NCBI GenBank assembly: GCA_003224235.1
Contig: QHYU01000149.1
Coordinates: 5,619 to 46,768 of the forward strand
Reading direction: 5' to 3'
DNA: 41,150 bases
Source of the DNA: Acidobacteriota bacterium
GTDB taxonomy: Bacteria > Acidobacteriota > Terriglobia > Acidiferrales > UBA7541
A program made the position numbers and the translations under genes. Position 1 is the first letter of the stretch, and every line of letters starts with the position of its first letter. This document shows positions 1 to 41,150 of the stretch, piece by piece. The notes beneath the pieces are model-generated. The model was not told where the DNA came from. It made no database searches and was given only the letters and a program-made list of their open reading frames with translations.

Positions 1-800
1 GATCCTAACATAAAAAGAGGGGGGAGTTTCAGGTGGATTCGTCCCCCGCTCAGTTTGCGCACCGATGCTTGACATGGGCGGCAGTGAATCGGCGGGGCAG
101 GCCGTGCCCCTCCGTCGGCAACTAGGACAGGCACCTTCAGGGACAGGGTTGATTGCAATGTCGCTGCCACCGCAAGTGCAACAAGCGCAAGCAGAAGCAA
201 AGACGCGAACTACATGAAGGCATTGTTTCCTTCTCGAGGGGAAATTAGGTTCCCGTTGGAATCAGACGAGGGTGTGGAAGGGGCGCACGGAAACCGATTG
301 GTCTGCTTGGTTTCCCTAGCATGTAGCTATCACTCGTGGAAACTGGAGATCCCGCGCACTAGGGTTTTCTTGGGCACCGAATTGTGATGAAAATGGGTGA
401 GAAATTACATGGAGGTGTTTGTGAGTGAAGAGCGGCGCGAAGGCAGGGTAGGGGCAGAATCTCTACCTACAGACGGAACTGGTAGAAATGACGAGGGATA
501 CACCAATCCCCGTCGCGAGAAAGACCTACATGCGCACCCGGGACCACCCTGGAATCGGCCACTGTTCGACCGAGTTGTAGTAATTTTAGTACTTTCAGTT
601 GATCTCGAATTGTTACTTGCTATTTAGAAGGATTTGTTCCAGATTGTATCTGTTCCCCATCCATGCTTGGGCAGGGCTTAGCTAGGCGCGCTGGCCAAGT
701 GATGCGAACGAAAGCGTCCCCGCCAATCCAATTGAGGTGACCCTGTTCGGGCTGTCCTCCCCGTTCAGCAAGCTGCTGTTTCGCGGAGGAAGCTGCCGAA
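1..800. other. Intergenic region, no supported gene
   Basis: No convincing gene is visible. A 76-codon open frame at 397-627 on the plus strand has no recognisable motif, no clear ribosome binding site and a mixed composition, so it is not called. A weak sigma-70-like pair, TTGATC at 599-604 and TATTTA at 621-626 with a 16-bp spacer, lies about 175 bp upstream of the kinase gene and could be its promoter. That is a guess from sequence likeness only. Confidence 0.4.
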
Positions 801-1955
801 ATGTCGCAGAGCTTAGACCAGATCGCTCAGCGCTTCAATGGGGAGAACGCCGCGCCCAGTTTGATCCAGGACACGCTCGTCGACATAACGGAGCGGAAGC
901 GGGTCGAACAGGAACTCCGGGACAGCGAGGAGAAATTCCGCGCTCTCTTCGAAGGATCAAGGGATGCGATTGGGATCACCACCCCCACCGGCAAGTTCCT
1001 CGACGCCAACCAAGCCTGGCTGGATCTTTTTGGCTATACCAGACAAGAGATGCTCGAGCTGAACGTCGCAGATCACTATGTTCATCCCTGCGACCGCTCT
1101 AGGTTCCGGCAGGAGCTAGAGCAAAAGGGATCTCTGAGAGATTACGAGGTTAAGCTCAGCCGGAAAGATGGGAGGGTGCTCGACTGCCTGATTACTTCGA
1201 CTGTCTGGCGCGCCGCCAACGGAGAAGTTATCGGCTACCAGAGCATCATCCGTGACACCACCGATCGCAAGCAAGCAGAAAAGGCGATGCGGGAGCTTTC
1301 CGGACGATTGCTGCATGTACAGGACGAAGAGCGGCGCCGGCTCGCGCGGGAATTGCACGACGCAACGGCACAAACGCTAGTTGCTTTGGCAATGAACCTA
1401 GCCCTGCTCAAGGAATCCGCCGCCGAGCTCAACGCCAACTCCAACAAGATTCTCTGCGAGAGTCTTGCGCTGGCCCAGCAGTGCTCCCGGGAAATCCGCA
1501 CTGTTTCCTACCTGTTGCACCCTCCGCTCTTGGAGGAATTGGGCCTGGCCTCCACCTTGCGCTGGTATGCAGACGGCTTCGCCAAGCGAAGCGGCCTTGA
1601 AGTCACCCTGGACCTTCCCTGCGATCTGACGCGGCTATCTCTGGAAGTAGAGACAACCCTGTTTCGCATCGTGCAGGAAAGTCTGACGAATATTCATCGT
1701 CACTCGGGGAGTCCCACGGCCAAGATTCGCATGGTTCAGGATGGGACGCATCTCTGCTTGGAGGTGGCTGACCAGGGCGCAGGAATGCCCCCCGCGGCCC
1801 TGGAGAGAGCCAGAAGTGGCGCGGCGGCGCTGGGGGTGGGCATAGCGGGGATGCGTGAGCGGGCGAGGCAGCTCCGGGGTCGATTGGAAATCGACTCCCG
1901 TCGCGGAGGCACTACCATTCGGGCAATCCTGCCGCTTCCGAGAGGCGAAGGATGA
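801..1955 (+). CDS. PAS-domain sensor histidine kinase, NarL/DesK-type (HisKA_3)
   Basis: This is a soluble sensor kinase of 384 residues. It has one PAS domain at about 45-155, a dimerisation and phosphoacceptor segment at about 165-235 with His186 in RELHD, and an ATPase domain at about 280-380 with the N-box QESLTN and glycine motifs DQGAGM and GVGIAGM. No membrane segment is seen, so the signal is probably cytoplasmic. The N-terminus opens with DITERKRVEQEL, the kind of linker that normally follows a preceding PAS-PAC unit, so the protein may have lost an upstream PAS domain. Its stop overlaps the next gene's ATG by four bases, implying co-translation with its response regulator. The PAS ligand cannot be read. 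The C-terminal half closely resembles that of the large kinase ending at 16720. Confidence 0.9.
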   Translation: MSQSLDQIAQRFNGENAAPSLIQDTLVDITERKRVEQELRDSEEKFRALFEGSRDAIGITTPTGKFLDANQAWLDLFGYTRQEMLELNVADHYVHPCDRSRFRQELEQKGSLRDYEVKLSRKDGRVLDCLITSTVWRAANGEVIGYQSIIRDTTDRKQAEKAMRELSGRLLHVQDEERRRLARELHDATAQTLVALAMNLALLKESAAELNANSNKILCESLALAQQCSREIRTVSYLLHPPLLEELGLASTLRWYADGFAKRSGLEVTLDLPCDLTRLSLEVETTLFRIVQESLTNIHRHSGSPTAKIRMVQDGTHLCLEVADQGAGMPPAALERARSGAAALGVGIAGMRERARQLRGRLEIDSRRGGTTIRAILPLPRGEG

Positions 1956-2608
1956 GCACGGTTCGAATTCTCATAGCCGATGACCACGAGGTCGTACGGC
2001 GAGGTGTGCGGACCCTCTTAGAGTCTCAGCCCGGGTGGGTAGTCTCCGGCGAGGCGGCTACCGGGAGGGAAGCCACCGAAAAAGTGACGCAGTTGAAACC
2101 CGATGTAGTCATTCTGGATATCAGCATGCCGGATCTGAATGGGCTGGAGGCCACGCGCCACATCGTAAGGAACTCCCCCAAAACCAAGGTTCTCCTTCTC
2201 ACGATCCATGAGTCGGAACGAGTGATGGCCGAGATGCTGGAGGCTGGCGCCCTTGGCTACGTTCTGAAATCGGATGCCGCGGAAAGTTTGGTGGCGGCTG
2301 TAAGAGCTCTGCGCCAGGGTAAGCCTTTCTTCACCTGTAGGATGTCCGAAATGGTTTTGAAGGGCTACCTGAAGCGGGGCACGCGCAACGGCGAGGTAGC
2401 GATGACCCCTCGTGATCTGAGCCCTCGCGAACGTGCGGTCGTCCAACTCCTGGTGGAGGGCAAGAGGAATAAGGAAATCGCTAGCGCGCTGGGCATCAGC
2501 GTTCGGACCGCCGAAAGCCACCGCGCGAATATCATGCGCAAACTCGAGCTCCATTCCGTTACCGAACTCGTCCGCTATGCCATCCACAACAAGATCGTCG
2601 AGCCGTGA
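1952..2608 (+). CDS. NarL/FixJ-family response regulator (REC-LuxR HTH)
   Basis: This is a 218-residue two-domain regulator. The receiver domain (about 4-120) has the acidic pair DD at 10-11, phosphoacceptor Asp56 in LDISMP, Thr84 and Lys106. The LuxR-type helix-turn-helix (about 150-212) has the SPRERAVVQLL and NKEIASALGISVRTAESH signatures. It overlaps the upstream kinase by four bases (ATGA), so the two form a cognate pair. It is the same length as, and obviously paralogous to, the regulator at 16717-17373. Target promoters are unknown. The family assignment is firm; the process controlled is not deducible. Confidence 0.93.
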   Translation: MSTVRILIADDHEVVRRGVRTLLESQPGWVVSGEAATGREATEKVTQLKPDVVILDISMPDLNGLEATRHIVRNSPKTKVLLLTIHESERVMAEMLEAGALGYVLKSDAAESLVAAVRALRQGKPFFTCRMSEMVLKGYLKRGTRNGEVAMTPRDLSPRERAVVQLLVEGKRNKEIASALGISVRTAESHRANIMRKLELHSVTELVRYAIHNKIVEP

Positions 2609-3208
2609 GGCATTCACCTAAGCAGGCTTGGCCCAAAGCTTTCGTCCGCTCACGTACTACCCTCGACCGCGCACCAACTCTCCCAACCTGATGACTCTTC
2701 GCTGCGGCGAATGCGGACGAGGACTCGCCAGAGAACTTCGCCCGATGCTGAACGACAGGCTCGCCTTCGGCGCGATGCCCCAGCCGGCCTGCATCACTCG
2801 CATCGAGGACCGCTCACCTGCAACAGGTCTGTTTGCCGCGTCCGTGGTAGTACTTAAAGCCTAGTAGTTTTTTTAGCGCAAAATCCCGAACTCCACGGAT
2901 TGCATTCCCGCACGCCCTATGCGATTTTATCTTCACGGGCGCAGTAAACCTGAGAGGTCGCCATGCAGATCATCCCTCCCAGCCGTCGGTATCTGTGTCG
3001 GGCCGGAAGAAACCGGAAGTGGAATTAGAAGTCTCGCCCTCTTTCGGCACAGTTCGCGCCGTTGTGGCGGGTGTCGGAGGCCTGTAACCCTTTGCTGTGC
3101 CACCAGTTGGGTGCTCTTCCCCACCCCGCTGACATGCTGGGACTTTGTATCTCAAGCGTGCCTGCCGGCCAGGCCTTGAACCGAAATGAATGGAAAGGAG
3201 CAACTAAA
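2609..3208. other. Intergenic region, no supported gene
   Basis: There are 600 bases between the first response regulator and the DoxX-like gene. Short open frames here (for example 2628-2864 and 2919-3179) lack motifs and convincing start sites. An in-frame extension of the next gene back to 3062 exists, but the strong ribosome binding site before 3209 argues against it. No clear terminator or repeat was seen. Confidence 0.5.
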
Positions 3209-3802
3209 ATGCAAGACAGCCAAAAGAGGAATGGAGCAAATGGGAAGGGAGCCGCTTCCGCCCTGATCTACAATCTGGAGACCCTGGCGCGCGTTCTGCG
3301 GCCCGTCGTTACGCCCGAGCGGTTGCTGGGGTGGTCGCTGGGCATTGTCTACCTCTGGTTCGGAGCGCTCAAGCTCGCCAACCTGAGTCCGGTGCTGGAA
3401 CTCATCCGGCGCTCCTCGCCGCTGCTTGCGAAGGCCCCCTTCTACAACTTACTGGCTCTCTCGGAACTTGTGCTTGGTGCGATGCTGCTCGCAGGCGTGT
3501 GGAAGCGATGGACCGCGGCCTCGGCCGTTATGCACTTGATCGGCACCTTCAGCGTGGTGTTCGCCTCGCCGCAAACCGCCTTCCGGCCCGGCTTTCCCAT
3601 CCTCACCATGGAAGGCGAGTTCGTAGTGAAAAACCTCGTGCTAATCGCCGCGGCGGGCACCCTCTGGTTGCTGGCGGGCCAGCGCGAAGCTGCGAACTCT
3701 AGCGTATCGCTGACGCGGCAGGCAGTCCTATCCGAAATTCCTGCGAGACGGGAGTGGACAGAAGAACTTCGCGGAGGCACCTCAATGACGGGTCCGCAAT
3801 AG
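3209..3802 (+). CDS. DoxX/DUF417 (YkgB/RclC)-like membrane protein
   Basis: This is an integral membrane protein of 197 residues with about four hydrophobic segments: near 40-55 (GWSLGIVYLWFGALKL), 80-95, 100-118 and 137-155. The motifs VYLWFGALK, SELVLGAMLLAG and PGFPILTMEGEFVVKNLVLI match the general layout of the DoxX/DUF417 family, to which E. coli RclC belongs. Members are linked to redox or hypochlorite stress, but the biochemical role is poorly known. The start at 3209 is preferred over an in-frame ATG at 3062 because AAAGGAG lies at a good distance before it. The gene stands alone, followed by a strong terminator. The C-terminal 40 residues are polar and probably cytoplasmic. Confidence 0.78.
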   Translation: MQDSQKRNGANGKGAASALIYNLETLARVLRPVVTPERLLGWSLGIVYLWFGALKLANLSPVLELIRRSSPLLAKAPFYNLLALSELVLGAMLLAGVWKRWTAASAVMHLIGTFSVVFASPQTAFRPGFPILTMEGEFVVKNLVLIAAAGTLWLLAGQREAANSSVSLTRQAVLSEIPARREWTEELRGGTSMTGPQ

Positions 3803-3862
3803 CTACCAGCGGGAAGGGCCTCCCGGCCAGATTTCCTAGGCCTGGCCGTCAGCAGGCAGCTG

Positions 3863-3906
3863 GCAGGGCGGAGTTGGCTGGGAGTCTTCTCCGCCCTGCT
3901 TTTTTT
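3863..3906 (+). terminator. Rho-independent terminator
   Basis: A perfect 11-bp stem, GCAGGGCGGAG at 3863-3873 paired with CTCCGCCCTGC at 3889-3899, has a 15-base loop and is followed by seven T residues. It lies 60 bases after the DoxX-like gene and ends that transcript. Confidence 0.93.
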
Positions 3907-4297
3907 CTGGGTCCGTGGAGAGACAGAACCCGCCTTGTTGAATCGCGCCACGCTCGCACGAGACCAATCCCTGCACACTACACAGAAAATCCAACACGGG
4001 AAGTTCCTTGAGCCTCTACACTTTACGGCCACACCGTACCTTCTGCTGCCCCGCCCGGAATTGATTTTCAAGCGCAACGGCTGACAAAACTAGTCATACT
4101 CGCTCCGAGATTTCGATACAATCCTGCGTGGGCCGTACCGTCAGCGATCGGGTAGACCGGATCGCCGCTGAACTTGGGGCAATTCTTGACTATTCCTTTG
4201 CTTCCCTGAATCAGGGCGCGCCGGCATCTCCCGACTGCAGCGTCATGGTCAGTTCTCTCGAGGGAAATTCGATTCGCGTTGGCTAGGCTGATACGAT
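3907..4297. other. Leader/intergenic region upstream of lysC
   Basis: This stretch precedes the threonine operon. A good -10-like hexamer TACAAT is at 4117-4122, but no convincing -35 lies at the usual distance. A 52-codon frame starts with GTG at 4128 and ends with TAG at 4284-4286. It lacks a ribosome binding site and would be almost leaderless if transcription starts from that hexamer. It contains no run of Thr, Ile or Lys codons and no terminator hairpin follows, so a classical thr or lys attenuator is not supported. It is left uncalled as a gene. Confidence 0.35.
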
Positions 4298-5788
4298 ATG
4301 AGACGACCTTTGCGGGTGATGAAATTTGGGGGCACGTCGGTGGGGGATGCCGAGTGTATCGAGCGCGCGGCCAAGATTGTTGCCGCCGCGAGCGGCCAGG
4401 GCGCAGTCGTCGTGGTGGTCTCGGCGATGAGTGGAGTGACCAATCGCCTGATCGAGGCAGCCCATCGCTCTCAGGAAGGCCGCCAGGAAGAAGTCGCGAA
4501 GCTCACAGACCTCCTCCGTATCCAGCATGAAACGGCTCTTCGCACTTTGATTCGCGACGAGACGAGGCGCGCCCAAGTCTCGGGGGCAATGGAGCAGGTC
4601 ATCGCCGAAACGGCGCGCCTCCTTCAAGGCACAGCGCTGCTACGGGAGCTCACCCCGCGCGCCCGGGACGCTATCTCCAGCGCTGGGGAGCGCCTCGCAA
4701 CGCCCCTAGTGGCGGGCGCACTATGCGAGGCGGGGCTGCGCAGCGTGGCCATCGACGCGACCGAGTTGATTGTCACCGACGACCATCACGGGAGCGCCGC
4801 TCCATTGCTGGAGCAGACGCACGAGCGCGCCGAGGCGCGCCTGCGGCCCTTGCTGGCAGATGGCATTGTGCCCGTGGCGACGGGCTTTATTGGCGCCACC
4901 ACCGACGGCACCCTGACTACCCTCGGCCGGGGCGGTTCCGATTATTCCGCGACCATCCTGGGTGCGGCGCTCGGCGCTGACGAGACGATTATCTGGACCG
5001 ACGTGGACGGCGTGATGACCGCCGATCCGCGGCTGGTGCCGGAAGCGCGCACGCTCCCGGAGATTTCCTACAACGAAGCGGCGGAGCTGGCCTATTTCGG
5101 CGCCAAGGTATTGCACCCGAAAACCCTGCGGCCGGTGACCCAGGCGGGGGTGCCGGTGTGGATTCGCAATAGCTTTGCTCCCGAGAAACCGGGGACAAAG
5201 ATCACGCCCCGCGGCCGCCCGGCGGGTGGAGGCGTCAAAGCCCTTACCGCCATCCGCGATGTGGCACTGATCACCGTGGGGGGACCTGGAATCGTGGGCG
5301 TGCCCGACGTGGTCGCCAAAACGTTTTCCACGACCGCCAGGATGCGCGCCAATGTGCTCCTGATTTCCCAGTCGTCCTCGCAAAACGACATCTGCTTCAT
5401 CATTCCCCTGGCGGACGCCGAGCGGACGGTAGCGGCGCTTCGGCAGGCGTTCGCGTCTGATCTGGCCGATCAGCAGGTGGAACACATCACCGTGGACCCC
5501 AACATCGCCATCGTCGCGGTGGTCGGGGAAAACATGCGCGGCACACCGGGAATCGCCGGGCGCACCTTCAGCACGCTGGGGCGGGAGGGAGTCAACATCA
5601 TCGCCATCGCGCAGGGCTCATCTGAGTACAACATTTCGTTTGTCGTCGACGTGAGCGCAATGCAGCGGGCCGTGGCCGCGGTGCACAAGGAATTCAGGCT
5701 GGACGAGCGCGATCTCCGCGAAGAAAATGAAGCGGCCACCTACGCCGAGGTCGGGGATGGGCGAAGGGACGACGAAAATCGCCGCTGA
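4298..5788 (+). CDS. lysC: Aspartokinase with two C-terminal ACT domains
   Basis: Aspartate kinase (EC 2.7.2.4) makes aspartyl phosphate, the first step toward Lys, Thr, Met and Ile. The protein has 496 residues. The kinase domain (about 6-300) begins with KFGGTSVGD and contains GRGGSDYSATILG, WTDVDGVMTADPR and YFGAKVLHPKTL. Two ACT-type regulatory repeats follow (about 320-400 and 405-475), with SQSSSQNDICF and AQGSSEYNISF as their conserved ends. The layout resembles the kinase half of bifunctional ThrA, but no homoserine dehydrogenase domain follows. The adjacent thrC and thrB suggest allosteric control by threonine, which is inference. ATG 4319 (MKFGG) is an alternative start. The 3' end overlaps thrC. 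Confidence 0.95.
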   Translation: MRRPLRVMKFGGTSVGDAECIERAAKIVAAASGQGAVVVVVSAMSGVTNRLIEAAHRSQEGRQEEVAKLTDLLRIQHETALRTLIRDETRRAQVSGAMEQVIAETARLLQGTALLRELTPRARDAISSAGERLATPLVAGALCEAGLRSVAIDATELIVTDDHHGSAAPLLEQTHERAEARLRPLLADGIVPVATGFIGATTDGTLTTLGRGGSDYSATILGAALGADETIIWTDVDGVMTADPRLVPEARTLPEISYNEAAELAYFGAKVLHPKTLRPVTQAGVPVWIRNSFAPEKPGTKITPRGRPAGGGVKALTAIRDVALITVGGPGIVGVPDVVAKTFSTTARMRANVLLISQSSSQNDICFIIPLADAERTVAALRQAFASDLADQQVEHITVDPNIAIVAVVGENMRGTPGIAGRTFSTLGREGVNIIAIAQGSSEYNISFVVDVSAMQRAVAAVHKEFRLDERDLREENEAATYAEVGDGRRDDENRR

Positions 5789-7187
5789 GCGCGCCTCACA
5801 ATGCTGCATCGAACCCGCCTGCGGCGCGAGTTACGCGATCGACGAGCGCCTGTATTCTTGCCCGCGCTGCGGCGGTCTACTTGAGATTGTCCTCCGCCCG
5901 GGGAGTCAAGTCGCACCGCAGGCGTGGCGGGCGTGGTGGGAGGCGCGCGCCGCTTCATGTGACCCGCGCGACGCCAGCGGAGTTTGGAGATACCGCGAAG
6001 TCCTCCCGTTTGCGGACGACGCCCCCATCGTGACCTTGGGGGAGGGCAACACGCCCCTCTATGATGCTCCGCGGTCCGCCCGGTACTGCGGGCTCCGCGC
6101 TCTCCAGCTCAAGCATCAAGGATGTAATCCCACCGGATCTTTCAAGGATACCGGGATGACGGCGGCGGTGACTCAGGCAGTGCTGCTGGGCGCGCGGACG
6201 GTGGTGTGCGCAAGCACGGGCAACACTGCCGCGAGTCTTGCTGCCTACGCAGCACGCGCCCAGCTGCAATGCGCGATCCTCGTGCCGGGCGGGCAAATCA
6301 GCTCCGCCAAGCTGGCGCAAAGCATGGATTACGGCGCCGTGGTCTTGGAGATGGAAGGCAATTTCGATGATGCCATGCGCGTGATTCGGGAGGTCTCCGA
6401 AGATGACTCCATCTACCTGGTCAATTCGATTAATCCGTTTCGCATCGAGGGGCAGAAGACCGTGGCCGCAGAACTCCTGCGGCAATGCACTTGGCGCGTG
6501 CCCGACCATGTGGTCGTACCCGGAGGAAATATGGGCAACAGCGCGGCGCTCGGCAAGGGTTTTCTGGAATTGTTCGAGCTTGGCGTCATTAATCGCCTCC
6601 CCAAATTGACCATCGTGCAGGCCGAAGGGGCTGCGCCGCTGGCGCATTTGTTTGCCAAACTGGATCTGAAAAGCTCCGCCCATGCTCCCCTTAGCAACGA
6701 TGCGCTGGTGCCCGTCGAACACCCCGAGACTCTGGCCACCGCCATCAAGATCGGTTCGCCCGTCTCCTGGAAAAAGTCGTTGCGCGCGGTCCTGGCGACC
6801 GGCGGCCAAGTCTTGAGCGTGAGCGAGCGGGAAATCGCTGACGCCAAAGCCGTGATTGGCCGCGATGGAGTAGGATGCGAGCCGGCTTCGGCCACCACCG
6901 TGGCGGGCATCAAACGCCTGGTGGCCGCCCGCCGTATCGAGGCAGAGGAGTCGGTCGTCGCGGTGCTCACCGGTCACCTCCTGAAAGACCCGGATTACGT
7001 CATCCATTACCATCGCAACATGCTATGCGCGCCCCACCACTCGGCGGACGGATCCCAGCAGGAGCGTTCGCTGAATGGGGCGTTCCGCAATCCGCCGGCG
7101 CGGCTCCAAGCGACGAAAGCTGCAATCCTCGACCATCTGAGTCACGCGGCGGAGGAAGCTAAAGCCGATGGTCCGAAGCTCGATTGA
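5757..7187 (+). CDS. thrC: Threonine synthase
   Basis: This PLP enzyme converts O-phosphohomoserine to threonine (EC 4.2.3.1). An N-terminal four-cysteine, zinc-ribbon-like segment (CCIEPACG and CPRCGG) precedes the fold-type II PLP domain. The PLP lysine lies in NPTGSFKDTGM, followed by the substrate loop ASTGNTAASLAAYAAR and the phosphate-binding GGNMGNSAALGKG. ATG 5757 is preferred: it follows GAGGTCGGGG and overlaps lysC by 32 bases. ATG 5727 would add ten residues. The protein has 476 residues from 5757. About 55 polar residues extend past the catalytic core. The end overlaps thrB by 20 bases, so all three genes are translationally packed. Confidence 0.94.
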   Translation: MGEGTTKIAAERASQCCIEPACGASYAIDERLYSCPRCGGLLEIVLRPGSQVAPQAWRAWWEARAASCDPRDASGVWRYREVLPFADDAPIVTLGEGNTPLYDAPRSARYCGLRALQLKHQGCNPTGSFKDTGMTAAVTQAVLLGARTVVCASTGNTAASLAAYAARAQLQCAILVPGGQISSAKLAQSMDYGAVVLEMEGNFDDAMRVIREVSEDDSIYLVNSINPFRIEGQKTVAAELLRQCTWRVPDHVVVPGGNMGNSAALGKGFLELFELGVINRLPKLTIVQAEGAAPLAHLFAKLDLKSSAHAPLSNDALVPVEHPETLATAIKIGSPVSWKKSLRAVLATGGQVLSVSEREIADAKAVIGRDGVGCEPASATTVAGIKRLVAARRIEAEESVVAVLTGHLLKDPDYVIHYHRNMLCAPHHSADGSQQERSLNGAFRNPPARLQATKAAILDHLSHAAEEAKADGPKLD

Positions 7188-8199
7188 GAAGCGCAGCGGG
7201 ACAAGCGTTTCCCGCTTGGAAATGGCGAGAGCTGTCCATGGCCGCAGGCGTTCGGTGGAAGTGCGTGTCCCCGCCTCAACCGCGAACCTCGGCTCGGGTT
7301 TCGACTGTTTCGGCCTGGCCTTGCAGCTTCACCTGACGGTTCGGGCTACGGTGGTGCCGGAGGCCGGTGAGCGGTGCCGCATTCGCAGTCGAGGTGAGGA
7401 CGGCAGTGCTCTCCTTCCGCGCACCGCAGAGAAAAACTTGATTGTCCGCGCGATGCGCTTTGCCGCAGAGCGGCAAGGTCTGACGCTGCCGCCCATGCGT
7501 CTCGCGGTGCACAACGGGATTCCGCTGGCGAGCGGTCTGGGAAGCAGCGCCGCGGCCATCGTTGCGGGCATCTCCCTCTGCGCGCTGATCAGCGGCTTGG
7601 AGATCCCGGACGAGACGGCCCTAGGTTATGCCACCGAACTCGAAGGTCATGCCGACAACGTGGCAGCGGCGCTGCACGGAGGCTTGGTGATTACGTGCAT
7701 GATCCCAAGTGGTGGCGTGCTCGCGCTGAAGAAACCCTGGCCGCTTGAGATCCGCATTGTCGTTGTCACTCCTCACGTCACTGTGGAGACGGTTCACGCG
7801 CGAGCCGTGCTGCCGCCTGCCGTCAGCCGGGCTGATGCCGTGCACAATCTACAGCGCGCGGCCCTGTTCACTGCGGCCCTGGAGCAGGGTCGGCACGATC
7901 TCTTGTGGGAGGCGATGCAGGACCGCCTGCATCAGCCGCACCGCCAAGGCCTGGTGCCGGGGCTCGCTGAAGCTCTGGCCACTCCCCGGCTGCCCGGACT
8001 ACTCGGCGTGTCTCTGAGTGGCGCCGGGCCGAGCGTTCTCGCATTCGCTCAAAGCCACCTGGAACAAATTGGTGAGGCGATCTCCGAGCCGTTTCGGAGC
8101 CATGGAATTCAAACAACGGTGCGCAATCTGGCCGTGGACGAGCACGGGCGGCAAACCACCGACTCCAGCTGCGGGCAGGCTGGCGCTCAGAGGAAATGA
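7168..8199 (+). CDS. thrB: Homoserine kinase (GHMP family)
   Basis: This enzyme phosphorylates homoserine to O-phosphohomoserine (EC 2.7.1.39), the substrate of the preceding threonine synthase. The protein has 343 residues. GHMP motif 1 is VPASTANLGSGFDCFGLAL (about 35-53), the ATP loop is GIPLASGLGSSAAAIVAGI (about 112-130), and motif 3 is the C-terminal GVSLSGAGPSVLAF. The start at 7168 has an excellent GGAGGAAG site before it and overlaps thrC by 20 bases, adding a basic N-terminal extension of about 25 residues ahead of the core. It is the last gene of the lysC-thrC-thrB operon. Homoserine dehydrogenase is not in the window. Confidence 0.95.
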   Translation: MVRSSIEKRSGTSVSRLEMARAVHGRRRSVEVRVPASTANLGSGFDCFGLALQLHLTVRATVVPEAGERCRIRSRGEDGSALLPRTAEKNLIVRAMRFAAERQGLTLPPMRLAVHNGIPLASGLGSSAAAIVAGISLCALISGLEIPDETALGYATELEGHADNVAAALHGGLVITCMIPSGGVLALKKPWPLEIRIVVVTPHVTVETVHARAVLPPAVSRADAVHNLQRAALFTAALEQGRHDLLWEAMQDRLHQPHRQGLVPGLAEALATPRLPGLLGVSLSGAGPSVLAFAQSHLEQIGEAISEPFRSHGIQTTVRNLAVDEHGRQTTDSSCGQAGAQRK

Positions 8200-8251
8200 G
8201 ACAAGTGAGCGAACTAGGACAAGGGAGTTAACAGGGTAGGCGTTCGGGGGG

Positions 8252-9907
8252 TCAGGTCGAGGTAAGCTCCTTGAGGCACGTGAGGCGGTAGGCGATGAAG
8301 TCGCCTTCGTGTTTAGTGGAAATAGTAGTGGGCTCAGCCTGAACAATATCTTTCACCCGTTTGTACAATTCGGGACTGATGAGCACTTCCCCGGCTTGCG
8401 CGCCCGCGCAGTAACGCGAAGCCCGGTTGACCGTATCCCCGATCACCGTGAATTCCATGCGGTCCTCGGTGCCGATGAAGCCGTGCACCACCTCCCCGCG
8501 GTGAATCCCAATGCCGATGTCGCGCGCCGGCAGGCCCCGCGCTCCGCGCTCCGCATTCAATTTGGCCACCGCCGCCTGCATTGCGAGACCTGTGCGCACC
8601 GCCTGCTCGGGGTGCTGGGGATCGGGTTCTGGACTCCCGAAGATGGCCAGGACCGCGTCGCCCATATATTTGTCCACAGTTCCCTGATGGGCGAAGATGA
8701 TCGGAACCAGCTCCGCGAAATAGTCGTTGAGCATTTCCACCACGCCGCCAGGCTCCATCTCCTTGGCCAGCTTGGTGAAGCCGCGGATGTCCGAACACAG
8801 AATGGTGACTTCGCTTCGCTCGCCGCCCAAACGCAATGGTCCTTGATGCCCGAGCAATCTCTCTGCAACCTTCGGTGAGAATTGCCGCATGAGGTTGGCC
8901 CGGGCGGCCGCCTCGCGCTGGAGTTTCTCCTGCAACTGGTGTCCCGCGACTGCCATGGCTGCGTACTGCGCGACTCCGAGCATGAGCCGCAAAGCCTCCT
9001 CAGTGAAGCCCGCAGCGAAGCTTCGATTGTCCACACAGATGGCTCCCAGCGCCTGGCCCTGCCAGAGCAGCGGTACATACATGCCCGTCTCGATCTGTTT
9101 TTGCACGATGCTGCCGCTGATGTCCCCCTCGATGCTCCGCTGCCAAATGAAACCTTTGCCTTCGTTCATCGCACGGCGCGCCAGAGTCTCGCTCACCGAG
9201 GGTCCGCCGGCTGCGCGGTAGGCCTTCAAGAGCAGCGCGTCGGAGTTAGGGTCGCGCAGGAGTAGCGCGCCGCGATCGGCATCCGGAATTATCTCCACGA
9301 GCCGCTCCACAATTGTCTGGAGCAGCGTGTCCAGCCGAGTCTCCGCCGCAAACTGCAAGGGCAGGTCGTAAAGCAACTCGAGGCGGCGGGCAGTTTCCGC
9401 AGTGGCGCCGGCAGCAGGGCCGAAGGCCCGCTCATTGGCGTCCAGTGCTTTGGCGATTTCGATGCCAGGCTCGTCTGTCGGAAACCCGCCCGCCAGGGTC
9501 GCTCCGGGCTTCAAAGCGCCAGGGTCCTGCGGCGAGGCTTCTGGCTCCAGGATTTCCAGGCGCAGCGTTGTATCACCGATAAGAACTGAGTCGCCCGGCC
9601 CGAGGGACCATCTGCCCTTTCCTCTTATTCCGATACCGTTGACTTGCGTGCCCCAGGAGCTGTTAAGGTCCTCGATCCAATACTTTCCCCCTTCCGTCCA
9701 GATCCGCGCATGCCGGCGCGAAACCTTGAGGTCGGGGGCAAGATCCAAGTCCACCGCTTCACTGCAGCTGGCGCGGCCGATCACGACCTGAGGCTGCTGG
9801 ATGGCGAAGGCGCTTTCCATGCCCCCATACGAACACAGAATCCGCATTGCGCTTTCCCGAGCCGCGAGCTTGCTGCGTGAGACCATTGCCTGGAAGCCTT
9901 GCTCCAC
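8252..9907 (-). CDS. FHA-GAF-class III adenylate cyclase
   Basis: This is a soluble signalling cyclase of 551 residues from a GTG start; ATG 9847 (MRILCSYGG) is equally plausible and begins right at the first domain. The FHA domain (about 21-118) keeps phosphopeptide-binding residues Arg45, Ser63, His66 and Asn82. A GAF domain spans about 185-325. The class III cyclase domain (about 362-545) has metal-binding Asp373 (CSDIRGFT) and Asp417 (KYMGDAVLAIFG), purine-contacting Lys413 and Thr492, and transition-state Asn494 and Arg498, so it looks active. Thr in place of the usual Asp in the purine pocket is typical of class IIIb, several members of which respond to bicarbonate. The gene is convergent with thrB and divergent from the permease. 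FHA input suggests control by Ser/Thr phosphorylation. Confidence 0.9.
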   Translation of the reverse strand: MEQGFQAMVSRSKLAARESAMRILCSYGGMESAFAIQQPQVVIGRASCSEAVDLDLAPDLKVSRRHARIWTEGGKYWIEDLNSSWGTQVNGIGIRGKGRWSLGPGDSVLIGDTTLRLEILEPEASPQDPGALKPGATLAGGFPTDEPGIEIAKALDANERAFGPAAGATAETARRLELLYDLPLQFAAETRLDTLLQTIVERLVEIIPDADRGALLLRDPNSDALLLKAYRAAGGPSVSETLARRAMNEGKGFIWQRSIEGDISGSIVQKQIETGMYVPLLWQGQALGAICVDNRSFAAGFTEEALRLMLGVAQYAAMAVAGHQLQEKLQREAAARANLMRQFSPKVAERLLGHQGPLRLGGERSEVTILCSDIRGFTKLAKEMEPGGVVEMLNDYFAELVPIIFAHQGTVDKYMGDAVLAIFGSPEPDPQHPEQAVRTGLAMQAAVAKLNAERGARGLPARDIGIGIHRGEVVHGFIGTEDRMEFTVIGDTVNRASRYCAGAQAGEVLISPELYKRVKDIVQAEPTTISTKHEGDFIAYRLTCLKELTST

Positions 9908-10067
9908 ACCAACGGAACCAGTTTAAATGAGAATTCGGAGCGTTCAGGAATCAAAAGCAGGGAGTATGCCGAAGACGCAAAGAGAGCGAGGACGTCGAGA
10001 AGCTACGGCTCTTGTTGACGCCGCCCGACATTTTCCTTACCTTGCGGGCAACGGAATCATTGGAACA

Positions 10068-11414
10068 ATGTCAACGACTACTAGCTCGATGCCCGGGGCA
10101 CTCACCGCAGTGGGCGAATCTCGCCGATTCGAGCGATTGAGCCTCAGCGCATTCGTCGCGGTATTGTATGCCTATTGTGCGGCCGGGCCCTTCGGCTTTG
10201 AGGAGATGGTGTCCAGGTCGGGGCCGGGGATGGCACTGCTGTTCCTCATGATCGTTCCCTGGCTGTTTAGCCTGCCGATGTCGCTGGTCACCGCGGAGAT
10301 GGCGACGGCGATGCCCGTGGAAGGAGGATTCTATCGCTGGACCCGCGCCGCTCTTGGCGACTTCTGGGGCTTCCAGTGCGGCTGGTGGAATTGGACAGGG
10401 ACATTCCTGATGAACGCCGCCTATGCGGTCGTCTTGGCCGACTACACCGCACAACTGCTCCCGGCGAGCGCAGGGGGATGGCGTCACTGGCTGGTTGCGT
10501 TGTTTTTCCTGGTGCTAGTCGCCGCATTGAACGTTCGCGGGATCCGTGTGGTGGGCAACTTCACGGTGGCGATGCTGCTGATGGTGCTGTTGCCCGTGGC
10601 CGTTTTCACGCTCTTGGGTCTCAGCCAGATGCGCGTAAATCCATTTGTGCCCCTGGTCCCTCCCGGCAAACCGTGGCGCGAAGTCTACGGAGTGGGATTG
10701 TCCCTGGCGCTGTGGCTGTATTCCGGCTACGAGCAGCTTTCCACCAACACCGAAGAGGTGGAGGACCCGGTTCGTAATTTCCCGCGCGCGCTCGCCATCA
10801 TGGTTCCCTTGGCCATGTTTACCTTTCTTCTGCCTACGCTGGCGGGGATCGGCGCAAGTGGCGACTGGCAGAACTGGACCACGGGATATATCGTTACCGC
10901 GAGCCGCAAGGTCGGCGGGCACTGGCTGGCGCTGCCAATGTTCGGCGCGGCTATGGTCTCCGTTCTGCTCGGGCTGGAAAGCACCTTGCTCTCATCCACT
11001 CGCCTGCCCTTCACCATGGCCGAAGACGGGTACTTCCCTACTAGGCTCGCTCGCCTCCATCACCGATTTCGGACGCCGGTGCAGGCCATTGTGCTAACCA
11101 CGGCCCTGTGCGCCCTGCTTGCAGTCTTCCGGCTGACGCAGCTAATCGCTGTCTACACCTGGTTGCGGAGCGCGACCTCGGCGCTCACGCTATTGGCCGC
11201 GTGGAGGCTGCGACACACAGCTCCCCAGCTTGCCCGTGGCTTCCGGATTCCCGGCGGCGCCCTCGGCATGGCCGCTGTCGTGATTGTGCCTTTGCTGCTG
11301 TTCGCTTGGGCACTCGTAAATTCTGATCGCTCCGCACTGCTCTGGGGGCCCATCTATCTAGCGCTGGGCCCGATCGCATTCCTATTGGTTCGCGATCTGC
11401 GCCAACGCAAATAG
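10068..11414 (+). CDS. APC-superfamily amino acid permease
   Basis: This is a polytopic transporter with about 12 hydrophobic segments. It has 448 residues if it starts at ATG 10068. The first helix region contains AAGPFGFEEMVSRSG, like the glycine-rich unwound TM1 of APC carriers. VEGGFYRWTRAALGDFWGFQCGWW and SGYEQLSTNTEEVEDPVRNFPRAL match TM3 and the TM6-loop signature of amino acid/polyamine permeases. The frame continues back to 9927, but the extra 47 residues are Arg-rich, unlike a transporter N-terminus, and no good ribosome site supports either start. The substrate cannot be read. It lies just upstream of an aldo/keto reductase on the same strand (84-base gap). Confidence 0.85.
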   Translation: MSTTTSSMPGALTAVGESRRFERLSLSAFVAVLYAYCAAGPFGFEEMVSRSGPGMALLFLMIVPWLFSLPMSLVTAEMATAMPVEGGFYRWTRAALGDFWGFQCGWWNWTGTFLMNAAYAVVLADYTAQLLPASAGGWRHWLVALFFLVLVAALNVRGIRVVGNFTVAMLLMVLLPVAVFTLLGLSQMRVNPFVPLVPPGKPWREVYGVGLSLALWLYSGYEQLSTNTEEVEDPVRNFPRALAIMVPLAMFTFLLPTLAGIGASGDWQNWTTGYIVTASRKVGGHWLALPMFGAAMVSVLLGLESTLLSSTRLPFTMAEDGYFPTRLARLHHRFRTPVQAIVLTTALCALLAVFRLTQLIAVYTWLRSATSALTLLAAWRLRHTAPQLARGFRIPGGALGMAAVVIVPLLLFAWALVNSDRSALLWGPIYLALGPIAFLLVRDLRQRK

Positions 11415-11498
11415 CGGGGCGACCAAGGCTGCAGCGACCTCGGCTAGAGGGCCGAGGAGCAGTTCCCGCAAAGTTGATGGTTCTCGGAGATGGACCTC

Positions 11499-12470
11499 AT
11501 GAAATACCGCAAGCTCGGCCGAACCGGCTTCGAGGTGAGCGAGATTAGCCACGGTCTCTGGGGGATGAGCGGTTGGACTGGCTCGAACGATGAGGAATCG
11601 CGAAAGGCTCTCCAGCTCTCAGCGGATCTCGGCTGCAACTTCTTTGACACCGCGTGGGCCTATGGCGAGGGGAAAAGCGATCGTCTGCTGGGAGAACTTC
11701 TCCACAAGAACCGCGGGCGGAAACTATATGCCGCGTCGAAGATACCGCCCAAGAACCGCAAGTGGCCGGCCTCTTCGAGTGATGCCCTCGAAGACGTTTT
11801 CCCGGCCGAACATGTCCTGAAGTACGCCGACTGCATCAGGAAGAACCTCGGCGTGGAGCGCATCGACCTTCTTCAATTTCACGTCTGGGATGACAGTTGG
11901 GCCGGCAACGAGATGTGGATGAATACCGTTCGCAAGCTGAAGGCGGAGGGTTTGATCGCCGCCTTCGGCCTCAGCCTCAATCGCTGGCAGCCGAATAATG
12001 GGATTCGCGCTCTGGAGACGGGATGCGTTGACACCGTGCAGGTGATTTACAACATCTTCGACCAGGCACCCGCAGATGAGCTCTTTCCATGCTGCAAGAA
12101 ATTGGATATTGGAGTGATCGCCCGCGTGCCCCTGGATGAAGGAAGTCTAGGAGGCAAGTTGACGCCCACGACCACCTTTCCGGAGGGGGACTGGCGAGCA
12201 CGCTACTTTTGTTCCGCGAATCTCTTGCCCACTCTCCAGCGGGTAGATGCTCTCAAGGCTATCACACCACCGGCAATGACCCTTCCAGAGATGGCTCTCC
12301 GATTTGTTCTGTCGAGTCCCCAGGTGAGCACCACCATTGTGGGGATGCGGAAACTGGAAAACGTCCGTGAAAACCTCAAGGTAAGCGATGGGAGGCCGCT
12401 CGAACCTGCCTTGCTGGCTGGCCTGCGCGGACATCGCTGGGACAGGAAGGCCGCACCCTGGTCCGCTTAG
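11499..12470 (+). CDS. Aldo/keto reductase
   Basis: This is an NADPH-dependent oxidoreductase with the TIM-barrel fold. Counting from ATG 11490, the catalytic tetrad is Asp53, Tyr58 (FFDTAWAYGEGKSD), Lys84 (ASK) and His131 (LLQFHVWDD). The C-terminal cofactor motif is STTIVGMRKLENVRENL. ATG 11499 is preferred because the GGAG at 11485-11488 sits at a normal distance from it but directly abuts 11490. The length (323 residues) is normal for AKR families related to YdjG and general stress protein 69. The substrate is unknown. It may be co-transcribed with the upstream permease. Confidence 0.9.
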   Translation: MKYRKLGRTGFEVSEISHGLWGMSGWTGSNDEESRKALQLSADLGCNFFDTAWAYGEGKSDRLLGELLHKNRGRKLYAASKIPPKNRKWPASSSDALEDVFPAEHVLKYADCIRKNLGVERIDLLQFHVWDDSWAGNEMWMNTVRKLKAEGLIAAFGLSLNRWQPNNGIRALETGCVDTVQVIYNIFDQAPADELFPCCKKLDIGVIARVPLDEGSLGGKLTPTTTFPEGDWRARYFCSANLLPTLQRVDALKAITPPAMTLPEMALRFVLSSPQVSTTIVGMRKLENVRENLKVSDGRPLEPALLAGLRGHRWDRKAAPWSA

Positions 12471-12904
12471 CTTGCACTCCGAGGCCTGGAGAGGGATTTG
12501 TTGTCGGCCAATCTACGGCTCTTCGGCAACGCATCCGCCCCTTCATTGTCTATTGTTCTATTGTTGTGATGGCTCGAAACAAGCCTGGAAACGAGCCGAA
12601 TTCCCCGGGCCTGCTCGACGCGATTAGCAACCTCTTGGCCCGCTGGCGTCTAGCGTGCCATGCGGGTTTACCGAGACGAGGTTGAGGGTGGGGCTGTAGT
12701 TCGTTGGCCGTGCAGCACATGCGGCGCCCGCCCTGGACTGAAGTCAGCAACGGCTGCTTGGTTTGCCAAGTTTCCCACAGCCCACTTATCCACTTTATAA
12801 TTGACGTACATTCCCTCAATAGTAAACTCACGCCGGCTAATCCATCGCGCTTGCCGCGCTCAAGATCACGCGAGGTCGCCAACAGCCCCCCGGGTGGAGG
12901 GACC
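12471..12904. other. Intergenic region upstream of the CheB-CheR kinase
   Basis: The frame of the next gene stays open back to 12704, but the added residues match nothing in the CheB family and a strong ribosome site (GGAGGG) precedes 12905. Apart from a promoter candidate at 12801-12828, no gene or repeat is seen. Confidence 0.5.
12801..12828 (+). promoter_or_regulatory. Candidate sigma-70 promoter for the CheB-CheR kinase
   Basis: TTGACG at 12801-12806 and TAAACT at 12823-12828 are separated by 16 bases in a locally AT-rich patch, about 75 bases before the gene's ATG. The match is by eye only. Confidence 0.4.
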
Positions 12905-15900
12905 ATGAAAACAACTACTCCTTCAGCGATGCATGGCTCGGAGCCCAGCCCTCTCCGCCAAGCATCTCAGGTTCAGGTGATCAATAAATCTTTCCCGATT
13001 GTGGGCATTGGTGCATCAGCTGGCGGCCTCGAAGCCTTCTCGCAGTTGCTGAGAAATTTGCCCCAAAAGACCGGGATGGCCTTCACCCTGGTGCAACACC
13101 TTGACCCTAAGTACGGGAGCATCTTGCCGGAGACTCTTTCCCGGGTCACCAAGATTCCGGTGAGAGAGGCCGCAGACAACATGGTCGTCGAACCGGACCA
13201 TGTGTATGTGATCCCCCCAAACACCCCTTTGGAGATTCTCCACGGTGTGCTGCATCTAATCGCCGGCACGTTGACACCCGGTCAACATACGCCCATCGAT
13301 TACTTCTTGCGCTCCTTGGCGCAGGACCGCGGCCCAAAGGCCATCGGTGTAATTCTGTCGGGAACTGCTTCCAACGGGGCGCAGGGGTTGGAGGCGATCA
13401 AGGCCGCCGGAGGGATCACCTTCGCCCAGGATGAAAAGTCGGCAGAATTCGCGGGAATGCCGCAGTGTGCTATCGCCGCAGGTTGCGTAGATCTCATCCT
13501 GCCGCCCAGAGCCATCGCTTCAGAGCTGTCACGGATTGGACGCCATCCCTATCTCGCGCATCGCGGGAATGACCCGGCAGATGCATTCTCGACCAATGGA
13601 GCGAACCAACTCCGCAAGATTTTCGTTCTCTTGCGCAATGCCACTGGAGTGGATTTTACCTACTATGAGCAGCGCACGCTGCAGTGGCGGGTCAGACGCC
13701 GGATGGTTTTGCGCAAGCTGGATCTGCTGAAGGAATACGTCGCCTTCCTGGAGAGCAGCCCGCGAGAAGTGGAGGCTTTGTTCCGCGACTTCCTGATCCA
13801 CGTCACCGGCTTCTTCCGGGACCCTGAAGCCTTCCTGGCTCTGCCGGCAAAGGTGTTCCCCCAAATCATGGCGAACCGAAAGCCGCAGGATCCCGTTCGG
13901 ATCTGGGTGCCAGGGTGCTCCACCGGGGAGGAGGCCTATTCAGTTGCCATCAGTTTCCTCGAATTCCTGCGGCAAGCGACGGGCAATCCCCCCAGCAACA
14001 TTCAGGGGCACACCCCAATTCAACTTTTCGCCACTGACGTCGCTAGGTGGAGCATCGAAAAAGCGCGTCTCGGTCTCTATCCGGAATCCATCGCTGCGGA
14101 GGTCTCTCCTGAGCGCTTGAAGACTTTCTTCGTTAAGACGGACGGGGGCTATCAAGTCAGCAAGCCCGTTCGTGACATGTGCGTGTTTGCTCGACAAAAC
14201 GTGACCAAAGACGCGCCGTTCTCCGGAGTGGATCTGATCACCTGCCGGAATCTGCTCGCCTATCTGGAGCCCGAGTGGCAGACCAAGGTCCTGTTGATTT
14301 TTCATAGCGCGCTCAAACCCCGCGGTTTTCTGATGCTCGGGACATCGGAAACCGCCGCTGGCTGTTTGGATCATTTCGCGCCGGTAGACAGGAGGTACAA
14401 AATCTACGCAAGGAAAGAGGCCTGGCTCCGACTGCCGCCTTTCTCTGTGCGCAGTGAATACCCGGCGGGACAAGCCGAGTATGGCAAAGGCAGACGCCTC
14501 CCCAGAACCGGACCGAGCGCAGCTCAGCGCCCTCGCCCGGGAACCATAAGGGTCCCGCAGAAATCATCGGCTCGGTATCGAGAGGTCGCGGAATTGAAAC
14601 GGGACGCGACGACAAGCCGGAAGCAACTGCAATCCATCATCCAGGGGCAAGAAAGCAGTGACGAAAAACTCTGCTCCGCCGACAAAGAGATCCTCCCAAG
14701 CAACGAGAAGCTGCAAAGCGCCAAGGAAAAATCGGAAATCGCCGAAGGAGAGCTGCAGCTGCAGTCCAGCAACGAAGAGCTCAGCGCTCTCAACCAGGGT
14801 TTGCAGAATCGGAATCTCGAGTGCCGTGTCTCCAGCAGTGATCTGAAGAATCTGTTGGATAACGTCAACATTCCGATCGTGATTCTGGGAAATGATCTCC
14901 GCATCCGCCTTTTCACGCCGTCGGCCCAGAAGCTGCTCAAATTGCTTCCCGGCGATCTGGGGCGCCACATCGGCGACATTAAGCCCGATCTCCTCGTGGG
15001 GGATTTGGAGCCATTGGCTCAAGCGGCCATCGAGAGTCTCGCCTTGCAGGAACAGGAGGTGCAAGACCGCAGGGGGCGCTGGTATCGGGTCCGAATCCGA
15101 CCGTACCGGACCGCCGAGAACAAGATCGACGGCGCCGTGCTGGTGCTAACCGATATTGACCTGCTCAAGCGCGATCTCGACCAATCGCGGCTCTATGCCG
15201 AGATGATTGTCGAGACCGCGCGAGATCCTCTTTTGATCCTCGATGTTTCCCTCCGCGTGAAAACCGCCAATCGGGCTTTCTACCGGACCTTTCGAGTTTC
15301 GCCGGAAGATACCGAGAAGCGGCCCGTTTACGAGTTGGGCAACGGACAGTGGAACATGCCTCGTCTGCGGCTACTGCTCGAAGAAATCCTGCCGAAGCAT
15401 GCTCAGGTCGATGATTTTGAGGTGGAATGCGAGTTCCCCGACATTGGGCGGAAGACGATGTTGCTCAATGCCCGGCGATTCGATGTTGAGGCGACCGGTC
15501 ACTTCATCCTGCTGTCGATTCAGGATATCACCGAGCGGAAGCGTGCGGAGAATATGTTGAGCGGCGAGACCTGGGTGTTGGAAATGATCGCTAAGTGCCA
15601 CTCCTTGCCCGCTGTGCTGAAGGCATTGTGTCGCGTCATCGAAGAGCAGTCCACGGGCCTGCTTTGCTCGGTTCTTCTTCTGGAGGCAGATGGAATTCAT
15701 CTGCGACACGCCGCTGCCCCGGGGCTGCCCGAGGATCACGTTCGTGCCCTCGAGGGAATCGCGATCGGTCTGCAGGTCGGTCCGCGGGGCATGGCGGCAT
15801 GTCAAAAGGAACCAGTGATCGTGTCCCATATCTTGACGGACCCGCTGTGGGTCGGTTATCGAGAGTTGGCAGCGCGGCATGGGCTCCGTGCCTGTTGGTC

Positions 15901-16720
15901 CACGCCCATTCTCTCCACAACCGGTCAAGTGCTGGGGATCGTCGCGATGTACCACCGCGCGGCGCGCAGCCCCAACTCGCAAGAATTGCAACTGCTCAAA
16001 CGAGCCACGCGCCTGGCCGCTTTCGCGATCGAGCGCAAGCAAGCCGAAAACGAAGTGCGCCAACTCTCCGGGCGCTTGCTCCAGTTGCAGGACGAGGAAC
16101 GCCGGCGAATTGCCCGAGAATTGCACGACAGCACCGGCCAGAAGGTCGCCGCGCTGGCCATGGACCTCGCCGTGGCCAGTGAAGAGGCCGCTGCGTTCAA
16201 GCCAAAGGCGCGCCAGGCGCTTGCGGAGTGCTTCACCCTCGCGGAACAGATTGCCGCCGAGGTCCGCACTCTTTCCTACTTATTGCACCCCCCTCTGCTC
16301 GACGAATCCGGCCTGGCTTCCGCCATTCGTTGGTATGCGGACGGTCTCGCCCAGCGAAGCGGACTTCATGTGAACCTCGAGGTGCCTCCCGAATTTGGCC
16401 GGCTGCCTCCAGAACGGGAAACCACACTCTTCCGCATCGTTCAGGAAAGCCTGACCAACGTTTTGCTTCATTCCGGGAGTAAAAAGGCAAACATTCGCAT
16501 CGTCCAAGACGCCCAGCAGGTCACCCTCGAAATAAGCGATGAGGGCCGGGGATTAGCGCCGGGAACGCTGGACCAGTCTCATCCAGGCCTGACGAGGCTA
16601 GGTGTCGGCATCGCGGGGATGCGCGAACGCGTAAGACAACTTCACGGCCGCGTGGAAATCAGTTCCAACTGCCGGGGAACCTTGGTCAAGGCTATTCTGC
16701 CTCTCGGAGGGGAGTCGTGA
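12905..16720 (+). CDS. CheB-CheR-PAS-PAS-GAF hybrid sensor histidine kinase
   Basis: This 1271-residue fusion starts at ATG 12905 behind GGAGGG. In order it has a CheB methylesterase-like domain (about 27-215), a CheR methyltransferase domain (about 234-500, SAM motif VPGCSTGEEAYS), a Glu/Lys/Gln-rich coiled coil (about 560-648), PAS domains (about 645-755 and 762-880), GAF (about 890-1042), HisKA_3 with phosphoacceptor His1074 (RELHD), and an ATPase domain to the end. CheB keeps Ser38 (GASAGG) and His65 (VQHLDP), but the third triad residue, Asp in GTGSDG-type motifs, is Asn157 (GTASNGAQG), so esterase activity is doubtful. No chemoreceptor gene is nearby. Output passes to the regulator whose GTG overlaps its stop by four bases. 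It is probably cytoplasmic; the stimulus is unknown. Confidence 0.92.
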   Translation: MKTTTPSAMHGSEPSPLRQASQVQVINKSFPIVGIGASAGGLEAFSQLLRNLPQKTGMAFTLVQHLDPKYGSILPETLSRVTKIPVREAADNMVVEPDHVYVIPPNTPLEILHGVLHLIAGTLTPGQHTPIDYFLRSLAQDRGPKAIGVILSGTASNGAQGLEAIKAAGGITFAQDEKSAEFAGMPQCAIAAGCVDLILPPRAIASELSRIGRHPYLAHRGNDPADAFSTNGANQLRKIFVLLRNATGVDFTYYEQRTLQWRVRRRMVLRKLDLLKEYVAFLESSPREVEALFRDFLIHVTGFFRDPEAFLALPAKVFPQIMANRKPQDPVRIWVPGCSTGEEAYSVAISFLEFLRQATGNPPSNIQGHTPIQLFATDVARWSIEKARLGLYPESIAAEVSPERLKTFFVKTDGGYQVSKPVRDMCVFARQNVTKDAPFSGVDLITCRNLLAYLEPEWQTKVLLIFHSALKPRGFLMLGTSETAAGCLDHFAPVDRRYKIYARKEAWLRLPPFSVRSEYPAGQAEYGKGRRLPRTGPSAAQRPRPGTIRVPQKSSARYREVAELKRDATTSRKQLQSIIQGQESSDEKLCSADKEILPSNEKLQSAKEKSEIAEGELQLQSSNEELSALNQGLQNRNLECRVSSSDLKNLLDNVNIPIVILGNDLRIRLFTPSAQKLLKLLPGDLGRHIGDIKPDLLVGDLEPLAQAAIESLALQEQEVQDRRGRWYRVRIRPYRTAENKIDGAVLVLTDIDLLKRDLDQSRLYAEMIVETARDPLLILDVSLRVKTANRAFYRTFRVSPEDTEKRPVYELGNGQWNMPRLRLLLEEILPKHAQVDDFEVECEFPDIGRKTMLLNARRFDVEATGHFILLSIQDITERKRAENMLSGETWVLEMIAKCHSLPAVLKALCRVIEEQSTGLLCSVLLLEADGIHLRHAAAPGLPEDHVRALEGIAIGLQVGPRGMAACQKEPVIVSHILTDPLWVGYRELAARHGLRACWSTPILSTTGQVLGIVAMYHRAARSPNSQELQLLKRATRLAAFAIERKQAENEVRQLSGRLLQLQDEERRRIARELHDSTGQKVAALAMDLAVASEEAAAFKPKARQALAECFTLAEQIAAEVRTLSYLLHPPLLDESGLASAIRWYADGLAQRSGLHVNLEVPPEFGRLPPERETTLFRIVQESLTNVLLHSGSKKANIRIVQDAQQVTLEISDEGRGLAPGTLDQSHPGLTRLGVGIAGMRERVRQLHGRVEISSNCRGTLVKAILPLGGES

Positions 16721-17373
16721 CCCTATTTCGGATCCTCGTGGCGGATGATCATGAAGTGGTGCGACACGGTATGCGCTTCCTGCTGGAAAGCCGCTCGGGA
16801 TGGGAAATCTGTGGCGAAGCGGCAGACGGCCGGGAAGCAGTGGAGAAAGCCCTGCGATCGAAGCCAGATCTGGCGATCCTGGACATCAGCATGCCAACAC
16901 TGAACGGCTTGGAGGCCACGCGCCAAATCCTGAAAATCCTCCCCCAGGCTGAAGTGCTGATTCTCACCATGCATGAGTCCGAGGAGGTGATGCGCGAGGT
17001 GTTGGAAGCGGGTGCCCGCGGCTATGTCTTAAAGTCCACCGGCGGGCGCGACCTGGTGGCAGCAGTGGAGGCCTTGCAGCAGCGCAGAACTTTCTTTTCC
17101 CCCAAGGTGGGAGAGATGGTGCTACAAGGCTACCTGACGCGCGCAGCCTGGTCCTGCGAGGAGATGGCGAGCCACCGTGCTTTGACGCCGCGCGAACGCG
17201 AAGTTGTCCAGCTTCTGGCCGAGGGGAAGACCAACAAAGAGGTAAGTGCAGCCCTGGGCCTGAGTGTCAAGACAGCGGAAACCCATCGCATGAACATCAT
17301 GCGGAAGCTCAATCTCCATTCCCTCAGCGATTTAGTCCGCTACGCCGTGCGCAACAATATCGTCCAGCCTTAG
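16717..17373 (+). CDS. NarL/FixJ-family response regulator (REC-LuxR HTH)
   Basis: This is a 218-residue regulator with a GTG start overlapping the kinase stop (GTGA). The receiver has DD at 10-11, Asp56 in LDISMP, the Thr in LILTMHES, and the switch Lys in GYVLKS. The C-terminal LuxR helix-turn-helix has TPREREVVQLLAEGKTNKEV and LSVKTAETH. It is paralogous to the regulator at 1952-2608, with identical length and matching blocks throughout including the C-terminal LVRYA...NKIVEP/NNIVQP. It is the cognate partner of the CheB-CheR kinase. Cross-talk between the two systems is possible because the kinases also share their transmitter halves. Targets are unknown. Confidence 0.93.
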   Translation: MTLFRILVADDHEVVRHGMRFLLESRSGWEICGEAADGREAVEKALRSKPDLAILDISMPTLNGLEATRQILKILPQAEVLILTMHESEEVMREVLEAGARGYVLKSTGGRDLVAAVEALQQRRTFFSPKVGEMVLQGYLTRAAWSCEEMASHRALTPREREVVQLLAEGKTNKEVSAALGLSVKTAETHRMNIMRKLNLHSLSDLVRYAVRNNIVQP

Positions 17374-17870
17374 TCCCTCCGGGCGGGACCAGCGCGTCTG
17401 CCGCGGGCGCAGTCCGTCCTGAGAGCCAAGAAAAGAAATATTTCACCTTACTCCTCCTTAGGGACTACTCCGCGAGAATCTACAGAATGCGCCGAATTGA
17501 CGAATAGAGCTGGACTGCCTAAGTTTGCCTTCCCCCGAAATTAATGTGAGATGGTAGCGGCGGGGGATCGGAGACCGCATGCGAGTGCGACGATACGGAT
17601 TCAAGATGCAGGAAGGAGCCGTAGGCCACGCGTCAGGATCTTCCCTCAAGGGAAATCCAGGCTAGGACGCCGGCTACCCCCTCTGTCAAAAGGGGAGGGT
17701 ACGGTCCGCCACGGATTCTTCAGGAACCAAACCACTGCTGAGCGCCCGGAGACCTTGGTTGACCACCATCTCCATTGTGGTGCGGGGGCGGGACTGTCAC
17801 CCAGACCCGCCCCCCGCAGCTTAAACGATCATGTCGTGTGAACGCATCGAGCTCGCTCATTCACGCCACG
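17374..17870. other. Intergenic region, no supported gene
   Basis: No gene is supported. A short hairpin just after the regulator (GTCCC and GGGAC within 17373-17392) has no T-tract, so it is not called a terminator. The frame from 17551 to 17841 has no motif. The region ends at the left boundary of the mobile unit. Confidence 0.45.
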
Positions 17871-17878
17871 CAATCTCA

Positions 17879-17895
17879 GGTAGTGTCCTAATTTG
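17879..17895 (+). repeat. Left terminal inverted repeat of the mobile unit
   Basis: GGTAGTGTCCTAATTTG, preceded directly by the direct repeat CAATCTCA (17871-17878). The TAG stop of the minus-strand passenger gene is read from within it. Confidence 0.78.
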
Positions 17896-18760
17896 GGTGT
17901 TGCTGATTACGGGTGGTTTTTTCCTGCGGCATCCGCTTAAGCCACGTTTCTTCCGACTCGTAGATGTAGCGAAACAGGGCTACATAGACCTCGGAGGCAT
18001 CAAAGACCGTCTGATATTCTACGGTTCCCCTAAAGTCCACGTTTTTTTTGGAATCTCCCACTTCGGTAATCAAACTGCTTTGCAGACCGTCAATATCAAT
18101 GATGGGTCGGTCAGTGGACTTATCTCCGCCAAGAGCCAAGTCAAGCCCTGCTACCTCAATACGTTTAACTTCGGAACCCCCGACGAACGAATATTCGATT
18201 TGACATCTGAGAATTGTTGCTGGGGTGCGCCCCATATTGGTGACTTTCAATCGGTGCTTACGATGTTCCCCAGCGACTATTTCCTCGTCACTCAACTGTG
18301 CCCAATTATTCACCACTGGGCGACACCATCCCACCTTGTCGAAGCGCCTACAAATCGGAATCAGTTCGACTATGACCCAAGCACGTTCGCTGTTAATCAT
18401 TGCATTAGCCTGCTTCTCGATTGCGGCAGTTTGACGAACGATTATTTTCAACGTGCAAATCGCAACAATGATTGCCACGATTCCCGCGAAAAACAGTCCG
18501 ATATTCGGGAGATTCTCAGGAGAAAACAGGCGCGAGAAATAGCTTTTCGGGTTATCTGCGGCCCGATTGCACTGGCAATTGGTTGCTTCCTGATTTACTA
18601 CGACCCCGGCATTAGGCGGGGATGGGGGTTTTGCGGTATCTGGTTTTTTCGTGGCTTGGGCGTGGGTCTCATTGGTGGTGGGCTTGCGGCGTTCTTCCTG
18701 CCCGTGTATTGGCAGATGGACTGCAAGCACGATAGCAAACAGGTACCCCTTCATGCCCAT
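17888..18760 (-). CDS. Putative secreted/membrane protein with one internal TM helix
   Basis: This protein of 290 residues has unknown function. A likely signal peptide (about 1-19, KGYLFAIVLAVHLPIHG) is followed by a polar Pro/Thr/Asn-rich stretch, then a transmembrane helix (NIGLFFAGIVAIIVAICTL, about 83-101), a short charged linker, and a C-terminal domain with SERAWVIVEL and KVTNMGRTPATI. Those blocks recall a family of uncharacterised membrane proteins I associate with Acidobacteriota; that is recollection, not a search. The start at ATG 18760 is chosen for the signal peptide; the frame stays open further upstream but that part is low-complexity and antisense to other genes. A plus-strand frame of similar length overlaps it and is judged a shadow. 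It is the main cargo of the mobile unit. Confidence 0.68.
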   Translation of the reverse strand: MGMKGYLFAIVLAVHLPIHGQEERRKPTTNETHAQATKKPDTAKPPSPPNAGVVVNQEATNCQCNRAADNPKSYFSRLFSPENLPNIGLFFAGIVAIIVAICTLKIIVRQTAAIEKQANAMINSERAWVIVELIPICRRFDKVGWCRPVVNNWAQLSDEEIVAGEHRKHRLKVTNMGRTPATILRCQIEYSFVGGSEVKRIEVAGLDLALGGDKSTDRPIIDIDGLQSSLITEVGDSKKNVDFRGTVEYQTVFDASEVYVALFRYIYESEETWLKRMPQEKTTRNQQHPN

Positions 18761-18844
18761 ACTGTAACGCAAATCATCAAGACGTATATCACAGATGATT
18801 CCTACATCCCCGAACGGAGATTCAGCGCGCCCGAGATCGAGATT

Positions 18845-19027
18845 TTGGAGATTAGCGGTCATCCGAAAGCACCTAGAATTTACGCATGGGCGCACGATAC
18901 CGATGACCCGAAGAAACCCAGACGACATGTCACAGTCTTGCATATCGCTCCTGTCATTTCGGCGCCGGCAGCAGTCAGAGCTGCAATCGTTCAGGAGCTC
19001 AGAAATGCCGAGGCAGAAGAAAGCTAG
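18845..19027 (+). CDS. Small hypothetical protein of the mobile unit
   Basis: A frame ending at 19027 encodes a plausible compact domain with HPKAPRIYAWAHDTDD, RRHVTVLHIAP and APAAVRAAIVQELRNA, which reads like a real small soluble protein rather than noise. The start is uncertain: TTG 18845 gives 60 residues, ATG 18716 gives 103 but would overlap the 5' end of the divergent membrane-protein gene. It overlaps the next small gene by 23 bases, so the two would be translationally coupled. No function can be assigned. Confidence 0.42.
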   Translation: MEISGHPKAPRIYAWAHDTDDPKKPRRHVTVLHIAPVISAPAAVRAAIVQELRNAEAEES

Positions 19028-19190
19028 GAAAGTCGGGCGTCCACGCCTTCCTAACGGAGCGGCTAAAGGGAAGATTGTGCCTGTTTGCTTCAGTTCTGCC
19101 GACTTCAAGTCTCTAGTGGCAGCAGCAAGGGCAAGCAAGCAGAGTCTTTCAGATTGGATTCGGAGCACGCTAAATGCCGCAATCCGGTAG
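19005..19190 (+). CDS. Small ribbon-helix-helix-like DNA-binding protein
   Basis: The protein has 61 residues. A basic N-terminus with an AT-hook-like KVGRPRLP is followed by KIVPVCFSSADFKSLVAAARASKQSLSDWIRSTLNAAIR. This pattern, one strand then two helices ending in SDWIRSTL, is typical of Arc/MetJ-type ribbon-helix-helix proteins such as plasmid repressors and antitoxins. The start ATG 19005 has a very good AGGAG seven bases upstream. It lies inside the mobile unit and may repress its cargo or act in its maintenance; both are inference. Its stop is ten bases from the right terminal repeat. Confidence 0.7.
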   Translation: MPRQKKARKVGRPRLPNGAAKGKIVPVCFSSADFKSLVAAARASKQSLSDWIRSTLNAAIR

Positions 19191-19199
19191 CGGGAACTT

Positions 19200-19216
19200 C
19201 AAATTAGGACGCCACC
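19200..19216 (-). repeat. Right terminal inverted repeat of the mobile unit
   Basis: Read on the minus strand this is GGTGGCGTCCTAATTTG, 15 of 17 identical to the left end. It begins ten bases after the stop of the small ribbon-helix-helix-like gene and is followed by CAATCTCA at 19217-19224. Confidence 0.78.
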
Positions 19217-19317
19217 CAATCTCAGCGACTCGCCCGCAGCATTCCATGGCAGTTGGTCGAACAGCGCATGCCCGTTATCTCCTCCCCTGCTGAGCAGGGC
19301 TAACAGAGCCAGTTGGA

Positions 19318-20394
19318 TTACGCGTTTTTCCATTCCTTCCAGTCCCGGGTGAGGGCCTTGGCCATTTTCTTCGCCGCTTGGTGTAACCAACGTCCCGGGC
19401 GCCTGGCCAGATCCCTTTCGATGGCGCGAACGGCTTCGCGGCTCCCGAGATGCACATTGGCGGTTTCCCACCCCATCGAATGGAGCAAGAGGGCTTCATC
19501 CCGAGATTTGGGGAGCGTGGAAAGCTCGATCCGGGAACAGTCTGGAGCGAGCCGGCGCACGATCCAATTGCCGCGCACATGCACGAAGGGGTCCCGGACG
19601 CGCACAGCGCAGGTGATGAGCTCCTCGCACCTGACTTTTTGCGGAAGCTTCTGCGGGCTGGCCCAAACACACCCCGAGGGCACCAGCGCCTTGGCCTCGC
19701 GGACGACGCAACCGCCTCCCCAATCGGCCAGCGCGACAATGCGTTGGCGGCCCAGGCTGCCAAGCCCGGCAACCCGCCGCTTGCGCCGGTATTTCAAGCC
19801 GGGCTGCGGCAGCAGTTCTTCCAACCCGCGGCGGGCCTCCTCGGGAACCGGGCCCTTCCACTCTGGCAGCGCTTCCATTTTCTTCCAGAACACCACCGGA
19901 TCGCGCAGCTCATTCAACGCCATATCGCGCAGCCACTTGTGGTGCTCCGCCAAGACAAACGCGCGGCCGCCGGAGCGCAGGCCCTCGCGGTAGCCTTCCA
20001 GAATCGCTTCGCTGGCTTGGCGAGCTCGGATGGCCAAGTGCTCCTCCTTCGCGGCTACCCGCGCGCTCGCCGCCAGGCGCACTAGATCATTGGTGTACGC
20101 CATGGGGTAAGCTTCGTCGAAATCGTTGACGCCCCAGATGAGCCGCCCCTCCGCATCGCGCCAGCTTCCGAAGTTTTCGACGTGAAGGTCGCCGACCGCC
20201 AGGACTGCCGGAGCAGCAGCCAGCTTAGGGCAGATCTCCTGCCAGAGCTGCACCCAACGATAGAAGGTCGCGCGAAGGAATGGAAAGACTCCCGCGGCCA
20301 TCTGCTGATGTTTGAGCCGGAGATCAACAGGCACGAGCGTGGCGCGCTTCGCTACCCACTCCTCGTAGAGCCGGGTGGCCTCGTCGATCTTCAT
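19318..20394 (-). CDS. DUF2252 family protein
   Basis: The protein has 358 residues. GDLHVENFGSWRDAEGRLIWGVNDFDEA is the hallmark block of DUF2252, a family distantly related to aminoglycoside-phosphotransferase/kinase folds; the Asp and Asn of this block resemble catalytic-loop residues. Other blocks are DLVRLAASARVAA and a C-terminal helical segment. No enzyme activity is established for the family. ATG 20394 is chosen because GGAGG lies six bases upstream; the frame extends 17 codons further. It is divergent from sixA across a 282-base intergenic region that contains a TATAAA-like hexamer but no clear -35. Confidence 0.82.
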   Translation of the reverse strand: MKIDEATRLYEEWVAKRATLVPVDLRLKHQQMAAGVFPFLRATFYRWVQLWQEICPKLAAAPAVLAVGDLHVENFGSWRDAEGRLIWGVNDFDEAYPMAYTNDLVRLAASARVAAKEEHLAIRARQASEAILEGYREGLRSGGRAFVLAEHHKWLRDMALNELRDPVVFWKKMEALPEWKGPVPEEARRGLEELLPQPGLKYRRKRRVAGLGSLGRQRIVALADWGGGCVVREAKALVPSGCVWASPQKLPQKVRCEELITCAVRVRDPFVHVRGNWIVRRLAPDCSRIELSTLPKSRDEALLLHSMGWETANVHLGSREAVRAIERDLARRPGRWLHQAAKKMAKALTRDWKEWKNA

Positions 20395-20676
20395 AGCTGC
20401 CTCCGTCTGAGCCGTATGTATTCTCCGCTGACTGAGTCGGCGCAAACTGAAATTGTTTGCGAGACGGTTCGGCTATAAAATCCACTTCGGCAGGGCGCAG
20501 AGCGCAACCGACTTGTCTCCCGCGGAGCAGTGCGCCCGGCGCTCGCTGGCCATCTCTGGCTGCGCAGGGCGGCCCGCCGAGATTCACACCAGTTTGCCGG
20601 CTTGGCGCAGTGCCATTTACGGTCCGGTGCGATTCTATCCCGCGCTGAGAGCGCCACGCCAGGCTGTCGAGGGAAT

Positions 20677-21174
20677 ATGCTTCTCTACCTGATGCGGCAC
20701 GGAATCGCCATCAATCGCGAGGATCCCGATTGCCCGCCCGAAGTGGAGCGCCATCTGACTCCCAAGGGAATCGCGCGAACTCGGGCGGCGGCCAAAGGCT
20801 TGCGCGCCCTGCGAATCCGACCTGACGAGATGCTGACCAGCCCTTATCTTCGCGCGGTGCAGACCGCGGAGATTACTCGCGCGGTCGTCGACTTTCCTAT
20901 TGAAAAAATCCGCAGGACCGATGCCTTGAAGCCCGAAGCCAAGCCGGCGCTTTTCTTCGAGGAGGTCGCTCGCTTGAAGGCCGATGAGGTCATGTGCTTT
21001 GGGCACGCCCCAAACATGGATGAGCTGATCGCTCATGCCGTGCGCGCTCCCATGGCCTTCACAGCGCTCAAGAAGGCGGGTGTGGCATGCCTCGAAGTGC
21101 AGTCCTTTTCCCCGCTTAAGGCAACCCTGGAATGGTTGCATACCGCGAAGACATTGCGCTTGCTCGGTGAATAA
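20677..21174 (+). CDS. sixA: Phosphohistidine phosphatase SixA-like
   Basis: This small histidine phosphatase of the phosphoglycerate-mutase-like (branch 1) superfamily has 165 residues. The RHG motif (Arg7, His8, Gly9) opens the protein, Arg59 is in TSPYLRAVQTAEI, and the second histidine is His110 in CFGHAPNMDEL. E. coli SixA dephosphorylates phosphohistidine on HPt or phosphocarrier proteins. The start at ATG 20677 has GAGGGA just upstream; an in-frame extension to 20530 lacks family residues. It is convergent with the CHAD-HD gene (18-base gap). SixA genes are often seen beside CHAD and polyphosphate-related genes, so a role in that context is possible. Confidence 0.88.
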   Translation: MLLYLMRHGIAINREDPDCPPEVERHLTPKGIARTRAAAKGLRALRIRPDEMLTSPYLRAVQTAEITRAVVDFPIEKIRRTDALKPEAKPALFFEEVARLKADEVMCFGHAPNMDELIAHAVRAPMAFTALKKAGVACLEVQSFSPLKATLEWLHTAKTLRLLGE

Positions 21175-21192
21175 CACGCCGGCTTCCCTAGC

Positions 21193-22650
21193 CTAGCGTG
21201 GGCTGGTCGCAGGCCGGATCATCACTGGGCGGTCGCAGACCATTTCCAGCAAGTGCCGGCTGGCCGCCAAACGAGAGGCCAGCGGTTCTTCCTCGGTGTA
21301 ACCTTCCGCCCGAATCACCACCGCACCCGGCTCCTGCTCGACCCGGAGTTCTCTTACGCAACTGGTATGACCGAAGTCGAGCGTGTTTGCCAGGCGCAAG
21401 ATACCAGCCAGAAGCTGTACCCTTTGTTGCTGGGCAGAAGAGAGCGAAGCGTAAGCCTTGTGTTTCGGGAGCGGCAGATCGTTTTGGTGATAACGCGCAA
21501 CTACGGCCGCTAGGCGTATCTCCTCCGTTGTCCACCCGGGCGGCGGCGTGAGTTTGCGGATCAAACGATAGGAGGCCTTCGCGTGCTTCTTCTCGTTGAT
21601 CGCGCGGCCGACGTCGTGCATCAGCGCCGCCGCGTGGAGGATGGCACGTGCCCGCACGTCCATGCCAGGGCATGCCAAACCGTTCGTAGCCAAACCGTCA
21701 TAGAGCTGAAGCGCCAGCCGGGCGACCCGCTGCGCATGGGGGTAATCGGGATCGAGATAGGAAGCCCAAGCACCCAGCCAGTCTATGCCGGCTGACTCCA
21801 GGCGCTCCCCCCGGGGCAATGCTGCCCTCCATTCCCACCACAAAGATTTCCGGCCGAGCATCTTTTGCCGGTAGCGCTCGAGCCGTTGCTGGCGGTGCAA
21901 ATCGATTTCTTTGCGCCAGCGTGCGCGCTCTTGCTCCCCAACGGCTCTCCCCAGCCGGACTAACGTCCCCCAGAGGACATCGAGATCGTGCATTTCACCA
22001 AGCAGGTCTTGCAAGCTCTTGAGCTCCCCGCCCCATTCGACGTGACGCCGCGGCAGGAAGTTCTCCACGGTATAACGAAATCGCTTCAAAGCGATGCGCA
22101 GGCGGTGAAACGCAACTTTGGACCTGTTGCGCACTGCCTGCCGGTGCCGCGCGTAGGCTTTGCTCCACCGCTCCAGCGCCAGAAGTTCAAACACCGGACT
22201 ATCTAGCGGCACTTGGGACGCTCGAGGCGGTAGTAGCTTCGACCAGGACTTCCACTCTTTGTGGTCAAAATCCCGCAGGGCCTTCGAGGCATCTTCGCCC
22301 GCGAGTCGCTCACGGTCGGCAAGGATTTCCAGCAGCCGATTGCCCAGTGCGTCATCGGGAACTCGGAGCCGCGAGACCCAATCCCGCATCACCTGGATGT
22401 CTCGGAGTCCTCCGAGACCCTTTAGGAGCCGCTTACAGGCTTTCTGCATGCGTTTCCAATCAGGGTGCGAGTCGATCCGCCTAATCCCAGCAGCCATCGA
22501 CCTGCACCGCCGCAAAGCCACTCGCAGATCGTGCACAGGACCAGGGGCCAGGCCGTACCCCACGTTCCCGAGCTCCTTCGGCACCTGGTGCATCCAGTAC
22601 GCCAGGCCTGTCGCAGGCTCTGCGGCGATCGCTTTGGCTTTCGGCGGCAT
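21193..22650 (-). CDS. CHAD domain-HD (Ppx/GppA C-terminal-like) fusion protein
   Basis: The protein has 485 residues. The N-terminal CHAD domain (about 15-285) has paired conserved helices, VHDLRVALRRCRS and FHRLRIALKRFRY, rich in His and Arg, plus LQDLLGEMHDLDV. CHAD domains bind polyphosphate. The C-terminal half (about 300-480) carries an HD metal site, LHAAALMHDVGRAINEKKH, and resembles the HD-like C-terminal part of Ppx/GppA exopolyphosphatases. The actin-like catalytic domain of Ppx is absent. ATG 22650 is used; GTG 22656 is possible. It follows the two kinase-like genes on the same strand with a 69-base gap, probably one operon. A role in polyphosphate or nucleotide turnover is inferred. 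Confidence 0.85.
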   Translation of the reverse strand: MPPKAKAIAAEPATGLAYWMHQVPKELGNVGYGLAPGPVHDLRVALRRCRSMAAGIRRIDSHPDWKRMQKACKRLLKGLGGLRDIQVMRDWVSRLRVPDDALGNRLLEILADRERLAGEDASKALRDFDHKEWKSWSKLLPPRASQVPLDSPVFELLALERWSKAYARHRQAVRNRSKVAFHRLRIALKRFRYTVENFLPRRHVEWGGELKSLQDLLGEMHDLDVLWGTLVRLGRAVGEQERARWRKEIDLHRQQRLERYRQKMLGRKSLWWEWRAALPRGERLESAGIDWLGAWASYLDPDYPHAQRVARLALQLYDGLATNGLACPGMDVRARAILHAAALMHDVGRAINEKKHAKASYRLIRKLTPPPGWTTEEIRLAAVVARYHQNDLPLPKHKAYASLSSAQQQRVQLLAGILRLANTLDFGHTSCVRELRVEQEPGAVVIRAEGYTEEEPLASRLAASRHLLEMVCDRPVMIRPATSPR

Positions 22651-22719
22651 GTTCACCGCGCACTATACAATTAAATTAAACAGCAAGCTGAGGACCGGCG
22701 GGGCAACAGCGGTTAGAAG

Positions 22720-23535
22720 CTAGAGTTTGAGTTCTTTTTCCGGCTGCTCGGGCCGCACCAACACTGGACTAGGCGAGGAATCGACCGGCAGCAGGTCCAC
22801 CGGAGCAGGGGCCGCCACCCCGGCCGGTGCGCCGTCGCCCTTCACCGGCTGCGGTTCGCCGAGCAGCACCCCGAGAATCCCCGCGCGGAGCTGCTCGAAA
22901 ACGGTTCGGGGATCCGGCGAGGCATCAATCACCTCGAACTTGTATTCCTCGGCCAACTTGTCAAATTGTTCCAGCAGCGCGCTCTGGTAGCGGCGAAAGC
23001 TATCGTACATATCCTCGCTGGCGTAAAGGTCCATACCGGACTCCCAGTAGTCGAAGCCGCGCGAGAACACCACTCGGGGAATCAAGTCGTCCACCCCGAT
23101 TCGCAGGTAGAAAGTGGCGTCAGGTTTCAGCGCGAATGCGTGGACATTACGCACCCACTCCGGGGCGAGCCCGCGCACCATGGCCCTGGCCATCAGGGAA
23201 TAGATGTAGCGGTCCGTAAGAACGACAAACCCCGCGCGCAGCGCCGGAACGATCTCGTTTTCCAGCCTGTCGGCGAAATCGGAGGCATAAAATAAGCTCA
23301 GGGTGATTCGCCCCAGGGTGTGCCCTTGCTTGGCGCGCTTGATGCCCTTTCCTGCCAGACCAGAACGAGAAAGACCAGTGTCCAGCACCGCGCGGCCCTG
23401 TTGCTCGAGCCATTCCTTCAGCAGGCTGATCTGGGTCGAGCGGCCCACCCCGTCGGTGCCTTCGATCACGATTAGTTTTCCGACCAAATCGCCGAGGTTC
23501 ATCCCCGGCAGAGCCACACCGTAGGTCTCTTTCAT
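22720..23535 (-). CDS. Thymidylate kinase-like protein with degenerate P-loop
   Basis: The protein has 271 residues with a TMK-type fold: Walker A region EGTDGVGRST (about 25-34), DRYIYSLMARA after FADRLENEIVPAL, and LRIGVDDLIPR in the sugar/LID region. The Walker A lysine is replaced by Arg32, which normally abolishes or greatly weakens phosphate binding. An extra C-terminal tail of about 50 residues is rich in Pro, Ala and Val. Its ATG overlaps the stop of the upstream kinase by four bases (ATGA), so the two are made together and may form a hetero-oligomer in which this copy is regulatory. It is not safe to call it the housekeeping dTMP kinase. Confidence 0.8.
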   Translation of the reverse strand: MKETYGVALPGMNLGDLVGKLIVIEGTDGVGRSTQISLLKEWLEQQGRAVLDTGLSRSGLAGKGIKRAKQGHTLGRITLSLFYASDFADRLENEIVPALRAGFVVLTDRYIYSLMARAMVRGLAPEWVRNVHAFALKPDATFYLRIGVDDLIPRVVFSRGFDYWESGMDLYASEDMYDSFRRYQSALLEQFDKLAEEYKFEVIDASPDPRTVFEQLRAGILGVLLGEPQPVKGDGAPAGVAAPAPVDLLPVDSSPSPVLVRPEQPEKELKL

Positions 23536-24215
23536 GGCGCCACCCGGAGCTGTTTGGCTTGGGCCAGCTTAGCCCCGACAAGTTGTCGCATCTGAGCCTG
23601 CTGCGCCTCAATTGGCAACGTCGCGTCGATCACCGTTAAACCGAATTCGGGCACTATCTTTTCATATTCTTCCAGGATGCGCGCCTGAAAGAGGCGAAAG
23701 CTCTCGTCCGGATCCACGCTCAGCTCTAGGTCCATGCCGGCCTCGTAATACTTGAAGCCGTTACGAGAGTCGTTCAGCCGCTTCATGGCTATCTCCAGTG
23801 GCACCCGAAAATAAAACGCGAGGGTAGGTTTCACGGCAAAGCTATAGAGCTCCCGAGTCCACTTCGGATCCATGCCGCGCGCCACGTCGCGGGCGAAGGC
23901 GGTGTAGATGTACCGGTCGCAGAGCACAACAGCCCCGGCCTTCAGCAGCGGGATGATGTTGCGCTCCATGCGGTCGGCAAAGTCTGTGGCATGGATGAGG
24001 CAGAAGGTCGAAGGCGTCAGCAACTTTTTCTTCTTGCCCCGTTTTGTCGTGTCTTTGACCACGAGCGAAGAGTTCCATTCGCTGAATACCACGCCGTAGC
24101 CCTCGGCTCTCAGCCACTGGTGTAGCAGCAATAACTGAGTAGACTTGCCGGAGCCGTCGATGCCCTCGACGACGAACAGTCGGCCAGGGATACGATGCTC
24201 GCCGTAGCGTTTCAA
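23532..24215 (-). CDS. Thymidylate kinase-like nucleoside monophosphate kinase
   Basis: The protein has 227 residues from a TTG start at 24215, with GGGGAT upstream; no better start exists ahead of the P-loop. Walker A is complete: VEGIDGSGKSTQ with Lys24. DRYIYTAFARDVARG matches the DRY motif of dTMP kinases (EC 2.7.4.9). Compared with typical Tmk it has an unusual basic insert, TKRGKKKKLL, after the first substrate loop. It is the first gene of tmk-like, tmk-like, CHAD-HD. Given the CHAD/SixA setting it could act on a different monophosphate or a polyphosphate-linked substrate; dTMP kinase remains the default reading. Confidence 0.82.
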   Translation of the reverse strand: MKRYGEHRIPGRLFVVEGIDGSGKSTQLLLLHQWLRAEGYGVVFSEWNSSLVVKDTTKRGKKKKLLTPSTFCLIHATDFADRMERNIIPLLKAGAVVLCDRYIYTAFARDVARGMDPKWTRELYSFAVKPTLAFYFRVPLEIAMKRLNDSRNGFKYYEAGMDLELSVDPDESFRLFQARILEEYEKIVPEFGLTVIDATLPIEAQQAQMRQLVGAKLAQAKQLRVAP

Positions 24216-24436
24216 ATTGGAACTATCCCCATCAGGCTAAATTTGCGCCGCATGAAGCAGAGTTAAGCTTCAAAATTATTTTAGCAGAGCCAGGGGAAAT
24301 TAGAGATGGGGAATGAGGAAGACTCCGCGTTTTGCTATAAGTCGTTATTTCAGAATGTATTAGATAATGACTCGCCGATTTGTAAGAGGAGATCCCTGTG
24401 GCCGGGAGATTTCGTTCAGCAGGTCCTGGCATTGGC

Positions 24437-25141
24437 TCAAGCGTCCGCGGCAGTAGGCGGACCTGGCGAGAGCTTGCCGAGGTAGAGGGCCATGCCGACA
24501 GCGGCGTTCATCCCCAGGCGTTGGAGGGCACGGACTTCACGGCGACTGCGGATCCCTCCCGCGGCGGTTATGCGCAGCCGGGTCGCACGGCGCAGCTTGC
24601 GAAACCAAGCAAGGCTGGTGCCGCGCATGGTGCCTTCCGCATCCACGTAAGTGCACAGAAATTCGGAACAGTATTTTTCGAGCTCCGGCATCACCTCTGC
24701 CGGGCGCAAAAGCAGCTTCTCTCGCCAGCCGCCCACCACGATCCGTCCTCCTTCTGTATCGAGGGCCAAGATGACCCGACGCCGGCCAATGCGCTCGACC
24801 AGGCGTCGCAAGAACGCATGATCAATTTCTCCGCGGCGGAAGGCTGCGCTACCGACAATGACCTTCTCGGCGCCCCAGCGCAGAATCTGCTGGGCGCGCG
24901 CGGGGCTGCGGATCCCGCCGCCGACACGAACCCTCGCCTTTGCGCTGCGGCAGAGCGCGCGAACCAGACGGCCGTTGTTCCCGCGCCGCATTGCGGCGTC
25001 GAGGTCGATCACATGCAGCAGCGGATAGGCTCGAAAGCGGTCGAGCAGGCCAAGAACGTCGTCCACGGCTAGCCGGCGACGCCGCCCGCGCACCAGTTGC
25101 ACCGCCTTGCCACCCTGAAGATCAATGCAGGGAACAATCAC
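24437..25141 (-). CDS. hisA: Phosphoribosylformimino-AICAR ribotide isomerase
   Basis: HisA (EC 5.3.1.16) opens the ribose ring of ProFAR in the fourth step of His synthesis. It is a 234-residue TIM barrel with catalytic Asp7 (PCIDLQGGKAVQL) and Asp128 (ALDTEGGRIVVGGW), and phosphate-binding glycine motifs RVGGGIRS and TAAGGIRS. It is the last gene of the his operon, 82 bases after hisF, the second-largest internal gap. The loop regions are Arg-rich and the protein is slightly shorter than typical (about 240-250). No terminator was recognised downstream. Confidence 0.92.
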   Translation of the reverse strand: MIVPCIDLQGGKAVQLVRGRRRRLAVDDVLGLLDRFRAYPLLHVIDLDAAMRRGNNGRLVRALCRSAKARVRVGGGIRSPARAQQILRWGAEKVIVGSAAFRRGEIDHAFLRRLVERIGRRRVILALDTEGGRIVVGGWREKLLLRPAEVMPELEKYCSEFLCTYVDAEGTMRGTSLAWFRKLRRATRLRITAAGGIRSRREVRALQRLGMNAAVGMALYLGKLSPGPPTAADA

Positions 25142-25223
25142 ACTGGCCTACCATCAAGCATCAGTGGCCTACGGATCCCACAGGTCCTCGAGCATACTGT
25201 TTCCCGAGCCCGCCGCGGCGGGC

Positions 25224-26048
25224 TCACGCGACCAAGCGCACGGGGATGCCATGTGAAGCCAGGAACTGCTTCAATTCTCCCAAGCGTTGCAGATTGTCGT
25301 GAAAGATCGAGGCAGCCAGCGCCGCGTCTGCTCGCCCTTCGGAAAACACCGCAAGAAAATCTGCGGGATTGTCCGCCCCGCCCGAAGCAATCACCGGCAC
25401 GCCTACCGCGCGCGAGACAGCCGCGGTCAAAGCGCAGTCGAAGCCGCTGCGCGTGCCGTCGCGGTCCATGGAAGTCAGCAGGATTTCTCCGGCACCGCGC
25501 GCGACTGCCTCCTGGGCCCAGGCGACTGCGTCCCGGCCGGTAGCCTCGCGGCCCCCGCGGACAAAAACCTCCCATGCCCCGCTGGCCAAAGCGCTATTGG
25601 AGGCCTGGTGGAGAGCTGCGACAGACCGGTCCGGGCATTTCGCGCAGCGTTTGGCGTCGATGGCGAGCACAACGGCTTGCGCGCCAAACTCGCGCGACAG
25701 TTCCTCGATCAGCTCAGGGCGCAGGACTGCGGCGGTATTCACAGTCAGCTTGTCGGCCCCGGCGCGAAGGATACTTCTACCCTCCTCAACCGAGCGGACG
25801 CCGCCGCCGGCGGTGAGCGGGATGGCCAGTTGTTCCGCCACTCGCCGGATAGTTTCGAGAAAGGTTCCCCGGCGGTCGCGCGAAGCGGCGATGTCCAGGA
25901 CTACGAGCTCGTCGGCACCCTCGCGATTGTAGCGTGCAGCGAGCTCGGCCGGGTCCCCGGCATCGCGCAGGTTCACGAACCGGACTCCTTTAACCACGCT
26001 GGCTCCGTCAGTGTCCAGGCATGGGATGATCCGCCGAGCAAGGCTCAT
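25224..26048 (-). CDS. hisF: Imidazole glycerol phosphate synthase cyclase subunit
   Basis: HisF (EC 4.3.2.10) forms IGP and AICAR using ammonia from HisH. The 274-residue TIM barrel has catalytic Asp12 (IPCLDTDG) and Asp131 (AIDAKR), and phosphate loops TAGGGVRS and IASGGADN. It is about 20 residues longer than usual. The excess is an insert at about 135-158 containing Cys-Ala-Lys-Cys, directly after the second catalytic Asp loop. It starts two bases after the hisH stop, with GAGGAGG inside hisH as ribosome site. It forms the synthase complex with the preceding hisH product. Confidence 0.95.
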
Positions 26049-26050
26049 CG

Positions 26051-26689
26051 TCAGGCCTCCTCCCCTGCGGTTTTCGCGCGCGCAAACTCTACGAAATTGC
26101 GCAAGACCAGCGCGCCGGGATCGCCCGACTTCTCAGGATGAAACTGCACGGCCAGCACATTTTCTTGCTCGAGCGCGGCGACGAAAGACGCGCCATGGTC
26201 ACACACCGCCACGGCGGCGTCGGGCGCATCGAGCGCCGCGAAAGAGTGCGCGAAGTAGAAGTAAGCGTCGTCCCGAACACCGCGCAGTAAAACGCTCGGG
26301 CGTAGCCGCCGCAACTGGTTCCAGCCCATGTGCGGCAGCTTGGCGGTCTTGGGAAGCGGCTGGACGCTTCCGCCGACGATTCCTAGCCCGGATTGCTTCG
26401 GATCTTCCTCACTCGAGACGAAAAGCGCCTGCAGGCCCAGGCAAATGCCCAAGAACGGTGTCCCGCGCGCGATGGCATCACGCAGAGGGCCACGCAAGCC
26501 TCGCTCTTCGAGCGTGCGCATGAGCTGGCCGAAGTGGCCCACGCCGGGCAGGACAATGGCCCGGCTGCCGGCGAGCGCTTCGGGGGTAGCTGCTCGCTGC
26601 GTCTCCACCCCCAGGCGTCCCAGCGCGCGTTCGACCGAAGGCAGGTTGCCCGCGCCGTAGTCCACCAGTGTTAGCTTCGCTGCATTCAC
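26051..26689 (-). CDS. hisH: Imidazole glycerol phosphate synthase glutaminase subunit
   Basis: This class I glutamine amidotransferase of 212 residues supplies ammonia to HisF. The triad is Cys83 (GICLGLQ), His184 and Glu186 (QFHPEKSG). VDYGAGN at the N-terminus and PGVGHFGQ are typical of HisH. The start is GTG 26689, which overlaps the hisB stop as GTGA; the frame is open further upstream but that part is antisense-like sequence inside hisB. Coupled translation with hisB and hisF is expected. Confidence 0.94.
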
Positions 26690-27273
26690 AGAAGGCCCTT
26701 CGTGCTCGGCAAAATGCGTTTCAGTTGCGCGTCGCGCGTGACCGCAAAACGCAGGGCTCGCGCAAACGCTTTGAATAGCGCTTCCACTTGATGGTGGGAC
26801 GACCGGCCGTAATGCAGCCTCAAGTGCACGTTGGCCCCCGCGGCCTGCGCAAAGGCGCGGAAGAAGTCTTCCAACAGCTCGGTCTGAAAATCCCCGACGC
26901 GGGGCGCCGCGAGCTTCCACCGGCACACGCAGTGCGCCCGCCCGCTCAAATCTATCGCTGCCGAGGCCAGGGTCTCATCCATCGGCATCAGAAAATAACC
27001 GGCGCGCAGGATCCCGCGTTTCGAGCCGAGTGCGATTCGCGTCGCTTCGCCCAACGCCAAGCCAACGTCTTCCACCGTGTGGTGCTGGTCAACGTCCAGA
27101 TCACCGCGCGCCACCACTTCCAGGTCGAGCGCGCCGTGGCGCGCCACAAGCTCCAGCATGTGATCCAGAAAACGAATCCCGGTGCGCACCCGCGCCCGGC
27201 CTCGCCCGTCCAGATTAAGCCGCAGGCGGATATCGGTCTCGGTGGTGGTTCGTCGCAATTGCGCTTTTCTCAT
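26686..27273 (-). CDS. hisB: Imidazoleglycerol-phosphate dehydratase (monofunctional)
   Basis: This dehydratase (EC 4.2.1.19) has 195 residues. Conserved metal-binding motifs are FLDHMLELVARHG, DQHHTVEDVGLALG and SSHHQVEALFKAFARAL. There is no fused N-terminal histidinol-phosphatase, unlike E. coli HisB. ATG 27273 is the natural start for the family (RTTTETDI follows); the frame runs back to a TTG at 27372. The 108-base gap to the upstream HAD gene is the largest inside the operon. Its stop overlaps the hisH GTG. Confidence 0.94.
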   Translation of the reverse strand: MRKAQLRRTTTETDIRLRLNLDGRGRARVRTGIRFLDHMLELVARHGALDLEVVARGDLDVDQHHTVEDVGLALGEATRIALGSKRGILRAGYFLMPMDETLASAAIDLSGRAHCVCRWKLAAPRVGDFQTELLEDFFRAFAQAAGANVHLRLHYGRSSHHQVEALFKAFARALRFAVTRDAQLKRILPSTKGLL

Positions 27274-27381
27274 TCCCACTGTCCAATCCGTTGTGCCGCG
27301 GTTGCGGCGCTCCGTGGTGGGGGGCTTGTCCCACCCGATCGGTTTTTTTCGGCCCGCGCCAGGGAGCCGCAAGCGGCGCCT

Positions 27382-28071
27382 CTACGCTTGCCAGACCTTC
27401 TCCAGTTCGAGCACGCTGCCGATGATCGTGCTGGCGCCGAGCCGGCGCAGGCCGGCAGCCCGGTACTTCCGCGCGGAGCTATTGCGCGGCAGCACGCCGA
27501 CAAATGGGATGCCCGCACCTTGCGCGGCCAGCGCGTCGTCTATGTTATCGCCGAGGTACACGGCGACGTTCGGCTCGCGGCCGTCGAGAATCCGCAGCAG
27601 ACCTTCGGGGTCAGGCTTGGGACGCTTGACCTCGCTGGTGGTGACGATTCGCCGGAAATAGGGTTCCACCCGGAATGCCTCCAGCGTGCGTTGCGTCTCG
27701 CGGCGCGTGCGTCCCGTAAACACTGCGAGCTCGGCGCGCTGCGACCATCGCCGCAGCCAGGCGCGCGGCGCCAGCCACCGCTCGAGCGCCACATTGCCGT
27801 CGCTGTTCGACCCCCAGTAGAACTGCTCGAACTGCTGTTTAACCTCGGAGTAGCTCACTTTCCGGCCCAGGGTGCGGATCCAGTCGGTGGTGAGCTTCCA
27901 ATCGTCGTTGTAGCCAGGGCGGCTCTTCCAGCGATGGATCTCAGCGAGCCTGACGCGGCGGCCAGTGAAGTGTCGCACCGTCTGCACGATTGTGCGGTGG
28001 TAGGAGCCGCGCGCATCCACCAGGACACCGTCCACATCGAAAATGATGATTTGGGGCCTGAGCCTCACCAT
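27382..28071 (-). CDS. HAD-superfamily hydrolase, candidate histidinol-phosphatase
   Basis: This is a 229-residue HAD phosphatase. Motif I is FDVDGVLVD (nucleophile Asp12, acid Asp14), motif II has Thr in VFTGRT, motif III Lys in VKRPKPDP, and motif IV is YLGDNIDD. A helical cap lies between motifs I and II (subfamily IA-like). It overlaps hisC by seven bases and precedes monofunctional hisB. The operon otherwise lacks the histidinol-phosphate phosphatase step (EC 3.1.3.15; no PHP-type gene or HisB fusion), so this enzyme is the best candidate. That is inference from position; other phosphoglycolate-phosphatase-like substrates remain possible. Confidence 0.8.
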   Translation of the reverse strand: MVRLRPQIIIFDVDGVLVDARGSYHRTIVQTVRHFTGRRVRLAEIHRWKSRPGYNDDWKLTTDWIRTLGRKVSYSEVKQQFEQFYWGSNSDGNVALERWLAPRAWLRRWSQRAELAVFTGRTRRETQRTLEAFRVEPYFRRIVTTSEVKRPKPDPEGLLRILDGREPNVAVYLGDNIDDALAAQGAGIPFVGVLPRNSSARKYRAAGLRRLGASTIIGSVLELEKVWQA

Positions 28072-29132
28072 AGTCTCTTGAGCGCTCCAATCAATCTTTG
28101 TGTTTGCGCGCGTGTGCCCACGGTGATCCGCACATAGCCGGCGCGCCCGAAGTCGCTCGACCGGTCGCGCAGCAGGATTCCCTGTCGCTCAAGGCCCATG
28201 AGCAGCCGCGGTGCGCGAACGCCGAAATCGGCGAGCAGGAAATTCCCGGCGCTTGGAAACACCGGGATCTTCATTCGCTCGAGCGCCCCGGCCAGAGCCT
28301 GCTTGCTGCGGCTCACTTCCCGCGCATAATTCCGGACGAAGCGCGCGTCGCGCACTGCCGCTTCTGCTGCGACCAGAGCGGCCGTGTTGACCGGAAAAGG
28401 CGAGCAGGCCCTGCGCATTACGTCCATCACCTCCTGGCTGGCGAACAAGCAGCCCAGGCGTAGCCCGGCGAGCCCAGCGGCTTTGGAAAACGTCCGCACC
28501 ACGACCAGGTTGCCGAAGCGGCGGATCCAGGGCAGGACGGTGGCACGCGAGAACTCGTAGTAGGCTTCGTCCACCACCACTAGTGTTTGCGGAGCGCCCG
28601 CAAGAATTCTGCGCAACGATTCCAGGGCCAGCAGTGTGCCGGTGGGATTGTTCGGATTGGCAAGGAACAGCACACGCGGGCGACGCCGCAGCGCCTGCAA
28701 GGCCTGATCCAGAGGGAAGCGCATCGAGTCGTCGTAGCGCAAGGCAACCACGCGTGCGCCGGCAAGCTCGGCGTAGAAGCGGTACATGGTAAACGTCGGC
28801 TCGGCCAACAGGACGGCGCTTCCCTTCTCCACATAGGTGTCCGCGATCAGGCGCAAGGCGTCGTCGGCACCGTTGGCGAGCACCAGCTCCGCCGGCCGCA
28901 CCCGGAAGAAGCGCGCCAGGCGACGCGTCGTCGCTTCGTATTCGGGATACATAGCCAGGTTCTCGCGAGTCATTCGGGCCAGCGCGCGGCGCACCGCAGG
29001 CGAGCAGCCGATGGTGTTCTCGTTGAAGTCCAGGCGCAGCTTGCCGGCGCGGCCTTCGATCGGCGCATGGTATTCACCCAGGCGCTTCACCGTGAGGCGC
29101 ACGGGCACTTCCGATTTCACGCTCCGAATCAC
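28065..29132 (-). CDS. hisC: Histidinol-phosphate aminotransferase
   Basis: This fold-type I PLP aminotransferase (EC 2.6.1.9) has 355 residues. It converts imidazole-acetol phosphate and glutamate to histidinol phosphate. Motifs are LDFNENTIG, ANGADDALRLI, FLANPNNPTGT, VVDEAYYEF, and the PLP-lysine region RTFSKAAGLAGLRLG. GTG 29132 overlaps the hisD stop (GTGA), and the end overlaps the HAD gene by seven bases. The length is normal for the family. Confidence 0.94.
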   Translation of the reverse strand: MIRSVKSEVPVRLTVKRLGEYHAPIEGRAGKLRLDFNENTIGCSPAVRRALARMTRENLAMYPEYEATTRRLARFFRVRPAELVLANGADDALRLIADTYVEKGSAVLLAEPTFTMYRFYAELAGARVVALRYDDSMRFPLDQALQALRRRPRVLFLANPNNPTGTLLALESLRRILAGAPQTLVVVDEAYYEFSRATVLPWIRRFGNLVVVRTFSKAAGLAGLRLGCLFASQEVMDVMRRACSPFPVNTAALVAAEAAVRDARFVRNYAREVSRSKQALAGALERMKIPVFPSAGNFLLADFGVRAPRLLMGLERQGILLRDRSSDFGRAGYVRITVGTRAQTQRLIGALKRLW

Positions 29133-30382
29133 CGGCGCACCTCTACGGCCCAGGCATGCGCCGCCAGATTCTCCGCTTCAGCCAGCGTTGCCACCACCGG
29201 GGCCAGCCGGCGCAAGCCCTTGCGGGATATCCGCTGAACGCTCGAGCACTTCACGAAATCGCTCGCGGAAAGCCCGCCACGGGAGCGCGCCCACCCCGCG
29301 GTGGGCAGGACGTGGTTTGCTCCACTGGCGTAATCGCCGATAGGTTGCGCGCTCCACGGGCCGAGAAAAACGCTGCCGGCCGAGCGGATCTTCGCGAGCA
29401 GCGCCGGCTCGCCACCTGGCAGTGCGAGATGTTCGGGAGCAAACCGATTCGCAAAGCGCGCTGCAACCTCGAGGTCCGGGGCCAGCAGGATGGCGCCGTT
29501 TCTCTTGAGCGATCGCCAGGCTGGGTTCGACGCCGGAAAGGCGCGGAGCTGGCGCGCCACTTCTTCGCGCACAGCTCGAGCCAGGCGCGGCGAGGTGGTG
29601 ACGAAGAGCGCCACAGCGTCGGCATCATGCTCGGCCTGGGCGATTAAGTCAGCGGCAATCAGGCGGGGTTTCCCTCGCGCAGCCACGATCAACACCTCGG
29701 TTGGCCCGGCCGCCAAGTCGATCGCGCACTCGGCGCTGACCAGTCGCTTCGCCGCCGTGACATAGCGGTTGCCGGGACCGAAAATCTTGTCCACTTGCGG
29801 AAACGACTCAGTGCCGTAGGCCATCGCACCTATGGCTTGCGCTCCGCCAACGCGGGCAATCTGGTGCACGCCAAGCAGATCGGCCGCAGCCAGGAATGCC
29901 GGGTTGGGCCGTGGACAGGTAACAACGATCTGGCGCACGCCAGCCACTTGGGCGGGCAGCGTAGTCATCAGCAAGGTTGAGACCAGGGAGAATCGCCCGC
30001 CAGGCACATAGCAGCCGATGACCTCGAGTGGCTCAACCCTCTGGCCAACATGGACGCCGGGCTCGACCTCCAGGTTCCACGGGCGCGGCATCTGGCGTTC
30101 AGCCACGCGCCGGATGTTTCGCACGGCGTGCTCAACCGCATGCAGAAACTTCCGGCTGGCCTCACGCCGCGCCGCCTCGCATTCGCCCTTGGCGACCCAC
30201 AGCGTGGCCGGCTCGAGACGAAGGCCGTCCAGGCGCCGCGTCCAGCGTAGCACCGCCGCATCGCCGCGACGCCGCACGTCAGCAAGGATGCGCGCGGCGA
30301 CGCCTTCCGCAGCCAGCTCACGCCGGCGGCGGTCCGCCAGCAGCTTTTCTGCATTCGCTTTGGTCAGCTCGATTAGTTTCAT
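29129..30382 (-). CDS. hisD: Histidinol dehydrogenase
   Basis: This zinc- and NAD-dependent enzyme (EC 1.1.1.23) oxidises histidinol to histidine in the last two steps. It has 417 residues. Family motifs are CYVPGGRFSLVSTLLM, GGAQAIGAMAYGT, FGPGNRYVTAAKR, AGPTEVLI, the zinc ligands in IAQAEHDADA, catalytic RFAPEHLAL, and GDYASGANHVLPTAGWAR. ATG 30382 shares one base with the hisG stop (TGATG); GTG 30385 is an equally possible start. The end overlaps hisC by four bases. Confidence 0.95.
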   Translation of the reverse strand: MKLIELTKANAEKLLADRRRRELAAEGVAARILADVRRRGDAAVLRWTRRLDGLRLEPATLWVAKGECEAARREASRKFLHAVEHAVRNIRRVAERQMPRPWNLEVEPGVHVGQRVEPLEVIGCYVPGGRFSLVSTLLMTTLPAQVAGVRQIVVTCPRPNPAFLAAADLLGVHQIARVGGAQAIGAMAYGTESFPQVDKIFGPGNRYVTAAKRLVSAECAIDLAAGPTEVLIVAARGKPRLIAADLIAQAEHDADAVALFVTTSPRLARAVREEVARQLRAFPASNPAWRSLKRNGAILLAPDLEVAARFANRFAPEHLALPGGEPALLAKIRSAGSVFLGPWSAQPIGDYASGANHVLPTAGWARSRGGLSASDFVKCSSVQRISRKGLRRLAPVVATLAEAENLAAHAWAVEVRR

Positions 30383-31254
30383 CACACCACAATCTTGTTC
30401 AGCGGATATTCGACGATTCCCTGCGCCTGCGCGGCTTTCAATCGCGGGATGATCTGGCGCACAACCTCTTCATCCACAATCGTGTTCACAGCTACCCAGT
30501 CGGGATCGCTCAACGCCGAGATGGTGGGGTTCTTCAGCGCCGGCAGGACAGCCAGAACGCCCGCCAGGTTTTCCTTGCGCACGTTGAGCATCAGCCCGAC
30601 CTTGTTGTAGGCCGCGATGGCGCCTTCGAGCAGCAGAACCAGGTTGGAGATTTTCTCGCGCGCCCAGGGCTCTTGCCATGCTGCGCGGCTGGCGATAAAC
30701 ATGGTTGCCGATTCGAGCACCGTATCCACAATGCGCAGGTGATGAGCGCGAAGCGACGCCCCGGTCTCCGTGACCTCGACAATCGCGTCCGCGAGCTGCG
30801 GCACTTTCACTTCTGTGGCGCCCCAGGAGAACTCTACCCGAGCGCTAACGCCGTGGCGCGCCAGATAATTCTGCGTGAGTCGGACGACCTCGGTGGCGAT
30901 GACTTTGCCTTCCAGATCCTTCACCGATTGCACCGGGGCATCCTCCGGCACCGCCAGGACCCAGCGCACGCGCGCGAGTCTCTGCTTGGCGTAGACCAAT
31001 TCGGCGACTTCGACAACGCTGGCTTGGGTCTCGAGGATCCAGTCTTTTCCCGTGATGCCGGCATCGAGCGCGCCCGATTCGACGTAGCGCGCCATCTCCT
31101 GCGCGCGGACCATCGTGCAGTGGATCTCGGGGTCGTCGATCGTCGGGAAATAGCTGCGGGCGTTGACGGTGATGCGCCAGCCAGCCCGCGCAAACAGTTG
31201 TAGGGTTGCGTCCTGCAAGCTGCCCTTCGGTATGCCGAGGCGAAGCGGCTTCAT
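30382..31254 (-). CDS. hisG: ATP phosphoribosyltransferase, long form
   Basis: HisG (EC 2.4.2.17) catalyses the committed step of His synthesis. At 290 residues it is the long form, with its own ACT-like C-terminal regulatory domain (about 210-290, [23 protein letters not shown] and the terminal [12 protein letters not shown]), so it should be feedback-inhibited by histidine and needs no HisZ. N-terminal motifs are [11 protein letters not shown] and [14 protein letters not shown]; the PRPP region includes [18 protein letters not shown] 31254 overlaps the hisI stop (ATGA). Further upstream open frame is hisI antisense-like and not used. Confidence 0.95.
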
Positions 31255-31640
31255 GGCTTCTGCGCGTCCCCGTAGACGGCGCCAGGGTCGAATGCGCGCT
31301 CGGCAATCACCGCCACGCTGCCGTCGCGCTCCAGCCGGCGAAAGAAACATGAGCGGTAGCCTTCATGACACACGCCGGGGCCCAGGGGTTCCACCCGCAC
31401 CAGGAGCGTGTCCGCGTCGCAGTCCACGCGCAACTCGCGCACCCGCAGCCGGTGGCCGCTCTGCTCCCCTTTACGCCAAAGCTTCTGGCGCGAACGGCTG
31501 TAAAAGGCGGCTTCTCCGGTCTCGAGTGTCGCCGCGAGGGCCTCGGCGTTCATGAAGCCAACCATCAGGACTTCATCGCTCGTAGCGTCTTGCACTACAA
31601 CTGGTATCAGCCCGCCCTGTTTGCTGAAATCGAGTTCCAT
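31251..31640 (-). CDS. hisI: Phosphoribosyl-AMP cyclohydrolase (monofunctional)
   Basis: This zinc enzyme (EC 3.5.4.19) opens the purine ring of PR-AMP. It has 129 residues. Signature motifs are [43 protein letters not shown], and the zinc cysteines in [12 protein letters not shown]. The PR-ATP pyrophosphohydrolase domain (HisE), often fused or adjacent, is absent here. It is the first structural gene of the operon, about 180 bases after the attenuator, with GGAGGAG ten bases before its ATG. Confidence 0.95.
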
Positions 31641-31819
31641 GCGCGTCGGTCTCCTCCAACCCGACAGAACTCCACCTTCTCTCCGCTCAGCCCAGTTCTC
31701 TCACTGACACCGGCACGTGCCTTAGGGCCGGAATCTTCGATCGCCCCGCAGCGGCGGGCTCGGTTTGACAACGTCCCCGCAGAACCGAATCCATGAAGGC
31801 AGCGTGCAACACTTCCCCC

Positions 31820-31858
31820 AAAACAAAAAGCCCGCTGTCGCTTACCGCGCCAGCGGGC
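31820..31858 (-). terminator. Attenuator terminator of the his operon leader
   Basis: On the minus strand GCCCGCTG (31858-31851) pairs perfectly with CAGCGGGC (31837-31830). Inside, CGC and GCG can add three more pairs around a GGTAA loop after one mismatch. TTTTTGTTTT follows. It lies 23 bases after the His-rich leader peptide stop and about 180 bases before hisI, so it can only act as a leader terminator. Confidence 0.88.
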
Positions 31859-31944
31859 CAAGGAGTGCAACCGAAAGTTTGCTACCCAGGCCTCCGCGGG
31901 CACGGTGCTCCGCTGTGGTGGTGATGATGCTGGCGATGTGCCCG
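31820..31944 (-). promoter_or_regulatory. Transcription attenuator with alternative RNA arms
   Basis: Arm 1 CGGGCAC (31944-31938, within leader codons 4-6) pairs perfectly with arm 2 GTGCCCG (31903-31897). The end of arm 2, GCGG-A-GGCC (about 31897-31889), can pair imperfectly with GGCCCGC (31859-31853), the 5' arm of the terminator. Arms 3 and 4 form the terminator. This is the classic 1:2, 2:3, 3:4 switch. The pairings are read by eye and not energy-computed. Confidence 0.75.
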
Positions 31945-31953
31945 AGGCGCCAT
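31882..31953 (-). CDS. hisL: His operon leader peptide
   Basis: This 23-codon frame starts ATG GCG CCT and contains one His codon, then Arg-Gln, then five consecutive His codons (CAT CAT CAC CAC CAC), ending at TAG 31884-31882. Six His in eight codons upstream of a his operon terminator matches the logic of E. coli hisL. No ribosome binding site is seen. The predicted -10 box ends 10 bases before the A of the ATG, so the message would be almost leaderless. Ribosome stalling at the His run would alter pairing of the downstream arms and let transcription continue into hisI. Confidence 0.85.
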   Translation of the reverse strand: MAPRAHRQHHHHHSGAPCPRRPG

Positions 31954-31963
31954 TTCGCCGGAA

Positions 31964-31992
31964 ACTGTAGCGAAAACGGCCTTGCACGTCAA
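31964..31992 (-). promoter_or_regulatory. Sigma-70 promoter of the his operon
   Basis: On the minus strand TTGACG (31992-31987) and TACAGT (31969-31964) are separated by exactly 17 bases, immediately before the leader peptide. Predicted transcription start is near 31957, three to five bases before the leader ATG. Confidence 0.75.
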
Positions 31993-32532
31993 GCGCGCTG
32001 GTCAGGAGCCCCTGTCCTGTATTTCTGTTGAAAGAGCGGTCGAGAGTTTTCCGGGTCATGGGTCTCCTGTGTGATGCATCAGCATCCATTGCTTTGAAAT
32101 CGTCCCACTGGAATTCCGGCGCCTCCACACCATATCGACGAAGACCATCTTCGCGTCGAATCGCGGCAGAACGCAAAGAAAGGGGGACCCCCGCTTTTTT
32201 TGTAACTGTTGATTTTGCGAGGCTTTAAGTCCAATGAATCTGTAAGAGCACATTCTAAAACACTTGCGGTAGCATTTTTCCGTAAGTGCGCATCCTAAAG
32301 GAGTTACGAGCTTTCGCGAGCAGCAGAGCATTGCACCTCCAGAGAGCCGTGAGGCCCTAACCGCAGCAGCATTATCCTTGGTCTGTTGCTTCCAGGTTGC
32401 GCATTCTTCGCATTTTTGGACGCCGGTCGGGATCAAACCAGGAGATTCCTCGATTCTTCGGGCCGCGATGTTGACCACCGGGCTAAACACTGCTAACGCG
32501 TGAAAAATACCTCCCAAATAAAATACTGAACC
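31993..32532. other. Intergenic region between the his operon and the ECF42 cluster
   Basis: This is divergent intergenic space of about 540 bases. Open frames on both strands (for example 32056-32676 minus) have no motifs, Cys-rich and biased composition, and no ribosome sites, so none is called. A G5-A-C5 palindrome followed by T7 near 32181-32201 has no room for a loop and is not a credible terminator. Confidence 0.45.
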
Positions 32533-32559
32533 TGTCGATCTCATCGCCCTTCGTTCGAC
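32533..32559 (+). promoter_or_regulatory. ECF42-type promoter copy 1
   Basis: TGTCGA (32533-32538), 13 bases, CGTTCGAC (32552-32559), within the longer shared block CCTGTCGAT...GCCC...CGTTCGAC. It lies about 40 bases before the 94-codon small gene. The same spacing and hexamers recur before both DGPF genes. A TGTCGA -35 fits what I recall for ECF42 targets. Confidence 0.72.
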
Positions 32560-32599
32560 GTCTAGGTGGAGCCTAGAAAACGAGACGCAGGAGGCGGAG

Positions 32600-32884
32600 A
32601 TGACGGAGCCGAACAAATACTTTAGGAACTGCAATCGAATCGTGGAGATTGCCGCCGTGGGGTTCGCGCTTGCCACTTTGTCTTATAAGCTCGATGGGGC
32701 GGCGGCACAAGGGTGCAACCTTCTCGACAAGACAGCATGGGTGGCGTTAGACGCATTGCGCCCGGTCATCCTGGGGGGCTGGCAAGCTGTGTCGGCGTAT
32801 CTTTGTGAGGATTCAAGGTTTTTGCAGCACTCACTACAAATTGTGGCATCCATCTGGCCGCTGCTTTGCGTCATAGCTGGCTAG
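32600..32884 (+). CDS. Small hypothetical protein, putative ECF42 regulon member
   Basis: The protein has 94 residues and no known family. Its start has an excellent AGGAGGCGGAG site directly upstream, and the gene sits behind the first copy of the repeated promoter. The sequence has a hydrophobic segment near 16-28 (VEIAAVGFALATL), an AAAQGCNLLDKTAWVALDALRP middle and a hydrophobic C-terminus (QIVASIWPLLCVIAG), with three Cys. It may be a small membrane-associated protein. The promoter and ribosome site are the main evidence that it is real. Confidence 0.6.
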   Translation: MTEPNKYFRNCNRIVEIAAVGFALATLSYKLDGAAAQGCNLLDKTAWVALDALRPVILGGWQAVSAYLCEDSRFLQHSLQIVASIWPLLCVIAG

Positions 32885-32962
32885 GAATAGTAGGGAGACC
32901 TGCCTATGCGGCGTTATGGTTCGCGAACCCTTAACAAATACTTCCAAAAAAGATACCGTACC

Positions 32963-32989
32963 TGTCGATTTCACTGCCCGTCGTTCGAC
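32963..32989 (+). promoter_or_regulatory. ECF42-type promoter copy 2
   Basis: TGTCGA (32963-32968), 13 bases, CGTTCGAC (32982-32989), 81 bases before the first DGPF gene. The flanks are shared with the other two copies (CCTGTCGATTTC and GCCCGT). Confidence 0.75.
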
Positions 32990-33070
32990 CTTAGAGTAGG
33001 GGTCAGGTTTAACCGGTCGAGGCCGTCCGGAAACCCAGCTCTCAACTCGAACTCAAAAGGAGACATGACA

Positions 33071-33499
33071 ATGCGATTCATGGTGATAGTCAAGGCCAAC
33101 AAGGACTCGGAGGCGGGGGTTATGCCGAGCCAGAAGCTCCTTGCCGAAATGGGGAAGTACAACGAAGAGCTGGTGAAAGCCGGCGTGCTGCTCGCCGCCG
33201 AAGGGCTCCACGCGAGTTCGAAGGGCAAGCGCGTCCGGTTCTCGGGAGGGAATCGAACCGTGATCGACGGGCCCTTCACCGAGACCAAGGAGCTGATCGC
33301 CGGCTTCTGGCTGTGGCAGGTGAGGTCTATGGAAGAGGCGATCGAATGGGTCAAACGCTGCCCCAACCCCCATGAAGGGGAAGCCGAGATTGAGATTCGC
33401 CAGGTGTTCGAGGCAGAGGACTTCGGTTCCGAGCTTACTCCCGAGCTCAGGAAGCAGGAAGAGGGCCTGCGCGCCCAGGTAGCCGCCAAGAAGCCGTAG
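33071..33499 (+). CDS. DGPF/YCII-related protein
   Basis: The protein has 142 residues. It begins MRFMVIVKAN and holds the DGPF motif in VIDGPFTETKELIAGFWLWQV, followed by EIRQVFEAEDF, the layout of the DGPF subset of YCII-related proteins (dimeric alpha-beta barrel). The enzymatic role is unknown; members are typically encoded beside ECF42 sigma factors, as here. ATG 33071 is chosen because AGGAG lies eight bases upstream; ATG 33065 would be too close. It is paralogous to the next gene, including the untranslated leader. Confidence 0.88.
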   Translation: MRFMVIVKANKDSEAGVMPSQKLLAEMGKYNEELVKAGVLLAAEGLHASSKGKRVRFSGGNRTVIDGPFTETKELIAGFWLWQVRSMEEAIEWVKRCPNPHEGEAEIEIRQVFEAEDFGSELTPELRKQEEGLRAQVAAKKP

Positions 33500-33547
33500 T
33501 CGGCACAGGCCTCCGCCTTGCACCAGCCGAAAAGAAGTTAGTGAACC

Positions 33548-33574
33548 TGTCGATTTCGCGGGCCCACGTTCGAC
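33548..33574 (+). promoter_or_regulatory. ECF42-type promoter copy 3
   Basis: TGTCGA (33548-33553), 13 bases, CGTTCGAC (33567-33574), 84 bases before the second DGPF gene. The following leader (GGTCGAGACCGTCCGGAAAC) nearly repeats the leader after copy 2. Confidence 0.75.
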
Positions 33575-33658
33575 GTTACAGTAGAGCCAGGGTTGCACTC
33601 CCGGTCGAGACCGTCCGGAAACTCGGCTCCACAACGAAAACTAAAAGGAGATCTGACG

Positions 33659-34033
33659 ATGCGATTCATGATGCTGGTCAAGCACGCTGAAGACTCGGGC
33701 CCTCCGCCCAAGGAACTCATGGACGCGATGGCGAAGCTTAGCGAAGAGGCGGTCAAAGCCGGCACGCTGGTCGATAGCGGCGGGCTGGCTCCAACTGCGA
33801 TGAGCACGCGCGTCCGGCTTTCTCGGGGGCAGGTAGCCGCGATCGACGGGCCTTTCACCGAGGCCAAGGAAGTCGTCGGCGGGTATGCGGTTTTTGAGCT
33901 GAAGTCGAAAGCAGAGGCGATCGAAGGGGCGTTGCGCTTCATGGAACTTCACAAGAAACACTGGCCGGGCTGGGAGGGCGAGACCGAAATTCGCCAGGTG
34001 TTCGGGCCGGAAGATTTCCCTCCCAAAGCATAG
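33659..34033 (+). CDS. DGPF/YCII-related protein
   Basis: The protein has 124 residues starting MRFMMLVKHAEDS, with AIDGPFTEAKEVVGGYAVFEL and TEIRQVFGPEDFP. The DGPF signature and ferredoxin-like layout match the gene just upstream, from which it probably arose by tandem duplication with its promoter. The start has AAGGAG eight bases upstream. The 90-base gap to the sigma gene has no promoter copy, so the sigma factor may be co-transcribed from here, giving positive autoregulation. Confidence 0.88.
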   Translation: MRFMMLVKHAEDSGPPPKELMDAMAKLSEEAVKAGTLVDSGGLAPTAMSTRVRLSRGQVAAIDGPFTEAKEVVGGYAVFELKSKAEAIEGALRFMELHKKHWPGWEGETEIRQVFGPEDFPPKA

Positions 34034-34123
34034 GAGCGCTCGCCCGTACAGATGGCCGCGAAGAAGCAGTCTCGGCGCGCCTCGGCTTGCGCTGACGGAT
34101 TGAACGTGGTGTGATCGGTAGCC

Positions 34124-35413
34124 GTGACGGCTACCGATACACATCGCGCAATCGACGCAGTCTGGAGGATCGAGTCGGCCAGGATCATCGCGGGTCTCAC
34201 GCGGATCGTCCGCGATGTCGGCCTTGCCGAGGAACTCGCGCAGGACGCTCTCGTCGCTGCGCTCCAGCAGTGGCCGGAGTCAGGCGTCCCGGACAACCCG
34301 GGCGCCTGGCTGATGGCCACGGCCAAGCATCGTGCCATCGACCATTTCCGCCGGAACAAGCGGCTCGAGCGCAAGCACCAGGAGCTTGGTCGCGAGCTCC
34401 AGACCCAGCAGGAGATGGCCGTGCCGGATTTCGACGCCGCCCTCGACGATGACATCGGCGACGACCTCCTGCGCCTGGTCTTCATATCCTGTCACCCCGT
34501 TCTCTCGACCGAGGCGCGCGTGGCGCTCACGCTCCGCTTGCTCGGTGGTTTGACGACCGAGGAGATCGCGCGCGCCTTCCTCGCACCGGAGCCGACCATC
34601 GCCCAGCGCATCGTCCGGGCCAAGCGGACCCTTGCCGAAGAGCGCGTTCCCTTCGAGGTGCCGCGCGGGGCCGAACTTGCTGCCCGTCTTTCGTCGGTGC
34701 TCGAGGTCATCTACCTCGTCTTCAACGAGGGCTACTCGGCGACTGCTGGTGACGACTGGATGCGACCCGCGCTCTGCGAGGATGCGCTCCGTCTCGGCCG
34801 TATCCTAGCCGAGCTCGCTCCCAAGGAGCCGGAGGTTCGCGGCCTGGTCGCGCTCATGGAGATCCAGGCGTCGCGCTCGAGGGCGCGCGTGAGCTCGTCG
34901 GGAGAGCCAATCCTGCTGCTCGACCAAAACCGCGCGCACTGGGACCAACTCCTAATCCGTCGTGGTTTCGCCGCGCTCGAACGGGCCGAAAAGCTCGGCG
35001 GTATGCGGGGCCCGTACGCGCTCCAGGCTGCGATCGCCGCCTGTCATGCGCGAGCGCTTACCCCGGAGGAAACGGACTGGGCACGCATCGTGGCGCTCTA
35101 CGAGGCGCTTGCCCAGGTCACGCCATCCCCCGTCGTGGAGCTGAATCGTGCAGTCGCAGTCGCGATGGCCTTGGGTCCAGCGGCGGGCCTCGAACTCGTG
35201 GATGGGCTGACCGCGGAGCCATCACTCAGGGGCTACCACCTCTTGCCGAGCGTGCGCGGCGACCTCCTGAAAAAGCTCGGCCGCTCCGACGAAGCCCGCG
35301 CAGAGTTCGAGCGCGCGGCAGCGCTCACGCGCAACGCCCGCGAGCGCGAGTTGCTGCTTGATCGCGCCCGAGCGTGCGCAGGCAGCTCAACGCCACCAGC
35401 GGAGCCACGCTGA
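34124..35413 (+). CDS. ECF42-type RNA polymerase sigma factor with C-terminal helical-repeat domain
   Basis: The protein has 429 residues from GTG 34124. Sigma region 2 is at about 10-80 (EELAQDALVAALQQWP, NPGAWLMATAKHRAIDHFRR), region 4 at about 115-170 (LTLRLLGGLTTEEIARAFLAPEPTIAQRIVRAKRTL). The long C-terminal part (about 185-415) contains the group hallmark IYLVFNEGYSA and TPR-like helices. ECF42 sigma factors lack an anti-sigma factor and are thought to be controlled through this extension. The adjacent DGPF genes and the three TGTCGA-N13-CGTTCGAC sites make it the likely regulator of the whole cluster. The inducing signal is unknown. Confidence 0.9.
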   Translation: MTATDTHRAIDAVWRIESARIIAGLTRIVRDVGLAEELAQDALVAALQQWPESGVPDNPGAWLMATAKHRAIDHFRRNKRLERKHQELGRELQTQQEMAVPDFDAALDDDIGDDLLRLVFISCHPVLSTEARVALTLRLLGGLTTEEIARAFLAPEPTIAQRIVRAKRTLAEERVPFEVPRGAELAARLSSVLEVIYLVFNEGYSATAGDDWMRPALCEDALRLGRILAELAPKEPEVRGLVALMEIQASRSRARVSSSGEPILLLDQNRAHWDQLLIRRGFAALERAEKLGGMRGPYALQAAIAACHARALTPEETDWARIVALYEALAQVTPSPVVELNRAVAVAMALGPAAGLELVDGLTAEPSLRGYHLLPSVRGDLLKKLGRSDEARAEFERAAALTRNARERELLLDRARACAGSSTPPAEPR

Positions 35414-35561
35414 GGAAAGCGGCGCGTCTCGCGCTTTGCACGCGTTGCAGGCGAGCCGATTGCGGTTCACGGCGCACTCGGAAACAATCCACTTGGTCGT
35501 AAAACGGATCAGCGCCGGCGCTCCACCAGCGCCTTGGCCCGTAGCGCACTGACGCGGGAGT

Positions 35562-37247
35562 ATGGGGAATGCTAGACTCACCGCGGTGATCGAACATGCG
35601 CCAACTCAAACCGCAGAAGCGGGCCGCTGGGGCTTCGATCTGCGCTCGTTATGGTACGTCCTTCTATTCCTGGCAGTTTTCTACGTCTGCTTCTTCAGCC
35701 ATCTTGGCGCGCTGGGAGTTGTGGGGCCGGATGAGCCAAGATATGCGTCAGTGGCGCGCGAGATGGCTGAAAGCGGCGACTGGGTCACGCCGCATCTCTA
35801 CGGCAAGCCGTGGTTTGAAAAGCCGGTGCTGTTCTATTGGGCGGCGGCGCTGGCTTACCGCAAGTTCGGCGTGAACGAATTCGCGGCGCGGCTACCCTCA
35901 GCGCTGGCGGCGGCGCTGGCAGCGTTGGCGTTGGCCTGGGCGGCCTGGAAAGCGTGGCAATTTGAAGGACTTGCGGCGGCACGGTACGCGCTGCTGATTT
36001 TCCCAACGTGCGTGGCCACATTTGGCTTTGCGCGCGCCGCGGGTCCGGACACGTTGTTCGCCGCCGCGCTCACAGCGGCGATGGTGGCGGGATTCACGCT
36101 GGTCTGGCGAGTGCGTGCTCAAGCTCGGAGCGAGAGGCGCGCTTGGACTGCGGGGCGCGTCGCGCTGGTCTCTTTCGGCGTCTTCCTAGGTCTTGCAACG
36201 TTGGCGAAAGGGCCAGCGGCCATCGTCTTGGCGGGAGGAAGCGTTGGGTTGTGGGCTATTCTGACGCGGCGCTGGCGCGCAGCGCTCCGGCTGGCACACC
36301 CCCTTGCGATCATCGGATTCGCCGTCACGGCACTTCCATGGTACGCGCTCTGCGCCGCGCGCAACCCGGAGTTCGTCCGCACATTTCTCTTCACGCACAA
36401 CCTCGAGCGTTACCTCACTCCGATCTTTCAGCATCGCCAGCCGTTCTGGTTCTACGCCCCGGTCCTGTTGCTGGGCCTGCTGCCGTGGACTGTGCTGCTC
36501 ATCGGTGTTGCGCGTGACGCCATACAGCTCTTGCAGGAGAAGCGCTGGGCGGACTCTCCAGGGCTGTTCTTCGGCTGCTGGGCCCTCTTTCCGGTGGTGT
36601 TTTTCAGCTTTTCTCAATCGAAACTGCCGGGCTACGTGCTTCCGGCAGTGCCGCCTCTCGCGCTGCTGCTGGCTCGCAGTGCCGCCCATCTCATCGAGGA
36701 CAAGGGCCGCTTCGCGAGTAACCTGTTCGTTGGAATTGGCCTGACACTTGTGGCGCTGGGGGCGGCAGCCAGTTTTTGGCTGGGGCGCTTGCCGTTGCGG
36801 TTCATCCTGGCGAAACCCCATCAGGTGGTCGCTTGGGTGGTTCCACTCTTTCTAGGTGGGCTTGCCATCGCAGTGCTGGGTCTGCGGCGGCCTGCGGCAG
36901 CGCTGCTGGCTGCGGCGGCCCTGATGACGGGCCTGGTCGAAGCAGCTAATCAGCGGGCGCTGCCTCGGCTGGACAAGTATGTTTCGCCGCGTGTGGCTGC
37001 ACGGGCCGTACAAATCCCTCCGGGCACCGCCGAGAACATCTCCGTCTATCGCTTGCGCCGGGCGTGGCGCTACGGACTGAATTTCTATCTCCATCAGGAA
37101 TTGCCCGATTGGACCCCGCGATCAGCGCGCCCCGGATGGGTGTACACGAATGAGGAAGGCTTCGCGGAACTCCAACGCCAAGGCGTGAAATGTTTCGTCG
37201 CGGCTCGGGGCTCACCGCAGGCTTTGCTTGTGCGCGTGGAGTCTTGA
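35562..37247 (+). CDS. GT39-family (ArnT/PMT-like) glycosyltransferase
   Basis: This polytopic membrane protein has 561 residues and about 11-12 hydrophobic segments. The first extracytoplasmic loop has the acidic catalytic motif GPDEPRYASVAREM and then GKPWFEKPVLFYW, typical of dolichyl/undecaprenyl-phosphate-sugar transferases such as ArnT. THNLERYLTPIFQHRQPFWFY and SFSQSKLPGYVLPAVPPLALL are further family blocks. It uses a lipid-linked sugar to modify lipid or protein outside the membrane. The start at 35562 has GGGAG very close, so a slightly different start is possible. The sugar and acceptor are not readable. Confidence 0.88.
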   Translation: MGNARLTAVIEHAPTQTAEAGRWGFDLRSLWYVLLFLAVFYVCFFSHLGALGVVGPDEPRYASVAREMAESGDWVTPHLYGKPWFEKPVLFYWAAALAYRKFGVNEFAARLPSALAAALAALALAWAAWKAWQFEGLAAARYALLIFPTCVATFGFARAAGPDTLFAAALTAAMVAGFTLVWRVRAQARSERRAWTAGRVALVSFGVFLGLATLAKGPAAIVLAGGSVGLWAILTRRWRAALRLAHPLAIIGFAVTALPWYALCAARNPEFVRTFLFTHNLERYLTPIFQHRQPFWFYAPVLLLGLLPWTVLLIGVARDAIQLLQEKRWADSPGLFFGCWALFPVVFFSFSQSKLPGYVLPAVPPLALLLARSAAHLIEDKGRFASNLFVGIGLTLVALGAAASFWLGRLPLRFILAKPHQVVAWVVPLFLGGLAIAVLGLRRPAAALLAAAALMTGLVEAANQRALPRLDKYVSPRVAARAVQIPPGTAENISVYRLRRAWRYGLNFYLHQELPDWTPRSARPGWVYTNEEGFAELQRQGVKCFVAARGSPQALLVRVES

Positions 37248-37399
37248 CGGTTGGAGCGCTCGCGTGGCTACTGCTCTGCGGATGTCATTCGCAAAGAACC
37301 CCTGCGCTTCGACGCCTTGGCCGGGAGCCCCGGTGGCTGCCTTAGCTTGGGCTGAAACAAAGCAGGGAAGCTGCACTGCATCCGGGTGAGAAATGGATC

Positions 37400-38338
37400 T
37401 TACCGGCGAGGACGGCCGGAGGGCGGCAAGTTAAGCAGGAAGAAGCTGGCGATGCGGTTCTCGTAGATACGCTTTTCATCGTCCCGCATGCCGACGTAGT
37501 TTCCGTGGGCGAGGAGGACCTGTTCGCGGGGCTCGGGCGAGCCCCGAAAAAGTTCGCTGGTGGATTGGGCCAGCTGCGGCTCGTCGCTGCCCATGATGTA
37601 AAGCTTCGGCACGCCGGCGAGGCGCGGCAGGCGCGCAGAAAGCGGCGGCTCGTGACGATAGGAGGAGTTGAGCCACCGGAAGCCGAGCTCCACGGAACGC
37701 CGCATCAGAGGAATGGGGGAGAGGCCCGAGCGTTCGAATTGCAGGCGCAGCATCTCCACGGGCCGGTCGTACACCGAGTCCACCGCCAGAGCGCGAACAC
37801 GGGGATCGCCAGCGGCCACGGCGATGGCCGTGTAACCGCCGAGGTTGGCTCCCCAGAGGCCCAGGCGTTGGCGATCCACGTCGTCGCGTTGAGCCACGGC
37901 GGCAATTGCGGCGCGCAGCTCCTGGGTCTCGCGGAAGCCGAAAGTAGTGAGACCGTGGCTGGCGCTATGCGCGTCAAAGTCAAACACAAATACGTTGTAC
38001 TGGTTGTCTTGCAGCGCGGTGACCAGTGTCAGCAGCTCGCCGCTATTGGATTGGTAGCCGTGGCAAAGGATGATCGTCGGCGCCGAACGCAATCCGGGGA
38101 AAAACCAGCCTTCGCGGCGGCCCATGCCGGGCACGTCGAAGGTAACGTCGCCGGGATGACCCGGGAAATCCTTGGTATTGATCTCCGCGCGGCTCTGTAC
38201 CGGTGAGACGATGCGGTAGAGGAGAAAGCCGGAGACGGTAGCCGTAGTCAGCAGCGAGAAGAACGCCACAGCCAGCGCGGCCATAATGAGCTTGGAATAC
38301 CACTTGGTGGGGTAGCGAAACTCGGAAAGAAAACCCAT
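37400..38338 (-). CDS. Alpha/beta-hydrolase-fold protein lacking the Ser nucleophile
   Basis: The protein has 312 residues. One N-terminal membrane segment (about 18-45, LIMAALAVAFFSLLTTATVSG) anchors a periplasmic-facing hydrolase-fold domain. Fold markers are IILCHGYQSNSGELL (oxyanion strand), the elbow GLWGANLGGYTA, acidic GSDEPQ and the late His in LLAHGNYVGM. The nucleophile-elbow position, normally Ser in GxSxG, is Asn (codon AAC), so classical esterase chemistry is unlikely. It starts at ATG 38338; the frame extends to 38491 without family residues. It is convergent with the GT39 gene. Confidence 0.8.
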   Translation of the reverse strand: MGFLSEFRYPTKWYSKLIMAALAVAFFSLLTTATVSGFLLYRIVSPVQSRAEINTKDFPGHPGDVTFDVPGMGRREGWFFPGLRSAPTIILCHGYQSNSGELLTLVTALQDNQYNVFVFDFDAHSASHGLTTFGFRETQELRAAIAAVAQRDDVDRQRLGLWGANLGGYTAIAVAAGDPRVRALAVDSVYDRPVEMLRLQFERSGLSPIPLMRRSVELGFRWLNSSYRHEPPLSARLPRLAGVPKLYIMGSDEPQLAQSTSELFRGSPEPREQVLLAHGNYVGMRDDEKRIYENRIASFFLLNLPPSGRPRR

Positions 38339-38576
38339 GCATCCAGTTAAGGGCCGCGGGGCGCGGTTTGCGCTTCCAAGAACATTCGCGAAACGCAGCG
38401 AGCGCTCGCCCCCGCGCATGGTAGCACAGATTACCGCTCCACAAAGGCCAGCCTGGCGCCCTGTGTTTGGATGCACAGAGGGGCGACTCAAGCGTTATGA
38501 TGAATAGCCGCCGACCGCCCGTAATCACGGCAGTCCGGGAAGGGCCGCAGTGCCGGCCCGCGTCACGGGGATCCGC

Positions 38577-39509
38577 ATGGAGATCGTGGACCTGCGCGAG
38601 ATGAGCTCGCGACAGCTCGAGCCGCTCCTCGAGGAAGAAGCCAACCACTGGCGCGAGGAGCTGCAGTGGGACTATCGCGCGTCGCTCGAGTTGATCAAGA
38701 AGTTTGTGGACGCGCATTGCCTGGCGGGCTGCGCGGCGGTGGAAAACGGCCAGACAGCGGGCTACGGCTTCTACGTGCTGGAGGAACATAAAGGGTTGGT
38801 GGGAGGTCTGTTTGTCTCGCCGCGCTTCCCGCAACCGGCCATCACCCACAAGCTGCTGGCTAACATGCTCGCCACGTTGCGCGCGGTCCCGCGGATCGAG
38901 CGAATTGAAGCGCAACTGATGCCCTTCGGCTGCGCGCTCGATAGCGCCCTGGTCGAGCACGGGTTTCGGCTCTACACGCGGCAATTCATGCTGCTACCGC
39001 TCGCTGAGACCAGCCCCGCGGTTGCGGCGCCCTCTCCGGCGCTGCGTCTTGAGCCCTGGAGCGACCGCTTCTTCGAACCCTGCGCCCGGCTGATCTACCT
39101 GGCCTACGCCAGCCACATAGACGGTAAACTCAACGATCAGTACCGCAGCGAAGCGGGCGCATTGAAATTCCTGAAGAACATCATCATCCTGCCGGGCTGC
39201 GGGCAATTTCAGCCGGAGGCGTCGTTCGTGCTGCGGCCGCCGGGGAACGATCGCTTGGTGGGTGTGGTGCTGACCTCGGCGGTCTCTCAGGGGGTCGGCC
39301 ACACCACGCAGATCTGCGTAATGCCGGGTTATCAGGGACACGGGCTGGGACGCCAGTTGATGGAGGCTTCCATCCAGGCGCTGCGCGCGCTCGGCTACAC
39401 AGGGCTTTCCCTCACGGTGACCTCGGTAAACGCCACCGCGGTGCGCCTCTACGAGCGGCTGGGCTTCCGCACGATCAAGACGTTCGCCGCCGGTGTCTGG
39501 CAAGCATAA
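38577..39509 (+). CDS. GNAT-family N-acetyltransferase (tandem GNAT-like)
   Basis: The protein has 310 residues from ATG 38577; GTG 38550 is possible. The C-terminal half (about 155-310) is a clear GNAT domain with the acetyl-CoA loop VMPGYQGHGLGRQLMEASI and LTVTSVNATAVRLYERLGFR. The N-terminal half (LVGGLFVSPRFPQPAITHKLLANMLATL and the following LVEHGFRLYTRQFMLL) looks like a degenerate first GNAT unit. The substrate is unknown. It is divergent from the hydrolase-fold gene and convergent with nrdR. Confidence 0.85.
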   Translation: MEIVDLREMSSRQLEPLLEEEANHWREELQWDYRASLELIKKFVDAHCLAGCAAVENGQTAGYGFYVLEEHKGLVGGLFVSPRFPQPAITHKLLANMLATLRAVPRIERIEAQLMPFGCALDSALVEHGFRLYTRQFMLLPLAETSPAVAAPSPALRLEPWSDRFFEPCARLIYLAYASHIDGKLNDQYRSEAGALKFLKNIIILPGCGQFQPEASFVLRPPGNDRLVGVVLTSAVSQGVGHTTQICVMPGYQGHGLGRQLMEASIQALRALGYTGLSLTVTSVNATAVRLYERLGFRTIKTFAAGVWQA

Positions 39510-39511
39510 GC

Positions 39512-39587
39512 AGTCCCCCCGACCGTCAACCCAGGCCAAGCCGCGGTACGCCGCTACACCAACATCTCCATGGGGATTGGGGGGACT
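39512..39587. repeat. 9-bp inverted repeat between convergent genes
   Basis: AGTCCCCCC (39512-39520) and GGGGGGACT (39579-39587) are perfect complements around a 58-base centre, spanning the space between the GNAT gene and nrdR and touching the nrdR stop. It may serve as a bidirectional RNA end structure; no T-tract is present. Confidence 0.5.
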
Positions 39588-40050
39588 ACTTGCGGGTGCG
39601 TTCGCGAAGCAAACCTTTTAGCTCGGCCATAAATTCCTTGACGTCCTTGAAGTCGAGATAGACTGAAGCGAAGCGAACGTAGGCGACCTTGTCGAGTTTT
39701 TTCAGGCGACTCATGAGTAGCTCGCCAATTTCGGAGGTAGTGCGCTCGCGCTCGGGCGCTTCGTTGACGAACCGCTCGACTTCGTCCACTAAGGCTTCGA
39801 GTTTCGCAGTCGGCACCGGACGCTTCTCGCAGGAGCGCAGCAGACCCTGAAGAATCTTCTGCCGCTCAAACTTCTCCCGCCGGCCGTCCTTCTTGATGAC
39901 CATGTAGGGGATTTCGTCGATGCGCTCGTAAGTGGTGAAGCGGCGCCCGCATTTGAGGCACTCGCGCCGGCGACGAATCAGATCGCCCGAGCGGCCTTCG
40001 CGCGAGTCGATCACCTTGTCGTCCATGTGAGCGCAGAAGGGGCACTTCAC
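39586..40050 (-). CDS. nrdR: Transcriptional repressor NrdR
   Basis: NrdR is a zinc-ribbon plus ATP-cone repressor of ribonucleotide reductase genes. The protein has 154 residues. The zinc ribbon is [16 protein letters not shown]...[13 protein letters not shown], and the ATP-cone (about 47-137) contains [20 protein letters not shown] and [17 protein letters not shown]. The length is standard. The GTG start overlaps the stop of the upstream membrane-protein gene (GTGA), implying co-expression. No nrd gene or NrdR box was seen in the window. Confidence 0.96.
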
Positions 40051-41150
40051 CGCGGAGGCTCTCCCAATTTCTGCGAGGTGGCCTGCTGCGCGCGCGGCGC
40101 TTCGGGAACGTCGATATGCGCACCGGCGGCCTTGACTTCGGCTTCAGCGCGGGCCAGGCGTCGCAGTTCACCCATCGACCAGCCTTCGCGAATCAGTAAG
40201 GGCACACCCACTAAGCTCGATGCGGCGAAGGCCATGAGCCACAACACGATCGACGCGGCAGCAGCGGGCTCCTTTTCTACTCCAAATACGACAGTGAGTG
40301 CAAGAAAGCTGGCGGCTTGCGACCCGCCGCCCACGGCCGGCAATTGCAAGGTCGAGCCCGCCATGGTGATCGCTAGCAGCAGCATCGCGCCGGCGAAATC
40401 GAGCTTCGCCAGGCGCCCCCCGAAGCTGTGCGGCACCCAGAAGAAAATCAGCGCGACAACGACCCAGTGCGAGGCCGAATAGCCAATGGCCGCGAGCAGG
40501 TCCGGTAAAGTCTGAATCGCCTGCAAGCCCTCGCTGAAGCCGGCGAATGCCGCGGCAGCGCCGCGCTTCCAGCCCGTGCTTGTGCGCCAGCCCTCCAGGC
40601 GCCGCTCCAGAGCAGCGGCGCCGTGCAGGCGGAAGTACACCAGAAACACGAGGGCTGCCAGTAGTCCCGCGAACAGCGCGAGGGCCATGCCGCGCGCCCG
40701 CGCCTCCCAGGCCCTATCGGCCCCGCCAAGAGAAAGCATCTCAGGAAAAAACAGCAGCGCCAGCCCGGCGAGGACCGCAGTGCTGGTGGTATCGAACAGC
40801 CGCTCGAGAACGTAGATGCCGAACATGCTCGAGACCGGCAGCCGTTCCTTGCGCGCGATCAGCAGCGGGCGGATGGGCTCACCGGCACGGCCGAGAAGAA
40901 ACAGTGCGGCGAAGCCTACAATCGTGGCGCTATAGATGCTCAGGAAGCCGGGTCGCCCCAGGTAGCGGCAGAAACGAGCCCAGCGGAGGGCGCGGATTGC
41001 GTAAGCGGCGTAAATCGCCAGGAGCGACACCAATAGCAATGAGCCCCGTGCGTGCCGAACGGCCAGGACCAGCCTATCCCAACTGAAATCCTGTAGATTT
41101 ATGATGCGGCGAGACCGATAGGCCAGGGCGCCCAGAACCACCAGCGCCAG
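40047..41150 (-). CDS. Lysylphosphatidylglycerol synthase TM region (UPF0104)-like protein, 5' end beyond window
   Basis: This polytopic membrane protein has at least 364 residues here. Family blocks are [33 protein letters not shown], and [22 protein letters not shown], as in flippase-like proteins of the AglD/MprF membrane-domain family (PF03706). The frame is open to the window edge and the first residues are already hydrophobic, so the true start probably lies past 41150. The C-terminus is a polar tail of about 40 residues. It overlaps nrdR by four bases. The transported or modified lipid is unknown. Confidence 0.85.

Follow-up and report, generated by a model that had tools for sequence, protein, structure and literature searches.

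The his operon of the window, the whole 41,150-nt stretch of DNA analyzed here, is preceded by an element that is very probably a ribosome-mediated transcription attenuator sensing charged His-tRNA, a reading that draws on the sequence and on modeled RNA folds. It is carried by the parts themselves, their conservation among relatives, compensatory changes, fold predictions and a positional promoter signal. The proposed mechanism is that of the his attenuator of Escherichia coli and Salmonella and is textbook; what is new is the phylum, the sequence family, to which the known model is blind, and the predicted leaderless start, and we therefore count the element as a new form. The initial annotation had already proposed a his operon attenuator with a His-rich leader peptide, an interpretation that conservation, compensatory changes and the antiterminator now support; it had missed that the leader begins only a few nucleotides from the predicted 5′ end with no Shine–Dalgarno sequence, as well as the spread of the element through the class and into other classes of Acidobacteriota.

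The element lies on the minus strand ahead of a nine-gene operon, whose order, assigned by NCBIfam matches for each gene, is hisI-hisG-hisD-hisC-HAD hydrolase-hisB-hisH-hisF-hisA (Table 1); the listed hisG frame begins upstream of the likely hisG start, overlapping hisI. The HAD-family hydrolase between hisC and hisB (27382–28071, minus strand) is a candidate histidinol-phosphate phosphatase, and no hisE was seen in the operon. Two adjoining thymidylate-kinase-like genes (22720–24215, minus strand) come after hisA, the first of which (23532–24215) scores barely above the dTMP kinase cut-off, and the second of which was assigned by eye from its sequence. The genome to which the window belongs comprises 4.57 Mb in 237 contigs, and judged by hisI, the named relatives closest to it are Acidobacteria "gp2" MAGs along with other Terriglobia.

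Table 1. Features of the putative his attenuator and the operon downstream of it, in coordinates of the window.
Feature	Coordinates	Strand	Basis or remark
Sigma-70-type promoter, TTGACG-17-TACAGT	31964..31992	−	Sequence; conserved in the family set
His leader frame, 23 codons + TAG	31882..31953	−	Sequence; His-rich frame kept in relatives
Arm 1, CGGGCAC, leader codons 4–6	31938..31944	−	Pairs with 31903–31897
Arm 2, CCGTGCCCGCGG, leader codons 17–20	31894..31905	−	Part 31903–31897 pairs with arm 1; whole arm pairs with arm 3
Arm 3, CCGCTGGCGCGG	31845..31856	−	Pairs with arm 2 (antiterminator); overlaps the terminator 5′ arm
Intrinsic terminator (3:4), GCCCGCTG...CAGCGGGC + TTTTT	31825..31858	−	−23.5 kcal/mol
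Dispersed-repeat copy in the terminator–hisI spacer, outside the switch	31724..31773	−	Seven more genomic places
hisI, first structural gene	31251..31640	−	ATG at 31640; NCBIfam PRK00051, 150 bits versus cut-off of 126
Remaining operon: hisG, hisD, hisC, HAD hydrolase, hisB, hisH, hisF, hisA	24437..31350	−	NCBIfam matches

The leader frame, MAPRAHRQHHHHHSGAPCPRRPG, runs from an ATG at 31953 to a TAG stop at 31884–31882, carries His at codons 6 and 9 to 13 and is rich in codons for the amino acid that the operon produces; this 23-codon frame and the TTGACG-17-TACAGT promoter ahead of it had both been read correctly in the initial annotation and are present on the minus strand. A longer in-frame leader was considered and rejected, the sole ATG, GTG or TTG available for it being a TTG at 31992 that coincides with the −35 element; an in-frame stop lies upstream at 32004. 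When the region was dinucleotide-shuffled 5,000 times, a comparable His-rich short frame arose in none of the shuffles. For the comparison with relatives, we used 104 distinct hisI upstream regions and called a leader wherever four or more of seven codons in a short frame specify His. By this measure, a His-rich leader is found upstream of hisI in 94% of the regions, versus 0.1% in shuffles and 0% at control places farther upstream of hisI or on the opposite strand. As the leaders were collected by a His-rich search, the His content of the set is partly selected, a bias that the chance controls address. Conserved residues at the C-terminal end of the leaders (PCPRR, PLRCA and RRA) are best explained as what arm 2 happens to encode.

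The promoter consists of a −35 element, TTGACG (31992–31987), a 17-nt spacer and a −10 element, TACAGT (31969–31964). Within the set from the window's family, TTGAC occurs at −41 to −35 in 38 of 38 leaders and a TAnnnT hexamer ends 6 to 12 nt ahead of the leader start in 37 of 38; across all leaders, such a hexamer ends in this interval in 95 of 100 cases, versus 3.2% at control positions, and the best-scoring −10 ends 8 nt ahead of the start in 37 of 100. A TGn extended −10 is found in 50 of the 62 leaders outside the window's family set. Two loci (L066 and L083) keep an extended −10 element upstream of hisI with no recognizable His-rich leader, and attenuation may have been lost there. The same −10 scan carried out ahead of hisI gave no peak, and Shine–Dalgarno sequences before the leader frames are not above chance. 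Transcription usually starts about 7 nt past the −10 element. In the window, the −10 element ends 10 nt ahead of the ATG, which predicts a 5′ region of 3 to 4 nt, a transcript start at about 31957 and thus a leader frame that is essentially leaderless; for the leaders generally, the usual spacing between −10 and start predicts a 5′ region of some 0 to 5 nt. For three Acidobacteria genomes, a published estimate is that 13% of genes are predicted to be leaderless (PMC3160421).

Three helices can be drawn in the leader RNA, namely a pause helix (1:2), an antiterminator (2:3) and a terminator (3:4), and these are mutually exclusive because arm 2 is common to the first two and arm 3 to the last two. 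The perfect 7-bp pairing singled out in the initial annotation is that of CGGGCAC (31944–31938) with GTGCCCG (31903–31897), and the hairpin with a T-run that it placed ahead of the nine-gene operon pairs GCCCGCTG with CAGCGGGC (31858–31851 and 31837–31830), followed by TTTTT at 31829–31825; both readings hold, and the antiterminator, which had been left undefined, is present and conserved. We compared pairing in an alignment of 39 relatives (A1) with slid controls, and changes on both sides of a pair with shuffles. In A1, helix 1:2 is paired in 86% of cells (25–58% in slid controls) with 19 cells altered on both sides, helix 2:3 in 84% (31–51%) with 10 such cells spread over five pairs, and helix 3:4 in 97% (33–49%) with 20 such cells; in all three, the both-side changes exceed those in shuffles. 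A more distant set of 36, mainly Bryobacterales-like (A2), has the same arm order in another sequence (arm 1, CCGTCGC; arm 2, GCGACGGGC; arm 3, GCCCGCCGC), and here helices 1:2, 2:3 and 3:4 are paired in 79, 87 and 97% of cells, far above slid controls. Covariation beyond shuffles is found in A2 only in helix 1:2 and not in helices 2:3 and 3:4, because the columns of the latter two are almost invariant. The three helices, which exclude one another, are thus conserved, with weaker evidence for 2:3 in the distant set, and the His codons and hairpins, on whose conservation in close relatives the initial annotation had let its reading stand or fall, are kept in close and distant relatives alike, with compensatory changes.

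An intrinsic terminator stands between the leader and the first gene, and one of −15 kcal/mol or better follows the leader in 93% of the regions that have a leader, versus 1.9% in shuffles; nearly all relatives retain its core, CCCGC..GCGGG. Taken alone, the minimum free energy of the leader in the window does not stand out (z = −1.3), and the evidence therefore lies in the arrangement and its conservation, not in raw folding energy. RNAalifold on the whole alignment recovered the terminator alone, which is expected where alternative helices exclude each other, and each helix was therefore defined and counted on its own.

The hairpin could in principle terminate an upstream unit constitutively, with the His frame a chance occurrence or an unrelated small gene and the hisI promoter farther down, and the spacer between terminator and hisI in the window, at about 180 nt, is long and might hold a promoter. 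We consider this very unlikely, since that spacer contains a dispersed-repeat copy in the window and is short in most relatives (from leader stop to hisI, 244 nt in the window versus 78 nt in a same-genus relative), and since the order and spacing of leader and terminator stay fixed wherever the two recur, and all three alternative helices are conserved. The repeat copy (31773–31724) is GC-rich and palindromic around GATCGAAGATTCCGGCCCTGCCGGAA, and its core matches 10 genomic places with at most one mismatch and 28 with at most two.

To model stalling, we let the ribosome cover 12 nt beyond the codon being read and folded the RNA before the terminator 3′ arm. The predicted antiterminator amounts to about −33 to −35 kcal/mol when the ribosome stands at any of codons 4 to 12 (including His codons 6 and 9–12), −24 kcal/mol for a stall at codon 13 and −6 kcal/mol at the stop codon; the same procedure applied to the E. 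coli his leader gives a change from about −29 to −18 kcal/mol. By fold prediction, then, a stall frees the antiterminator and a ribosome at the stop codon blocks it. At equilibrium, the full-length RNA is predicted to favor the terminator even with a stalled ribosome, as it does for E. coli his, and the switch must therefore be kinetic, with the order of synthesis mattering.

For events in the cell, we infer where the RNA begins, that the leader is translated and that stalling and termination occur, as follows. RNA polymerase would initiate at about 31957, which would leave the leader AUG a few nucleotides from the 5′ end, so that a ribosome could load without a Shine–Dalgarno sequence. When histidine is short, this ribosome would stall at His codon 6 or at codons 9 to 13, masking arm 1 and leaving arm 2 free to pair with arm 3 as the antiterminator, and the polymerase would continue into hisI-A. 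When histidine is plentiful, the ribosome would get to the stop codon and mask arm 2, arms 3 and 4 would pair, and transcription would stop at the T-run; in the absence of a ribosome, helices 1:2 and 3:4 would form and transcription would likewise end. That the leader governs translation of hisI and not its transcription, by hiding the ribosome-binding site, as some leader-peptide systems elsewhere in bacteria work at translation (PMC9413887), is less probable still, because the hairpin carries an immediate T-run in 96% of cases and lies ahead of a hisI Shine–Dalgarno sequence that is itself normal (67% with four or more matching bases).

The putative attenuator resembles the enterobacterial his attenuator (hisL, RF00514) in its consecutive His codons, the 1:2/2:3/3:4 alternation, the intrinsic terminator, the position before the his operon and the predicted response to stall position. 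It differs from hisL in that there is no sequence–structure match, the first gene is hisI and not hisG, and a −10 element stands directly ahead of the ATG, where the E. coli hisL sequence examined has none. The RF00514 His_leader model placed 0 of 101 class genomes over its gathering cut-off, with the E. coli control positive; an Rfam search of 20 loci returned 0 matches, and a T-box covariance model gave no match in the window region or in the 20 loci. Just weak, subthreshold Rfam matches over the terminator hairpin were obtained for the window region, and an Rfam identity was rejected.

Outside the Proteobacteria, the literature proposes His leader peptides in some Firmicutes (PMC9413887, PMC2965389), including His attenuators in the Bacillus cereus group, Peptostreptococcaceae and Erysipelotrichales (PMC9413887). 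Those of the latter study likewise combine a His-rich leader, a terminator and an antiterminator found by comparative genomics, a likeness at the level of description; they are confined to Firmicutes, and Acidobacteria are unmentioned there. In Sinorhizobium meliloti, the trpL RNA begins at the ATG of the leader frame and the leader peptide is leaderless (PMC7298713); the leader frame described here is predicted to be leaderless in the same way, but the trpL attenuator concerns Trp, not His, and belongs to another phylum. Corynebacterium and mycobacteria, lineages rich in leaderless mRNAs, have leader frames at ilvB, leuA and trpE as well as Cys-rich frames (PMC3890552, PMC4633059), which are similarly small, amino-acid-rich and placed before biosynthesis genes but specify different amino acids. 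In C. glutamicum, hisD lacks a His leader frame, and its control has instead been ascribed tentatively to a T-box (PMC3896937). In a 2010 survey, almost no predicted attenuator of Acidobacteria had an assigned function (PMC2965389), and our reading would assign one, in a large group of soil bacteria. The initial annotation knew of no description in an Acidobacteriota-like his operon, and the literature that we searched holds no description of a his attenuator for Acidobacteriota; Lopatovskaya et al. 2010 (Mol Biol 44:128) may contain an earlier prediction. To a specialist, the mechanism is expected, and the phylum-wide, apparently leaderless form is what is new and easy to test: in this His-sensing attenuator, the ribosome seems to enter at the 5′ end with no need for a Shine–Dalgarno sequence, which opens the coupling of leaderless initiation to attenuation to direct tests.

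Covariance models built from A1 and A2 and searched against 250 genomes of the window's class match 136 and 141 of them, respectively, over half in each case. Within the window's family, all 18 genomes that carry hisI have the element, and none of the 11 genomes lacking hisI does (18/0/0/11; Fisher p = 3e-8, ignoring shared ancestry, by reason of which these counts are not independent events); in a second family (f11), the element is found in 31 of 31 hisI-bearing genomes, 23 to 94 nt ahead of the hisI match. Most of the checked genomes of the window's family without hisI are also without hisD, and several relatives in which neither is detectable therefore look like histidine auxotrophs. Genomes G003, G007, G010, G012, G014, G015 and G037, some of them 97 to 99% complete, are cases in which hisI and hisD were not detected and the leader was not found.

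A role of the His run as a peptide, in metal binding or as a trans-acting peptide or small RNA in the manner of peTrpL/rnTrpL, with attenuation secondary or absent, has a precedent in the leaderless trpL of S. meliloti, the peptide and RNA of which are both trans-acting (PMC7298713), but is just as improbable as translational control, since the His run differs among relatives in length and interruptions whereas the RNA arms at either end are conserved, and since the window's family has the element only where hisI occurs. More speculatively, and in our view unlikely, this could be the phylum's own, independently evolved attenuator built on leaderless translation, with a short terminated transcript and a poly-His peptide that act in trans like rnTrpL and peTrpL of S. 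meliloti.

The attenuator reading extends to other classes of Acidobacteriota, where His leaders with a −10-like element occupy the same place ahead of hisI in several families (examples are L125, L127, L129, L133, L144, L148 and L151). Model R2 detects some of these leaders; where it matches weakly at places other than hisI (E near 1e-4), it has probably picked up terminator hairpins, and these matches were not counted as evidence. This phylogenetic span and the compensatory changes suffice for a new RNA family. At trpE and ilvB in the window's relatives, no convincing leader of a similar kind was found. Finally, three MAG contigs titled Ferrithrix or Actinobacteria (L109, L113 and L115), reflecting wrong titles, transfer or a wider spread, harbor a His leader of this kind that begins with GTG and has a TATnGT box 6 to 7 nt ahead of it.
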